DNA of 64,000 nt from Haemophilus influenzae (GTDB taxonomy: Bacteria > Pseudomonadota > Gammaproteobacteria > Enterobacterales > Pasteurellaceae): assembly GCF_001457655.1 (NCBI RefSeq), contig NZ_LN831035.1, positions 1,674,001-1,738,000 on the forward strand, given 5' to 3'. Shown here in pieces: positions 1 to 64,000 of the stretch (positions are counted from its first letter, which is position 1; every line of letters starts with the position of its first letter). The notes below the pieces were generated by a model that saw nothing but the letters and a program-made list of their open reading frames with translations, was not told where the DNA came from and did not search any database. A program made the position numbers and the translations under genes.

Positions 1-1058
1 AATATGCCTATCAATTAAGCGCAGATGACAACCTTGCTCAATTAGATACCCACCCAGTAGGCACAGGGCCTTATCAAGTAAAAGATTATGTATATAACCA
101 ATATGTTCGCTTAGTGCGTAACGAAAACTATTGGAAAAAAGAAGCCAAGATAGAACATATTATTGTGGATCTTTCTACTGATCGCAGCGGACGTTTAGTC
201 AAATTTTTCAATAATGAATGTCAAATCGCCTCTTATCCTGAAGTAAGCCAAATTGGCTTATTAAAAAATGATGACAAACATTATTATATGCAATCTACTG
301 ATGGTATGAATTTAGCCTATTTAGCGTTTAATTTTGATAAGCCATTAATGCGAGATCACGAAATCCGTGCCGCTATTTCACAAAGTTTAAACCGAGCTCG
401 AATCATTCATAGCATTTACCATAACACAGCAACTGTTGCTAATAATATTATTCCTGAAGTATCTTGGGCTTCAAGTGTCAATACGCCAGAATTTGAGTTT
501 GATTACAATCCCAAAATCGCCAAAAATAAATTAGCAGATAAAAACCTTTTGTTAAATTTATGGGTAATTAATGAAGAACAAGTCTATAATCCTGCACCTT
601 TTAAAATAGCTGAAATGATAAAATGGGATTTAGCTCAAGCGGGTGTGAAAGTTAAAGTGCGTGCCGTAACTCGTCCATTTTTAACTTCACAATTACGCAA
701 TCAATCGGAAAATTATGATTTGATTCTATCTGGTTGGTTAGCTGGTAATCTTGATCCTGATGGTTTTATGCGTCCAATTTTAAGCTGTGGAACAAAAAAT
801 GAACTCACTAATTTATCTAATTGGTGTAATGAAGAATTTGATCAATTTATGGATCGTGCCATTACCACCTCACATTTAAGTTCACGCGCAAAAGCCTATA
901 ATGAAGCCCAAGAACTCGTTTTACGTGAATTACCCATTATTCCTATTGCCAATGTAAAACGAATTTTAGTCGCAAATAGTCGTGTGAAAGGAGTAAAAAT
1001 GACGCCTTTTGGTAGCTTAGATTTTTCCACCTTATATTTTATTCAGGAGAAACACTAA
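1..1058 (+). CDS. sapA: SapA, periplasmic peptide/heme-binding protein (3' part only)
   Basis: The reading frame is open from the window edge (first full codon at 3) to a TAA at 1056-1058, so the 5' end lies outside. About 351 residues of an extracytoplasmic solute-binding family 5 protein are present, the C-terminal part. The family delivers oligopeptides to an ABC permease; in H. influenzae SapA is known to bind antimicrobial peptides and heme. The stop overlaps the sapB start as TAATG, so it heads the sapABCDF operon. The assignment rests on protein resemblance and operon context and is firm; only the missing N-terminus limits description. Confidence 0.93.
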   Translation, partial: YAYQLSADDNLAQLDTHPVGTGPYQVKDYVYNQYVRLVRNENYWKKEAKIEHIIVDLSTDRSGRLVKFFNNECQIASYPEVSQIGLLKNDDKHYYMQSTDGMNLAYLAFNFDKPLMRDHEIRAAISQSLNRARIIHSIYHNTATVANNIIPEVSWASSVNTPEFEFDYNPKIAKNKLADKNLLLNLWVINEEQVYNPAPFKIAEMIKWDLAQAGVKVKVRAVTRPFLTSQLRNQSENYDLILSGWLAGNLDPDGFMRPILSCGTKNELTNLSNWCNEEFDQFMDRAITTSHLSSRAKAYNEAQELVLRELPIIPIANVKRILVANSRVKGVKMTPFGSLDFSTLYFIQEKH

Positions 1059-2023
1059 TGTTCTGGTCGGTTCTTCGCCATATTCTGTGGGTGGCATTAT
1101 TATTACTCGTATTATCGCTATTAGGCTTTGTTATTTTATTGCGCGATCCTCTTAATGCGAATCTTGTTACACAAAACATTTATATCGGCTATTTCCATTA
1201 TTTAGGCACCTTGTTACAAGGTGATTTTGGCATTACCTATAACGGTGGAAAATCATTAATGAACCTTATTCTTACGGTTCTTCCTCCCACATTGGAACTT
1301 TGTTTCATTACATTGTTTTTGGCATTTATTTTTGGTTTGCCACTTGGCATTATAAGTGCGGTCAATTCTGAACAAGTTTTTGCAAAAAGTTTACAAATCC
1401 TATCTTATGTAGGGCTATCTATTCCAATATTTTGGTTAGCCCCCATTTTACTGTATGTTGCCGCGCTCTCACATTGGGAAATTGCCGCTATTGGACAATA
1501 TAATTTGCTTTACGAAATTAAACCCATTACGGGATTTCCTGTTATTGATATGTGGTTTATGGAAGTACCTTATCGTACAAAAATCGTACAAAACATATTG
1601 CAACATTTAGCCTTACCAACATTGGTATTGTGTATTTTGCCAACAATGGAAATTATCCGTATTATTCATCAACGAGCAGAATATATTTTGAATCAAAATT
1701 TTTCTAAAGTAGCGACAACACGGGGTTGGTCAAAATGGAAAATTCTCCATCAATATGTATTCCGTAATACTTTTCCCCTGCTTGTTCCACAAGTACCACG
1801 TGTATTCACATTAGTATTAACGCAATGTATGTTGGTAGAAACGGCTTTAGGTTGGCCTGGCATTGGTCGTTGGTTAATTAATGCCGTAAATGAACAAGAT
1901 TACAACAGCATTGCCGCAGGTGTAATTGTTATTGGTGTATGTATTATTTTGATTGATACATTCACTAAAATATTCACTTTTATACTCGATCCATTTAAAA
2001 AGAAAGGTTGGTATGCAAGATAA
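1058..2023 (+). CDS. sapB: SapB, ABC transporter permease
   Basis: Inner-membrane permease of the Sap importer, 321 residues, of the DppB/OppB class: an N-terminal membrane segment (about residues 8-28), then a periplasmic stretch, then five further hydrophobic segments. The cytoplasmic coupling loop that contacts the ATPases is seen around residues 215-240 (KVATTRGWSKWKI). It starts at the TAATG overlap with sapA and ends 11 bases inside the start of sapC, so translation is probably coupled. It would pair with SapC to form the channel. Confidence 0.94.
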   Translation: MFWSVLRHILWVALLLLVLSLLGFVILLRDPLNANLVTQNIYIGYFHYLGTLLQGDFGITYNGGKSLMNLILTVLPPTLELCFITLFLAFIFGLPLGIISAVNSEQVFAKSLQILSYVGLSIPIFWLAPILLYVAALSHWEIAAIGQYNLLYEIKPITGFPVIDMWFMEVPYRTKIVQNILQHLALPTLVLCILPTMEIIRIIHQRAEYILNQNFSKVATTRGWSKWKILHQYVFRNTFPLLVPQVPRVFTLVLTQCMLVETALGWPGIGRWLINAVNEQDYNSIAAGVIVIGVCIILIDTFTKIFTFILDPFKKKGWYAR

Positions 2024-2900
2024 AGAACCTGATGAATTCCGCGAAAGCACCTCAATCTTTCAAATTTGGTTACGCTTTCGTCAAAATACCATCGCACTTT
2101 TTAGCTTTTATTTATTAATCGCATTAATTTTTACCGCACTTTTTGCTAGTTATCTTGCACCTTATGCTGATAATCGACAATTTATTGGGCAAGAATTAAT
2201 GCCTCCTTCTTGGGTAGATAGAGGAAAAATTGCTTTTTTCTTTGGTACTGATGATTTAGGTCGCGACATATTAAGTCGTTTAATTATGGGTACTCGTTAT
2301 ACCTTAGGTTCTGCTTTACTGGTTGTCTTTTCAGTGGCAATAATAGGCGGCGCACTAGGAATTATTGCAGGACTACTGAAAGGTATTAAAGCTCGTTTTG
2401 TCGGGCATATTTTTGATGCTTTTTTATCGTTACCTATTCTATTAATTGCCGTTGTTATTTCAACATTAATGGAACCAAGTTTATGGAATGCAATGTTTGC
2501 TACGCTATTAGCAATTTTGCCTTATTTCATTCACACTATCTATCGCGCTATTCAAAAAGAATTAGAAAAGGATTATGTTGTAATGCTAAAACTTGAAGGC
2601 ATTTCCAATCAAACCTTATTAAAAAGCACTATTTTACCGAATATTACTGTTATTTATATTCAAGAAGTGGCTCATGCTTTTGTTATAGCCGTGTTGGATA
2701 TTAGCGCATTAAGTTTTATTTCTCTTGGTGCACAACGACCTACACCAGAATGGGGGGCAATGATAAAAGACTCTTTGGAACTACTTTATCTTGCACCTTG
2801 GACAGTACTTTTACCCGGTTTCGCTATTATTTTTACTATTTTATTAAGTATTATTTTCAGTAATGGCTTAACTAAAGCCATCAATCAACATCAAGAATAG
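2013..2900 (+). CDS. sapC: SapC, ABC transporter permease
   Basis: Second permease of the Sap importer, 295 residues, DppC/OppC type with a short cytoplasmic N-terminus, a first membrane helix near residues 28-50 and the typical FGTDDLGRDILSR loop before the transport core. I chose the ATG at 2013 (MQDKEPDEF), preceded by an AAAGAAAGG ribosome site, rather than an upstream in-frame ATG at 1953 that lies deep inside sapB. It overlaps sapB by 11 bases and is followed 3 bases later by sapD. An uptake core lies at 2133. Confidence 0.94.
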   Translation: MQDKEPDEFRESTSIFQIWLRFRQNTIALFSFYLLIALIFTALFASYLAPYADNRQFIGQELMPPSWVDRGKIAFFFGTDDLGRDILSRLIMGTRYTLGSALLVVFSVAIIGGALGIIAGLLKGIKARFVGHIFDAFLSLPILLIAVVISTLMEPSLWNAMFATLLAILPYFIHTIYRAIQKELEKDYVVMLKLEGISNQTLLKSTILPNITVIYIQEVAHAFVIAVLDISALSFISLGAQRPTPEWGAMIKDSLELLYLAPWTVLLPGFAIIFTILLSIIFSNGLTKAINQHQE

Positions 2901-2903
2901 CCT

Positions 2904-3953
2904 ATGGCACTTTTAGACATTTGTAACCTCAATATTGAAATTCAAACCTCCAATGGACGTATAAAAATTGTAGATGGCGTCAATCTTTCCCTTAACGAAG
3001 GGGAAATCAGTGGATTAGTTGGCGAATCAGGCTCAGGAAAAAGCTTAATCGCTAAAGTCATTTGTAATGCAATCAAAGAAAATTGGATTATTACTGCCGA
3101 TCGCTTTCGTTTTCACGATATCGAATTACTAAAACTCAGTCCTAATAAACGACGTAAGATTGTCGGCAAAGAAATATCCATGATTTTCCAAAATCCCTTA
3201 TCTTGCCTTGATCCAAGTCGAAAAATAGGGAAACAACTCATCCAAAATATTCCTAATTGGACATTTAAAAATAAATGGTGGAAATGGTTTGGGTGGAAAA
3301 AAAGACGTGCTATTGAATTGTTACATCGCGTAGGAATTAAAGATCATCGTGATATTATGGCAAGCTATCCTAACGAACTGACAGAAGGCGAAGGACAAAA
3401 AGTTATGATCGCAATGGCTGTCGCTAATCAGCCACGTTTATTAATCGCAGATGAACCAACAAATACATTAGAATCAACCACTGCCCTACAAGTTTTTCGT
3501 TTACTTTCCAGTATGAACCAAAATCAGGGAACAACAATTTTACTTACGAGTAACGATATTAAAAGTATTAGTGAATGGTGCGATCAAATTTCAGTGCTTT
3601 ATTGTGGGCAAAATACCGAATCTGCCCCGACTGAAATATTAATCGAAAGTCCCCATCATCCTTATACCCAAGCCTTAATTAATGCAGTACCCGATTTTAC
3701 TCAACCTTTGGGGTTTAAAACTAAATTGGGTACGTTAGAAGGCACCGCGCCTATTTTAGAGCAAATGCCAATTGGCTGTCGTCTTGGCCCAAGATGCCCT
3801 TTTGCACAAAAAAAATGTATGGAAAAACCAAGACGATTGAAAATAAAACAACACGAATTTTCTTGTCATTATCCTATTAATTTACGAGAAAAAAATTTCA
3901 AAGAAAAAACAACCGCCACCCCTTTTATACTTAATTGCAAAGGAAATGAATAA
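2904..3953 (+). CDS. sapD: SapD, ABC transporter ATP-binding subunit
   Basis: ATPase of the Sap importer, 349 residues. Walker A is GESGSGKS at 40-47 and Walker B is LLIADEPTN with the catalytic Glu present. The ABC signature is degenerate (LTEGEGQK instead of LSGGQ), which matches my memory of enterobacterial SapD (LTEGECQK). The C-terminal oligopeptide-type extension holds a cysteine cluster ([14 protein letters not shown], then a further Cys), similar to those reported to bind Fe-S in Dpp ATPases. SapD is also known from E. coli as a factor for Trk potassium uptake. The stop overlaps sapF as TAATG. Confidence 0.95.
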
Positions 3954-4762
3954 TGCCCTTATTACAAGTGGAAGATTTAACTAAAACTTTTAAAGGTCAC
4001 GCCAGTTTATTTGGTCGAAATCAATTCAATGCAGTGGATAAAGTGAGTTTTACCCTTGAACGTAAACAAACACTTGCAATCATTGGCAATAATGGCTCTG
4101 GTAAATCAACCCTAGTGAAAATGATAGCAGGTATTATTCCGCCAACTTCTGGTCGAATTTTATTTAATGATCGAGAATTACAATATCAGGATGTACAATC
4201 TAGAGCTAAACATATTCGTATGGTTTTCCAAGATGCCAACTCTGCATTTAATCCACGTTTAAATATTGGACAAATATTAGACGAACCATTAAGCCTAGCG
4301 ACAGATTGGACAGAAACACAACGTAATGAAAAAATCTTTGAGACCCTCTCTCTTGTTGGGCTTTATCCTGATTACACAAATCTCAATATTAAGCATCTTT
4401 CTATTAGCCAAAAACAGCGTGTCGCTTTGGCACGTGCGCTGATTTTAGAACCTGAAATAATTATTATAGATGATGCAATTGGCAATTTAGATGCTTCTGT
4501 ACGTATTCAATTGCTTAATTTAACCCTTGATCTGCAGCAACGTTTAGGTATTTCTTATATTTATGTAGGGCAAGATCTCGGTGTAATTAAACATATTGCA
4601 GATACGATTATCGTAATGGATGAAGGAAAAATGATTGAATATGGCAGCCCTCAAAATCTTTTTACTGATCCACAAACTGATGTTACTCGTCGCTTAGTCG
4701 AAAGCTATTTTGGCAAAATTTTAGATGAAACCGCTTGGGTAAAAGACAAAAACGCTCACTAA
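3953..4762 (+). CDS. sapF: SapF, ABC transporter ATP-binding subunit
   Basis: Second ATPase of the Sap importer, 269 residues, starting at the TAATG overlap with sapD. Walker A is GNNGSGKS at 45-52. The signature is LSISQKQR (149-156) rather than LSGGQ. Walker B reads IIIIDD (169-174), so the usual catalytic Glu is Asp. A normal D-loop (NLDAS) follows. With SapD also altered in its signature, the SapD/SapF pair may have unequal ATP sites; that is inference. Last gene of the sap operon, though the YeiH-type gene 11 bases downstream may be cotranscribed. Confidence 0.94.
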
Positions 4763-4773
4763 GGAAAGAAAAA

Positions 4774-5790
4774 ATGAACACTCGTCCCTTTTATTTCGGA
4801 CTTATATTTATCACGATTATCGCTGTACTTGCTAACTATTTAGGAAGCACCGACTTTTCCCAGCATTATCATATCAGTGCCTTAATTATTGCCATCTTAC
4901 TGGGAATGGCAATCGGCAATACCATTTACCCGCAATTTTCAACACTAGTGGAAAAAGGCGTATTATTTGCCAAAGGCACGCTTCTTCGCACTGGCATTGT
5001 GCTGTATGGTTTTCGTCTCACTTTTGGCGATATTGCCGATGTTGGCTTAAATGCTGTTGTCACTGATGCCATTATGCTAATTTCAACCTTTTTTCTTACC
5101 GCACTTTTGGGCATTCGTTATCTAAAAATGGATAAACAATTGGTTTATCTCACTGGGGCAGGATGTAGTATTTGTGGTGCGGCAGCGGTTATGGCGGCAG
5201 AGCCTGTTACCAAAGCAGAATCTCATAAAGTTTCAGTGGCGATTGCCGTAGTGGTCATTTTCGGGACGCTTTCTATTTTTACTTATCCATTTTTCTACAC
5301 TTGGTCACAACATTTAATTAACGCTCATCAATTCGGTATTTATGTTGGTTCTAGCGTGCATGAAGTCGCTCAAGTTTATGCCATTGGGGGAAATATAGAT
5401 CCTATCGTGGCGAATACTGCCGTCATTACCAAAATGCTCCGAGTAATGATGCTTGCACCATTTTTATTAATGCTCTCTTGGTTATTAACACGTAGTAATG
5501 GAGTATCAGAAAATACATCACACAAAATTACAATTCCTTGGTTTGCTGTACTTTTTATTGGCGTTGCCATTTTTAATTCTTTTGATTTATTACCAAAAGA
5601 ACTCGTGAAATTATTCGTTGAAATCGATTCTTTCTTATTAATTTCAGCGATGGCTGCACTTGGCTTAACTACGCAAGCAAGTGCAATCAAGAAAGCAGGA
5701 CTAAAACCGCTTGTTTTAGGCGTATTGATTTATTTATGGCTAGTGATTGGGGGATTTTTAGTGAACTATGGAATATCAAAATTAATATAA
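4774..5790 (+). CDS. yeiH: YeiH-type (UPF0324) inner membrane protein
   Basis: A 338-residue polytopic membrane protein with about ten hydrophobic segments, clearly related to E. coli YeiH (shared [30 protein letters not shown] and VHEVAQV stretches). Function is not settled; the family is proposed to be sulfate or other anion exporters. I chose ATG 4774 because AAGGAAAG lies just upstream and the family begins there; an upstream in-frame start at 4735 lies in sapF. It follows sapF by 11 bases and ends at a strong terminator built from an inverted uptake-sequence pair. Confidence 0.88.
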
Positions 5791-5805
5791 AATTCACTTA
5801 ACATT

Positions 5806-5837
5806 GACCGCACTTTTAAAGTGCGGTCTTTTTTTAT
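5806..5837. terminator. Rho-independent terminator made of an inverted uptake-sequence pair
   Basis: GACCGCACTTT and AAAGTGCGGTC face each other with almost no loop (cores at 5807 and 5819) and are followed by seven T. It ends the sap/yeiH transcript. The arrangement is a well-known use of uptake sequences in Haemophilus. Confidence 0.9.
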
Positions 5838-5882
5838 GAAGAATATTTTCAGATATGGTTATTTAAAAGATGAAATTACGCT

Positions 5883-6692
5883 TTATTTCAAAGGACGATT
5901 TAATAAACCATCCTCTAAAAATAAAGGGCCAATTGGGCGTCTAGGAATATCAAACTTTTGTGGATAAATCACATCCACCAAATACAATCCATCGGGTTTT
6001 GCTGTTGGTGCGGCAAGCTGACGATTTTTCTGCTCAAGTAACCATTGCATCCATTCAATCGGCTGATTTCCAGCTCCGACCTCAATCAAACTTCCCACAA
6101 TATTGCGCACCATATGATGCACAAAAGCGTTCGCCTGAATATCAACAATAATATATTTTCCGATACGAGACACATTCAAATGATGCACATTACGCCAAGG
6201 CGTATGAGACTGACATTGCGCCGCACGGAAAGAGGAAAAATCCTGTTCGCCAAGTAAACATTGCCCTGCCTGATGCATTTTTTCCGCATCTAAATCTAAA
6301 TGACAATGGGTTATTCCTCCCGCTAAAATCGCAGAGCGTAATTTATTACAATAAAGAATATAACGGTAACGGCGTGCTGTTGCAGAAAATCTGGCGTGAA
6401 ATTCATCATCGACTTGTTTTGCCCAACTCACTGCAATGTCATCAGGTAAATGAGCATTCGTACCAAAAGCCCAAGCCTTCTCTGGGCGAACCGCATTGGT
6501 TTCAAAATGAACAACCTGCCCCGTTCCACTTACGCCAGAATCCGTTCGCCCCGCACAAAATATTTCAATTTTTTCATTTGCAATGTGAGAAAGTGCCTTT
6601 TCTAATTCTTCTTGTACACTGCGGACTTTTTCTTGTCTCTGCCAACCATAATAATTTTGTCCATTATACTCAATGCCTAATGCAATTTTCAT
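5883..6692 (-). CDS. truA: tRNA pseudouridine(38-40) synthase TruA
   Basis: Isomerises uridines 38, 39 and 40 in the anticodon stem-loop of many tRNAs to pseudouridine. At 269 residues it has normal family length. The catalytic aspartate is D51 in the motif [12 protein letters not shown]; the residue after GV is Ser where most homologues have His. The ATG at 6692 is preceded by an AAAGGTAA ribosome site. It is convergent with yeiH and divergent from fbp, so probably transcribed alone. Confidence 0.95.
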
Positions 6693-6885
6693 TTTTTACC
6701 TTTTGGCTTAATAAAGTGCGGTTATGGTAGCCCAAGTTTATTTGGAGCGCAAATGCATAAAAACACTCCAAAATTTATTCAAAAATAAGCGATAGTTTCT
6801 AAAAATTGCAATAATAAATGTGAATTTTTTGTGATAAAGATCCCATTCTGATAATCTGCCATTAGAGTTTACACTCCAAACTCCC

Positions 6886-6891
6886 TATAAT
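6886..6891 (+). promoter_or_regulatory. Candidate -10 box of the fbp promoter
   Basis: A perfect TATAAT lies 36 bases before the fbp start codon. The -35 is poor: TTAGAG with an 18-base spacer is the best match. The rest of the 6693-6926 gap holds one uptake core (6714) and nothing else I recognise. Confidence 0.45.
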
Positions 6892-6926
6892 TAATCAACG
6901 TATTATGAAAAACTAAAAGGAAAATT

Positions 6927-7931
6927 ATGAAAACATTAAGTGAATTTATCGTTGAACGCCAAGCTGAATATCCAAACGCAAAGGGGGAATTGAGTGGTAT
7001 TTTGTCGTCAATTCGTCTTTTAGCGAAAATTATTCATCGAGATATTAACAAAGCAGGTTTAACAAATATTCTCGGTCAATCTGGTATTGAAAATGTACAA
7101 GGCGAAAGTCAAATGAAACTCGATTTATTCGCCCATAACACGATGAAAGCGGCATTAATGGCACGTGAAGAAGTGGCAGGGTTTGCCTCTGAAGAAGAAG
7201 AAAGTTTTATCGCATTTGATACAGAACGTGGCCGTAATGCAAAATATATTATTTTAACGGATCCCCTTGATGGTTCTTCAAATATTGATGTAAACGTATC
7301 TGTAGGAACAATTTTCTCTATTTACCGTCGCGTATCTCCAATTGGCTCACCTGTTACCTTAGAAGATTTTATGCAACCAGGTAATAAACAAGTCGCAGCG
7401 GGTTATATTGTTTATGGTTCATCAACAATGTTGGTATATACCACTGGTAATGGGGTTAATGGTTTTACTTATGACCCATCAATCGGTACATTCTGTCTTT
7501 CCCACGAAAATATGCAAATGCCAAAAGAGGGCAAAATTTATTCCATCAATGAAGGGCAATACCTGAAATTCCCACAAGGTGTGAAAAAATATATTAAATA
7601 TTGCCAAGAAGAAGATAAAGCGACTCATCGCCCTTACGTATCTCGCTATATTGGTTCACTTGTAGCAGACTTCCACCGCAATTTATTAAAAGGCGGCATT
7701 TATATTTACCCAAGTGCAACCAACTATCCAAATGGAAAACTCCGTTTATTATATGAAGGCAATCCTATTGCATTTTTAGCGGAGCAAGCTGGTGGTGTCG
7801 CAACAGATGGTTATCGTCGAATTTTAGATATCGAACCAACCGCACTTCATGAACGTGTTCCACTATTTGTTGGTTCAGAAGATATGGTGAAAAAAGCACA
7901 AGAAATGATGGAAGAATTTAAAGAAGAATAA
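6927..7931 (+). CDS. fbp: Fructose-1,6-bisphosphatase class I
   Basis: Hydrolyses fructose-1,6-bisphosphate to fructose-6-phosphate, the committed step of gluconeogenesis in the cytosol. The 334-residue protein fits class I length. The metal-binding motif [12 protein letters not shown] is at 110-121 (D112, D115), and the substrate-binding KLRLLYE region is near the C-terminus. AAAAGGAAAATT precedes the ATG. It carries no uptake core. In Rd, as I recall, fbp is followed by a cytidylate kinase gene; here only a stump of one follows. Confidence 0.96.
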
Positions 7932-7932
7932 T

Positions 7933-7966
7933 AAAAATCTCCTCGATTAAAAGGGGAGATTTTTAT
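7933..7966 (+). terminator. fbp terminator
   Basis: AAAATCTCC and GGGGAGATTTTT form a stem with a 10-base loop directly after the fbp stop. It sits against the end of the truncated cmk frame, so the rearrangement junction is at or just after this hairpin. Confidence 0.85.
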
Positions 7967-8061
7967 CAATAAAAAGCATAGCCCAACTTTTCAGCCAACG
8001 CATAACAAAGCGTCCCTTTCCCAGCACCACTAGGACCATCAACAGTAATAATCATTCCCAT
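7966..8061 (-). pseudogene. cmk: Truncated 5' end of cytidylate kinase (31 codons)
   Basis: Reading leftward from ATG 8061 gives the start of a Cmk protein with an intact P-loop (DGPSGAGKG, residues 8-16) and the following [12 protein letters not shown]. After residue 29 the expected LLDSGAIYR is replaced by FY and a stop at 7966-7968. A working kinase needs about 220 residues, so this is a remnant. It keeps its place divergent from lctP, as I remember cmk in Rd, while its other side abuts the fbp terminator. That makes it the likely breakpoint joining two chromosome segments. Confidence 0.85.
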
Positions 8062-8238
8062 ACAAATTATCCTTTCATTCTCAAAATTTTGCGCATTATA
8101 GTGAGAATTTGGTGATCCTGCTAATGTTAATATGGTATTAAACAATCTTTATCATATTCCATATTCTTCTATTAATACTATAACTAAACACAAATAGTAA
8201 TAAAAATGTAAAAAATGAAAACAAAATGTTAAATTTTA

Positions 8239-8254
8239 TGAGATATTGATCACA
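8239..8254. promoter_or_regulatory. Probable CRP site upstream of lctP
   Basis: TGAGA-N6-TCACA matches the CRP consensus TGTGA-N6-TCACA at nine of ten core positions, 80 bases before the lctP start. Cyclic-AMP control of lactate uptake is plausible. Confidence 0.6.
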
Positions 8255-8269
8255 TTTTCTTAAAATAGG

Positions 8270-8287
8270 TATATGCTTTTGCATATA
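8270..8287. promoter_or_regulatory. 18-bp palindrome in the lctP promoter region
   Basis: TATATGC-TTTT-GCATATA is a perfect 7-bp inverted repeat 48 bases before the lctP ATG. It overlaps where a -10 box would fall relative to the CRP-like site, so it could be an operator or simply an AT-rich promoter element. Confidence 0.4.
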
Positions 8288-8334
8288 AATCCATAAAATA
8301 ACCACATCTTTTAATCTAACTCTGAGGATATTTT

Positions 8335-9933
8335 ATGCTGTCTTTTATTCTAAGTATTTTTCCTATCGTTTTACTGATTTATCTTATGGTAAAAAGAAAC
8401 GCGCTACCTTCTTATGTTGCCTTACCTTGGATTGCGACATTAGTTATGGGTGTTCATCTTTTACACTTTAATACAGATATTGTCACTATTAGTGCAAATG
8501 TTGTTTCTGCAATTATTGCGGTACAAACACCTATTACAGTAATTTTTGGTGCGATTCTCTTTAACCGTTTCTCTGAAATTTCAGGCGCAACAAATATTAT
8601 GCGAAAATGGCTAGGAAATATTAATCCAAATCCCGTTGCACAATTAATGATTATTGGTTGGGCGTTTGCTTTTATGATCGAGGGAGCAAGTGGTTTTGGT
8701 ACACCAGCGGCAATTGCTGCACCTATTTTAGTGGGATTAGGTTTTCATCCATTAAAAGTGGCGATGTTGGCACTTATTATGAACTCAGTTCCCGTATCCT
8801 TTGGTGCGGTAGGTACACCAACTTGGTTTGGTTTTGGTGCTTTAAAATTATCAGAAGATATGATTTTAGAAATTGGGTCTATTACAGCATTTATACACTC
8901 CATTGCTGCACTTATTATCCCATTATTAGCACTTCGTATCTTAGTAAATTGGGATGATATTCGTAAAAACATCGTATTTATCTATATTAGCGTACTGGGT
9001 TGCGTAGTACCTTATTTCTTGATTGCTCAAGTCAATTACGAATTTCCATCACTCGTTGGGGGGGCAATCGGCTTATTTATTTCTGTATGGGCTGCTAATC
9101 GCAATATTGGTTTAGCAAAAGTAACAAATACCCTTGATAATAATGCGGTAAGTGCAGGACAAGTAGTTAAAGCATTATTCCCGACAGGTTTACTTATTGC
9201 ATTTTTAATTGTGACTCGTATTCATCAATTACCATTCAAAGCAATGATGAATGACGCAACTATTTGGTTCTCAACCACATTAGGTTCGTTAGGATTATTT
9301 GAAATTAGCAAAGGTTTAATCTTTAGCTTAAAAAATATTTTTGGCTCAAATGTTTCATCAAGCTATAAACTTCTTTACGTACCTGCATTGATTCCATTTG
9401 TCATTACAGTACTAATTGCGATTCCTGTCTTTAAAATTTCCAGTTCAAATGTTAAACAGATTTTTGCATCAAGTTTACAACAATCTAAAAATCCATTTAT
9501 TGCCTTAGTTGGTGCCTTAGTGATGGTAAACCTAATGTTAGTGGGTGGCGAACATTCTATGGTAAAAATTATAGGTAGAACTTTTGCTGAAATTTCTGGT
9601 AGTAACTGGACTATTTTCTCCTCTTTCTTAGGCGCGATTGGATCCTTTTTCTCAGGTTCAAATACCGTATCCAACCTAACATTTGGTAGTGTTCAACTTT
9701 CTACCGCAGAAACAACAGGCATTTCTGTCGCACTTGTTCTTGCTTTACAATCTGTTGGTGGGGCAATGGGGAATATGGTATGTATAAATAACATTGTAGC
9801 GGTAAGTTCAGTGTTAAATATTTCAAACCAAGAAGGCACAATTATTAAGAAAACCATTATACCTATGATCATTTACGGTATTATTGCCGCACTTGGCGCG
9901 TTGTTCTTAGTACCTTTATTTTATAATCTATAA
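8335..9933 (+). CDS. lctP: L-lactate permease (LctP/LldP family)
   Basis: Proton-coupled lactate importer of the inner membrane, 532 residues with about 12-14 hydrophobic segments. Family landmarks include EGASGFGTPAAIAAPILVGL near 118-137 and the FFSGSNTVSNLTFG stretch near 440-455. Lactate is a major carbon source for H. influenzae in the host. CTGAGGAT precedes the ATG. It is a single-gene unit with a CRP-like site upstream and an uptake-sequence terminator downstream. Confidence 0.94.
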   Translation: MLSFILSIFPIVLLIYLMVKRNALPSYVALPWIATLVMGVHLLHFNTDIVTISANVVSAIIAVQTPITVIFGAILFNRFSEISGATNIMRKWLGNINPNPVAQLMIIGWAFAFMIEGASGFGTPAAIAAPILVGLGFHPLKVAMLALIMNSVPVSFGAVGTPTWFGFGALKLSEDMILEIGSITAFIHSIAALIIPLLALRILVNWDDIRKNIVFIYISVLGCVVPYFLIAQVNYEFPSLVGGAIGLFISVWAANRNIGLAKVTNTLDNNAVSAGQVVKALFPTGLLIAFLIVTRIHQLPFKAMMNDATIWFSTTLGSLGLFEISKGLIFSLKNIFGSNVSSSYKLLYVPALIPFVITVLIAIPVFKISSSNVKQIFASSLQQSKNPFIALVGALVMVNLMLVGGEHSMVKIIGRTFAEISGSNWTIFSSFLGAIGSFFSGSNTVSNLTFGSVQLSTAETTGISVALVLALQSVGGAMGNMVCINNIVAVSSVLNISNQEGTIIKKTIIPMIIYGIIAALGALFLVPLFYNL

Positions 9934-9945
9934 AATCCACACCAA

Positions 9946-9973
9946 AAATGACCGCACTTTTGCGGTCATTTCC
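9946..9973 (+). terminator. lctP terminator
   Basis: AAATGACCGCA-CTTT-TGCGGTCATTT is a strong hairpin containing one uptake core at 9951, 13 bases after the lctP stop. Confidence 0.85.
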
Positions 9974-10181
9974 TATTTTTCTCTTTTATATTTCTACTAT
10001 CAAAACTAACCTTTAACCCATTAAAGTGCGGTTGATTTTGCGAATGAATTTGCCCATTTAGCAAAAACCAAACGTTCTTTTTCTTTATCTTCTCAACATA
10101 TTTCCTCTCTAAAAATTAATTTTTTTCATTATTTTTAGGTATTTTCATTAAATCATTCCTTGAAATCCCTCTTATAAAATG

Positions 10182-10200
10182 GATAATCGTAATCCTTCTC
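10182..10200. promoter_or_regulatory. Candidate Fur box before hup
   Basis: The 19 bases at 10182-10200 match the classical Fur box GATAATGATAATCATTATC at 15 of 19 positions (GATAAT and TAATC intact). They end 20 bases before the hup start, where Fur-Fe would block initiation. This fits iron/heme-repressed expression. Confidence 0.6.
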
Positions 10201-10220
10201 AAAAATAAATAGGAACTATA

Positions 10221-12935
10221 ATGAAGAAAGCTATAAAATTAAATTTAATTACACTTGGCCTAATTAATACGATCGGTATAACGATTACACAAGCTCAAGC
10301 CGAAGAAACATTAGGGCAAATTGATGTCGTAGAAAAAGTGATATCAAATGACAAAAAACCTTTCACTGAAGCCAAAGCCAAAAGTACGCGTGAAAATGTC
10401 TTTAAGGAAACACAAACCATTGACCAAGTGATTCGGAGCATTCCTGGTGCATTTACTCAACAAGATAAAGGCTCGGGTGTGGTTTCTGTAAATATTCGTG
10501 GCGAAAATGGATTAGGTCGTGTCAATACGATGGTTGATGGTGTAACCCAAACCTTCTATTCTACAGCCTTAGACTCTGGTCAATCAGGCGGAAGTTCTCA
10601 ATTTGGTGCGGCAATCGATCCTAATTTTATTGCAGGTGTAGATGTTAATAAAAGTAACTTTTCGGGAGCAAGCGGTATAAATGCCTTAGCAGGCAGTGCT
10701 AATTTTAGAACATTAAGCGTTAATGATGTGATTACTGATGACAAACCATTCGGCATTATTCTGAAAGGAATGACAGGAAGCAATGCCACTAAATCCAATT
10801 TTATGACGACGGCTGCTGGCAGAAAATGGCTTGATAACGGTGGCTATGTAGGCGTGGTGTATGGTTATAGCCAACGTGAAGTTTCACAAGATTATCGTAT
10901 CGGTGGCGGAGAACGATTAGCATCATTAGGGCAAGATATTCTTGCTAAAGAAAAAGAAGCCTATTTCCACAATGCAGGTTATGTTTTAGACTCAGCTGGA
11001 CAGTGGACACCTGATTTAAGTAAGAAGTTTTGGTCTTGCAATTCCACCCCCCCCCCTAAGAATGGTTGCTCATTTTACAAAGTTCAAAAATACAAAGAAA
11101 TACTTGATGAACTAAAAATGGTAAACACGCCTCAGAAAGCACATAAATTACAAAAAGACATAAAAGAAACTGATGAAAGCTTTGAGCGCAATAAAGATCA
11201 ATATAGTGTCGCACCTATTGAACCAGGCAGTTTGCAATCTCGTTCTCGTAGCCATTTATTAAAATTTGAATATAGCGATGATCACCATACGCTAGGGGCG
11301 CAAATACGTACCCTTGATAATAAAATTGGTTCTCGCAAAATTGAAAACCGTAATTACCAAGTCAATTATAACTTCAATAATAACAGCTATCTTGATCTTA
11401 ATTTAATGGCTGCACATAACATTGGCAAAACTATTTATCCTAAAGGCGGTTTTTTTGCTGGCTGGCGAGTGGCAGATAAACTTATCACAAAAAATGTGGC
11501 AAATATTGTTGATATTAACAACAGCCATACTTTCTTGCTGCCAAAAGAAATTGATTTAAAAACCACATTAGGGTTTAACTATTTTACCAATGAATACAGT
11601 AAAAACCGTTTTCCAGAAGAATTAAGTTTGTTTTATAAAGATGATTCACATGATCAAGGCTTATATTCATTCAGTAATTCAGGGAGATATTCTGGCTCAA
11701 AAGGTTTATTACCACAACGTTCAGTAATCTTACAACCTTCTGGCAAGCAAAAATTTAAAACAGTGTATTTTGATACCGCACTTTCTAAAGGTATTTATCA
11801 TTTAAATTACAGCGTGAATTTTACCCATTATGCCTTTAATGGTGAGTATGTTGGATATGAAAATAAAGAAAAACAAATTAATGAACCGATTTTGCATAAA
11901 TCAGGGCATAAAAAGGCATTCAATCATTCCGCTACATTAAGTGCAGAGCTAAGTGATTATTTTATGCCATTTTTTACTTATTCACGCACACACAGAATGC
12001 CGAATATTCAAGAGATGTTTTTCTCTCAAGTGTCTGATGCTGGGGTAAACACAGCATTAAAACCTGAACAATCTGACACCTATCAACTAGGCTTTAATAC
12101 TTATAAAAAAGGTCTATTCACTCAAGACGATGTGCTAGGTATCAAATTAGTGGGTTATCGTAGCTTTATTAAAAACTATATCCATAATGTGTATGGAGAT
12201 TGGTCACGAGATGGTGTTACTCCAGAGTGGGCAAGACTCAATAGTTTTCGTCTGACGATTGCTCATCAAAATTATAAGCCTATTGTGAAAAAGAGCGGCG
12301 TCGAGTTAGAAATTAACTATGACATGGGACGTTTTTTTGCAAATCTGTCTTATGCATATCAACGAACAAATCAGCCAACCAATTATGCCGATGCCAGCCC
12401 ACGTCCGAATAATGCTTCAAAAGAAGACATTTTGAAACAAGGTTATGGTTTATCACGTATCACTATGTTACCAAAGGACTACGGTAGATTAGAGCTTGGC
12501 ACACGCTGGTTTGATCAAAAATTAACCTTAGGTCTGGCAGCTCGTTATTATGGAAAAAGTAAACGTGCTACAACTCAAGAAGAATACATCAACGGTTCTC
12601 GCTATGAAAAAAATACTACGAGCGACAGAATTTATTATGCTATTAAAAAGACAGAAGATATTAAAAAACAACCGATTATTTTAGATTTACACGTCAGCTA
12701 TGAACCAATCAAAGATTTGATTATTAAAGCGGAAGTACAAAATCTGTTAGATAAACGTTATGTTGATCCGTTAGATGCTGGAAATGATGCGGCTTCGCAA
12801 AGATATTATTCAAGCTTAAATGATTCAATTTGTAGTAAAAGTCAGGATTGTGAAGGTGGAGGAAAAGATAAAACTGTACTTTATAACTTTGCACGTGGAA
12901 GAACTTATATTCTGAGTTTGAACTATAAATTCTAG
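10221..12935 (+). CDS. hup: Hup, TonB-dependent heme/hemoprotein receptor with an in-frame C10 tract
   Basis: Outer-membrane TonB-dependent receptor, 904 residues. A signal peptide ends near ITQAQA (27), a TonB-box-like ETLGQIDVVE follows, then the plug domain (about 60-190) and a 22-strand barrel ending in the aromatic residue of LSLNYKF. H. influenzae Hup (the HI1217 product in Rd, by memory) takes up heme and several heme-protein complexes. A run of ten C at 11047-11056 encodes Thr-Pro-Pro-Pro near residues 276-279 inside an extracellular-loop-like insert. Gain of one C gives an immediate TAA; loss of one gives a stop about 20 codons later. The tract is in the ON frame here. A Fur-like box precedes it. 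Confidence 0.92.
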   Translation: MKKAIKLNLITLGLINTIGITITQAQAEETLGQIDVVEKVISNDKKPFTEAKAKSTRENVFKETQTIDQVIRSIPGAFTQQDKGSGVVSVNIRGENGLGRVNTMVDGVTQTFYSTALDSGQSGGSSQFGAAIDPNFIAGVDVNKSNFSGASGINALAGSANFRTLSVNDVITDDKPFGIILKGMTGSNATKSNFMTTAAGRKWLDNGGYVGVVYGYSQREVSQDYRIGGGERLASLGQDILAKEKEAYFHNAGYVLDSAGQWTPDLSKKFWSCNSTPPPKNGCSFYKVQKYKEILDELKMVNTPQKAHKLQKDIKETDESFERNKDQYSVAPIEPGSLQSRSRSHLLKFEYSDDHHTLGAQIRTLDNKIGSRKIENRNYQVNYNFNNNSYLDLNLMAAHNIGKTIYPKGGFFAGWRVADKLITKNVANIVDINNSHTFLLPKEIDLKTTLGFNYFTNEYSKNRFPEELSLFYKDDSHDQGLYSFSNSGRYSGSKGLLPQRSVILQPSGKQKFKTVYFDTALSKGIYHLNYSVNFTHYAFNGEYVGYENKEKQINEPILHKSGHKKAFNHSATLSAELSDYFMPFFTYSRTHRMPNIQEMFFSQVSDAGVNTALKPEQSDTYQLGFNTYKKGLFTQDDVLGIKLVGYRSFIKNYIHNVYGDWSRDGVTPEWARLNSFRLTIAHQNYKPIVKKSGVELEINYDMGRFFANLSYAYQRTNQPTNYADASPRPNNASKEDILKQGYGLSRITMLPKDYGRLELGTRWFDQKLTLGLAARYYGKSKRATTQEEYINGSRYEKNTTSDRIYYAIKKTEDIKKQPIILDLHVSYEPIKDLIIKAEVQNLLDKRYVDPLDAGNDAASQRYYSSLNDSICSKSQDCEGGGKDKTVLYNFARGRTYILSLNYKF
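11047..11056 (+). repeat. Poly-C tract (10 C) inside hup
   Basis: A ten-base cytosine run in an AT-rich gene is far from chance expectation, and such tracts slip readily during replication. Either single-base change closes the frame quickly, so the tract could switch the receptor on and off. Confidence 0.9.
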
Positions 12936-12947
12936 GGAGTTCATATA

Positions 12948-12974
12948 AAAGGCATAGCTAATAGCTATGCCTTT
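12948..12974. terminator. Bidirectional terminator between hup and mtnN
   Basis: AAAGGCATAGCT-AAT-AGCTATGCCTTT is a perfect 12-bp stem with A and T runs on either side, placed between the convergent hup and mtnN genes. Confidence 0.85.
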
Positions 12975-13007
12975 AATTTTAGCATTTATTATCTTATTAA
13001 AAGATTA

Positions 13008-13700
13008 TTACGACAGTCTGTCAATCATCCCTAATACTAACGCCGAAGACTGCTTCGCCGCTAATGGTAAAAACTCTTCAAAAGACATACTTGCTTTGCC
13101 ATCTCCGCCATCAGAAATTGCTCGAACCACCACAAAAGGCACATTAAACGCATAGCAAACTTGCGCAATCGCTGTGGCTTCCATTTCAACCCCCGTTACA
13201 TTCGGGAAGTCTGCTTTTATTTGTGCAATTTTATCTTCACTATTAATAAAACTATCGCCAGAGCAAATTAAACCACGTTTTACTGATTGTTCTTGCTTTT
13301 CTGCAATTTCTTGAGCGAGATCTGCTAATTTTTTGTCCGATAAAAATGCCGCAGGATTAGCAGGCAACTGCCCTTTTTCATAACCAAAAGCGGTCACATC
13401 CGCATCGTGATAGCGTGTTTCATCAGAAATCACAATATCCCCCACTTTCAAGCCTTTTGCTACCCCACCAGCAGAGCCAGTATTGATCACACAATCTGGC
13501 TTGGCTAATTGCAACAATGCCGTCGTGCCAATGGCAGCCGCCACTTTGCCAATGCCTGATTGTAATAATACAACATTTTTACCGTTAATTTTGCCTTCAA
13601 AAATGACCGCACTTGCTACGCAAGTTTCCGTTCTCTCTGTCATTAAATTTTTTAAAATTTCCACTTCTTGCGCCATTGCGCCAACAATTCCGATTTTCAT
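13008..13700 (-). CDS. mtnN: 5'-methylthioadenosine/S-adenosylhomocysteine nucleosidase
   Basis: Cleaves adenine from S-adenosylhomocysteine and methylthioadenosine, recycling SAM by-products and feeding autoinducer-2 synthesis (also called Pfs). At 230 residues it has normal length, with [16 protein letters not shown] at the start, NTGSAGG in the nucleoside-binding fold, [12 protein letters not shown] for ribose binding and RAISDGGD carrying the catalytic Asp near 195. Its start overlaps the stop of the thioredoxin-like gene by four bases, so it is third in a recJ operon. Confidence 0.95.
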
Positions 13701-14404
13701 TGTTTTTGTTCCTGTTCTATTTTATTTACCAAAAAATCTAACACTGCCACGCTATAATCATCGTTATAAAGCGTACTCGCAGTGAGTACATATTTTCCCC
13801 CAATAACAACGTAAGGATAGGTAAAAACACCATATTCTTCCGTCAATTCAATCGCATTTTGAATTTGTTCTTTTACGCTTTGTGAATTTTCAGTTTGAAT
13901 AAATAACTGCTTATCTAGCCCTTGTTCTTCTGCCCATTGTTGAATTTTATTTGATGTAGACAATTCTGTATAACGGGATTTTTCTGAAGTTTCAAATAAC
14001 AAAACATTGGATAATTCGCCCGCACTTAATGCTTGCAAAGTATAAAAAATACGTGCGCTAAACTGGCTATCGGCAGTTGCAATAGGATATTGTTCCAACA
14101 CAACTTTATATGTGCGTATTTGGCTATAAAGCTCTAAAATATCCTGCGCTGAAGAACACACTCGACAATCATAATCAAAAAAGAATTGAATGCGGATTTT
14201 TTTATCGGCTCGAGACGCTTGTTCAATAGGTTCTTTATAAGAAAAATAATCACGCCCGTCTTCAAAATAGATTGTGTCCCTTGATGGCAAGTGCGGAGAA
14301 TTTTGCACTGAAAATTCTTTCTGATTGACTTCTGCTAAAACAAACGACGATAAAAAAAGCAAACAAAATGCCAATAACCCTTTTAATTTCATTCTATCAC
14401 TCAT
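13697..14404 (-). CDS. Exported DsbA-like thioredoxin-fold protein
   Basis: A 235-residue protein with a signal peptide ([19 protein letters not shown], cleavage near residue 24), a redox motif CRVC at 80-83 in DYDCRVCSS, and a cis-Pro loop TYPYVVIGG near 205. It is likely a periplasmic thiol oxidoreductase, but it is not classical DsbA, and the substrate is unknown. ATG 14404 overlaps the recJ stop; a second ATG four codons in (MKLKGLL) gives a cleaner signal peptide and may be the true start. It overlaps mtnN by four bases, suggesting translational coupling. Similar proteins appear in integrating conjugative elements, but nothing here suggests mobility. Confidence 0.75.
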
Positions 14405-16124
14405 CTATCGGCTCAATATAATCTACCAATAATTGTAGGCTACGATTGCCACGAAATTCGTTAATCTCTAATTTATAGGCTAAACGAGCCTGTTTAATTG
14501 AAAAATCAGGATACAATCTTGTATTAATATTAAATGCAATCGCATCTAATAAAACCCCACCTTGTTTCGGTTCTAGCAACATTTTTAGATGATTTTTATT
14601 TTGCCCAATTGCACGCTGGTCTAAAATTTTAAATTCGCCATCAAAACAAGGCTCAGGAAACCCTTGCCCCCAAGTGCCTACTGATTTTATCAGCTCTGCC
14701 GTTTCAAGATTAAATTCATTTGAATTCAGTTCGCCATCTGTCCAAATTATGCTTTGCATATGTTCTTCATCAAACCAATCGGCAACGGTTTGATTAAAAA
14801 GATGTTGAAAATCCGCAAAATATTCTTCGCGAATACTCAAGCCTGCCGCCATTGCGTGTCCGCCAAATTTTAAAATTATATTAGGATGTTGCGAATGAAT
14901 ACGCTCTAAAACATCGCGCATATGTAACCCCTCAATAGAACGAGCTGAACCTTTCAAAATTCCCTCACCATCTTGCGTAAAGGCAATCACTGGACGATGA
15001 TATTGATCCTTAACCCTTGATGAAACAATGCCTAATACGCCTTGATGCCAATCGGGCTGATAAAGCGTAATACCATAGGGTAACTCTTTAAAAAGTGCGG
15101 TAAGATTTTGACAAATTTTTATTGCCTCAAGTTTCATACCCGCTTCAATTTCTTTACGCGTTTGGTTGAGTTGGTCGAGATCTAAAGCTAATTCTCTGGC
15201 TTTTGACATTTCGTTCGCCAGCAAAAGCTCCACCCCAATCGACATATTATCTAAACGCCCTGCCGCATTTAAACGAGGTCCGATACAAAAACCGATATCA
15301 CTTGAGGTAAACTGTTCAACATTACGGTTAGCCACTTCAGCCAACGCAATAATACCAGGACGACAACGCCGTGCACGAATCCGCATTAAACCTTGATAAG
15401 CAAGGATACGATTATTTTGATCTAAAGGCACAACATCCGCGACAGTACCCAATGCCACCAGATCGAGCAAGTCAGTAAAATTAGGTTGTGTTTCTGCCGT
15501 AAAAATACCGAGTTCACGAAATTTTGCACGCACCGCCAGCATCAAATAAAATGCCACACCAACGCCTGCTAAGGATTTTGAAGGGAAATGACACTGACTT
15601 AAATTAGGATTAACAATCGCATCGGCTGGCGGCAAAGTTTCGGGCGGTAAATGATGATCCGTGACTAAAACTCGAATGCCTTTTTCTTTCAAAAATGCAA
15701 TGCCTTCAAAAGATGAAACGCCGTTATCCACCGTCATTAAAAGCTGAACGCCCTTTTCAAGAGCCATTTCAGCCACAGGAATACTCAAACCATAACCTTG
15801 TTCAAATCGATTTGGTACAAGGTAATCTACATCGGAAAAACCAAGTTGTCTTAAAGCCAGCACACTCAATGCTGTGCTGGTTGCACCATCAGCATCGAAA
15901 TCCCCAACAATCACTATTTTTTGCTGTTGTTGATAGGCTTCAACTAATAAATTTACCGCTTGATCAATGCCATATAATTGATTTGGATTGAGCATTGATT
16001 TCAAAGTGCGGTCTAATTCTTTGGTGTTTTTAATATGACGAGCGCGATAAAGGCGATCTAATAACGGATGGTTTGAAACAGAATTTCCAACTGGAATTTC
16101 ACGGCGTTTGATAAGTTTTTTCAC
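14397..16124 (-). CDS. recJ: Single-stranded-DNA exonuclease RecJ
   Basis: 5'-3' single-strand exonuclease for mismatch repair, base excision repair and the RecF pathway. The 575-residue protein shows the DHH phosphoesterase motifs VGDFDADGATSTA, TVDNGVSS and TDHHLPP in order through residues 75-170, then the DHHA1 region with GGHAMAAGLS near 420. Length matches E. coli RecJ (577). Its stop overlaps the start of the thioredoxin-like gene (ATGA). In E. coli recJ lies beside dsbC; here a small toxin-like locus has been placed between them. Confidence 0.96.
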   Translation of the reverse strand: MKKLIKRREIPVGNSVSNHPLLDRLYRARHIKNTKELDRTLKSMLNPNQLYGIDQAVNLLVEAYQQQQKIVIVGDFDADGATSTALSVLALRQLGFSDVDYLVPNRFEQGYGLSIPVAEMALEKGVQLLMTVDNGVSSFEGIAFLKEKGIRVLVTDHHLPPETLPPADAIVNPNLSQCHFPSKSLAGVGVAFYLMLAVRAKFRELGIFTAETQPNFTDLLDLVALGTVADVVPLDQNNRILAYQGLMRIRARRCRPGIIALAEVANRNVEQFTSSDIGFCIGPRLNAAGRLDNMSIGVELLLANEMSKARELALDLDQLNQTRKEIEAGMKLEAIKICQNLTALFKELPYGITLYQPDWHQGVLGIVSSRVKDQYHRPVIAFTQDGEGILKGSARSIEGLHMRDVLERIHSQHPNIILKFGGHAMAAGLSIREEYFADFQHLFNQTVADWFDEEHMQSIIWTDGELNSNEFNLETAELIKSVGTWGQGFPEPCFDGEFKILDQRAIGQNKNHLKMLLEPKQGGVLLDAIAFNINTRLYPDFSIKQARLAYKLEINEFRGNRSLQLLVDYIEPIDE

Positions 16125-16191
16125 TGGATATTAATTCATACCTAAAAGCAAAAAGCTGTTGAAATCAACAGCTCTTTTATCTATACTTTTT

Positions 16192-16249
16192 CCTGTCGGT
16201 CAGGGCTTTTAACCCTGAATGCTGACAGGGGTTAAAAGCCCTACTGACC
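16192..16249 (+). promoter_or_regulatory. Alternating hairpin leader of small peptide locus 1
   Basis: Two mutually exclusive structures can form. CCTGTC (16192-16197) can pair with GACAGG (16224-16229), or the 18 bases from 16198 (GGTCAGGGC...) can pair with GGGTTAAAAGCCCT...GACC at 16229-16249. Such leaders hide or expose ribosome sites in type I toxin mRNAs. Locus 2 has the same three-arm logic with different bases. Confidence 0.6.
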
Positions 16250-16283
16250 ATTAGTCTAACTATTGTGTCAGCTAAGGATTTTA

Positions 16284-16355
16284 ATGATGCCTAAATTATG
16301 CATTTATATCATAATTTTTGTGTTGTTAATGCTTTTAAGCTCCCCAGCATATTAA
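16284..16355 (+). CDS. 23-residue hydrophobic peptide, Ibs-like type I toxin candidate (locus 1)
   Basis: A tiny frame from ATG 16284 to TAA 16355 encodes 23 residues: Met-Met-Pro-Lys start, a hydrophobic run (CIYIIIFVLLML) and the end LLSSPAY. AAGGA lies five bases before the ATG. E. coli Ibs toxins have the same plan: 18-19 residues, MM-K start, I/L/V core, end SFSAY. Locus 2 holds a relative ending LSFSSPAW, and both share AGCTCCCCAGC at the DNA level. A Rho-independent terminator follows at once. It lies between dsbC and recJ on the opposite strand to both. Membrane toxicity is inferred, not shown. Confidence 0.65.
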   Translation: MMPKLCIYIIIFVLLMLLSSPAY

Positions 16356-16359
16356 GCAT

Positions 16360-16369
16360 AACCGACTAA
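16360..16369. repeat. Block AACCGACTAA conserved in both small-peptide loci
   Basis: Lies between the peptide stop and its terminator; locus 2 has AACCAACTAA at 54248-54257, differing at one base. On the minus strand it reads TTAGTCGGTT and may belong to an antisense promoter. Confidence 0.5.
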
Positions 16370-16372
16370 ACA

Positions 16373-16402
16373 CAAGGGGTAGGCAACTGCCCCTTGCTCT
16401 TT
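16373..16402 (+). terminator. Terminator of small peptide locus 1
   Basis: CAAGGGG and CCCCTTG form a stem with a 10-base loop, followed by CTCTTTATT. On the minus strand it has no T run, so it serves the plus-strand peptide transcript better than dsbC. Confidence 0.75.
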
Positions 16403-16411
16403 ATTATAAAA

Positions 16412-17101
16412 TTATTGTGCCGTTTCTTCAAGAGCTCTTAATAAATCAGCTGGTTTTAAATAACCGCCAATAAGCTCACCAGTTGAGGTAACAATACTTG
16501 GTGTTCCTCGTACACCAAATTGAATACCTAATTCATAATGTTTTTTCACGATATTTGGCGTTTTAACTTCTTTTGGTAAATTGCCTTTTTCTGCTTCATT
16601 TAAAGCAAAAACGGGATCTTTCGCCGTCCAAATCGCTTCCATTTGTTTCGCCGTTTGATTATTCATACCTGCACGAGGGAAAGCTAAATAACGCACGGTA
16701 ATGCCAAGATCGTTATATTCTTTTAATTGCTGATGTAATAAATGGCAATAATGGCAGGTAATATCCATAAATACTGTTACTACGTGTTTTTCATTTTTCG
16801 CAGGATAAACAATCATCTCGTCTTTATAAGAATTAAGTTTATCCACTAAAATTTTACCTGCGACATCAACAGGGCCATTATTTGTGAGTTCATAAAGTTT
16901 ACCTTCAAAAAGATATTTTCCATCTTCGCTCACATAGAGTATACCTTGATCCGTGACAGCCGTTTTAATGCCTGAAATCGGCGAAGATTTAATAACAATA
17001 TTTGATATATTAAAAGACTGTAATTTGCGTTTAATTGCTGCATCATCTGCCATTGCATTAGCCGCAGCCACGCACAAAAGTGCGGTAAAAATTTTCTTCA
17101 T
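16412..17101 (-). CDS. dsbC: Thiol:disulfide interchange protein DsbC
   Basis: Periplasmic disulfide isomerase, 229 residues with a signal peptide ending near AAANAMA, an N-terminal dimerisation domain (about 20-80) and a thioredoxin-fold catalytic domain. The active site is CHYC at 116-119; E. coli uses CGYC. The structural second disulfide of E. coli DsbC is missing: apart from the signal-peptide Cys no other cysteine remains. A cis-Pro loop RGTPSIV lies near 195. It is divergent from prfB and upstream, on the same strand, of recJ. Confidence 0.94.
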   Translation of the reverse strand: MKKIFTALLCVAAANAMADDAAIKRKLQSFNISNIVIKSSPISGIKTAVTDQGILYVSEDGKYLFEGKLYELTNNGPVDVAGKILVDKLNSYKDEMIVYPAKNEKHVVTVFMDITCHYCHLLHQQLKEYNDLGITVRYLAFPRAGMNNQTAKQMEAIWTAKDPVFALNEAEKGNLPKEVKTPNIVKKHYELGIQFGVRGTPSIVTSTGELIGGYLKPADLLRALEETAQ

Positions 17102-17233
17102 TTTTTGTTCCTAAATTAGCTTGAGTGAGAAAGTCTAAAATTATAGAGAGATTGCTAATTTCTGCAAGGTCAAACTATCCAAAAATCAGAAAATAGCATA
17201 TAATTCCACAATTTATCACACAGTGAATTTATT

Positions 17234-18332
17234 ATGTTTGAAATCAATCCTGTAAAAAATAAAATCATCGATTTATCTGACCGCACTTCAGTGCTTCGGG
17301 GGTATCTTTGACTTTGATGCCAAAGTTGAGCGTTTAGAAGAAGTCAATGCGGAATTAGAACAGCCAGATGTTTGGAATGATCCAGATAAAGCCCAAGCAC
17401 TTGGTAAAGAACGCGTTTCTTTAGAACAAGTTGTAAATACCATCAAAAATTTAGAACAAGGTTTAGAAGATATTGATGGGTTGCTAGAACTTGCCATTGA
17501 AGCAGAAGACGAAGACACCTTCAATGAAGCGGTAGCTGAATTAGATGAACTCGAACAACAACTCGAAAAATTAGAGTTCCGTCGAATGTTTAGTGGCGAA
17601 CATGATGCTTGCGATTGCTATGTGGACTTACAAGCAGGCTCTGGCGGTACGGAAGCTCAAGATTGGACAGAAATGTTGCTGCGTATGTATCTCCGTTGGG
17701 CTGAAAGCAAAGGTTTTAAAACAGAACTGATGGAAGTCTCTGACGGCGATGTAGCTGGATTGAAATCGGCAACCATTAAAGTGAGCGGTGAATATGCTTT
17801 TGGTTGGTTACGAACAGAAACGGGGATTCATCGCTTAGTGCGTAAAAGTCCATTTGATTCCAATAACCGTCGTCACACATCATTCAGCGCAGCATTTGTC
17901 TATCCTGAAATTGATGATGATATTGATATTGAAATCAATCCTGCTGATTTACGTATTGATGTTTATCGAGCATCGGGAGCTGGTGGGCAGCACGTAAACA
18001 AAACTGAAAGTGCGGTGCGAATTACCCATATGCCAAGTGGTATTGTGGTGCAATGTCAAAATGACCGTTCACAGCACAAGAACAAAGATCAAGCGATGAA
18101 ACAATTAAAAGCGAAATTGTATGAGCTTGAATTACAGAAGAAAAATGCGGATAAACAAGCAATGGAAGATAATAAATCTGACATTGGTTGGGGAAGCCAA
18201 ATTCGCTCTTACGTATTAGACGATTCACGCATTAAAGATTTACGTACTGGCGTGGAAAACCGTAATACGCAAGCCGTATTAGACGGGGATTTAGATCGAT
18301 TTATTGAAGCGAGTTTAAAAGCTGGGCTTTAA
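17234..18332 (+). CDS. prfB: Peptide chain release factor 2, with programmed +1 frameshift
   Basis: Release factor for UGA and UAA stops. The gene is read as 17234-17308 joined to 17310-18332, total 365 residues, the same as E. coli RF2. The first frame ends at an in-frame TGA in CTTTGAC (17306-17312), with GGGGGT upstream acting as the internal Shine-Dalgarno; this is the classical autoregulatory site that senses low RF2. The tripeptide anticodon SPF ([14 protein letters not shown]) and the catalytic GGQ (GAGGQHVNK) are present. An uptake core at 17280 lies within the 25-codon first frame, just before the shift site. It is followed by lysS, as in E. coli. Confidence 0.96.
17301..17312 (+). 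promoter_or_regulatory. RF2 programmed +1 frameshift site
   Basis: GGTATCTTTGAC preceded by GGG: the ribosome pauses at TGA after CTT and slips one base forward to read GAC. When RF2 is abundant it terminates at TGA, which limits its own synthesis. Confidence 0.95.
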
Positions 18333-18443
18333 GCATGATTTGCTGGATAAGTAAAGACGCGTTACTTATCCCATCATAGAAATAACCCAAAAGTGCGGTT
18401 ATTTTTTAAGGTATTTTTAAAGTTAAAATTAAAGGTAAACAAC

Positions 18444-19952
18444 ATGTCAGAACAAGAAGTTAAAGAATTAGATCTCAATGGCGAAATGCTCGTCCGTCGT
18501 GAAAAATTAGCCGCATTGCGTGCAAAAGGTAATGCCTTTCCGAATAAATTCCGTCGTGATGCGCTCGCACAAGATTTGCACAATCAATATGATTCAGAAG
18601 ACGGGGAAATCTTAAAAGAGAAAAGCATTGAAGTACAAGTTGCTGGTCGTATTATGACTCGCCGTGCAATGGGTAAAGCAACGTTTATCACTATTCAAGA
18701 TATGAGCAGTAAAATCCAGCTTTATGTTGCACGCGATAATTTGCCTGAAGGTGTTTATAAAGATGACGTTGGTACTTGGGATTTAGGCGACATCGTTGGC
18801 GTTAAAGGCACTTTATTTAAAACAAAAACCGATGAACTTACCGTTAAAACCACTGAGGTTCAACTTTTAACTAAAGCACTTCGCCCATTACCAGATAAAT
18901 TCCACGGTTTAACCGACCAAGAAGTTCGTTATCGCCAACGTTATTTAGATTTAATTTCTAACGAAGAATCTCGCCGCACTTTTATTATTCGTTCTAAAGT
19001 TGTCGCGGGGATTCGTGAATATTTCATTTCTAAAGGCTTTATGGAAGTGGAAACGCCAATGTTACAAGTCATTCCAGGCGGTGCATCTGCGCGTCCTTTC
19101 GTAACTCATCACAATGCATTAGATGTGGATATGTATTTACGTATCGCACCTGAACTTTATTTAAAACGCTTAGTCGTTGGTGGGTTTGAACGAGTATTTG
19201 AATTAAACCGTAACTTCCGTAATGAAGGGGTTTCTGTTCGTCATAATCCAGAATTTACTATGCTTGAATATTATCAAGCCTATGCGGATTACCATGATTT
19301 AATGGATAACACCGAAGAACTGCTTCGTAAATTAGCGATTGATATTCTTGGTACTACTATTGTGAAATACGGCGAATACGAATTTGATTTTGGTAAACCA
19401 TTCGAACGTATTACGTTACACGATGCAACGGTTAAATATGGTGCAGACAAAGGTATCGTAAAAGAAGATTTATATGACTTTGATCGTGCAAAAGCCACGG
19501 CAGAACGCTTAGGTATTGAAGTACAAAAATCTTGGGGTTTAGGCAGCATTGTCAATGCAATTTTTGAAGAAGTGGCTGAACATCACTTAATTCAACCAAC
19601 ATTCTTAATGGCTCATCCTGCGGAAATTTCTCCACTTGCACGTCGTAATGATGAAAATCCAGATGTAACAGATCGTTTTGAGCTCTTTATCGGTGGTCGT
19701 GAAATCGGTAATGGTTTCTCAGAATTAAATGACGCAGAAGATCAAAATGAACGTTTTGATGCACAAGTGGCTGCAAAAGAAGCTGGCGATGATGAAGCGA
19801 TGTTTAAAGATGAAGACTTTGTTGTTGCATTAGAGCACGGCTTACCACCAACAGCTGGGGAAGGTTTAGGTATCGACCGCCTAGCAATGCTTTATGCAAA
19901 TGCACCATCAATTCGTGATGTGATCTTATTCCCTGCAATGCGTCAGAAATAA
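18444..19952 (+). CDS. lysS: Lysyl-tRNA synthetase, class II
   Basis: Charges tRNA-Lys. The 502-residue protein has the N-terminal OB-fold anticodon domain (about 60-150) and the class II catalytic core, with motif 2 [18 protein letters not shown] and motif 3 [13 protein letters not shown] near the end. I use ATG 18444 ([10 protein letters not shown]), preceded by AAAGGTAAAC, rather than the upstream in-frame ATG at 18393. It lies 111 bases after prfB with an uptake core (18391) between them, and ends at a terminator shared with mdh. Confidence 0.96.
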
Positions 19953-19965
19953 TAAAGATACAAAC

Positions 19966-19993
19966 AAAAGCCACCATTTGGTGGCTTTTTTAT
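19966..19993. terminator. Bidirectional terminator between lysS and mdh
   Basis: AAAAGCCACCA-TT-TGGTGGCTTTTTT forms an 11-bp stem after the lysS stop, between convergent genes. Confidence 0.88.
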
Positions 19994-20038
19994 TTTAATA
20001 AAAAGAGAATTTTATATTCCCTTCTTATTGTTTAACGA

Positions 20039-20974
20039 TTAACCATTAATAAATTTTTCGCCTAATTCAATATCTGCACGTAAAGTTGGCAACATATTTT
20101 CTAAAGCTTGTTGTTCAAAATTGCTTAATGGGCCAATTGGTAAAATTTCTTCTACACCCTCTTTGCCTAAACGAACGGGTTGAGAGAAGAAACGAGCATA
20201 TTTGCCATCGCCTTCAACATAAGTACATTCAACCACTGTCTCGCCACTTAATCCTTTCACTAAAGAACGAGCAAAACGTGCCGCAGCTTGCGCCATTGAA
20301 AGCGTTGCAGAACCGCCACCTGCTTTTGCATTGACCACTTCTGTACCTGCATTTTGGATACGTTTTGCTAATGGTTCGATTTCATCTTCATTCCATTTTG
20401 CATATTGAACTTGAGAAAGTAATGGAAGAATAGTCACACCTGAGTGACCACCAATAACAGGAACGCTGGTACGAGAAACATTTAAACCTTTTAATTCAGC
20501 CACAAAAGTTTCAGAACGTAACACGTCTAAAGTTGTCACACCAAATAATTTACGTTTGTCATAAACGCCTGCTTTTTTCAACACTTCAGCCGCAATCGCA
20601 ACAGTAGTATTTACTGGGTTAGTGATGATACCAACACAAGCTTTTGGGCAAGTAATCGCGACTTTCTCAATTAAACCACGCACGATACCTGCATTAATAT
20701 TGAATAAATCTGAACGATCCATACCAGGTTTACGTGCAACACCAGCAGAAATTAATACAACATCCGCACCTTCAAGTGCAGGAGTTGGATCTTCGCCAGA
20801 AAAACCTTTTACATTCACTGCTGTTGGAATATGGCTCACATCTACTGCAACACCTGGTGTTACTGGGGCAATATCATATAATGCTAAGTCGGTGCCTGCT
20901 GGCAACTGAAGTTTTAGTAATAACGCTAATGCTTGACCAATACCACCTGCGGCACCTAATACAGCAACTTTCAT
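20039..20974 (-). CDS. mdh: Malate dehydrogenase
   Basis: NAD-dependent interconversion of malate and oxaloacetate. The 311-residue protein has the Rossmann motif [14 protein letters not shown] at 7-20, the substrate loop arginines ([11 protein letters not shown]) and the catalytic His in [13 protein letters not shown] near 177. In H. influenzae, which runs a partial citric acid cycle, it feeds the reductive branch. It is divergent from argR, and the shared 206-base gap has a CRP-like and an ArgR-like site, an arrangement also seen in E. coli. Confidence 0.96.
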
Positions 20975-21058
20975 AAATACTCCTTATGTGTTAGTTAATT
21001 TAAAACAGACTGATTTTAAAATGTTCATCTTACAATTACAAATAGAGAAATATCATTC

Positions 21059-21074
21059 TATGATCTAGTTCACA
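21059..21074. promoter_or_regulatory. Probable CRP site between mdh and argR
   Basis: TATGA-N6-TCACA matches the CRP consensus at nine of ten core bases, about 85 bases upstream of mdh. Catabolite activation of mdh is known in E. coli. Confidence 0.55.
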
Positions 21075-21131
21075 TTTCTGAGATAAATATTTTCTTCTCT
21101 TTGTTCTTATTCATATTTCAGTTGATGAAAG

Positions 21132-21145
21132 TGAATTTTTATGCA
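21132..21145. promoter_or_regulatory. Candidate ARG box before argR
   Basis: TGAATTTTTATGCA matches the ARG box TGAAT-WWWW-ATTCA at 13 of 14 positions, followed by a weaker half (TTCTTATGCA). It ends 35 bases before the argR ATG, as expected for autoregulation. Confidence 0.6.
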
Positions 21146-21180
21146 ATTCTTATGCAAATTTTGACTATTAAAAAATAAAG

Positions 21181-21636
21181 ATGACTGACAATTTAACTCG
21201 TGCTTTTAAAGAATTACTCAATCAAGAACGCTTTGGTTCTCAAAATGAAATTGTCGATGCCTTAAAAAAACAAGGCTTTACTGGTATTAATCAATCAAAA
21301 ATATCGAGAATGCTCAGCAAATTTGGTGCGGTTCGCACTCGTAATACAAAAATGGAAATGGTCTATTGCTTACCAAATGAATTAAGTGTTCCCAATACCA
21401 GTAGTCCATTAAAAAATCTTGTCTTAGATGTTGATCACAATTCGATGTTAATCGTAATAAAAACGACGCCCGGTGCTGCTCAATTAATTGCACGATTACT
21501 TGATTCCATTGGAAAATCGGAAGGCATTTTAGGCACTATCGCAGGCGATGATACTATTTTTGTCACGCCCACAAACGATAAACCTATTGCTGAATTATTG
21601 CAAAATATCCAACGTTTATTTGAAAACGCATTGTAA
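21181..21636 (+). CDS. argR: Arginine repressor ArgR
   Basis: Arginine-responsive hexameric DNA-binding regulator, 151 residues. The N-terminal winged helix (about 5-70, [26 protein letters not shown]) binds ARG boxes; the C-terminal part (80-150) binds arginine with the [10 protein letters not shown] loop. An ARG-like box lies just upstream, and another overlaps the artPIQM promoter at 49448. The stop overlaps the next gene as TAATG. No good ribosome site is visible before the ATG. Confidence 0.95.
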
Positions 21637-22526
21637 TGAATATTTTATTAACAGGAGGCACAGGGCTTATCGGCAAAGCACTTGTTGAACAACTTTGCTT
21701 ACGTAATGAACAAGTGACGATCTTAACGCGCTCAAGTTCGCCGCACACTCTCTCAAAGCAAAAAAACATCAAATTTATTACCGCACTTTCAGAACTCGAT
21801 TTACAAGAACAGTTTGATGCCATCATCAATCTTGCTGGCGAACCAATTTTTCATAAAGTTTGGTCGAAAAACCAGAAATCTATTTTACGAGAAAGTCGTT
21901 TAAGCCTCACTACTCAACTGGTTGAATTCATCAATCAGTATCAGCAATACCCAATTTTTATATCAGGTTCAGCAACTGGAATTTACGGCGATCAAGGCGA
22001 ACAAAAAATTACCGAAACAAGCAAAACAGCAAAAACCTTTACCGCACAATTATGCCAAGATTGGGAAAATATCGCTCAACAAGCTAATGCGAGAGTTTGT
22101 TTGATTCGAACAGGCATGGTCTTTTCTACAAAAGGTGGCGCACTTGCTAAAATGTTGCCTTTATACAAATGGGGACTTGGCGGTAAACTGGGCAATGGAG
22201 AGCAATATTTCCCTTGGATTGCTTTGGAAGATATGGTAAACGGCATTTTATTTTTACTCGACCATTCAGAATGCCAAGGATCATTTAACTTCACCGCCCC
22301 GAATCCCATAAAACAGCATAAATTTAACCGCACTTTGGCTGGAATATTAAAACGTCCTGCCTTTGCAACTATTCCAAAATGGATATTACATTTCATTCTT
22401 GGCGAACGAGCGAATCTATTACTAGAAAGCCAAAATGTTGTGCCTGAAAAATTACTCAACGCTGGATTCCAATTTCAGTATTCTGATTGCAAAAACTATC
22501 TAGAAGAAATCCTAAAAAACAAATAA
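21636..22526 (+). CDS. yfcH: YfcH-type NAD(P)-binding epimerase-like protein (SDR39U1 family)
   Basis: A 296-residue atypical short-chain dehydrogenase with the nucleotide motif [15 protein letters not shown] at residues 6-20, [11 protein letters not shown] with the YxxxK-type active region near 110-125, and the C-terminal DUF1731 domain ([19 protein letters not shown]). The substrate is unknown. It is translationally coupled to argR, an association without an obvious biochemical reason. Two uptake cores lie inside it. Confidence 0.85.
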
Positions 22527-22529
22527 AAA

Positions 22530-22560
22530 ATCACCGCACTTTTTTAATGCGGTGATTTTT
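22530..22560. terminator. Terminator between yfcH and purF
   Basis: AAATCACCGCA-CTTTTTTAA-TGCGGTGATTTTT forms a long stem containing the uptake core at 22533, between convergent genes. Confidence 0.85.
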
Positions 22561-22590
22561 ATCGGACTAAATATCTCACCTTATCGCAAT

Positions 22591-24108
22591 TTATTGTTCA
22601 TTATAAATTTCAAGATTGGATGCTTGTTTTTCACGTTTTTTCTTTGCACTATCGTTGCGTTGAAGTGCGATTTTATCAAGATATTCAGGACTAATATCGC
22701 CTGTAATATATTCGCCTGTGAATACTGAACAATCAAAACCTTGAATGGCTGGATTTTCCAATTGAACAGATTCAGTAAGTGCGGTCAGATCTTGGAAAAT
22801 TAATTTATCTACGCCGATCAAATGTGCAATTTCCTCAACATTTCGACCGTAAGCGATCAGTTCATCACAACTCGGCATATCAATACCATATACATTCGGA
22901 TAACGAATTTCAGGAGCTGCAGAGGCAAAGTAAATTTTCTTCGCACCAGCTGAGCGAGCCATTTCAACAATTTGCTCAGAGGTTGTGCCACGAACGATAG
23001 AATCGTCCACCAATAACACATTTTTATCTTTAAATTCAGCTTTAATGGTATTCAATTTGCGACGAACAGAACTAATACGCTGTGCTTGACCTGGCATAAT
23101 AAAGGTACGACCAACATAGCGATTTTTCACAAATCCTTGTCGATAAGGCTTCCCTAGAACACGAGCTATTTGTAACGCAATATCTGTGGAGGTTTCAGGA
23201 ATAGGAATGACCACATCAATATTATCAATTTCATCCGCCCATTCTTTTGCAATTTTTTTCCCGAGTTTTTCCCCCATATGAACACGTGCCGCATAAACAG
23301 AGACACCATCAATCGTTGAATCTGGGCGTGCAAAATAAACATACTCAAAAATACAAGGATTTAACACCGCACTTTCGGTACATTGTTGTGAATAAAGCTC
23401 GCCATCAAATGTCACATAAACGGCTTCGCCCGCAGCAATATCACGCACAAACTCGAAACCCACAATATCTAAAGCTACTGTTTCAGAGGCGAACATATAA
23501 TCAGTTTTGCCATTTTCTTCACGTTTACCCAACACCAAAGGACGAATACCAAAAGGATCTCTAAATGCAACCATTCCGTGTCCAATAATCATCGCTACGC
23601 AGGCATAAGCACCACGAATATCATTGTGAGTTTTACGAACAGCATAGAAAATATCTTGTGGATCAAGATGGTTTTGAGGAATGTGATCAAGATGATTAGC
23701 GAGAATATTAAGAAGAAGTTCAGAATCTGAATTAGTGTTTACGTGACGGCGGGCAGTTTTAAAGACTTTTTCTTTTAACTCCACTGAGTTGGTTAAATTG
23801 CCGTTATGCACCAAAGTGACACCATAGGGAGAATTTACATAAAAAGGTTGTGCCTCTGAGACGCTAGAACTTCCTGCCGTAGGATAGCGAATATGCCCTA
23901 ATCCAGCATTTCCTTGCAAGCGTAGCATATGCTCTTGACGGAACACATCGCTGACTAAGCCATTAGCTTTACGTAAGCGGAAACGGTTTTCATCATCAAC
24001 CGTTACAATACCCGCCGCATCTTGTCCACGATGTTGCAAAAGAGTTAATGCTGCATAAATAGATTCATTAACCGGACTTTGGCTAACAATACCGACAATA
24101 CCACACAT
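22591..24108 (-). CDS. purF: Amidophosphoribosyltransferase
   Basis: First committed step of purine synthesis: glutamine plus PRPP to phosphoribosylamine. The 505-residue protein starts MCGIVGIV, where Cys2 becomes the N-terminal nucleophile of the glutaminase half (to about 230). The phosphoribosyltransferase half carries the PRPP loop [16 protein letters not shown] near 360-376. It lies 10 bases after cvpA in the conserved cvpA-purF operon. Confidence 0.96.
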
Positions 24109-24118
24109 TTTGTGTTCC

Positions 24119-24610
24119 TTATTGATTAAGCGTTGGATTTAAAAAACTTGAACTTGACTGAAGCTGTTGAAAGAACCATTCAATAATAAAACCAAAATGC
24201 GGTATTAATTGAGATTCTTTCCACCAATCAGTTTGTTCAAAATTGGTAAAAGTATCCATAAAAAATAACAACGCAGCCACAATCAATGCACCGCGCACTA
24301 AACCGAAAGCAGCACCTAATACGCGATCAGTGCCGCTTAAACCCGTCTTATCTACTAATTGACTAATCACATAATTTACTATTGCGCCCACGATTAAAGT
24401 CAGAACAAACAGAATGGCGATTGCAGTTCCATTACGCACATACATTGATTCAATTTGCGTAAGATAAGTGGCAAGATAAGGATAGAACTGGCTTGCTACG
24501 ATAAATGCCACAACCCAGCTACCAAGTGAAAGTACTTCGCGTACAAAACCACGTAATAAGCTGACAAGAATGGAAAAAGCGATAATGCCAATAATAATGT
24601 AATCGATCAT
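24119..24610 (-). CDS. cvpA: CvpA family inner membrane protein
   Basis: A 163-residue protein with four hydrophobic segments, related to E. coli CvpA, required there for colicin V production; the family is also linked to envelope stress and biofilm. The exact biochemical role is unknown. I chose ATG 24610 (MIDYIIIG) because the family begins there; an upstream in-frame start at 24625 adds five residues. The [13 protein letters not shown] stretch is the family hallmark. It precedes purF by 10 bases. Confidence 0.9.
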
Positions 24611-24627
24611 TAAAAAATCTCTCAATG

Positions 24628-24653
24628 AAAAACGGCCGTTTAAAACGACCGAG
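24628..24653 (-). terminator. Terminator after the YfbV-type gene
   Basis: On the minus strand CGGTCGTTT and AAACGGCCG pair around TA and are followed by TTTTTC. It separates the YfbV-type gene from cvpA. Confidence 0.65.
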
Positions 24654-24696
24654 GTATTCTACAAAAATACAGCCAAAAAGAAAACGTTTGCGTAAA

Positions 24697-25140
24697 CTAA
24701 ATTTCCTGCCAAAAAGCACGTTCAAATTTGCTTTGAGCTTTCCTTAAGACTTCCGCTAAATGTTGATATGTCGGTTTTTCTTGCACAAAAGGCAAGGGTT
24801 CATTTTGTTGTTTTAAGCGTTCGCAAATATCGTAAAACCATACCGCACTTTGATTTTCTAATGGCGAATTTGCACGCTTACCAAGCCAATAAAGCCCTTG
24901 AAAAGGAATAAGCAAGGCAAAAAGTGCGGTCAAAATTGCGATAGAAAATGCCATTAAATCATTTTTTGCATAAATCTGTTGCCACAGTATTGCAAATACA
25001 GCAACAAAAGGCATAAATTTTTGTGCAAAACTCGTGGCTTTCATAATACGGTTTTCAGGGAAAATAATCCCTAACTTCGCCTCCTGCGGCCAAGTATTAA
25101 GATAAATTTGTCCCTGTTTAAAAATGGAAAAAAACGCCAT
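24697..25140 (-). CDS. yfbV: YfbV family (UPF0208) membrane protein
   Basis: A 147-residue protein with two hydrophobic segments (about 42-60 and 66-85) and conserved [12 protein letters not shown] near the start and LYWLGKR in the middle, matching E. coli YfbV. E. coli YfbV is implicated in limiting how far the Ter macrodomain influence spreads. The ATG at 25140 has GAGG six bases upstream; an upstream in-frame GTG overlaps that ribosome site. As in E. coli it is divergent from ackA-pta. Confidence 0.88.
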
Positions 25141-25254
25141 AAAAAACACCTCAAAAAATTGACCGCACTTATCATACGCTATTTTAAGTCTATTTTTAGT
25201 AAAAATAGTTTAATTTTTCAAAAAATACGATAAAGTTTGTATTTTTTCCTTACC

Positions 25255-25275
25255 GATGAATTTATTTTATTCATC
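25255..25275 (+). promoter_or_regulatory. Hairpin in the ackA upstream region
   Basis: GATGAAT-TTATTTT-ATTCATC is a perfect 7-bp inverted repeat 82 bases before the ackA start. It could be an mRNA leader hairpin or an operator. No regulator can be named. Confidence 0.35.
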
Positions 25276-25356
25276 AAAAGGTGTATCCTATACCTAATTT
25301 TTCAAACCATCTTAAATGATGGATTTCTATTAACCTCAATCAAATATAGGGTTCCT

Positions 25357-26562
25357 ATGTCAAAACTTGTTCTTATCCTTAACTGCGGTAGTTCTTCACT
25401 AAAATTTGCAATTCTTGATCCAGCAACAGGGGAAGAAAAATTATCTGGCTTAGCCGAAGCATTTTTCTTACCAGAAGCACGTATCAAATGGAAACTCAAT
25501 GGAGAGAAAGGTAACGCAGATTTAGGCGCAGGCGCAGCGCATACTGAAGCGCTTAATTTTATTGCATCTAACATTCTGACTGATGAACTAAAAAATTCTA
25601 TCGCAGCAATTGGTCACCGTATCGTTCACGGTGGCGAAAAATACACCCAATCTGTTATCGTAACTGATGAAGTTGTTAAAGGTATTGAAGATGCTGCACA
25701 ATTTGCGCCACTTCACAATCCAGCTCACTTAATTGGTATTCGCGAAGCATTTAACGCATTCCCACACTTAAAAGATAAAAACGTGGTAGTTTTTGATACA
25801 GCATTCCACCAAACTATGTCTGAAGAAGCATTCCTTTATGCCCTTCCATACTCTTTATATAAAGAACACGGCGTACGTCGCTATGGTGCACACGGCACAA
25901 GTCACTACTTCATTTCTCGTGAAGTCGCTGAATATGTAGGCAAACCCGCAGACCAAGTCAATGCTATTATTTGTCACTTAGGTAATGGTGGTTCTGTTTC
26001 TGTTGTGCGTAACGGTCAATGTATCGATACGTCAATGGGTTTAACTCCACTAGAAGGTTTGGTAATGGGTACGCGTTGTGGCGATATTGACCCTGCAATC
26101 GTATTCTATCTATACAAAACACTAGGTATGTCTATGGAACAAATCGAAGAGACTTTAGTGAAAAAATCTGGTCTTTTAGGTTTAACTGAAGTAACCAGCG
26201 ACTGCCGTTATGCTGAAGATAACTACGATAATGCATCTAAACCAGAAGCAAAACGCGCTTTAAATGTTTATAGCTATCGTTTAGCGAAATACATTGGTGC
26301 TTATATGGCTGTGTTGGGCGATGATCACTTAGATGCGATTGCATTCACTGGTGGTATTGGCGAAAACTCAGCGCACGTTCGTGAATTAGCATTGAATCAC
26401 TTAAAATTATTTGGCATTAAAATTGATAATGAACGAAATCTTGCCGCACGTTTTGGTAAAGATGGCGTAATCACGACTGATGATTCCGCATTTAAAGCGA
26501 TTGTTCTTCCAACTAACGAAGAATTGGTTATCGCACAAGATACCGCAAGACTTTGTTTCTAA
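25357..26562 (+). CDS. ackA: Acetate kinase
   Basis: Converts acetyl phosphate and ADP to acetate and ATP; with Pta this is the acetate overflow pathway. The 401-residue protein has the ASKHA-fold phosphate motif [12 protein letters not shown] near the start, [18 protein letters not shown] and the adenosine motif [10 protein letters not shown] chose ATG 25357 (MSKLVLILN), preceded by ATAGGG; a long upstream in-frame extension has no homology and runs through the leader. It is followed by pta after a terminator hairpin that is probably partial. Confidence 0.96.
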
Positions 26563-26571
26563 TTCAACAAC

Positions 26572-26600
26572 AAACTGCCGAATTTTTCGGCAGTTTTTAT
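26572..26600 (+). terminator. Terminator-like hairpin between ackA and pta
   Basis: AAACTGCCGAA-TTT-TTCGGCAGTTTTTATTT is a strong terminator. With pta only 67 bases after ackA, partial read-through or a second promoter is needed for pta. Confidence 0.8.
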
Positions 26601-26629
26601 TTATAACATATACATATTAAGGTTTAACT

Positions 26630-28765
26630 ATGTCTCGCACGATTATTCTTATCCCTGTAAGTACAGGCGTGGGTTTAACTAGCATTAGTCTTGGATTAAT
26701 CCACTCTCTCGAACAAAAAGGCACAAAAGTTGCTTTTATGAAACCCGTTTCTCAACCAAGCACTGGCGAAGATAAATTGGATCGCACAACCTCTATTATT
26801 CGCACTAGCACTAGCCTTGAAACTGCCGAACCCTTTATGTTAAGCGTGGCAGAATCATTAATTGGTCAAAATCAGTCTGACGTATTGTTAGAAAAAATTG
26901 TAGCTAACCACCAACAATTAACCAAAAACAACGATATCGTTGTGGTGGAAGGTTTAATTCCAACAAGAAAACACGGTTATGCAAATAATATCAACTATGA
27001 AATTGCACAAGCATTAGATGCAGAAATCGTATTAGTTGCAGCACCAGCAACTGAAACCCCAACCGAATTAAAAGATCGTGTAGAAGCAGCAGCCTCTTTA
27101 TTTGGTGGTAAAAACAATCCAAATCTTTTAGGCGTAGTTGTAAACAAATTCAATGCACCTGTTGATGAATCTGGTCGTACACGCCCCGATCTTGCTGAAA
27201 TCTTTGATTCATTCCAACACAATCATATTAGCGAAACAGAAGTAAACAAATTATTTGCAGGTAGTGCCATCAAGTTATTAGCTTGTGTGCCTTGGAATGC
27301 AAATTTAATCGCTACACGAGCAATCGACTTAGTCAAACATTTAGGTGCATCAATCATTAATGAAGGGGAAATCAATCGCCGTATTCGTGGTATCACTTTC
27401 TGCGCAAGAAGTTTACCAAATATGGTTGAGCATTTCCGTGCAGGCAGTTTATTAGTCGCTTCAGCAGATCGTCCAGATGTGCTTGTAGCAGCCGCTCTCG
27501 CAGCGTCAAATGGTATTGAAATCGGCGGTATTTTATTAACAGGCGGTTATAAAATTGATGCTCAAATTAATAAACTTTGCCAACCTACTTTTGAAAAAGC
27601 AAAATTGCCGATCTTCCGTATTGAAGGCAATACTTGGCAAACGGCATTAAGTTTACAAAGCTTTAATCTTGAAGTGCCTGTTGATGACAAAGAACGTATT
27701 GAGAATATTAAACAATACATTAGCCAACACTTTAATGCTGACTTTATCAATAATTTAGTTGCAGATTCTAGCCGTTTACCTCGCTTATCCCCACCTGCAT
27801 TCCGTTTCCAATTAACTGAACTTGCTCGTGCGGCGAAAAAACGTATTGTGCTTCCTGAAGGCGATGAACCTCGTACAATCAAAGCAGCCGTACTTTGCGC
27901 AGAACGTGGCATTGCGGAATGTGTGCTTTTAGCAGATCCTGCATCCGTTCAACGTGTTGCAGAAGCACAAGGTGTTAAATTAGGTAAAGGCATTACAATC
28001 ATTAACCCAGCAGATGTTCGAGAAAACTATGTTGATCGTTTAGTTGAATTACGTAAAGCGAAAGGCATGACCGAAACCGCAGCACGTGAACAATTAGAAG
28101 ATACCGTAGTGCTTGCTACTATGATGTTAGAAGCAAATGAAGTAGATGGTTTAGTATCTGGTGCCGTTCACACGACTGCAAACACCATTCGCCCACCAAT
28201 GCAGATCATCAAAACTGCACCAGGTAGTTCAATCGTTTCTTCTATCTTCTTTATGTTATTACCAGATCAAGTACTTGTTTACGGTGACTGTGCGGTAAAC
28301 CCAGATCCAACTGCAGAACAACTTGCGGAAATCGCAATTCAATCTGCGGATTCTGCGAAAGCATTTGGTATTGATCCAAAAGTCGCAATGATCTCTTACT
28401 CAACAGGTACATCTGGTAGCGGTGCTGATGTGGAAAAAGTGAAAGAAGCAACCCGTATTGCGAAAGAAAAACGCCCTGATTTATTAATCGATGGCCCATT
28501 ACAATACGATGCAGCTGTGATGGAAGACGTGGCTCGCTCTAAAGCACCAAATTCACCAGTAGCAGGTAAAGCAACAGTATTCGTATTCCCTGACTTAAAT
28601 ACGGGTAACACCACTTACAAAGCAGTACAACGTTCTGCAGATTTAGTGTCTATTGGCCCAATGCTTCAAGGTATGCGTAAACCAGTCAATGACTTGTCTC
28701 GCGGTGCCTTAGTTGATGATATTGTATACACAATTGCCTTAACCGCAATTCAAGCAACACAATAG
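26630..28765 (+). CDS. pta: Phosphate acetyltransferase (long form)
   Basis: Interconverts acetyl-CoA and acetyl phosphate. At 711 residues this is the long enterobacterial type: an N-terminal P-loop-like DRTGG-family regulatory part ([19 protein letters not shown] near 8-27), a central DRTGG domain (about 215-330) and the catalytic PTA domain (about 385-705) with [13 protein letters not shown] and [16 protein letters not shown] precedes the ATG. It has no uptake cores internally and ends at an inverted uptake-sequence terminator. Confidence 0.96.
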
Positions 28766-28788
28766 TTCATACAAAATTGTAAAAGAAA

Positions 28789-28831
28789 ATACCGCACTTT
28801 GCCCTAGGCAGTAAAAGTGCGGTATTTTTTT
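28789..28831. terminator. Terminator with inverted uptake-sequence pair after pta
   Basis: ATACCGCACTTT and AAAGTGCGGTAT (cores at 28791 and 28815) enclose a 14-base loop and are followed by T7. It serves both pta and the convergent smrB. Confidence 0.88.
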
Positions 28832-28842
28832 ATAACGTTTTT

Positions 28843-29346
28843 TTACAAATCAACCAAAATCAAAATTGCGGCTTCACCGCCCCATTCTCTTGGCGCTTGA
28901 TGCAATGCCCGCACTTTAGGATGTTGTACTAGCCAACGTGGAATTTGTTTTTTCAATGTAAAGGTGCCATAGCCCGTCATGATACTGGCACAATCAATAT
29001 GCTCATTTTCACAAGCCAGTAAAAGTGCGGCTAATTCTTGCTTAGCTTGTTCACGGGTTAAACCGTGTAAATCTAAAAACAATTCTGGCGAAAAATCTCC
29101 ACGACGAAGTTGTTTTAATAAATGGGAATCTTCCCCATCACGTAAATATTTCACAACACCATCATGCTCATTCAGTAACGGCTCATATTCATCAGAAAAA
29201 TAAAATAACGTATCTTCTTTCGCTCGTAATTCTTTCAATTCTATTTTTTTCTGATCACGTTTTTGGTGAGGGGCAACAAAAGTATCTTGTTTCATTGGCT
29301 TAATGCCTTTGGTTTCCGCACGGAATAAATCAAATTCGTCTTGCAT
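28843..29346 (-). CDS. smrB: SmrB, ribosome-rescue endonuclease (Smr domain)
   Basis: A 167-residue protein with a basic N-terminus and a C-terminal Smr domain (about 90-167). E. coli SmrB cuts mRNA between collided ribosomes. The catalytic DLH motif is present (LFLDLHGLTREQAKQEL), but the second hallmark, HGHG in E. coli, reads TGYG here (MTGYGTFTLKKQ). The N-terminal region resembles E. coli SmrB (YFSDEYEPLL, LRRGDFSPELFLDLHG). It is divergent from prmB. Confidence 0.88.
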   Translation of the reverse strand: MQDEFDLFRAETKGIKPMKQDTFVAPHQKRDQKKIELKELRAKEDTLFYFSDEYEPLLNEHDGVVKYLRDGEDSHLLKQLRRGDFSPELFLDLHGLTREQAKQELAALLLACENEHIDCASIMTGYGTFTLKKQIPRWLVQHPKVRALHQAPREWGGEAAILILVDL

Positions 29347-29476
29347 TTTTTTCTCATTAATTTCAAATTTTGCGTATCATATCATAGTTCTACATTCTCA
29401 TCTGTGGTATAACTACGCCAAATTTTCATACCGAATTTTATGCTAACTTTTCTACTCACTTTTATGGAGAAATGCG

Positions 29477-30421
29477 ATGGAAACTTCACATAACCAAGAA
29501 TTAGTTGCAACTATCTTGGAAGATAATGTTGCAAACGAACTGCAAACCATCCAAGATTTTCTGCGTTGGACGTATAGCATTCTCAATCGTTCTGATATTT
29601 ACTTCGGGCAAGGGCACGATAATCCTTGGGATGAAAGCCTGCAACTCGTTTTAAGTGGCTTACATTTACCCATTGATTTACCTACCGAATTATTTAACAG
29701 TCGATTAACCCCATCTGAAAAAGAAACCTTAGTTCAACTTGTATTAACCCGAATCGAACAACGCATACCTGTGGCATATTTAACGAATAGCGCTTGGTTC
29801 TGCGGTCACGAATTTTATGTCGATGAACGAACCATTATTCCACGTTCTCCAATTAGTGCTTTAATTCAAGATCGCTTTGAAGATTTAATTTCACAAGAAC
29901 CAAATCATATTCTCGATCTATGCACAGGCAGCGGTTGTATTGCCATTGCTTGTGCTTATGCTTTCCCGAATGCGGAAGTAGATGCGGTAGATTTATCGGT
30001 TGATGCACTTAATGTCGCAGAGATCAATATTTCACGCCATCAATTAGAGCATCGTGTATTCCCGATTCAATCAAACTTATTTGAAAATATTTTGGGACAG
30101 AAATACGATCTTATCGTGACCAATCCACCTTATGTGGATGAAGAAGATCTCGCCGATATGCCAGAAGAATTCCATTTTGAACCAGAGTTAGCCTTAGGTT
30201 CTGGCAGTGATGGCTTAAACATTACCAAACAAATTTTGAAACAAGCACCAGATTACTTAACCGAAAATGGCGTGTTGGTGTGTGAAGTGGGTAATAGTAT
30301 GATTAGCTTAATTGAGCAATATCCAGATGTACCATTTGAATGGGTAGAACTTAAAAATGGCGGACTAGGCGTATTTGCTATTCAGCGTAAAGATTTAGTG
30401 AAATATCACGATCTGTTTTAA
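29477..30421 (+). CDS. prmB: Ribosomal protein uL3 glutamine methyltransferase PrmB
   Basis: Methylates the side-chain amide of a glutamine in ribosomal protein L3. The 314-residue protein has an N-terminal helical domain, the SAM motif [18 protein letters not shown] near 148-165, and the signature NPPY ([12 protein letters not shown]) that binds the target glutamine. TGGAGAAATGCG precedes the ATG. Related HemK/PrmC modifies release factors, but the N-terminus here is of PrmB type. It ends at an inverted uptake-pair terminator. Confidence 0.93.
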
Positions 30422-30427
30422 TCTTTC

Positions 30428-30466
30428 AAGTGCGGTTAAAATTCTTATTAAATTTCAACCGCACTT
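30428..30466. terminator. Terminator between prmB and cysB (inverted uptake pair)
   Basis: AAGTGCGGTT and AACCGCACTT (cores at 30428 and 30458) face each other across 19 bases, between convergent prmB and cysB. Confidence 0.75.
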
Positions 30467-30479
30467 CATTTATACATTG

Positions 30480-32535
<2,056 letters not shown>

Positions 32536-32582
32536 TGTTTTCCTTGAATAATGGAAAGGTCGCTTTCACAAGCGTCTATAGG

Positions 32583-33206
32583 TTAAATAAAAGGAGCAGT
32601 ACTTCCACTTCCTTCGCGTAAAATCACTGGCGATTCTTCCGTTAAATCTACCACTGTTGTAGGCTCTTGCCCTAAATATCCACCATGAATAATTAAATCC
32701 ACTTGATGTTCCAAACGATCACGAATTTCTTCAGGATCGGATTGCGTAGTATGTTCTTCATTCGGCAACATTAACGAACAAGATAAAATCGGCTCGCCTA
32801 AGGCTGAAAGCAAATCTAAAGCAATTTTATTATCTGGTACGCGTAAACCAATGGTTTTACGTTTTGATGTCATTAAACGGCGAGGTAATTCTTTCGTTGC
32901 TGTAAGAATAAAAGTATAACGCCCTGGCGTATTATTTTTAATCAAACGATAAGCGGTATTATTTACCGTTGCATAAGTTGAAAGTTCCGACAAATCGCTA
33001 CACACCAAGGTAAAATTATGTCCTTCAGGCAATTTACGAATTGCTACAATGCGATCCATTGCGTGTTTATCGCCCATCATACAGCCCAAGGCATATCCCG
33101 AATCCGTTGGATACACAATCACACCGCCTTTTTGTAAAATCTCTACGGCTTGATTAATCAAGCGCGCTTGTGGATTTTCAGGGTGGATATAGAAAAATTG
33201 GCTCAT
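32583..33206 (-). CDS. yciO: YciO, YrdC/Sua5-family protein
   Basis: A 207-residue single YrdC-like domain protein, near full-length match in pattern to E. coli YciO (SQFFYIHP start, VYPTDSGYALGC, GHNFTL, KRKTIGLRVPDN, EQVDLIIHGG). TsaC/Sua5 makes threonylcarbamoyl-AMP for tRNA t6A37; YciO is a paralogue reported to have weak activity and its true role is unclear. It is upstream of rluB on the same strand with a 47-base gap. Confidence 0.88.
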   Translation of the reverse strand: MSQFFYIHPENPQARLINQAVEILQKGGVIVYPTDSGYALGCMMGDKHAMDRIVAIRKLPEGHNFTLVCSDLSELSTYATVNNTAYRLIKNNTPGRYTFILTATKELPRRLMTSKRKTIGLRVPDNKIALDLLSALGEPILSCSLMLPNEEHTTQSDPEEIRDRLEHQVDLIIHGGYLGQEPTTVVDLTEESPVILREGSGSTAPFI

Positions 33207-33285
33207 GTGTTTCTTCCTTAAAAAATGTGCGCTGATTATAGCAATTTTGTGCTCACTTTATAATGGCGAGCATATAAAAATAAAG

Positions 33286-33306
33286 GCGTAGAAAGCCAAT
33301 CTACGC
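33286..33306 (-). terminator. Terminator of sucCD
   Basis: On the minus strand GCGTAGA and TCTACGC pair around a 7-base loop, followed by CTTTATTTTTA, 20 bases after the sucD stop. Confidence 0.75.
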
Positions 33307-33326
33307 TTTAGAAAACTAAAGTGCGG

Positions 33327-34208
33327 TTAATTTTTAGATGATTTTAATAGCTTTCTCAAGGCTTCACCAATTTCAGCGAGGCTTTTTACACAGGTCACAC
33401 CAGCGGCTTCTAACGCTGCAATTTTTTCTACTGCAGTACCTTTTCCGCCGCTAATAATGGCTCCCGCATGCCCCATCCGTTTTCCTTTTGGCGCAGTGAT
33501 ACCCGCAATATACGCAACCACTGGTTTAGTAACATTATCTTTAATGAAGATTGCTGCTTCTTCCTCTGCAGAGCCGCCAATCTCGCCAATCATCACAATG
33601 GCTTCTGTTTCGGGATCTTGTTGAAATCTTTCAAGAATATCAATAAAACTAGAACCTGGAATAGGATCTCCCCCGATACCCACACAAGTCGATTGTCCAA
33701 AGCCTTCATCTGTAGTTTGTTTTACCGCTTCATAAGTTAAAGTTCCAGAACGAGAAACAATCCCCACTTTACCTTTTTTATGTATGTGAGCGGGCATAAT
33801 GCCGATTTTACATTCATCAGGCGTAATCACACCTGGGCAATTTGGCCCAATCATTACTACGCCCGTTTCATTTAATTTCTGTTTCACTTTAAGCATATCC
33901 AATGTAGGAATACCCTCAGTAATACAGACAATTAACTGAATCCCTGCATCAATGGCTTCAATTATGGCATCTTTACAAAATGATGCTGGCACATAAATAA
34001 CTGTCGCTGTTGCCCCCGTATTTTCGACAGCTTCACGAACTGTATTAAATACAGGTAAACCAAGATGAGTGGTTCCACCTTTATTTGGCGATACGCCACC
34101 AACTAATTGCGTTCCGTAGGCTAATGCTTGTTCGGAATGAAAAGCCCCTTGTCCACCAGTAAAACCTTGGCAAATCACTTTAGTATTTTTATCAATTAAA
34201 ATCGCCAT
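33327..34208 (-). CDS. sucD: Succinyl-CoA synthetase alpha subunit
   Basis: With SucC it interconverts succinyl-CoA and succinate with substrate-level phosphorylation. The 293-residue subunit has the CoA-binding Rossmann start ([20 protein letters not shown] at 13-32) and the phospho-histidine loop [12 protein letters not shown] near 247. An uptake core overlaps its stop (33319). It starts at the TAATG overlap with sucC. No sucAB is adjacent. Confidence 0.95.
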
Positions 34209-35377
34209 TAGTGTTCTCCTTTTGCTGCATTCACAGCTAATTCTGCAGCTTGTTGTAAACTCTGTGCTGTAAGAATATTAACGTCGCTTTGCGCTAAAAT
34301 TTGGCGACCCATTTCAGCATTCGTTCCTTCTAATCGCACAACCACAGGCACTCTCACGCCCACTTCATTTACTGCAGCAATCACGCCTTCAGCAATCAAA
34401 TCACAACGAACAATGCCACCAAAAATATTCACTAAAATCACTTTAACGGAAGGATCGGTTAAAATGATTTTGAACGCTTCAGCAACCCGCTCTTTCGTTG
34501 CACCACCACCCACATCAAGAAAATTCGCAGGCTTCCCACCATAGAGTTTCACAATATCCATGGTGCCCATTGCAAGCCCAGCCCCGTTTACCATACAACC
34601 AATATCGCCCTCTAAAGCCACATAGTTTAACTGGAATTTTTCAGCTTCTGCTTCACGGGCATCATTTTGAGTTAAATCTTGCAGTGCTAAGAGATCTTTA
34701 TGGCGAAATAAAGCGTTATCATCGACAGATATTTTGGCGTCGAGACAAACCAAATAGCCTTGTTTAGTTAGAACAAGTGGATTGACTTCCACTAAAGATA
34801 AATCTTTTTCTAAAAACAAACGAGATAAGCCCATAAAGATATCGGTAAACTGTTTGTTTTGCGTACCACTTAACCCTAATTTAAACGCCAATTCACGGCC
34901 TTGATAAGGCAATCCTCCAAATAAAGGATCAATCTCGACTTTATGGAGTAAGTGCAGTGAATTTTGCGCGACTTCTTCAATATTCATTCCACCAGCAGGA
35001 GAAGCAATAAACATAACTTTTTGAGAGGCACGATCAACAACCGCACTTAAGTAAAATTCTTTATCAATATCGCAAGTTTCTTCAAAATAAATCTGGTTTA
35101 CTGGCTGACCCAATTTATCCGTTTGAAAAGTGACTAAACGTTGTCCCAGCCATTTTTCTGCAAAAGCTCTCGCTTCCTCTACATCCTGTACCAATTTAAC
35201 GCCACCCGCTTTACCACGCCCACCAGCATGAACTTGGCATTTCGCCGCCCACTTATCGCCTGAAAGTTGAGCCAGTACCAAATCGACATCCTCAACAGAT
35301 TGACAGACTGCCCCATTTTTTACGGGTAATCCATAATGCTCAAATAGTTGTTTTGCTTGGTATTCGTGTAAATTCAT
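34208..35377 (-). CDS. sucC: Succinyl-CoA synthetase beta subunit
   Basis: A 389-residue subunit with an N-terminal ATP-grasp domain ([17 protein letters not shown] start, [19 protein letters not shown] near 45-63) and a C-terminal CoA-ligase domain ([30 protein letters not shown]). It binds the nucleotide and completes the active site with SucD. The stop overlaps the sucD start by one base. It is upstream of sucD on the same strand, after rlmM. Confidence 0.95.
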
Positions 35378-35412
35378 TCGCGACGTCCTTTTTGGTTATG
35401 AAAACAATTCAC

Positions 35413-36504
35413 TCAAGGTTTTAATGCTATATGAACCGTGATTTCTTCACGATCGTGATATAAATGTTTTGCTTGGATATCAAAATTTAAATTCTGCTCA
35501 GCCAACATAACAGCCAAGTTTTCTAAACATAATATCACTTCTTGATAACGTTTTTTCATGGGTAATTTTAAATTGAAGATGGTTTCTCGGCACCAACCAT
35601 TCAACAACCATTTACCAATCAATAACGAAATACGACTTGGTTGTTCCACCATATCACAGACTAACCAATCCACTTTTTTCCTTTTTGGGGGCTGAAATTT
35701 AAAACCATCTTCCGCGCAATGTTCAATGCACCCCGTATCATGCAAACTCGCCGCCATTTTTCCGTGATCAACTGCATAAACAAATAAACCTCGTTTGACT
35801 AATTGATACGTCCAACCGCCAGGGCAAGCCCCTAAATCAACGCCAATCATATTTTCATTTAAACGTTTATTCTCTTCTTTACGCGGAATAAAAGTCAAAA
35901 TAGCTTCTTCTAGTTTTAACGTAGATCGACTCGGCGCATCTGCAGGAAATTTTAAACGAGGGATTCCCATAAAATGGGAGGAATGATTATCCACATAAGA
36001 ATATCCCACATAGCAGCAATTCGGTTTTACAAAAAAACAATGTAAAAATTGACCGCACTTTTGACTCGCCTTTGCCGAAAGCCAACCTTGTTTTTTCAAT
36101 GCCTGACGTAAAGGCACGGTAAACTTACGACAAAAAGTGGAAAGCTCCTTTGCTTCATTTGTGTCTGCAGTTTCTACAAAAAGCTCGCTAGATTGAGCAA
36201 AATTAACTTGTTGTGATAATTCTTCAAATGCCGCCACGATGGGACTAATACGATCAGCGGGATCTAAATCTTCCAATAAATCGGAAATAACCATCATCTG
36301 ACGAGCAAAAATCAAACGATTAAAAGGAATGTCTCGGGCAAGGCGATCTGCCTCATCAGGTTGATAACATTCAAAAATCACGTAGCCCGAATTATCTTGC
36401 ACTCGAGCAAAACCAAATACACCTAAATGACTTGCTTGATCGGTAATCTCTGCGGCGACTTCTTTCTCAAAACCTGGGCGACAATATAATGCGAGTTTAT
36501 TCAT
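35413..36504 (-). CDS. rlmM: 23S rRNA (cytidine-2498) 2'-O-methyltransferase RlmM
   Basis: SAM-dependent methyltransferase for C2498 of 23S rRNA, 363 residues. An N-terminal THUMP-like part precedes the Rossmann domain with [20 protein letters not shown] near 220 and the catalytic-tetrad Lys/Asp positions ([17 protein letters not shown]). I chose ATG 36504 ([16 protein letters not shown]), where the family starts; a 49-residue upstream extension lies within gcvA. It overlaps the gcvA stop by eight bases and is likely cotranscribed. Confidence 0.94.
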
Positions 36505-37390
36505 TTTCTTCTTGTTTAATTGAGTTAATAATCCACTGACGGAATGCTTGAATTTTTTGGTCATCAAGGCGATCAAGATGATTGACCACATAAAATGATT
36601 TTGGATCAGGCAAATTAGTCGGCAACACTGCTTGCAATGAGCCATTTTCAATTTCTTGCAAGGCTAATAAGCGATTAGCTAATACAATACCTTGCCCGTG
36701 AATAGCCGCCTGTAACGCCATAAATGTATGGCTAAATAACGGCCCTTGCTGAATATTTAAATCATCTAACTGTAAATGATTTGCCATCGCTTGCCAATTA
36801 TCACAGGTATGAATGTGAATTAATGTGTGTTTTTTTAAATCTTCAGGCTGAATAATTGGATTTTCTGCTAGCAATTCAGGTGAGGCTAAAATCAATAAAT
36901 TTTCTTCGCAAAGACGATCTACTTGAAGATTCTGCCAATTTCCCAAACCATAATAAATAGCAAGATCAATTTCTTTATTTAACAAACCTTCATCTTGATC
37001 CACGCCTGTTAAACGAACCTCAATTTGCGGATAAAGCTGATTAAATTCACTTAAATGTGGCACTAACCATTGGATACCAAAAGTTTGTGGCACGCTAATA
37101 TTTAAATGCGGATCCGTTTTTAACGTTAATAATCGCTCTGTTGCTTCATTTAAGCGACGCAGAATTTTATTAATATCAACAAAATAAGCTTTACCAAGCT
37201 CCGTTAATTCTAAAGAACGATTCTTTCGCTTAAATAATTCAATCCCTAAAAATTCTTCTAATAATTTAATTTGATGACTAACCGCCGCCTGTGTAACACA
37301 AAGCTCATCTGCTGCTTTAGTAAAACTTAAATAACGAGCAGCCGACTCAAAAGATTTTAGTGAATTCAATGGTGGCAAACGTTTATACAT
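36497..37390 (-). CDS. gcvA: GcvA, LysR-type regulator of glycine cleavage
   Basis: A 297-residue LysR-family regulator with the helix-turn-helix at about 18-60 ([20 protein letters not shown]) and a C-terminal effector domain. In enterobacteria GcvA activates gcvTHP and the divergent sRNA gene gcvB. The divergent gene here indeed has the sequence hallmarks of GcvB, which supports this call over generic LysR. It overlaps rlmM by eight bases, as in E. coli where gcvA and rlmM are neighbours. Confidence 0.93.
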
Positions 37391-37480
37391 ATAGTATTTC
37401 CATTTATAAAATTTTCGTCTATAATGGACAAGATTTATTTCAAATTAGTTTTTCTAATACCTAAAATAAAAAAACGTCAC

Positions 37481-37509
37481 TTGTCCTTTCCTACCCTTTT
37501 CCTTACAAT
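37481..37509 (+). promoter_or_regulatory. Promoter of gcvB
   Basis: TTGTCC (37481-37486), a 17-base spacer and TACAAT (37504-37509) form a good sigma-70 promoter, divergent from gcvA. The predicted start is near 37516. Confidence 0.75.
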
Positions 37510-37515
37510 ACAACC

Positions 37516-37690
37516 ATACTTAATGATTGGTAATTCCTTACTAGTTAATGAGTTTCAGACTTAAGTATGATGTTGTGTTTGCATATAGTTCGGGAAACCG
37601 AACTTGAGTAACAATTTGTTACTCATTTACTTCCTGTATATTATTAAACCGATTTGGTTAAACGCTGCTCTCATTGAGTGGCGTTTTTTT
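37516..37690 (+). ncRNA. gcvB: GcvB small regulatory RNA
   Basis: About 175 nt, divergent from gcvA as in E. coli. The G/U-rich seed GATGTTGTGTTTGCATA (37568-37584) closely matches E. coli GcvB region R1, and TTACTTCCTGTATATT (37629-37644) matches its conserved CACUUCCUGUACAUU. Hairpins: ATACTTAA/TTAAGTAT around 37516-37567, AGTTCGG-GAAA-CCGAACT (37587-37604), GAGTAAC/GTTACTC (37607-37625) and a terminal stem AACGC/GCGTT followed by T7 (37661-37690). GcvB with Hfq represses amino-acid and peptide transporter mRNAs; dppB and the art genes in this window are candidate targets. The 5' end is inferred from the promoter. Confidence 0.85.
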
Positions 37691-37864
37691 CATCCCGATT
37701 TTAGCATAACTATATTGTTATTTCCTGCCCTGTTTCCAAAATTTCATTATTCCTTTTTAGTTGGCTAAAAATTGCATCATTTCGAGAATTTATTATTTAA
37801 ATCACTTCAGGAATGGTGTAGATTAAGCGAAATTTCATTCAAAAAATAATATTAAGGAAGTAAA

Positions 37865-38896
37865 ATGAAAGACTTAGACTGGAATAACCTTGGTTTTAGT
37901 TATATTAAAACAGATTACCGCTTCATCGCTCACTGGAAAGATGGCAAATGGGACGAAGGAAAACTCACCACAGACAATACTTTACATATTCACGAAGGTT
38001 CTACCGCACTTCACTACGGCCAACAATGCTTTGAAGGCTTAAAAGCTTACCGTTGCAAAGATGGTTCAATCAACTTATTCCGCCCGCAAGCAAATGCAGA
38101 GCGTATGCAACGTACCGCAGACCGTCTTTTAATGCCACGCGTACCAACTGAATTATTCGTGCGTGCATGTAAAGAAGTGGTTAAAGCTAACCAAGATTGG
38201 TTGGGTCCTTACGGTTCTGGTGCAACCTTATACTTACGTCCATTCTTAATTGGCGTGGGCGAAAATATCGGCGTGAAAACGGCACCAGAGTTTATTTTCT
38301 CTGTTTTTTGTTGCCCAGTGGGTGCTTACTTCAAAGGTGGTTTGGCTCCATCAAACTTTATCACGACTGATTATGACCGTGCTGCACCAATGGGCACTGG
38401 TGGTGTGAAAGTGGGTGGGAACTACGCAGCAAGCTTACTTCCACACGAATTAGCCGCAGAACAAGGTACGCCAGAACGTAAATTTGCGGATGCAATCTAT
38501 TTAGATCCAAAAACTCACACTAAAATTGAAGAAGTCGGTGCGGCAAACTTCTTTGGGATCACAAAAGACAATAAATTCATCACACCAAAATCAGAATCTA
38601 TTTTACCAAGTATCACTAAATACTCTCTTTTACATATCGCAAAAGAGCGTTTAGGTATGGAAGCTATTGAAGGCGATGTGTATATCGATCAACTCGATCA
38701 ATTCGTAGAAGCTGGTGCGTGCGGTACAGCGGCGGTGATTACTCCAGTGGGCGGCATTCAACACAACGGAAAATTCCACGTATTCTATTCAGAAACTGAA
38801 GTAGGCCCTGTTACCCGTCGTCTTTATGATGAATTAACAGGCATCCAATTCGGTGATATCGAAGCACCTGAAGGCTGGATTGTGAAAGTAGAATAA
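37865..38896 (+). CDS. ilvE: Branched-chain amino acid aminotransferase
   Basis: PLP enzyme of fold type IV, 343 residues, making leucine, isoleucine and valine from their keto acids. Length and motifs ([35 protein letters not shown] near 184-198, [10 protein letters not shown]) fit the class II BCAT type rather than the 309-residue E. coli IlvE. TTAAGGAAGTAAA precedes the ATG. No attenuator peptide is visible in the 174 bases between GcvB and the gene. It ends at an inverted uptake-pair terminator. Confidence 0.95.
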
Positions 38897-38917
38897 TTTC
38901 TACCAATAGAAAAACGA

Positions 38918-38949
38918 AAGTGCGGTTAAAAATCAACCGCACTTTTTTA
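38918..38949. terminator. Terminator between ilvE and the small lipoprotein (inverted uptake pair)
   Basis: AAGTGCGGTT and AACCGCACTT (cores at 38918 and 38936) flank a short loop and are followed by T6. The convergent lipoprotein stop codon lies within its right edge. Confidence 0.85.
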
Positions 38950-39090
38950 TTGATTCAATCCCCATTGGCGAGAATCTTTATCAAATTTAACACCTGAATG
39001 CGAACCTTCTGCACCGTTAAAATACACATCCTTATTTGCGCAAGCTGAAATAATCAACGCGCCTGCGATAATCAACAACCATTTTTTCAT
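38947..39090 (-). CDS. Small lipoprotein, 47 residues
   Basis: A short frame from ATG 39090 to TAA 38947. The first 17 residues are a lipoprotein signal: MKKWLLIIAGALIISAC, with Cys17 as the lipidation site. The mature peptide is only about 31 residues, polar, ending RQWGLNQ. AAAGG lies seven bases before the ATG. No function can be named; small lipoproteins of this kind occur in many Pasteurellaceae. It is a single gene divergent from the queC riboswitch region. Confidence 0.78.
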   Translation of the reverse strand: MKKWLLIIAGALIISACANKDVYFNGAEGSHSGVKFDKDSRQWGLNQ

Positions 39091-39205
39091 AAGTAAACCT
39101 TTTTGCTAAATTAAAAACCTGCGAATTGTAGCACAACGACTTCACATCCAACGAAATATTTCACTTGTCTTGCTAAAATAGAACTTCCCCACTAGAATAC
39201 CCCCC

Positions 39206-39239
39206 GTAGTTCGCAAACCTCCTACAATAAAAAACTAGG
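39206..39239 (+). promoter_or_regulatory. PreQ1-I-type riboswitch before queC
   Basis: GTAG (39206-39209) pairs with CTAC (39222-39225) as stem P1; the loop contains TTCGCAAACCT; an A-rich linker (AATAAAAAACT) follows and ends in AGG (39237-39239), which can pair with CCT of the loop to close the P2 pseudoknot. This is the layout of class I preQ1 aptamers such as the Thermoanaerobacter one (loop UCGCAGUAACC, tail AACAAAACAAGG). The AGG is also the ribosome site, six bases before the queC ATG, so ligand binding should block translation. Confidence 0.82.
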
Positions 39240-39245
39240 TAAAAT

Positions 39246-39929
39246 ATGAATATTTTCAATCCAAACCACGATCGTAAAGCGATTGTCATCTTTTCAGGTG
39301 GACAAGACTCCACGACTTGTTTATTCCAAGCTATTGCTGAATACGGCAAAGAAAACATAGAAGCCATTACCTTTCAATATGGGCAGCGTCATGCTATTGA
39401 ATTAGAAAAGGCGCGCGCCATTGTGCAAGATCTCGGCATTAAACAAACCTTGATTGATACATCTGTTATGAAAGCTATCACACATAATGCATTAATGGAT
39501 GAACAGGCGCATATTGAGCAAAAAGAGAATGAATTGCCAAACACTTTTGTTGATGGTCGCAATGCCCTATTTTTACTTTATGCAGCGATTTATGCGAAAG
39601 GCCAAGGCATTCAAGATATTATCACTGGCGTATGTGAAACAGATTTCAGCGGTTATCCAGATTGCCGAGATGTGTTTATCAAGTCAATGAATGTCACATT
39701 AAATTTAGCTATGGATTATCAATTCAATATCAAAACACCATTAATGTATCTCACTAAAGCCCAAACTTGGCAGCTTGCTGATGAATTAGGCGTATTAGAT
39801 TATGTACAAAAACATACTCACACTTGCTATGAAGGCATCGAAGGTGGATGCGGAAAATGCCCAAGCTGTATTTTACGCAATAAAGGTCTAAAGAAATATT
39901 TGACTCAAAAAGGTAGAAAAAATGTTTAA
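39246..39929 (+). CDS. queC: 7-cyano-7-deazaguanine (preQ0) synthase QueC
   Basis: ATP-dependent conversion of 7-carboxy-7-deazaguanine to preQ0 in queuosine synthesis. The 227-residue protein has the PP-loop SGGQDSTT near 17-24 and a zinc-binding cysteine set [15 protein letters not shown] near 195-209. It heads queC-queD-queE behind the preQ1-type riboswitch and overlaps queD by eight bases. No uptake core lies in it. Confidence 0.95.
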
Positions 39930-40347
39930 AATTTCCAAAGAATTTAGCTTTGACATGGCACATTTATTAGATGGACATGATGGGAAATGTCAAAATTTAC
40001 ATGGACACACATATAAATTACAAGTTGAAATTTCGGGTGACTTATATGAATCAGGTGCAAAAAAAGCAATGGTCATTGATTTTTCAGATCTAAAGTCTAT
40101 TGTGAAAAAAGTTATTTTAGATCCGATGGATCACGCCTTTATTTATGATCAAACCAATGAGCGAGAAAGCCAAATTGCCACTCTATTGCAAAAGTTAAAC
40201 TCAAAAACTTTTGGTGTTCCCTTTAGAACTACGGCAGAAGAAATAGCTCGTTTTATTTTTAATCGTTTAAAACATGATGAACAACTGTCCATATCATCCA
40301 TTCGTTTATGGGAAACCCCAGCTTCATTTTGCGAGTATCAGGAGTAA
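39922..40347 (+). CDS. queD: 6-carboxy-5,6,7,8-tetrahydropterin synthase QueD
   Basis: Converts dihydroneopterin triphosphate to 6-carboxytetrahydropterin, an early queuosine step. The 141-residue protein has the zinc histidines and catalytic Cys of the PTPS family: [24 protein letters not shown] near 10-33, with C24 and H29/H31. It is encoded eight bases inside the end of queC and abuts queE, so the three are translated in series. Confidence 0.94.
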
Positions 40348-40983
40348 ATGTTGATGGAAAAATATCATGATTTTGAACCGAACTTTAACATAGTCGAAAT
40401 TTTTGAAAGTCTGCAAGGGGAGGGCTTCAATACGGGAATGCCAAGTGTTTTTGTACGATTTGGTAAATGCAATCTAGACTGTCCTTGGTGTGATACACCT
40501 TATAATAATTTTAAACGCTGGTCTGTATCACAAATTCTAGAAAAAGTGCGGTCATTTTCGTCAAAGAATATTATCATCACAGGTGGTGAGCCAACAATTG
40601 TACCAAAAATTGAATACTTACTTGAGCAATTTAAATCAGATGGCTATTTTCTTGCAATTGAAACCAATGGTCTAAAAGCAATTCCTGCACAAATAGATTA
40701 TATTGCGACGAGTCCTAAGAGCCTTTATGCTCATAAGTATGAAAAGCGTTGCATTCCATTTGCAAATGAAGTACGTATTGTAATGGACAGTAATATGCCA
40801 TCATTTTGTGAATTGATCGAGCAAAAAATAAAAGCAAAGAATTACTATCTTTCACCTTGTGAAATTGATGGAAAAATGAATTTACTTGAGACTATCACTT
40901 TACTTGGTCAATTGAATCAACGTTCAAATAAACCTAAATGGCAGCTAAGTTTACAAACACATAAATTGATTGGTATTGAGTAA
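40348..40983 (+). CDS. queE: 7-carboxy-7-deazaguanine synthase QueE
   Basis: Radical-SAM enzyme that contracts 6-carboxytetrahydropterin to 7-carboxy-7-deazaguanine. The 211-residue protein has the CxxxCxxC cluster motif CNLDCPWC near 37-44 and the SAM-binding GGEP (ITGGEPTIV) near 78. A second Met two codons in (MEKYHDFEPNF) is an alternative start. It is the last gene of the que operon; no terminator is evident in the AT-rich gap after it. Confidence 0.94.
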   Translation: MLMEKYHDFEPNFNIVEIFESLQGEGFNTGMPSVFVRFGKCNLDCPWCDTPYNNFKRWSVSQILEKVRSFSSKNIIITGGEPTIVPKIEYLLEQFKSDGYFLAIETNGLKAIPAQIDYIATSPKSLYAHKYEKRCIPFANEVRIVMDSNMPSFCELIEQKIKAKNYYLSPCEIDGKMNLLETITLLGQLNQRSNKPKWQLSLQTHKLIGIE

Positions 40984-41589
40984 TAGAAGGAAATATTATT
41001 TTTTGATCAGTATATAATTTAGTATATGACGTTTTCTACTTTAGAGAGTGATCATAATGAAACTTGGATAGCACACTTCTCCCATTCCTTTGTGCTAACC
41101 ATTTTTTGAAATTTTGTACCATATCTCACTCTTTCTTATTTGTATTAATTATGAATAACATTGAATTTGAGTAACTTTTTAACCTAAAACTTAATTCGGA
41201 CAAAATCACCGACTATGCGTAAAATGGCGTGCAAGTAGAAGGAAAAGCAAATGTTTATAAAATCATTACAGGAATCCTAGCAAATCAAGTATTGATTAAG
41301 TCATTAAACAACATTCCTATACTATTACATCATGGGTATTTTTGGAAAAATGAGAAACCTTGCATTTTAGGAATGAGAGGTAAACGAATTAAAAATTTGT
41401 TTATAGATAGTATAAAAATAGCTTTCAAAGCATATGGTTTTGATGTTGAGTTTAAGGATATAGGAGAATCCCGCTTAATATTATTCTTAAAATGTTCTAC
41501 CCTACTTTTGATATACTCACAAATCTTATTGTTTCACAAGATAGATGAGACTATAATAACTGTAAATTTAAACAGATTAAAGATAGTTT
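40984..41589. other. Anomalous AT-rich gap between queE and uvrD
   Basis: About 600 bases with no recognisable gene other than the weak frame at 41229-41606. It contains no uptake core and is conspicuously AT-rich with ATA, AGA and AGT codons in its one long frame, unlike its neighbours. A good ribosome site (GAAGGAAAAGCAA) at 41238-41250 leads into a nine-codon frame that stops at once. I read it as a decayed or transferred segment. Confidence 0.45.
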
Positions 41590-41606
41590 ATGATGGATAT
41601 TTCTGA
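41229..41606 (+). CDS. Hypothetical protein, possibly a decayed gene
   Basis: A 125-residue frame that can only start at GTG 41229 and overlaps the uvrD start by 17 bases. The first 85 residues look protein-like (GYFWKNEKPCILGMRGKRIKNLF, positions 53-75), the last 40 look like random hydrophobic coding. A proper ribosome site is in another frame, where translation would stop after nine codons, so a frameshift may have damaged it. I do not recognise the family. Confidence 0.25.
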   Translation: MQVEGKANVYKIITGILANQVLIKSLNNIPILLHHGYFWKNEKPCILGMRGKRIKNLFIDSIKIAFKAYGFDVEFKDIGESRLILFLKCSTLLLIYSQILLFHKIDETIITVNLNRLKIVYDGYF

Positions 41607-43773
41607 ATTACTTGACGGGCTTAACGATAAACAACGCGAAGCCGTAGCTGCTCCTCTTGGTAATCACCTAGTGCTAGCTGGTGCAGGATCGGGCAAAACG
41701 CGTGTATTGACGCACCGTATTGCTTGGTTAATTGCGGTCGAAAATATTTCTGAAGGCAGCATTATGGCGGTGACCTTTACCAATAAAGCCGCAGCAGAAA
41801 TGCGTCATCGTATTCAATCTACCCTTGCCAAACACGCACAACATCAATTAGTTGGTATGTGGATTGGCACCTTTCACAGCATTGCCCATCGTTTATTACG
41901 AGCTCATCATTTAGATGTGGGATTGCCACAAGATTTCCAAATTTTAGATTCAGAAGATCAACTTCGTTTAATTAAACGATTATTAAAATTACATAATTTT
42001 GATGAAAAAGCTTTTCCGCCTAAACAGGCTTGTTGGTACATCAATAACAAAAAAGATGAAGGCTTGCGACCAAATGATATTGAAGATTTTAATGATCGCC
42101 AAGAACGTGAATGGATTAAAATTTATCAGATCTATCAAGACACTTGCGATCGCGCAGGGTTGGTCGATTTTGCTGAATTATTAATTCGGGTCTATGAATT
42201 ATTTGAGAAAAAACCATTAATTTTGCAACGTTATCAACAACGTTTTCAGCATATTTTGGTGGATGAATTTCAAGACACCAATAAAATCCAATATAAATGG
42301 ATCAAAATTCTTTCTGGAAAAACAGGCAAAGTCATGATTGTGGGCGATGATGATCAATCTATATACGGTTGGCGTGGTGCACAAATAGAAAATATCCAAA
42401 AATTCTTGAAAGATTTCAAAGCCGAAACAATTCGCCTTGAACAAAACTATCGTTCTACCGCCAATATCCTAAACAGCGCAAATGAATTAATTGCAAACAA
42501 TAGTGATCGTCTTGGTAAAAATTTATGGACAGAGGGTGAAAAAGGCGATCCTGTGGGCATCTATGCTGCCTTTAATGAATTAGACGAAGCAAAATTTGTC
42601 GCCTCACAAATTCAGGATTGGGTGGAACATGGCGGAAAACTTGATGATTGCGCTGTACTTTATCGTAGTAATAGCCAATCACGGGTTATTGAAGAAGCTT
42701 TAATTCGTTGTCAAATTCCATACCGTATTTATGGCGGTATGCGTTTCTTCGAACGTCAAGAAATTAAAGATGCGTTAGCCTATCTTCGTTTGATTAATAA
42801 TCGTCAAGATGATGCGGCTTTTGAGCGTGTAATTAATACGCCAACCCGTGGCATTGGCGACCGCACTTTAGATATATTGCGTAACTTAACACGTGAACGC
42901 CAAATTACCTTATGGCAAGCAGTACAAGTCGCAACACAAGAAAATATGTTGGCAGGGCGAGCCTCAACAGCCTTATTACGTTTCCAAGAATTAATTAATT
43001 CACTACAACTTGATACCGCAGAAATGCCGCTTTTCGCACAAACTGATTTTGTGATTAAACATTCGGGCTTATATGAAATGTATCAACAAGAAAAAGGCGA
43101 AAAAGGCGAAGTGCGTATTGAAAATTTGGAAGAATTAGTTACCGCAACCCGTGAATTTATCAAACCTGATAATGCGGAAGAAATGACCGAACTCACTGCC
43201 TTTTTAACGCACGCTTCCTTAGAAGCTGGCGAAGAACAAGCCTCGCCGCATCAATCTTGTGTAGAAATGATGACGTTGCACTCTGCGAAAGGCTTAGAAT
43301 TTCCTCGTGTATTTATGGTGGGCGTAGAAGAAGGATTATTCCCAAGTTTTCGTTCTTTTGAAGAACCCGGACGTTTAGAAGAAGAGCGTCGTTTAGCTTA
43401 TGTCGGTATTACTCGTGCGCAGAAAAAACTGACCATCTCTTATGCGGAAAGCCGTCGATTATATGCCAAAGAAGAACGCCATTTGCCATCACGGTTTATC
43501 GCAGAATTACCGAGAGAATGTATCCAAGAAATTCGTTTACGAGGGACAGTCACGCGTGCGATGAACCTAGCAAAAGTCGGTTCATTGTCGAATACCAGTG
43601 CGGTCGAAAATGAATGGAAAATGGGTCAAAAAGTTAAACACGAAAAATTTGGTTTCGGCACAGTGATTAATGTGGAAGGATCTGAAAATAACACACGTTT
43701 ACAAATAGCGTTCCAAGCTCAAGGCATTAAATGGTTGATTGCGCATTTGGCAAAATTGGAAAAAGTGCGGTAG
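41590..43773 (+). CDS. uvrD: DNA helicase II UvrD
   Basis: 3'-5' superfamily 1 helicase for mismatch and nucleotide-excision repair, 727 residues, close to E. coli UvrD (720). Motif Ia/Walker A is AGAGSGKTRVLT near 30-41; VDEFQDTN, GDDDQSIYGWRGA, LEQNYRST, MTLHSAKGLEFPRVF and YVGITRAQ follow in order. The C-terminal Tudor-like domain ends in AHLAKLEKV. Two adjacent ATGs (41590 and 41593) are possible starts; E. coli matches the second. It ends just before an uptake-pair terminator. Confidence 0.96.
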   Translation: MMDISELLDGLNDKQREAVAAPLGNHLVLAGAGSGKTRVLTHRIAWLIAVENISEGSIMAVTFTNKAAAEMRHRIQSTLAKHAQHQLVGMWIGTFHSIAHRLLRAHHLDVGLPQDFQILDSEDQLRLIKRLLKLHNFDEKAFPPKQACWYINNKKDEGLRPNDIEDFNDRQEREWIKIYQIYQDTCDRAGLVDFAELLIRVYELFEKKPLILQRYQQRFQHILVDEFQDTNKIQYKWIKILSGKTGKVMIVGDDDQSIYGWRGAQIENIQKFLKDFKAETIRLEQNYRSTANILNSANELIANNSDRLGKNLWTEGEKGDPVGIYAAFNELDEAKFVASQIQDWVEHGGKLDDCAVLYRSNSQSRVIEEALIRCQIPYRIYGGMRFFERQEIKDALAYLRLINNRQDDAAFERVINTPTRGIGDRTLDILRNLTRERQITLWQAVQVATQENMLAGRASTALLRFQELINSLQLDTAEMPLFAQTDFVIKHSGLYEMYQQEKGEKGEVRIENLEELVTATREFIKPDNAEEMTELTAFLTHASLEAGEEQASPHQSCVEMMTLHSAKGLEFPRVFMVGVEEGLFPSFRSFEEPGRLEEERRLAYVGITRAQKKLTISYAESRRLYAKEERHLPSRFIAELPRECIQEIRLRGTVTRAMNLAKVGSLSNTSAVENEWKMGQKVKHEKFGFGTVINVEGSENNTRLQIAFQAQGIKWLIAHLAKLEKVR

Positions 43774-43813
43774 AATTCAAGAGTATTATATTTTTTACCG
43801 ATTAATTTCTTTG

Positions 43814-43845
43814 AAAAGTGCGGTGAATTTTTACCGCACTTTTAT
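43814..43845 (+). terminator. Terminator between uvrD and dppB (inverted uptake pair)
   Basis: AAAAGTGCGGTGAA and TTTACCGCACTTTT (cores at 43816 and 43833) form a stem with a very short loop, 40 bases after uvrD and 18 before dppB. dppB must therefore use a promoter in or upstream of this hairpin. Confidence 0.8.
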
Positions 43846-43862
43846 TATCTACGAGTGATGGA

Positions 43863-44864
43863 ATGTTTAAATTTGTATTCAAACGAATCTTAATGGTGAT
43901 CCCTACTTTTATTGCCATTACTCTTATTACCTTTGCCCTTGTGCATTTTATTCCCGGTGATCCTGTGGAAATTCTGATGGGGGAACGTGGCTTAACGGCA
44001 GAAGTACATCAACAAATGATGCACCAATTGGGTTTAGATTTACCTCTTTATCAGCAATATTTCCACTATATTGGCAATGTAATTCAAGGGGATTTCGGTG
44101 CATCGTTCCGCACTCAACAACCTGTCCTTACTGAATTTTTTACGCTTTTTCCTGCTACCGCTGAATTAGCTTTTTTTGCGTTATTTTGGTCATTATTAGG
44201 TGGAATAATTTTAGGCACGATTGCCGCAGTAAAAAAAGACAGTTGGATTTCTCACACCGTTACAGCTGCATCGCTCACAGGTTATTCTATGCCGATTTTC
44301 TGGTGGGGTTTAATTTTAATTTTATATGTTTCGCCACAACTCGGTTTGCCACAAGGTGGACGTTTAGATAATGAATTTTGGATCGATACACCAACAGGAT
44401 TTATGCTTATTGACAGCTGGCTTTCTGGTATGCCAGGTGCCTTCGAAAATGCGGTGAAATCCTTAATTCTTCCTGCAATAGTCCTAGGCACAGTTCCTCT
44501 CGCCATTATTACGCGTATGACACGATCTGCAATGCTGGAAGTATTAGGCGAAGATTACATTCGCACGGCAAAAGCAAAAGGTTTAAGCTATACTCGAATT
44601 GTTATTGTTCACGCATTGCGTAATGCGTTAATTCCTGTTGTCACTGTGGTCGGGTTAATTGTAGGTCAATTGCTTTCTGGTGCAGTTCTCACAGAAACTA
44701 TTTTCTCTTGGCCGGGGATTGGAAAATGGATTATTGATGCCATTCAAGCCCGTGATTATCCGGTATTACAAGGTTCTGTACTGATTATTGCGACGATTAT
44801 TATTGTGGTGAATTTAACCGTCGATTTACTTTACGGCGTGGTCAATCCGCGTATCCGTCATTAA
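43863..44864 (+). CDS. dppB: DppB, dipeptide/heme ABC transporter permease
   Basis: A 333-residue inner-membrane permease with an N-terminal helix (about 9-30), a periplasmic segment and five more helices; the coupling loop is GEDYIRTAKAKGLSYTRI near 230. DppBCDF imports dipeptides and, in H. influenzae and E. coli, heme. As in other H. influenzae, no dppA binding-protein gene lies here; the partner (HbpA/DppA) is encoded elsewhere. It is the first of four genes, 15 bases before dppC. Confidence 0.95.
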   Translation: MFKFVFKRILMVIPTFIAITLITFALVHFIPGDPVEILMGERGLTAEVHQQMMHQLGLDLPLYQQYFHYIGNVIQGDFGASFRTQQPVLTEFFTLFPATAELAFFALFWSLLGGIILGTIAAVKKDSWISHTVTAASLTGYSMPIFWWGLILILYVSPQLGLPQGGRLDNEFWIDTPTGFMLIDSWLSGMPGAFENAVKSLILPAIVLGTVPLAIITRMTRSAMLEVLGEDYIRTAKAKGLSYTRIVIVHALRNALIPVVTVVGLIVGQLLSGAVLTETIFSWPGIGKWIIDAIQARDYPVLQGSVLIIATIIIVVNLTVDLLYGVVNPRIRH

Positions 44865-44878
44865 TTGTAGGAGAAATT

Positions 44879-45766
44879 ATGTCTGACACGCCTTTAACTT
44901 TTGCGCCAAAAACACCTTTACAAGAATTTTGGTTTTACTTCAAACAAAATCGTGGTGCGCTAATTGGTTTAATTTTTATTTTGATTGTTGCCTTAATCAG
45001 CATTCTCGCACCTTATATTGCGCCTTTTGATCCAACAGAACAAAATCGTACCGCACTTTTACTTCCCCCTGCTTGGTATGAGGGCGGTAATCCTGCTTAT
45101 TTACTCGGCACAGACGATATTGGGCGAGATATTCTTTCGCGTATTATTTATGGAACGCGAATTTCCGTCTTTGCGGGATTTATCATCGTATTACTATCTT
45201 GCGCCTTTGGTACCAGCCTTGGCTTGATTTCTGGCTATTATGGCGGCGTGCTAGATACAATTATCATTCGCCTAATTGATATTATGCTCGCAATTCCAAA
45301 CTTACTTTTGACGATTGTAGTCGTCTCTATTTTAGAGCCATCACTCGCCAATGCCACTTTAGCGATCGCCGTGGTATCGATTCCTAGCTATGTGCGTTTA
45401 ACTCGAGCAGCGATGATGAATGAAAAAAATCGTGATTATGTGACTTCATCTAAAGTGGCAGGGGCAGGTATTTTACGCCTCATGTTTATTGTGATTTTAC
45501 CAAACTGTTTAGCCCCTTTAATTGTGCAAATGACTATGGGAATATCCAATGCTATCTTAGAACTCGCGACACTTGGTTTCTTAGGCATTGGTGCAAAACC
45601 ACCAACACCAGAACTTGGCACAATGCTTTCCGAAGCTCGTGGTTTTATGCAAGCGGCAAACTGGTTAGTTACAATTCCTGGCTTAGTGATTTTATCTTTG
45701 GTATTAGCTTTCAACTTAATGGGCGATGGCTTGCGTGATGCCCTTGATCCAAAACTCAAACAATAG
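44879..45766 (+). CDS. dppC: DppC, dipeptide/heme ABC transporter permease
   Basis: A 295-residue second permease with a short cytoplasmic N-terminus, first helix at about 25-48, the LLGTDDIGRDILSRIIYGTR loop and five further helices, the last being LVLAFNLMGDGLRDALDP. It pairs with DppB. GTAGGAGAAATT gives a good ribosome site. An uptake core at 45050 encodes part of the periplasmic loop. dppD follows after nine bases. Confidence 0.95.
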   Translation: MSDTPLTFAPKTPLQEFWFYFKQNRGALIGLIFILIVALISILAPYIAPFDPTEQNRTALLLPPAWYEGGNPAYLLGTDDIGRDILSRIIYGTRISVFAGFIIVLLSCAFGTSLGLISGYYGGVLDTIIIRLIDIMLAIPNLLLTIVVVSILEPSLANATLAIAVVSIPSYVRLTRAAMMNEKNRDYVTSSKVAGAGILRLMFIVILPNCLAPLIVQMTMGISNAILELATLGFLGIGAKPPTPELGTMLSEARGFMQAANWLVTIPGLVILSLVLAFNLMGDGLRDALDPKLKQ

Positions 45767-45775
45767 GAAAACAGA

Positions 45776-46768
45776 ATGGCATTATTAGACGTAAAAGAAC
45801 TTTCTGTTCACTTTGGCGATAAAAAAACGCCATTTAAAGCAGTGGATCGCATTAGCTATCAAGTCGCACAAGGCGAAGTGCTTGGCATTGTGGGAGAATC
45901 AGGTTCGGGTAAATCTGTGAGTTCTCTCGCAATTATGGGATTAATTGATCATCCTGGACGTGTATCTGCTGAATCCTTGCAATTTGAAAATACTGATTTA
46001 CTCACTTTAGAGAGTAAAGCTAAACGCCAGCTTATTGGTGCTGATGTTGCGATGATTTTCCAAGATCCGATGACAAGTTTAAATCCTGCTTATACTGTGG
46101 GATTCCAAATTATGGAAGCGTTAAAAACTCACGAAGGCGGCACAAAAAAGGCGAGAAAAGACCGCACTTTAGAGCTTTTAAAATTGGTCGGTATTCCTGA
46201 TCCTGAATCTCGGATTGATGTTTATCCCCATCAGCTGTCTGGTGGAATGAGCCAGCGCGTGATGATTGCGATGGCAATTGCTTGCAGACCTAAATTATTG
46301 ATTGCTGACGAACCAACCACGGCATTGGACGTGACTATCCAAGCTCAAATTATGGAACTCTTACTTGAATTGCAAAAGAAAGAATGTATGTCCCTAATTT
46401 TGATTACTCACGATCTAGCACTTGTGGCTGAAGCGGCAGAGCGAATTATCGTGATGTATGCTGGACAAATCGTTGAAGAAGGCACCGCAAAAGATATTTT
46501 CCGCGAACCAAAACATCCTTACACACAAGCCTTGTTACGTTCATTACCTGAATTTGCAGAGGGAAAATCTCGCTTAGAATCATTACAAGGGGTCGTCCCT
46601 GGAAAATACGATCGCCCAACAGGCTGTTTATTAAATCCTCGCTGCCCTTATGCCACCGAATATTGTCGCCAAGTTGAACCTCAATTGCATCATATCGGTT
46701 CGCGTAAAGTAAAATGCCATACTTCGCTGAACGAGCAAGGCAATCCAGTTGAATATCAAGGAGCTTAA
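45776..46768 (+). CDS. dppD: DppD, dipeptide/heme ABC transporter ATPase
   Basis: A 330-residue ATPase: Walker A GESGSGKS at 40-47, Q-loop [11 protein letters not shown], signature LSGGMSQR and Walker [13 protein letters not shown], all standard. The C-terminal oligopeptide-type domain has a four-cysteine cluster ([15 protein letters not shown], then a fourth Cys near KVKC), reported in related Dpp ATPases to hold an Fe-S cluster. It is two bases from dppF, so coupled. Confidence 0.95.
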
Positions 46769-46770
46769 TA

Positions 46771-47754
46771 ATGACGAATGAAGTAAAAGAAAATACGCCA
46801 TTATTAAATGCCATTGGCTTAAAAAAATATTACCCTGTAAAAAAAGGCTTGTTTGCAAAACCACAGCAAGTAAAAGCGTTGGATGGTGTCTCTTTTCAGC
46901 TTGAACGAGGTAAAACTTTAGCAGTCGTGGGGGAATCTGGTTGTGGAAAATCAACGCTAGGTCGTTTATTGACAATGATTGAAGAACCAACCAAAGGCGA
47001 ACTTTATTACAAAGGGCATAATTTTTTAGAAAATGATTCTGAAACAAAAGCACTACGTCGTAAAAAAATTCAAATAGTTTTTCAAAATCCTTACGCATCG
47101 TTAAATCCACGCAAAAAGATTGGTTCAATTTTGGAAGAACCATTAATCATCAATACAAAACTTTCCGCCAAAGAACGGCGAGAAAAAGTTTTATCGATGA
47201 TGGAAAAAGTGGGCTTGCGCGCTGAATTTTATGATCGTTATCCCCACATGTTCTCAGGCGGACAACGCCAACGTATTGCCATCGCTCGTGGTTTAATGTT
47301 AGATCCAGATGTTGTCGTTGCCGATGAGCCTGTTTCTGCATTGGATGTTTCCGTGCGTGCACAAGTACTGAATTTAATGATGGATTTACAAGATGAATTA
47401 GGCTTGTCTTACGTGTTCATTTCACACGATCTTTCTGTGGTAGAACATATCGCTGATGAAGTGATGGTAATGTATCTAGGTCGTTGTATTGAAAAAGGGA
47501 CGACAGAGCAGATTTTTTCTAATCCTCAGCATCCTTATACCAAAGCGTTACTTTCAGCGACACCACGTTTGTCGCCAAACTTGCGCCGTGAACGCATAAA
47601 ACTGACAGGCGAATTGCCAAGCCCGATTAATCCGCCAAAAGGCTGTGCATTTAATCCTCGTTGTTGGAAAGCGACAGAAAAATGTCGTGAAAATCAACCG
47701 CACTTGGAACAATATACTGATGGAAAATTAATCGCTTGTTTCCATATTGATTAA
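46771..47754 (+). CDS. dppF: DppF, dipeptide/heme ABC transporter ATPase
   Basis: A 327-residue ATPase: Walker A GESGCGKS at 54-61, Q-loop VFQNPYASLNP, signature FSGGQRQR and Walker B VVVADEPVSALD. It forms the ATPase heterodimer with DppD. The C-terminus has the oligopeptide-type cysteine cluster (GCAFNPRCWKATEKC). It is the last gene of the operon; no clear terminator lies in the 28 bases before the convergent ligase gene. Confidence 0.95.
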   Translation: MTNEVKENTPLLNAIGLKKYYPVKKGLFAKPQQVKALDGVSFQLERGKTLAVVGESGCGKSTLGRLLTMIEEPTKGELYYKGHNFLENDSETKALRRKKIQIVFQNPYASLNPRKKIGSILEEPLIINTKLSAKERREKVLSMMEKVGLRAEFYDRYPHMFSGGQRQRIAIARGLMLDPDVVVADEPVSALDVSVRAQVLNLMMDLQDELGLSYVFISHDLSVVEHIADEVMVMYLGRCIEKGTTEQIFSNPQHPYTKALLSATPRLSPNLRRERIKLTGELPSPINPPKGCAFNPRCWKATEKCRENQPHLEQYTDGKLIACFHID

Positions 47755-47782
47755 ATTCATTTTGTCAGATTTATAAATAGGC

Positions 47783-48589
47783 TCATTTTTTCTCTCGCCA
47801 ATAGGTTGCAAATCGAGGTTTTCCACTATTCGTAATGCCTCGATATTTATAAGTAATCACAGATCCTATCGGAGGGGGATTTTCTCGTTCGTTTAAATTA
47901 AAACCCGAACCGATTTTAAATTCTCCCCGATGATTTTTACAAGTTAAAGCACCCATCACATTTTCAAATTGTCCTTTGCCTTTATGGTGTGCAATAACCG
48001 TACATTCTTCATCTCGTGCTGTTTTCAATTTTAAAATTTGTGAGCTTCGCTTACGTTCATAAGGTGCATTAGGGTTACGTACAACAACGCCCTCGCCTTG
48101 CAAATTTTCGACTTGTGCAAGAAATTGATATAAATGGGTTTTATCTTTAACAGGAATTTGCTCAATAATTTCAATATAAGTTGTAGGATATTCAAGTAAA
48201 TAGGCTTTCAATTTAGCTAAACGCTCAAATAAATTGCCCTCTGCATCAGGCACATCAAAAACATACAATTTAAGTTTTTCCCAACCATCGCCTTTAAAAG
48301 ATTTTGTGATGGATGAAATTTCCTCAAAATGATTTCGCTCACTAAATAATTCGCCATCAATGGCAAAAGGCGGAAAATCCTTAGTGAAATAGGCGGGCGG
48401 TAATAAAGGTTGCCCTTGTCGGGTTAATAATTGCTTTCCATCCCAATAACCGCGTACACCATCTAACTTTTCAGACATCACCCAACCCTCTATGGGTTGA
48501 TTATTATAGGTATGAAGAAGCATTAAATCTGAGTTAGCAAAAGCAAAAGAACTAGCAAAGAAAAGTAACAAAGTGCGGTAAAATTTCAT
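47783..48589 (-). CDS. ligA: Periplasmic ATP-dependent DNA ligase (Lig E type)
   Basis: A 268-residue minimal ATP-dependent ligase. The start at 48589 (MKFYRTLLLFFASSFAFA) is a signal peptide cleaved near residue 18, so the enzyme is exported; an upstream in-frame extension to 48697 would bury it. The nucleotidyl Lys is K41 in SEKLDGVRGYW, followed by motifs FAIDGELF, YVFDVP, GEGVVVRNP and LKLKTARDEE with a short OB domain. It is the well-studied small H. influenzae ligase, separate from the NAD-dependent replicative enzyme. A role in competence or extracellular DNA is proposed but unproven. Confidence 0.93.
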   Translation of the reverse strand: MKFYRTLLLFFASSFAFANSDLMLLHTYNNQPIEGWVMSEKLDGVRGYWDGKQLLTRQGQPLLPPAYFTKDFPPFAIDGELFSERNHFEEISSITKSFKGDGWEKLKLYVFDVPDAEGNLFERLAKLKAYLLEYPTTYIEIIEQIPVKDKTHLYQFLAQVENLQGEGVVVRNPNAPYERKRSSQILKLKTARDEECTVIAHHKGKGQFENVMGALTCKNHRGEFKIGSGFNLNERENPPPIGSVITYKYRGITNSGKPRFATYWREKK

Positions 48590-48730
48590 TGTGTTTTTGA
48601 AAATTAAAGGGCTAATAAGTTTACGCAAGATAAACATATCTTGAAAAATATCCAACCACTCAAACTTATTTTTTCGATCTAAATCGCAAAAAATCATTAT
48701 TTCATCGAAAAAAGATGAATTTTTATTTAG

Positions 48731-49381
<651 letters not shown>

Positions 49382-49410
49382 AGTGCGGTTGATTTCAATC
49401 AAGTTTTTAA

Positions 49411-49437
49411 AATCCCAAATTTTTTGGGATTTTTTAT
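49411..49437 (+). terminator. gmhA terminator
   Basis: AATCCCAAA-TTT-TTTGGGATTTTTTA, a clear Rho-independent terminator 30 bases after gmhA. Confidence 0.88.
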
Positions 49438-49446
49438 TAATAGCAC

Positions 49447-49475
49447 TTGCATAATTATGCATAAAAATGTAATAT
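49447..49475 (+). promoter_or_regulatory. artP promoter overlapped by an ArgR-like operator
   Basis: TTGCAT (49447-49452), a 17-base spacer and TAATAT (49470-49475) make a near-ideal sigma-70 promoter. The 14-bp perfect palindrome TGCATAATTATGCA (49448-49461) lies across its -35 and spacer and matches the ARG box TGAAT-N4-ATTCA except for one symmetrical change. ArgR bound here would block the promoter, as ArgR does for art genes in E. coli. Confidence 0.7.
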
Positions 49476-49506
49476 TTTTTCATCTTATGAAGCATAGAGA
49501 AGAAAA

Positions 49507-50238
49507 ATGGCTATTCGTGTTAAAAATCTCAATTTCTTTTACGGTTCATCACAAACGTTATTTGATATTAACCTTGAAGCAGAAGAAGGCGATACCGTTG
49601 TGTTGCTGGGCCCAAGTGGTGCAGGCAAAAGTACATTAATTCGCACATTAAATTTGTTAGAAGTGCCAAAGTCTGGTGAATTAAGTATTGCAAATAATGA
49701 TTTTAATTTATCCAATGCAATGGCAAATCCCAAAGCAATCCGACAATTACGCCAAGATGTAGGAATGGTTTTTCAACAATATCATCTCTGGCCGCACTTA
49801 ACGGTAATTGAAAACCTAATTGAAGCACCAATGAAAGTACGTGGTGTGAGTGAAAATGAAGCGAAAACCGATGCAATGGAATTGTTAAAACGTTTACGTT
49901 TAGAACAACTTGCCGATCGCTTTCCATTGCATTTATCAGGCGGTCAACAACAACGTGTTGCAATAGCGCGCGCCCTGATGATGAAGCCACAAGTTCTGTT
50001 ATTTGATGAACCAACGGCTGCGCTAGATCCAGAAATTACAGCGCAAGTTGTAGATATTATTAAAGAATTACAAGAAACTGGCATTACGCAAGTGATTGTA
50101 ACCCACGAAGTCAATGTGGCGCAAAAAGTAGCGACAAAAGTCGTCTATATGGAACAAGGTAAAATCGTCGAAATGGGATCGGCTGATTGCTTTGAAAATC
50201 CAAAAACGGAACAATTTAAACACTATCTTTCTCACTAG
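49507..50238 (+). CDS. artP: ArtP, arginine ABC transporter ATPase
   Basis: A 243-residue ATPase of the polar amino-acid family: Walker [10 protein letters not shown] near 36-44, Q-loop [10 protein letters not shown], signature LSGGQQQR, Walker [14 protein letters not shown]. It powers arginine uptake with ArtQ and ArtM. It is first in artPIQM behind an ArgR-like operator; H. influenzae depends on imported or salvaged arginine precursors. artI follows after 17 bases. Confidence 0.95.
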
Positions 50239-50255
50239 AAAATAAGGAACTTACG

Positions 50256-50975
50256 ATGAAAAAAACATTATTAACTGCCATTTTATTGGGATCATCTATT
50301 GCTGTAAGCGCACAAGAACTCACTTTTGCAATGGAACCTAGCTATCCACCATTTGAAACCACAAATGCAAAAGGCGAAATTATTGGTTTTGATGTGGATG
50401 TGGCGAATGCAATTTGTCAAGAAATTCAAGTAACCTGTAAATTCAAGAGCGAAACCTTTGATTCATTAATTCCAAGTTTAAAAGCAAAACGTTTTGATGC
50501 AGCAATTTCCGCAATCGATATTACCGATGCTCGTGCAAAACAAGTGTTATTCTCTGATGCGTATTACGATAGCTCTGCAAGCTATGTTGCTCTTAAAGGC
50601 AAAGCAACCTTAGAAAGTGCAAAAAATATAGGTGTTCAAAATGGTACAACATTCCAACAATATACCGTAGCAGAAACCAAGCAATATAGTCCAAAATCCT
50701 ATGCAAGTTTACAAAATGCCATTTTAGACTTAAAGAGCGGTCGGATTGACATTATTTTGGGCGATACCGCAGTGCTTTCCGATATGATTTCCAAAGAGCC
50801 AGAAATTCAATTTGTAGGCGAAAAAGTAACCAATAAAAAATATTTTGGTAATGGTTTAGGTATTGCAATGCACAAATCAAACAAAGATTTGGCTGCACAA
50901 TTAAACAAAGGTTTAGCTGCAATTAAAGCAAATGGCGAATACCAAAAAATCTATGATAAATGGATGACAAAATAA
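50256..50975 (+). CDS. artI: ArtI, arginine-binding periplasmic protein
   Basis: A 239-residue solute-binding protein of family 3. The signal peptide is cleaved after VSA near residue 19; there is no lipobox, so it is soluble. The ligand region [31 protein letters not shown] (given as positions 23-53) and [20 protein letters not shown] are typical of basic amino-acid binders. CTTACG and AAGGAAC precede the ATG. It is followed three bases later by artQ. Confidence 0.94.
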
Positions 50976-50978
50976 TTT

Positions 50979-51644
50979 ATGTTTTCTGACTTTCTTTCTT
51001 TAATGTTTACCGCTGCTCTAATGACTTTAGGGCTTGCGGTCTGTTCATTGCTCTTAGGCTTATTTTTAAGCCTTATTTTTGCCGTGCTTGAAGCAAATCG
51101 CTTTGTTGGCAAGCCGATGACAGTATTTGTGGCATTATTACGTGGCTTACCCGAAATTATTGTTGTATTACTTGTCTATTTTGGTTCTACCGAATTAGTC
51201 GAAATGCTGACAGGAGAATACATTGAATTTGGGGCATTTGGCTGTGGTGTGTTTGCGCTTTCTCTCATTTTTGCAGCTTATGCTTCACAAACATTACGCG
51301 GTGCAATTCAAGCCATACCAAAAGGACAATGGGAATCAGGTGCAGCGTTAGGCTTAAGCAAAAGCTATACGTTCATTCATATTGTTATGCCACAAGTATG
51401 GCGTCACGCCTTACCTGGTTTAAGCAACCAATGGCTTGTATTGCTAAAAGATACGGCATTGGTTTCATTAATTGGCGTAGACGATTTGATGCGCCAAGCG
51501 GATCTGATTAATACCAACACCCATCAGCCTTTTACTTGGTATGGTATTGCTGCGTTAATTTATTTAGCAGTGACATTAATTAGCCAAGTTGGTATTCGAA
51601 AATTAGAGCTGCGTTTTACTCGTTTTGAAAGGGGCGTGAAATAA
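50979..51644 (+). CDS. artQ: ArtQ, arginine ABC transporter permease
   Basis: A 221-residue permease of the HisMQ type with about five hydrophobic segments, the first at 7-34. The coupling loop [21 protein letters not shown] sits near 110-130. It pairs with ArtM. Its stop overlaps the artM start by one base (TAATG). Confidence 0.94.
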
Positions 51645-52327
51645 TGTTTCAAGAATATTTAACTGTGATCGCACAAGGGATCCCAACGAGTTTACTCCTC
51701 ACAGTCGTATCCTTACTGATTGCTTTCTTTTTAGCCTTATTTCTTACTTTTTTACTTTCAATGGAAAACAAATGGATAAAAAGTGCGGTCAATTTATACC
51801 TTACTTTATTCACAGGCACGCCACTGTTAGTACAGTTCTTTTTAATTTATGCAGGGCCCGGTCAATTCCAATGGATTATTGACAGCCCATTATGGTATGT
51901 CTTATCCAATGCGTGGTTCTGTGCTGCATTAGCTTTAGCACTAAACAGTGCAGCCTATTCCACCCAATTATTTCACGGTGCAGTGAAAGCCATTCCCAAA
52001 GGACAATGGGAAAGTTGTGGCGCATTAGGATTAAACCGCATACAAACTTTAAAAATTTTAATTCCTTATGCCTTAAAACGTGCGTTGCCGTCTTACAGTA
52101 ACGAAATTATTTTGGTATTTAAAGGCACGGCATTAGCATCCACCATTACGATTATGGATATTATGGGTTACGCACGCCAACTTTATGGGACAGAATATGA
52201 TGCAATCACAATTTACGGCATTGCGGGCGGTATCTATTTAATTATTACGGGCATTGCAACATTATTACTACGTAAATTAGAGAAAAAAGTATTGGCATTT
52301 GAACGTTTTGAAGTAAGCAAAGCATAA
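51644..52327 (+). CDS. artM: ArtM, arginine ABC transporter permease
   Basis: A 227-residue permease paralogous to ArtQ with about five hydrophobic segments and the coupling loop [20 protein letters not shown] near 118-137. It is last in artPIQM. An uptake core lies inside (51781) and another directly after the stop (52327), followed by a terminator. Confidence 0.94.
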   Translation: MFQEYLTVIAQGIPTSLLLTVVSLLIAFFLALFLTFLLSMENKWIKSAVNLYLTLFTGTPLLVQFFLIYAGPGQFQWIIDSPLWYVLSNAWFCAALALALNSAAYSTQLFHGAVKAIPKGQWESCGALGLNRIQTLKILIPYALKRALPSYSNEIILVFKGTALASTITIMDIMGYARQLYGTEYDAITIYGIAGGIYLIITGIATLLLRKLEKKVLAFERFEVSKA

Positions 52328-52353
52328 AGTGCGGTAAAATTTTTAGTGATTTT

Positions 52354-52381
52354 AAATCCCAATCTCCGTTGGGATTTTTTA
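52354..52381 (+). terminator. artPIQM terminator
   Basis: AAATCCCAA-TCTCCG-TTGGGATTTTTT, directly before the CRP site of the autotransporter remnant. Its stem matches the gmhA terminator (AATCCCAA), so the art operon is bracketed by near-identical terminators. Confidence 0.88.
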
Positions 52382-52384
52382 TTT

Positions 52385-52400
52385 TGTGATCTTGATCACA
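52385..52400. promoter_or_regulatory. Perfect CRP site stranded before an autotransporter remnant
   Basis: TGTGA-TCTTGA-TCACA is a full-consensus CRP site. Only 19 bases separate it from the first possible start codon (TTG 52420), too little for a CRP-dependent promoter and ribosome site. It probably controlled a longer gene whose 5' part has been lost. Confidence 0.85.
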
Positions 52401-52848
52401 TATTTTTGAAATTAAGCCATTGGAAAATGCTTATAAAACAGAGCGTCAAAATTATGCTGATTTGGCAGAATTACATAATATTCTTTACGATTTGCCGAAA
52501 AAAAAAGAGGAAGTTGCTGGGTTAAAAAGCAATATGGAACAGTTGAAAACCGCAGCTAATCCAAATCAAGCTAAGATTGACAATGCGACTAAATCTTATG
52601 AAACAGCTAAAAATGAATTAGTTTCAATTTGGAAAGGCACTGCGGGTTCGGTTTCAGTGGGGAATGAAATAAGAGGCATAACCCGCCAAATTACTGGCGT
52701 AGCTGCAGGGACTACTTATCGAGGACAATCTGCCGTTGCAGTTGGGGTTAGTTATACACCTAAACCGAATATGGTAATTAGCCTTTCAGGCTCTGCTGAT
52801 ACCAATAACGGTGTGGGTGCTGCAACTGGGGTAAGTTTTGGGTTTTAG
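52396..52848 (+). pseudogene. 3' remnant of a YadA-type trimeric autotransporter adhesin
   Basis: The frame is open from 52396 but has no ATG, ribosome site or signal peptide; the first usable start is TTG 52420, giving 142 residues. An N-terminal part (1-75) looks like coiled-coil stalk with many Lys/Glu/Asn. The C-terminal part is a YadA-like membrane anchor: TTYRGQSAVAVGVSY near 98-112 and GSADTNNGVGAATGVSFGF at the end, with terminal Phe. The anchor seems to lack the usual first strand region. It is best read as a deletion remnant of a former adhesin gene whose CRP site survives just upstream. Confidence 0.75.
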
Positions 52849-52874
52849 CGTATTGAAATCATCCCAAAATAAAT

Positions 52875-52902
52875 AACGGTGATTGTTTTAAACGATCACC
52901 GT
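52875..52902. terminator. Bidirectional terminator after the Opa-like gene
   Basis: AACGGTGATTGTTT and AAACGATCACCGTT form a long stem, with T-rich sequence on the minus-strand side. It separates the autotransporter remnant from the convergent Opa-like gene. Confidence 0.75.
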
Positions 52903-52945
52903 TAAATTAAAGTGTTTTATAAAAAAGATTTTTGTATTCTAAAAA

Positions 52946-53458
52946 TTAGAATCCGTAACCCACACCAACTTTCGCACCATAGTTATTAACTTTGGTACTA
53001 TCAAAATTACCTAAACGATTGTACTCAACTCCACCATTTGCGTACCAGTTGCCATCTAACTTATATTTTGCACCTGCTACAACCCCATATCCGAGCTTAA
53101 TATCAGAAGAACTTTTAAACTTTTGTTCTGCGCGATTGGTGTATTTAAATTGATTAGTCGCTACACGAGCACCAACATAAGGTTGCACTTTAGAATTCGT
53201 GTCAAAATCATATAATACTGATGCACCTAAACCTTGAATTTTTGTGCCATCAACTTTTCCATGATGAGTATAATCACCCGCAACACGTGTATTTCCTACT
53301 TTATAACCCACGGATACGCGAGGTTCAACTCTTGTATTGTTACTACCGTTTGCTTTAGTTTGAGATAAACCGATATCGCCCTCAGCATAAATATTCGCAT
53401 TTGCAACAGAAGCAAAGGCAAATGCACCAACAATAACTGCTAATAAAGATTTTTTCAT
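52946..53458 (-). CDS. Opacity-type eight-strand outer membrane protein
   Basis: A 170-residue beta-barrel protein. The signal peptide MKKSLLAVIVGAFAFASVANA is cleaved near residue 21; alternating hydrophobic strands follow, and the chain ends in the outer-membrane targeting residue of GVGYGF. It belongs to the Opa/Ail/OmpX-like group; H. influenzae has one in this place. A role in adhesion or serum resistance is plausible but not shown by sequence. AAGGAGTTATCC precedes the ATG. It stands alone between two terminators. Confidence 0.85.
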   Translation of the reverse strand: MKKSLLAVIVGAFAFASVANANIYAEGDIGLSQTKANGSNNTRVEPRVSVGYKVGNTRVAGDYTHHGKVDGTKIQGLGASVLYDFDTNSKVQPYVGARVATNQFKYTNRAEQKFKSSSDIKLGYGVVAGAKYKLDGNWYANGGVEYNRLGNFDSTKVNNYGAKVGVGYGF

Positions 53459-53508
53459 TGGATAACTCCTTTATTTATTGAATAAATTGGAAAAATATAT
53501 CACAAAAA

Positions 53509-54024
53509 TTATTCTTCATCATCGACAAAAACTAATTTTCCCTTACATTTTTTACACAAATATTCGATGTTTTCTTTCATTATTTTGTTATGCCGACGAA
53601 TAGTTAGAAAATGGGTTTGGCAAGCACAACGATATTCAAAGGTTTTACCTTGCACGTTTTTTATATCAAATTGATGGCAAGTGTCTGCGGGAAGCTTAAA
53701 AATTTCATTCATTACAAGCTGCCACTCTTTCCCGTGTGGTTTTACGCGACCAAACATTTGATACACAATCAAATGCGCAAGCTCATGTGGCACGACTTGT
53801 CGAATAAATTCATCCGTATTTTCTTGCAATAAAGTGCGGTTAAATTTTATTTCATTTTTTTGTAGGTAAGCCACGCCTGCCTTTATACCTCGTAACTCAT
53901 AATTTACCTCTGGCATTGTAAATTTTCGCTTAAAATAAGCCTCTGCAAGCAGCAAAGACTGATTCAATTTGCGTTGCACTTGCATTTTTAAATGACGGAA
54001 TGGAATAAGTGATATTGATGTCAT
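53509..54024 (-). CDS. sprT: SprT family zinc metalloprotein
   Basis: A 171-residue SprT-like protein with the zinc-protease motif [10 protein letters not shown] near 78-87 and a C-terminal zinc-ribbon (CACQTH and CKKCKGK). E. coli SprT affects growth phase; eukaryotic SPRTN degrades DNA-protein crosslinks, but bacterial function is unproven. ATG 54024 ([13 protein letters not shown]) fits the family; an upstream in-frame TTG at 54036 lies in a terminator. The start is directly left of small-peptide locus 2. Confidence 0.88.
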
Positions 54025-54080
54025 CGGTAAAAGCAAAAACCGCTAGATAAGCGGCTTTTATATGATAGAATAACCAGTGG

Positions 54081-54126
54081 TTGGTCAGGTACGTTATTGC
54101 CTGACTGGCGGGTCAGGCAGTAACTC
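54081..54126 (+). promoter_or_regulatory. Alternating hairpin leader of small peptide locus 2
   Basis: Three arms compete: GGTCAGG near 54090, a central TTATTGCCTGAC and GTCAGGCAGTAA. The middle arm can pair with either neighbour; the middle-right pairing has 12 of 13 matches. Locus 1 has the same logic and also starts GGTCAGG, which suggests a conserved RNA switch over the ribosome site. Confidence 0.55.
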
Positions 54127-54171
54127 AATCTCGATCAGCTTTGTTTAACAACTCTGAAAGGAGATAGCCTT

Positions 54172-54240
54172 ATGATAAAAATCATCTTAATGATTATTAT
54201 CGGGTTCTTGTTGCTGTCCTTTAGCTCCCCAGCTTGGTAG
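54172..54240 (+). CDS. 22-residue hydrophobic peptide, Ibs-like type I toxin candidate (locus 2)
   Basis: A tiny frame from ATG 54172 to TAG 54240 encodes 22 residues: MIKIILMIIIGFLLL, then SFSSPAW. A strong AAAGGAG lies before the ATG. The peptide is almost all Ile/Leu/Phe in one predicted membrane span with one Lys near the start. It is a relative of the locus 1 peptide (ends LLSSPAY) and has the plan of E. coli Ibs toxins (end SFSAY). It sits between metK and sprT on the opposite strand to both, and a Rho-independent terminator follows 17 bases later. Toxicity is inferred. Confidence 0.7.
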   Translation: MIKIILMIIIGFLLLSFSSPAW

Positions 54241-54247
54241 CAACCTA

Positions 54248-54257
54248 AACCAACTAA
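54248..54257. repeat. Block AACCAACTAA conserved in both small-peptide loci
   Basis: Partner of AACCGACTAA at 16360-16369, in the same place between the peptide stop and the terminator. Confidence 0.5.
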
Positions 54258-54284
54258 GGCAACAAGAAACCTTGTTGCCTTTTC
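54258..54284 (+). terminator. Terminator of small peptide locus 2
   Basis: GGCAACAAG-AAAC-CTTGTTGCC-TTTT, a perfect 9-bp stem. It lies 35 bases beyond the metK stop on the other strand, where it lacks a T run, so it mainly serves the peptide transcript. Confidence 0.82.
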
Positions 54285-54318
54285 AATATAAGCCTTTCAA
54301 ACTAAAAATTCAAGCCTA

Positions 54319-55473
54319 TTATTTTAAACCTGCCGCAATACGTAAATCTTCTGCGCGATCCACTTTTTCCCAAGGGAATTGCTCACGACCGAAATGGCCA
54401 TAAGCCGCCGTTTCACGATAGATTGGTTGGATTAAATCTAACATTTTAATTAAGCCATAAGGACGTAAATCAAAAAACTCACGAACTAATGACACTAATA
54501 ATTCATTTGCAACTTTTCCAGTTCCAAAGGTTTCGACCATGATAGATGTTGGATCAGCCACACCAATCGCATAAGAAAGTTGGATTTCACAACGATCTGC
54601 TAAACCTGCTGCCACAATATTTTTTGCGACATAACGTGCAGCATAAGCCGCTGAACGATCTACTTTAGATGGATCTTTTCCTGAGAATGCGCCACCACCG
54701 TGACGAGCAGCACCACCGTAAGTATCCACGATAATTTTACGACCAGTTAAACCACAATCCCCCATCGGTCCACCAATAACAAAACGACCAGTCGGGTTGA
54801 TGAAGAATTTTGTTTCTTTAGAAAGCCATTCAGTTGGTAATACAGGTTTGATAATTTCTTCCATCACACCTTCGTGTAAATCTTTTTGGCTAACTTCTTC
54901 AGAATGTTGAGTAGAAAGTACAACCGCATCCACACCAACAATTTTATTATCTTCATATTTTAACGTGACTTGGCTTTTCGCATCTGGGCGTAACCATGCT
55001 AATTTACCGCTTTTACGCACTTCAGCTTGTTTTTCCATTAAACGATGTGCATAAGTAATAGCTGCAGGCATTAATACATCCGTTTCATTGGTGGCATAAC
55101 CAAACATAATACCTTGGTCGCCTGCACCTTGATCTAATGGATTTTCACGATCAACGCCTTGATTAATATCTGCAGATTGTTTACCAATCGCATTAAGCAC
55201 CGCACAAGAATGACCATCAAAACCCATTTCAGAATGTTCATAACCAATATCACAAATCACTTTACGGGTTAAATTCTCAATATCAACCCACGCAGAGGTT
55301 GTGATTTCCCCACCCACCAATGCCATACCGGTTTTTACGTAAGTTTCACAAGCTACTCGTGCTTTTGGATCTTGTTTTAGGATTTCATCAAGTACTGCAT
55401 CAGAAATTTGATCGGCAATTTTATCTGGATGCCCTTCAGAGACAGATTCAGATGTAAATAAATAGCTAGACAT
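54319..55473 (-). CDS. metK: S-adenosylmethionine synthetase
   Basis: Makes SAM from methionine and ATP. The 384-residue enzyme has all family motifs: [16 protein letters not shown] near 14-29, [12 protein letters not shown] near 116-127 and the phosphate loop [19 protein letters not shown] near 258-276. Two MetJ-type boxes lie across the promoter start region, as in E. coli. It is expressed from its own promoter; pabA is upstream on the same strand. Confidence 0.97.
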
Positions 55474-55507
55474 ATTTTCTCTCTTCTTCTTTTAAATTTG
55501 GATGTAT

Positions 55508-55523
55508 TGACGTATAGACGGCT
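55508..55523. promoter_or_regulatory. Tandem MetJ boxes before metK
   Basis: TGACGTAT and AGACGGCT are adjacent 8-mers matching the met box AGACGTCT at six and seven of eight positions, in the 8-bp phase MetJ requires. They overlap the start region of a minus-strand promoter (-35 TTGCTT, 16-base spacer, -10 TATTAT, forward 55525-55552), so SAM-bound MetJ should repress metK. Confidence 0.7.
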
Positions 55524-55557
55524 ATAATACGCATTTTTGCTTAATAAGCAAGCGGTA

Positions 55558-56139
55558 TTATGGGTTAGTTGAGGGAGGAATCGCCAACCAATTACGCAAA
55601 ATTTTCTCGCCAAAGTCTGACATATAAGATTCTGGATGAAACTGGACACTATAAATTGGCAAAGATTTATGTTGCATTGCCATCACCACGCCTTCATCGC
55701 AAAGTGCGGTAACTTCTAGGCAATCAGGAAAATCTTCTTCCTGTACGCCCCAAGAATGATATAGCCCGATATTAAATTCAGTTGGAAGATCAAAAAACAA
55801 TGGAGAATTTGACCGCACTTTTAATGTTCGTTTCTGCCCGTGACGAACATTCTCTAAGTTATACAATGTACCACCAAAAAATTCACATAAGGTTTGATGC
55901 CCTAAACACACACCTAAAATAGATTTTTGCTGATAATATTTTTCCAACATAGAAAAAAGTTGTGGATAAGCGCGTGGTATATCAGGCCCTGGCGAAATCA
56001 ATATATGACTATATTTTTCCGCTGTACTTTCCTTTAAATCTTCCACGTTTAAAACATCATAAGGCACATTTAATTTTCGAATTAAATCCACCAAGTTAAA
56101 AGTAAAAGAATCGTGATTATTAATGATGAGTAATTTCAT
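55558..56139 (-). CDS. pabA: Glutamine amidotransferase, aminodeoxychorismate synthase component 2
   Basis: A class I glutamine amidotransferase, 193 residues, with the nucleophile Cys in ILGVCLGHQTLCEFFGG near 77 and the His/Glu pair in SVQFHPESYMSDFG near 170. It supplies ammonia to PabB for p-aminobenzoate (folate) synthesis. The pairing with the divergent pabB rather than trpE favours PabA over TrpG. It lies upstream of metK on the same strand. Confidence 0.9.
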   Translation of the reverse strand: MKLLIINNHDSFTFNLVDLIRKLNVPYDVLNVEDLKESTAEKYSHILISPGPDIPRAYPQLFSMLEKYYQQKSILGVCLGHQTLCEFFGGTLYNLENVRHGQKRTLKVRSNSPLFFDLPTEFNIGLYHSWGVQEEDFPDCLEVTALCDEGVVMAMQHKSLPIYSVQFHPESYMSDFGEKILRNWLAIPPSTNP

Positions 56140-56180
56140 AACAGTTCGGTATTCGTTATAATCAGGTCATTTTACGCAAA

Positions 56181-57167
56181 ATGGCACAAAGCACAATGCA
56201 ACATTTTATTGAACAGGCTAATCATTATGGCAAACAACGCACGCCATTTTTCTTTCTTATTGATTTTGAAAAAGAAAAACCCTTGATTTGTCCTCTCGAA
56301 AATTCTGCACAACAAGGCATTTATTTTGATATTTTAGGCAAAAGAAATTGCACGATTTCTCCACAATCTCTCCCTCTTAATTTCACCAAACATCCAATGC
56401 CTTTCTCGCATTATCAACAAGGTTTTGAACTTGTTCAAAGTGAATTACAAAAAGGTAATTCTTATTTATTAAATCTCACCTACCCCACTGAAATTTCAGG
56501 TAATCTGTCACTTGAACAAATTTTTCATCAAACCAATGCACCTTATAAATTGTGGTTACAAGATCAATTCGTTTGCTTTTCGCCTGAATGTTTTGTCAAT
56601 ATTCATGACAACAATATTTTTACCTATCCCATGAAAGGGACAATTAATGCCACTCTGCCCGATGCAGAAAATCAGTTACTCACAAATGAAAAAGAACAAC
56701 GCGAGCATTACACGATTGTTGATTTAATGCGTAATGATTTATCCATGGTGGCAGAACACATTCAAGTGAAAAAATTTCGTTATATCGATCGCATCAAAAC
56801 ACAAAAAGGCGAAATACTGCAAACCAGTTCTGAAATTTACGGAAAATTGAATGAAAACTGGCAAAATCAAATTGGTGATATTTTAGAGAAACTGTTGCCT
56901 GCTGGGTCTATTAGTGGTGCACCAAAAGAAAAAACCACACAAATTATTCAACAAGCAGAAAAACAAAAGCGCGGTTATTACACGGGAATTTTTGGCATAT
57001 TTGATGGCAAAACACTACAAAGTGCGGTAGCAATTCGATTTATTTCTCAAGTAGATGAAAAATTTTATTTTCATAGTGGAGGCGGGATTACCATTCATAG
57101 CAATGCGCAAGATGAATATGAAGAATTATTAGAAAAAGTCTATTTACCGATTGAAGGTGCTGATTAA
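56181..57167 (+). CDS. pabB: Aminodeoxychorismate synthase component 1 (short form)
   Basis: Chorismate-binding enzyme of folate synthesis, 328 residues, shorter than E. coli PabB (453): it is essentially the catalytic chorismate-binding domain with a reduced N-terminus. Core motifs: KGTINATLPDAENQL, EHYTIVDLMRNDLSMV near 175-190, and AGSISGAPKEKTTQII near 238-253. In PabB a Lys at the PIKGT-type site forms a covalent intermediate; here the sequence is PMKGT, retaining the Lys. Divergent from pabA and overlapping pabC by one base. Confidence 0.9.
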   Translation: MAQSTMQHFIEQANHYGKQRTPFFFLIDFEKEKPLICPLENSAQQGIYFDILGKRNCTISPQSLPLNFTKHPMPFSHYQQGFELVQSELQKGNSYLLNLTYPTEISGNLSLEQIFHQTNAPYKLWLQDQFVCFSPECFVNIHDNNIFTYPMKGTINATLPDAENQLLTNEKEQREHYTIVDLMRNDLSMVAEHIQVKKFRYIDRIKTQKGEILQTSSEIYGKLNENWQNQIGDILEKLLPAGSISGAPKEKTTQIIQQAEKQKRGYYTGIFGIFDGKTLQSAVAIRFISQVDEKFYFHSGGGITIHSNAQDEYEELLEKVYLPIEGAD

Positions 57168-57733
57168 TGTATCCTCTATTTGAAACCCTTTGTATTGAAA
57201 ACGGGAAAATTCAAAATATCGATTTACACCAAGCGCGATATGAACGTAGTTTGCGTGAATATTATGGCAAAAGTGCGGTGAAAATTTTTAATCTTTTTTC
57301 CCTTATTCAACTGCCTGAAGATTTACAAAATCAATTAGTTCGCTGCCGCATTGATTACAATGCCGAAACCACACAAATTCAATATTTTGAATACCAACGA
57401 AAAATCTACCGCACTTTTCAACCTGTAATTTGTGATGACATTGAATATAGTTTGAAATATTTAGATCGCAGTTTAATTAATACATTATTTGCTCAACGTG
57501 GTGCTTGTGATGAAATTATGATTATCAAAAATGGAAAAGTGACAGATTGTTCCATCGGTAATTTAATTTTTCGCCAAGGAAAAAAATGGTACACGCCAGA
57601 CACGCCATTGCTTTTAGGCACACAACGAGAAAAATTATTACAAGAAGGGAAAATTCAAGAACGCACAATATTCCAAGAAGATATTGTCAATTTTGATGAA
57701 ATTAAAATCATTAACGCAATGAATAGCTTATAA
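57167..57733 (+). CDS. pabC: Aminodeoxychorismate lyase-like PLP enzyme (PabC)
   Basis: A 188-residue fold type IV PLP enzyme, much shorter than E. coli PabC (269). The likely Schiff-base lysine is K97 in YSLKYLDRSL, and the following ACDEIMIIKNGKVTDCSIGNLIF (positions 110-132) is the family cofactor-binding region. With pabB directly before it (TAATG), release of pyruvate from aminodeoxychorismate to give p-aminobenzoate is the expected role. Two internal uptake cores. Confidence 0.82.
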   Translation: MYPLFETLCIENGKIQNIDLHQARYERSLREYYGKSAVKIFNLFSLIQLPEDLQNQLVRCRIDYNAETTQIQYFEYQRKIYRTFQPVICDDIEYSLKYLDRSLINTLFAQRGACDEIMIIKNGKVTDCSIGNLIFRQGKKWYTPDTPLLLGTQREKLLQEGKIQERTIFQEDIVNFDEIKIINAMNSL

Positions 57734-57739
57734 AAAATA

Positions 57740-57760
57740 AGCCGACTGATTTAGTCGGCT
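57740..57760 (-). terminator. Terminator of tmaR
   Basis: AGCCGACT-GATTT-AGTCGGCT; read leftward it is followed by TATTTTTTA. It also lies seven bases after the pabC stop, so it may serve both. Confidence 0.72.
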
Positions 57761-57772
57761 CTAGTTATCCTA

Positions 57773-58117
57773 TTATTTTTCAGCATTTTTCAATAATTCT
57801 GCGTGTGCTTTTTTCTGTTCTTTCATTTTCGTACTCGCTTCACGGCGTTGCTTAGAAAGTTCAGCATTGCGAATTGTATAATCATCCACACGGCTTTCAT
57901 AATCATCACGCATACTTTCAATAATTCCGCGTACTTCTGCAATAGTCATATCATCACGAATATATTGATTTAAATTATCCAATAACAATATGCGTTTTTG
58001 GTTATCGCGAATCTTACGATTATTGTCTTCCATATCTCGTTTAATTCTATTTTTTAAACGATACATACGCACGTATTCCAACACTTCTTGAAAAGATTGT
58101 TTATTCACAATTTCCAT
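57773..58117 (-). CDS. tmaR: TmaR (YeeX, DUF496) polar PTS regulator
   Basis: A 114-residue, strongly charged, coiled-coil protein. It matches E. coli TmaR (YeeX) closely: [35 protein letters not shown], and [17 protein letters not shown]. In E. coli TmaR clusters enzyme I of the sugar phosphotransferase system at the pole. ATG 58117 (MEIVNKQSF) has GGGAG upstream; an in-frame extension to 58177 reads through that ribosome site and is discarded. Confidence 0.9.
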
Positions 58118-58307
58118 AACAACTCCCTTTAAAATAAATAAAATGACTGTGCCGTAATTTAGCTTTTTTTTAATCAATCGTCAAAATTTACCCTCTATTT
58201 TATGAATGATAGAAAGAATTTTTTTGATTTCAGTAAAAAGCATTGATTATCGATTTTTGTAGTGATAAAAAAGACATCATTATTTTCATAAAAAGCAAGG
58301 AAATACA

Positions 58308-59396
58308 ATGTCACAAGTCTTTAATTTTAGCGCAGGTCCTGCGATGATTTTCCCAGAAGTGTTGCAAAAAGCACAAAATGAACTTACAAACTGGCTCAAT
58401 CAAGGTGTTTCTGTAATGGAAGTAAGCCATCGTGGAAAGTATTTTATGGAACTCGTTACCCAAGCGGAAAAAGATCTACGTGAGGTTTACAATATTCCTG
58501 ATAACTATCGTGTACTTTTCTTACAAGGTGGCGCTCGCGGTCAATTTGCCGCAATTCCGATGAACTTAATCGGTAAAAAAGGCAAAGCCCTTTATTTAAA
58601 TAGTGGGCATTGGTCAGCTACAGCGGCAAAAGAAGCAAGAAATTTTGCAGAAATTGATGAAATCACTATCGTAGAAAATGGCGAACAGACTCGAATTACC
58701 GATCTTGATTTTAGCCATATCGCTGATCAATATGACTACGTTCATTATTGCCCGAATGAAACTATTAGTGGTGTAGAGATTTTTGATGTGCCAAATGTGG
58801 GCAATGCCGTATTGGTCGCGGATATGTCTTCAAATATTCTTTCACGTCAAATCGATATCAGTAAATTTGGGATAATTTATGCAGGTGCGCAAAAAAATCT
58901 TGGCCCTGCGGGTATTACGTTAGTGATTATTCGCGATGATTTAATCGGTAATGCACGTAAAGAAACCCCCTCTATTTGGAATTATGCAACTCAACGTGAT
59001 GCAGATTCAATGATCAACACGCCTCCAACTTTTGCGTGGTATTTATGTTCCCTCGTATTTAAACATCTTAAAGAAATAGGCGGCTTAGAAATAATCGAAA
59101 AACGTAATGCACTAAAAGCACAAACTCTTTATGATTATATTGATTCGAGCAAACTTTACCGCAATGTGGTAGCAAAAGAAAACCGTTCAACAATGAATGT
59201 CACTTTCATCACAGGTAATCCTGAATTAGATGCAAAATTTGTCGCAGAATCTACTGCTACGGGTTTGCAAGCCTTGAAAGGTCATAAGGTTTTAGGTGGA
59301 ATGCGCGCATCTATTTATAATGCAATGTCGCAAAATGGTGTTGAGGCACTCATTTCATTTATGAAAAAATTTGAAGCTGAAAATCTTCCTCAATAG
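58308..59396 (+). CDS. serC: Phosphoserine aminotransferase
   Basis: PLP enzyme for serine and pyridoxal synthesis, 362 residues. It starts QVFNFSAGPAMIFPEVL, has the PLP phosphate loop FLQGGARGQFAAIP near 72-85 and the Schiff-base lysine in IIYAGAQKNLGPAGITL near 196. AGCAAGGAAATACA precedes the ATG. It is followed 87 bases later by hisC, with a terminator between. Confidence 0.96.
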   Translation: MSQVFNFSAGPAMIFPEVLQKAQNELTNWLNQGVSVMEVSHRGKYFMELVTQAEKDLREVYNIPDNYRVLFLQGGARGQFAAIPMNLIGKKGKALYLNSGHWSATAAKEARNFAEIDEITIVENGEQTRITDLDFSHIADQYDYVHYCPNETISGVEIFDVPNVGNAVLVADMSSNILSRQIDISKFGIIYAGAQKNLGPAGITLVIIRDDLIGNARKETPSIWNYATQRDADSMINTPPTFAWYLCSLVFKHLKEIGGLEIIEKRNALKAQTLYDYIDSSKLYRNVVAKENRSTMNVTFITGNPELDAKFVAESTATGLQALKGHKVLGGMRASIYNAMSQNGVEALISFMKKFEAENLPQ

Positions 59397-59411
59397 GAAA
59401 AATATTTCCAA

Positions 59412-59440
59412 TGGGCGTATTTACTACGCCCAAATTTATT
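59412..59440 (+). terminator. serC terminator
   Basis: TGGGCGTA-TTTAC-TACGCCCA followed by AATTTATTT, 16 bases after the serC stop. The T run is interrupted, so read-through to hisC is possible. Confidence 0.65.
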
Positions 59441-59483
59441 TAAAAATACATACTAACCCATATCAATATTTACAAATAACACT

Positions 59484-60584
59484 ATGCAGTACATTAACAT
59501 TGCCAATCGTGGCGTAAAATCCTTATCACCTTACCAAGCTGGTAAACCGATTGAAGAATTAGAACGAGAAATTGGTATTTCCAATATCGTTAAACTTGCC
59601 TCAAACGAAAACCCATTTGGTTTTCCAGAAAGTGCAAAAAAAGCAATTTTCGAACAATTAGATAAACTGACTCGTTATCCAGATGCGAATGGCTTTGAAC
59701 TAAAACAAACTATCGCAAAAAAATTTGGCGTTCAACCAAATCAAATTACACTCGGTAATGGCTCAAATGATTTATTAGAACTTTTTGCTCACACTTTCGC
59801 AACGGAAGGCGATGAAATCATTTATTCACAATATGCTTTTATTGTTTATCCTTTAGTGACTAAAGCGATAAATGCAATTGCAAAAGAAATTCCAGCTAAA
59901 AATTGGGGACACGATTTACAAGGATTTTTAACCGCACTTTCTGATAAAACAAAGCTCATTTACATTGCTAATCCCAATAATCCAACGGGTAATTTTTTAA
60001 CATCACAAGAAATTGAAGATTTTTTAGCAAAAGTCCCCGAAAATGTAATCGTGGTATTAGATGAAGCCTACACAGAATTTACTAGATCTGAAGAACGAGT
60101 GGACTCTTTCAGTTTATTAAAAAAATATTCAAATTTAATTATTTCACGCACTCTTTCTAAAGCCTATGGCTTGGCAGGCTTACGCATTGGTTATGCGGTA
60201 TCTAATCCAGAAATCGCAGATTTATTAAATCGAGTTAGACAGCCATTTAACTGTAATTCTTTGGCATTAACCGCTGCAGTTGCCGTAATGAATGACGATG
60301 AATTTATTGAAAAAGTCGCTGAAAATAATCGAATAGAAATGCGACGTTATGAAGACTTTTGTCAAAAAAATCAATTGGATTATATTCCCTCTAAAGGAAA
60401 TTTTATAACCATTGATTTCAAACAACCTGCCGCACCAATTTATGATGCGTTGTTACGAGAAGGCGTAATCGTTCGCCCAATTGCTGGTTATGGCATGCCA
60501 AATCATTTACGTATAAGTATTGGTTTACCTGAAGAAAACGATAAATTTTTCACCGCACTTTCTAAGGTATTAAAGTTTGCTTAA
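59484..60584 (+). CDS. hisC: Histidinol-phosphate aminotransferase
   Basis: PLP fold type I aminotransferase, 366 residues. Motifs: KLASNENPFGFPESAKKAI near 37-55, IYIANPNNPTGNFL near 156-169, VLDEAYTEF and the Schiff-base lysine in SRTLSKAYGLAGLRIGYA near 220. It is outside the his operon; H. influenzae carries two hisC genes, so this one may serve mainly aromatic or other transamination. An uptake core lies in it twice (59931 and 60552). Confidence 0.92.
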   Translation: MQYINIANRGVKSLSPYQAGKPIEELEREIGISNIVKLASNENPFGFPESAKKAIFEQLDKLTRYPDANGFELKQTIAKKFGVQPNQITLGNGSNDLLELFAHTFATEGDEIIYSQYAFIVYPLVTKAINAIAKEIPAKNWGHDLQGFLTALSDKTKLIYIANPNNPTGNFLTSQEIEDFLAKVPENVIVVLDEAYTEFTRSEERVDSFSLLKKYSNLIISRTLSKAYGLAGLRIGYAVSNPEIADLLNRVRQPFNCNSLALTAAVAVMNDDEFIEKVAENNRIEMRRYEDFCQKNQLDYIPSKGNFITIDFKQPAAPIYDALLREGVIVRPIAGYGMPNHLRISIGLPEENDKFFTALSKVLKFA

Positions 60585-60620
60585 TCTATTATTTAATAAT
60601 GAAAGGGAAACTTATTATAT

Positions 60621-60650
60621 AAAAAACCCGCTTATTGCGGGTTTTATTTT
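60621..60650. terminator. Terminator between hisC and grxD
   Basis: AAAAAACCCGC-TTATT-GCGGGTTTTATTTT is a bidirectional terminator between convergent genes. Confidence 0.88.
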
Positions 60651-60660
60651 TCCACTGTGA

Positions 60661-60984
60661 TTAAGCGTGCTTTGCTGCCACTTCAGCTAATAAAGTTTGC
60701 AATTCGCCTGCTTGATACATTTCTAAAATAATATCACAACCACCAATTAATTCTCCCTCAACCCATAATTGTGGGAAAGTTGGCCAATTTGCATATGTTG
60801 GTAATTCAGCGCGAATATCTGGATGTTGCAAAATATCCACATAACCAAAAGGCACTTTGCAGTGCATTAATGCCTCAGATGCACGAGCAGAAAAACCACA
60901 AGATGGTAATTTTGGCGAACCTTTCATATAAATAAGAATGGGATTTTCACTAATTTGCTTTTTGATTTTGTCTAAGGTTTCCAT
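60661..60984 (-). CDS. grxD: Monothiol glutaredoxin GrxD
   Basis: A 107-residue CGFS-type glutaredoxin, with C29 in the motif LPSCGFSARA. These proteins bind a bridging [2Fe-2S] cluster with glutathione and, with BolA, handle iron-sulfur transfer. The glutathione-binding TYANWPTFPQLWVEGELIGG near 67-86 is complete. I chose ATG 60984 (METLDKIKKQ), the family start; an upstream in-frame ATG at 61023 adds 13 residues with no family match. Confidence 0.95.
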   Translation of the reverse strand: METLDKIKKQISENPILIYMKGSPKLPSCGFSARASEALMHCKVPFGYVDILQHPDIRAELPTYANWPTFPQLWVEGELIGGCDIILEMYQAGELQTLLAEVAAKHA

Positions 60985-61070
60985 AATGTTCCCTATAAAT
61001 AAACGAGGTAAGCATTTTATCACAAGTTAAAACTTGATTGAAATGCTTGGTTTTATATTCATTTAAAACA

Positions 61071-61100
61071 AAAGGCCTAAACCGAAGTTTAAGCCTTTTT
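61071..61100 (-). terminator. ompA terminator
   Basis: AAAAGGCCTAAAC and GTTTAAGCCTTTTT pair around CGAA. It lies between ompA and grxD, which are on the same strand. Confidence 0.8.
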
Positions 61101-61134
61101 CTGTATTTAATCTTTCGTTAAACAAATACTAAAA

Positions 61135-62178
61135 TTATTTAGTACCGTTTACCGCGATTTCTACACGACGGTCTGGAGCAAGACAAGCGATAAGCGCTTT
61201 ACGACCTTTAACTTGGTCACAAGTTGCACCAGTTACTGGGTTTGCTTTACCGTAGCCAGTTGCAGAGATTGCGTCTGCTGCAACACCTTTAGCAACAAAG
61301 TAGTTAGCTACTGAATCTGCACGTTCTTGAGAAAGTTTTACGTTGAACGCATCAGAACCAATACGGTCAGTGTAACCAGCAATAGCTACTTTTGCACTTT
61401 TAACTTGTGACATTTCGCCATAGATGCTGTCTAATGTTGCTTGTGCTTGAGGTTTTAAGTTTGCTTTACCAAATGCGAAAGTTACATCAGAGTTTAAGCT
61501 GAAAGTTTTGCTTACAACTTCAGGTGCTGCAACAACTGGCGCTTCGCCTTGACCAAAACGGTAAGAAATACCCGCATTGATAGAACCAATCCAAGGGTTG
61601 TAGTTAATTGCGGTATTTGGTTTATCTTGAGGGCGGTATTTACCTACGCGAGTTAGCCATTGGTATTCTAAACGAACTGCTAATTCTGGTAATACTGCGT
61701 ATTCTGCACCTACTGCAAATAAACCAGAGGCACGTGCTCTGTGACTATCGATGAGTTTATTATCGTAGAATTTATAGTCAGAACGAACTAAAGCAACACC
61801 TGCTTTACCATAAACATCTAAACCTTCTAACACTTCATAGCTACCTTTTAAGCTTAAGTGAGTACCGTGGTTAGTGTGTTTAGCAACAGTTCTACCTTTT
61901 TCACGACCTTTGGCACGACCGAAATCGTCGTAACCTAATTCAACCGCTAAACCTAAGTTATTTTGATTTAAAATTTGATAACCACCGAATACACCATAAG
62001 TGAAAGAATTACGGTGATAACCTACTTTATGTTCACGAGCTAGAGCACGAAGTCCATCGTGAAAAGATGCTTGACCAGCTTTAACGCCAGCGTAGAAAGT
62101 GTTTTCTTGTGGAGCTGCTTGAGCTACTGAAGCTGCTGCTAAACCAGCAACTACTAATGCGATTGCAGTTTTTTTCAT
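61135..62178 (-). CDS. ompA: Outer membrane protein P5 (OmpA family)
   Basis: A 347-residue OmpA. Signal peptide MKKTAIALVVAGLAAASVAQA, an eight-strand barrel (about 22-200) and a C-terminal peptidoglycan-binding domain (about 230-345) with GYTDRIGSDAFNVKLSQERA (19 of the conserved set) near 280. P5 binds mucin, CEACAM1 and complement factor H in this species; loops differ among strains. The base composition is more GC-rich and codon-optimised than its neighbours, as expected of a very abundant protein. CCTC/GAGG gives a strong ribosome site. Confidence 0.95.
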   Translation of the reverse strand: MKKTAIALVVAGLAAASVAQAAPQENTFYAGVKAGQASFHDGLRALAREHKVGYHRNSFTYGVFGGYQILNQNNLGLAVELGYDDFGRAKGREKGRTVAKHTNHGTHLSLKGSYEVLEGLDVYGKAGVALVRSDYKFYDNKLIDSHRARASGLFAVGAEYAVLPELAVRLEYQWLTRVGKYRPQDKPNTAINYNPWIGSINAGISYRFGQGEAPVVAAPEVVSKTFSLNSDVTFAFGKANLKPQAQATLDSIYGEMSQVKSAKVAIAGYTDRIGSDAFNVKLSQERADSVANYFVAKGVAADAISATGYGKANPVTGATCDQVKGRKALIACLAPDRRVEIAVNGTK

Positions 62179-62556
62179 TTTGATGTCCTCTATTTAGTGA
62201 TCGAATAGTAATAAAAAAGTGTCCTTGTTTATACTGAACTTTTAATTAAAGTTACATTCTAAACAGTCACTTAACTAGGGTTTTGAATTTGCCCTACTTT
62301 ATTACCTTTTGACAAATTCAATTCCTTTGTTTACGCCAAAGGAACGTTCAAAAGTGCACTTATTATCCTATAAAAATTGAAAAGATCAAATTCTTTTGAA
62401 TTTTTTGTTTATTTTTCATCCAAACAACACACTTTTCTTGACTCATTTACTCCATAAAACACTCCTTAAAAATGCTCAAAATCTAATTCGACATCATTAA
62501 CGCCTTAAGATATTATCAATAACCTGCCATTTTTACCTTTAAATGAGTTAAATACT
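62179..62556. other. ompA-ydiJ divergent intergenic region
   Basis: 378 bases without a gene. It must hold the ompA promoter and a long 5' leader. A hairpin TTCCTTTG-TTTACGC-CAAAGGAA (62322-62344) is the only strong structure; OmpA leaders in other bacteria contain stabilising stem-loops. There is no uptake core and I could not place a convincing -10/-35 pair. Confidence 0.5.
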
Positions 62557-64000
62557 ATGTTGCCAAGTCTAAATCGCATTCCTCAAATTGAACAATATGT
62601 ACTTGATTATCTTGATGATCTTCAACACCAACATTTTGAGGGGGATATTGCGACAAATTATTCGGATAGATTAAGTCTGGCTACGGATAACAGCGTTTAC
62701 CAACAGCTTCCACAGGCGATTCTTTTTCCGAAAACTATTGCTGATATAGTGCGTATAACCAAATTGGCAAATTTACCTGAATATCAATCAATCAGCTTTA
62801 CGCCTCGCGGTGGAGGCACTGGCACTAATGGTCAATCCATCAATAACAATATAATAGTGGATCTTTCTCGTCATATGACTGCCATCTTAGAACTCAATGT
62901 AAAAGAACGTTGGGTTAAAGTACAAGCAGGTGTCGTAAAAGATCAACTTAATCAATTTTTAAAACCACATGGTTTATTCTTTGCCCCAGAGCTATCCACC
63001 AGCAATCGAGCGACTTTAGGCGGAATGATTAACACAGATGCCTCGGGGCAAGGTTCATTGCAATACGGTAAAACCTCTAATCATGTTTTGGCATTACGTG
63101 CCGTATTAATGAACGGTGAAATTTTAGATACAAGTGCGGTCAATTCTGTTGATGTTTTAGAAAACATTGATGCGCTTGAATTAAGTGAGAGCAGCAAAAG
63201 ACTCCATCAAACAATCGCGCAACACTGTAAAGAAAAAAGAGCGGCAATCATTAAAGATTTACCACAACTTAACCGTTTTTTAACGGGATACGATCTCAAA
63301 AATGTATTCAATGAAGATGAAAGTGAATTTAATCTCACGAGAATTCTCACTGGTTCTGAAGGTTCTCTCGCATTTATTTGCGAAGCCAAACTCAATCTTC
63401 TGCCTATTCCGCAGTATCGCACGCTCATCAATATTAAATATCGTTCTTTTGACGCGGCATTACGCAATGCACCTTTTATGGTGAAAGCCAATGCGCTTTC
63501 TGTGGAAACCGTTGATTCCAAAGTCTTAAACCTCGCCAAACAAGATATTATTTGGCATTCTGTGAATGAACTTCTTACAGAAGATGAAAAAGATCCAATT
63601 CTCGGTTTAAATATTGTGGAATTTGCTGGTAATAATAAAGAAAAAATAGGCCGCCAAGTCACCGCACTTTGTCACTTACTTGATGAAAAAATCGAACATA
63701 ACCAAGATCACATTATTGGCTATCAAGTTTGTTCTGATTTACCCTCTATCGAACGTATTTATGCAATGCGAAAAAAAGCAGTGGGCTTACTTGGTAATGC
63801 AAAAGGTGCAGCCAAACCGATTCCTTTCGTGGAAGATACTTGTGTCCCCCCAGAAAATCTTGCGGATTACATCAGTGAATTTCGCGCTTTATTAGACCAG
63901 CACCATTTACAATATGGCATGTTTGGTCACGTGGATGCTGGTGTGTTACACGTTCGCCCTGCACTTGATTTATGCGATAAAGAACAAGTGAAATTATTTA
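62557..64000 (+). CDS. ydiJ: YdiJ-type FAD-linked dehydrogenase (5' part, runs off the window)
   Basis: Open from ATG 62557 to the window end, about 481 residues of a protein that is about 1,020 in E. coli. The FAD-binding (PCMH-type) motif TPRGGGTGTNGQSIN lies near 87-101, followed by APELSTSNRATLGGMINTDASG, typical of the FAD_binding_4 family; the C-terminal Fe-S part is outside. E. coli YdiJ has recently been linked to D-2-hydroxyglutarate oxidation. The ribosome site is weak. It is divergent from ompA. Uptake cores at 63132 and 63661. Confidence 0.92.
   Translation, partial: MLPSLNRIPQIEQYVLDYLDDLQHQHFEGDIATNYSDRLSLATDNSVYQQLPQAILFPKTIADIVRITKLANLPEYQSISFTPRGGGTGTNGQSINNNIIVDLSRHMTAILELNVKERWVKVQAGVVKDQLNQFLKPHGLFFAPELSTSNRATLGGMINTDASGQGSLQYGKTSNHVLALRAVLMNGEILDTSAVNSVDVLENIDALELSESSKRLHQTIAQHCKEKRAAIIKDLPQLNRFLTGYDLKNVFNEDESEFNLTRILTGSEGSLAFICEAKLNLLPIPQYRTLINIKYRSFDAALRNAPFMVKANALSVETVDSKVLNLAKQDIIWHSVNELLTEDEKDPILGLNIVEFAGNNKEKIGRQVTALCHLLDEKIEHNQDHIIGYQVCSDLPSIERIYAMRKKAVGLLGNAKGAAKPIPFVEDTCVPPENLADYISEFRALLDQHHLQYGMFGHVDAGVLHVRPALDLCDKEQVKLF

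Follow-up and report, generated by a model that had tools for sequence, protein, structure and literature searches.

The closest described systems to the locus analysed here are the Ibs/Sib pairs of Escherichia coli (PF13956, RF00113), together with the hok/Sok and aapA/IsoA systems, which offer a parallel at the level of mRNA folding. As summarised in a review (PMC4147584), the overlap of Sib with ibs takes in the entire coding region together with the ribosome site, a longer Sib form that reaches the ibs 5' UTR exists, and ibs mRNA rises when RNase III is missing. The hok and aapA mRNAs are described in another account (PMC6733600) as forming transient early hairpins and then a long-distance interaction between the 5' and 3' ends, with the ribosome site sequestered by hairpins or by a downstream anti-ribosome-site. 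Ibs-like genes have also been reported from the same bacterial family as the present locus, where two transcribed short frames of Histophilus somni, HSP2 and HSP5, had E. coli IbsC and IbsB3 as their best matches (PMC3262788). The two table rows and one sentence that deal with these frames name no antitoxin for them, and this was the sole mention of Ibs-like genes in Pasteurellaceae in the literature searched, the main surveys lying outside that search.

The analysis covered a 64,000-nucleotide stretch of Haemophilus influenzae DNA (hereafter the window), in which a sequence-only reading had proposed an Ibs-like gene pair between dsbC and recJ. Both neighbours were identified by NCBIfam on the minus strand (recJ, 14397-16124; dsbC, 16412-17101), and the pair between them carries no annotation in H. 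influenzae. The 23-codon hydrophobic frame of that proposal was confirmed on the plus strand at 16284-16355 (MMPKLCIYIIIFVLLMLLSSPAY), with ATG codons at 16284 and 16287 and the stop codon at 16353-16355. The good ribosome site ascribed to it was read from the sequence as AAGGA at 16274-16278 (+), and it is identical in 12 orthologues. These orthologues were obtained by searching 140 Pasteurellaceae genomes with a 260-base query; near-whole-unit matches were found in 12 of them, comprising all 10 genomes of the genus (95-100% identity) and two of Actinobacillus (88%). The frame is open in all 12 orthologues, with indels in the leader (for example in L003, L005 and L007) and after the stop codon and none inside the frame. 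The MM start, which had been taken as an Ibs-like mark, did not hold up, as the first ATG (16284) is kept in only four of the 12 (L002, L003, L005 and L007). Since MM is not conserved, the conserved start is probably 16287, giving 22 amino acids.

The A. porcinus unit likewise lies between recJ and dsbC, and the spacer outside the unit is unalignable between that species and the window. Within the genus, pN/pS was 0.34, a value based on six distinct frames only, and the window and A. porcinus frames are separated by seven nonsynonymous changes versus one synonymous change; the codon signal is thus modest, and it weighs against the reading preferred below. The search of the family with the peptide, which had been proposed as a check, recovered the 12 orthologues; beyond them, the window-peptide profile found no relative better than E 0.0149.

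A scan of positions 15800-16800 gave three terminator-like sites against a shuffle mean of 0.7. It also gave three promoter-like sites against a shuffle mean of 3.9, so that, taken together, the promoter-like sites of this region are no more numerous than chance would give. The promoter-like site of the toxin mRNA, TTGAAA-17-TATACT at 16159-16187 (+; 10/12 matches), overlaps the antisense terminator, and its -10 element reads TATAAT in the A. porcinus copies. The scan also recovered both terminators of the earlier proposal, namely the frame's own terminator-like hairpin at 16373-16396 (+) and that of the opposite strand at 16177-16150 (-). The antisense promoter-like site, TTGAAG-17-TATAAT at 16403-16431 (-; 10/12, reached by 2% of shuffles), is situated in the end of dsbC. 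From these promoter- and terminator-like sites and a match to the Rfam SIB_RNA model at 16280-16431, an antisense (antitoxin) RNA of about 250 nt is predicted at 16148-16396 (-), with a predicted length of 251 compared with 241 at L099, another locus of the same genome. The plus strand at 16188-16405 folds at z -7.60 and the minus strand at 16290-16145 at z -7.56, with 0 of 200 shuffles as good in either case.

This arrangement resembles E. coli Ibs/Sib in having a hydrophobic peptide of about 20 residues that ends in S-x-x-A-Y and a terminator hairpin on one strand that would form the 5' hairpin of the other; promoter- and terminator-like sites also stand where an antisense RNA over the whole frame and the ribosome site would require them. 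The predicted antisense RNA differs from E. coli SibC, which is annotated at 141 nt; because the review describes a longer Sib form (PMC4147584), antisense length alone fails to separate the window locus from Sib.

Profile and covariance tests were used to place the locus relative to the curated families. SIB_RNA aligned over the whole model with the minus strand at 16280-16431 (32.8 bits, E 7.8e-5) and was the best of 4227 families, at a score short of its gathering threshold of 56 bits. Three of seven orthologous loci matched the model at E<=0.1 (28.0-32.4 bits). For the window peptide, the sole Pfam listing was Ibs_toxin (PF13956), at 12 bits and E 0.22 against a cut-off of 27. Over the 140 family genomes, this profile passed its cut-off in one, and the genome of the window gave no match at E<=10; NCBIfam returned nothing for the peptide at E<=10. 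Assigning the locus to Ibs/Sib by name was rejected, since the Pfam and Rfam cut-offs are unreached. The other Rfam matches on the unit (mir-3119, E 0.0021; AgrB, E 0.034; sok, E 0.047, with 18.4 of 59 bits) were likewise set aside, all being far below their gathering scores. Across the window, two Rfam matches exceed the gathering score, GcvB RNA (37500-37690) and a PreQ1 riboswitch (39200-39244).

A profile of 55 canonical Pasteurellaceae peptides scored the window peptide at 17.6 bits, the peptide of locus F at 22.4 bits and E. coli IbsC at 26.0 bits, and for each of the three none of 500 shuffles did as well. The number of shuffles as good, again of 500, was 52 for the A. porcinus orthologue, 152 for L100, 436 for the second window peptide described below, 481 for D, 330 for L217, 127 for L215 and 149 for L220, so that none of these seven stands clearly above its shuffles. 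By this measure, the window peptide appears to resemble Ibs beyond its composition, and the A. porcinus orthologue does not. The Ibs reading was therefore largely right and its interpretation partly supported: the SIB_RNA match, the peptide profile and the shared layout speak for an Ibs-like locus, while strict Ibs/Sib membership is unsupported in view of both cut-offs, of a Sib closing stem in which most outer pairs are broken in the window alignment, of the unconserved MM, and of differences in the leader and in antisense length.

The folding of the mRNA was then considered through minimum-energy folds of its prefixes. The two mutually exclusive hairpins that had been claimed for the leader were predicted in these folds. 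The first (16193-16228, +) occurs in prefixes of 36 to 44 nt and is confined to those of at most 44 nt, and the second (16202-16242, +; arms 16202-16215 and 16229-16242, fully complementary) appears from 48 nt. A pairing of the 5' and 3' ends is added here to those leader features. GTCGGT, at the first bases of the predicted mRNA (16195-16200, +), pairs with an intermediate partner, ACTGAC (16243-16248, +), in the folds of 56- to 68-nt prefixes and, by the fold and the arm comparison, with ACCGAC (16361-16366, +) in the full-length mRNA. In the predicted order, the 5' end forms a hairpin while the prefix is no longer than about 44 nt; at about 60 nt the second hairpin is in place and the 5' end is paired with bases downstream of it; and at full length the 5'-3' pairing is present. 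This three-state refolding was predicted for all eight branch loci tested against 0 of 1200 shuffles, under criteria that were fixed but chosen after the folds had been seen. Among the 58 canonical loci that have a toxin-promoter score of at least 9, it was predicted in none, the last step being tested slightly differently. The 5'-3' pairing taken alone arose in 346 of 1200 shuffles, that is, commonly by chance.

For the window mRNA at full length, the folds leave the ribosome site 96-99% unpaired. By thermodynamic prediction, opening of the start region costs 6.7-12.5 kcal/mol, and removal of the 3' arm shifts this cost by -1.7 to +2.6 kcal/mol over eight loci, with no consistent sign. A hok-like switch opened by 3' trimming is unsupported, because removal of the 3' arm barely moves the opening cost of the start region. 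The mRNA would share with hok and aapA the succession of transient hairpins and long-distance 5'-3' interaction. The ribosome sites of those mRNAs are described as sequestered (PMC6733600); in the folds predicted here, concealment of the start site by the 5'-3' pairing is not seen.

The window locus is a member of a divergent branch. In this branch a 5' element, GGYYGGUCAGG, is predicted to take three pairing partners one after another, ending with one near the 3' end. Branch loci are recognised by this element, by the strength of their second hairpin, and by a stretch between the stop codon and the terminator that is complementary to GYYGGU. A search of the family with a leader model had also been suggested, and it was carried out with an RNA model (R1) built from 13 leaders. 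R1 matched 30 of the 140 Pasteurellaceae genomes at E<=1, several of the matches being model members or their orthologues. An E below 1e-6 was reached in 21 genomes (10 of the genus, seven of g2, two of g14, G130 and G023). Against 394 genomes of the order, seven were matched at E<=0.1, six of them in Pasteurellaceae and the seventh being G498 (E 0.0076). Inspection of the frames covered the R1 matches other than those in G030, G048, G050, G052 and G087 (E 0.53-0.95), and two matches (L219 in G028 and L222 in G037) were dropped as no small hydrophobic frame was found. As far as the matches tell, the Histophilus somni frames lie outside the branch (PMC3262788). As to a mobile context, no blastn match was obtained in phage or plasmid records, and no relative was found in viral contigs by tblastn at E<=1e-3. 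We met no description of the refolding branch in the literature searched, which did not extend to the main surveys, and priority is not claimed. In three branch loci (L214, L216 and L218) the toxin frame is broken or shortened and the 5' element is kept, and G059 carries two branch units in tandem about 400 bases apart.

A second branch locus, absent from the earlier proposal, was identified in the window at 54079-54290, between a SprT-family gene and metK. Its leader (54079-54168, +) matches R1 at E 4.2e-16, with a close relative among the R1 input rows, and frame inspection placed its own frame, MIKIILMIIIGFLLLSFSSPAW, at 54172-54240 (+). Arms for a 5'-3' pairing are present, both of its strands carry terminator-like hairpins, and a weak SIB_RNA match lies at 54174-54313 (-; 21.0 bits, E 0.062).

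The matched 5' and 3' arms were seen directly in the sequences. A total of 29 distinct segments gave nine kinds of paired arms, and 53 of 54 inner arm cells were paired (48 Watson-Crick, five G-U and one mismatch). Pairing was complete for the kind's own arms in eight of nine kinds versus 23 of 58 swapped combinations; the 3' arm was chosen as whichever part of a 42-base stretch gave the best complement, with L005 and L006 set by orthology, a choice that favours pairing, and the independent arm changes are fewer than nine because the kinds share descent. Each of the five wobble pairs is G-U when read on the mRNA and A-C when read on the antisense RNA, which gives only a hint that the mRNA may be the strand under selection, because the picking of arms favours G-U over A-C. 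The consensus fold of 16 aligned units contained the first hairpin, one pair of which is G-C in 10 rows, U-A in four and U-G in two. The 5'-3' pairing was absent from this consensus fold, in which the 3' arms stand out of register.

We consider it reasonably probable that the window locus is an Ibs/Sib-related type I toxin-antitoxin system from a branch that we encountered in Pasteurellaceae alone, controlled by an antisense RNA and with an mRNA that folds stepwise. The alternative that fares best, which we judge unlikely, is that the refolding-leader loci are type I systems of separate origin, whose short hydrophobic peptides and antisense layouts converged on those of Ibs/Sib. The broken pairs of the Sib closing stem and the failure of any canonical locus to refold in three states would suit such an origin, as would the peptides of D, E and the A. 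porcinus orthologue, which score no better than many shuffles. Against this, no shuffle out of 500 scores as well on the canonical profile as the window peptide or that of F, both window loci align with the Sib model over its full length, branch loci D, E and F were likewise reached through the search with that model, and the promoter- and terminator-like sites occur in the same order as at canonical loci.

The relation to Ibs/Sib was examined further in a census of Sib-model loci across the family. The model matched 86 of the 140 genomes at E<=10, a level at which five of 14 control genomes also match, and at least 43 of the 140 at E<=0.001; among the matches listed, no family genome passes the SIB_RNA cut-off (best 55.6 vs 56 bits). 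We examined 84 of at least 98 places with E<=0.05, leaving 14 aside. A hydrophobic ATG frame of 17-30 residues was found antisense to the Sib match at 80 of the 84 places; applied to windows in the flanks, the same test was positive in 25 of 2920, and on the strand of the match itself in 0 of 84. The census is not fully independent because the model partly contains the antisense of the frame. The four frameless places are L135, L146, L161 and L175, the last of which has a GTG frame under a looser filter. Clusters of Ibs-like units were observed, with three within about 1.2 kb in L129 (G082:C8) and two in L176 (G120:C59), and G086 holds at least 12 Sib-model matches at E<=10. Downstream of three canonical loci in different genomes (L107, L110 and L120), the toxin strand carries small genes that resemble one another and begin MA(L/M)S.

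Two further loci lie in the genome of the window. L099 (G000, C1:943418-943563) scores 50.7 bits with the SIB model and is canonical, with a 19-residue peptide opposite, MIKLIILVVLLLLVSQTAY, and an antisense promoter TTGACA-17-TAATAT. L100 (G000, C1:821416-821568) scores 22.8 bits and has a 24-residue peptide opposite, MTKFMIKLVIIILLCLLLKSSTGY, and a leader unlike those of the window locus and L099.

The canonical mRNAs are predicted to pair the ribosome site with the tail beyond the stop codon in 52 of 64 distinct mRNAs versus 53 of 320 with shuffled tails, and the E. coli ibsC mRNA is predicted to fold in the same way. The stems are matched despite differing sequence, for example TTTTGAAGGG/CTCTTCAAAA and TAGGAACTG/CAGTTCCTA. 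The number of ribosome-site bases paired beyond the stop was 0 for the window locus, 0 for L147, nine for L143 and six for L157, these three being branch loci, and nine for L100; as L143, L157 and L100 also pair, this feature alone does not divide the branch from the canonical loci. A pairing between the 5' leader and the post-stop region common to all 80 loci was not found (own mean 13.11, mismatched 12.64, sd 2.32).

The antisense side of the census bears on another reading, in which the RNA of the minus strand amounts to no more than the 3' end of the dsbC transcript, running as far as the 16150 terminator, and the frame is an ordinarily controlled gene for a small membrane protein with no antitoxin. 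It draws on the position of dsbC upstream on the minus strand, with the antisense -35 element within its end, and on the chance-level number of promoter-like sites around the locus. The census points the other way, as the best antisense -10 element falls 47-62 nt past the stop codon in 75 of 80 loci, in varied contexts. An antisense promoter score of at least 10/12 was reached at 55 of the 80 versus 2.2% of shuffles, and a score of at least 9 at 70 of the 80 versus 14.2%. In A. porcinus, moreover, the spacer has changed and TTGAAA-16-TATAAT nonetheless recurs (by eye), with dsbC still upstream. This reading seems to us improbable, slightly more so than a separate origin. Upstream of the start codon, the best antisense terminator is most often found at a distance of about 135-145 nt, which gives an antisense RNA of about 240-255 nt, or of about 40 nt, which gives one of about 150 nt; other positions occur. 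That the locus is a structured RNA element, either a regulatory RNA or an attenuator, with the short frame untranslated, is very improbable: the very stable folds of both strands and the three branch loci that retain the 5' element beside a damaged frame would fit it, but none of the 12 orthologues has an interrupted frame, indels falling outside it only, the ribosome site is conserved, and a decaying toxin gene would itself look like toxin loss with the leader left.

Under the preferred reading of an Ibs/Sib-related, antisense-controlled system, the plus strand would give an mRNA of about 210 nt, encoding a membrane peptide of 22 residues with a single helix that would act on its own cell, and the minus strand an antisense RNA of about 250 nt from the promoter in the dsbC end, spanning the whole mRNA. 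The antisense RNA would be the antitoxin, blocking translation of the mRNA or marking it for degradation as a duplex. In the nascent mRNA, the GGYYGGUCAGG element would close the first hairpin; the second hairpin would then capture the first partner of the element, which would pair just downstream and, in the full-length mRNA, with its complement between the stop codon and the terminator. Through this stepwise folding, translation of the young mRNA may be held off until it is bound by the antisense RNA, as is proposed for aapA3 in the account of that system (PMC6733600). The three folding states are predicted; both transcripts, the toxicity, the repression and the silencing of the young mRNA through stepwise folding are what we infer from the features of the locus.

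A bolder version, which we put forward tentatively and hold to have somewhat less than an even chance, treats the refolding-leader loci as a type I toxin-antitoxin family of their own. An Ibs-like peptide would here have come under sequential co-transcriptional folding that is analogous to, and independent of, that of hok and aapA, and GGYYGGUCAGG would act as a relay that changes partner three times. The H. influenzae genome would then hold two such loci in the 64-kb window and two other Ibs-like loci.

If the preferred reading is true, Ibs/Sib-like loci would extend through Pasteurellaceae, where they would have been overlooked because their scores fall under the curated cut-offs. It raises the question of what role the 5'-3' closure plays if the ribosome site is not covered. 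The refolding branch, with its nine kinds of arms, would provide a compact and naturally varied model of how the mRNA of a harmful peptide is silenced during its synthesis.
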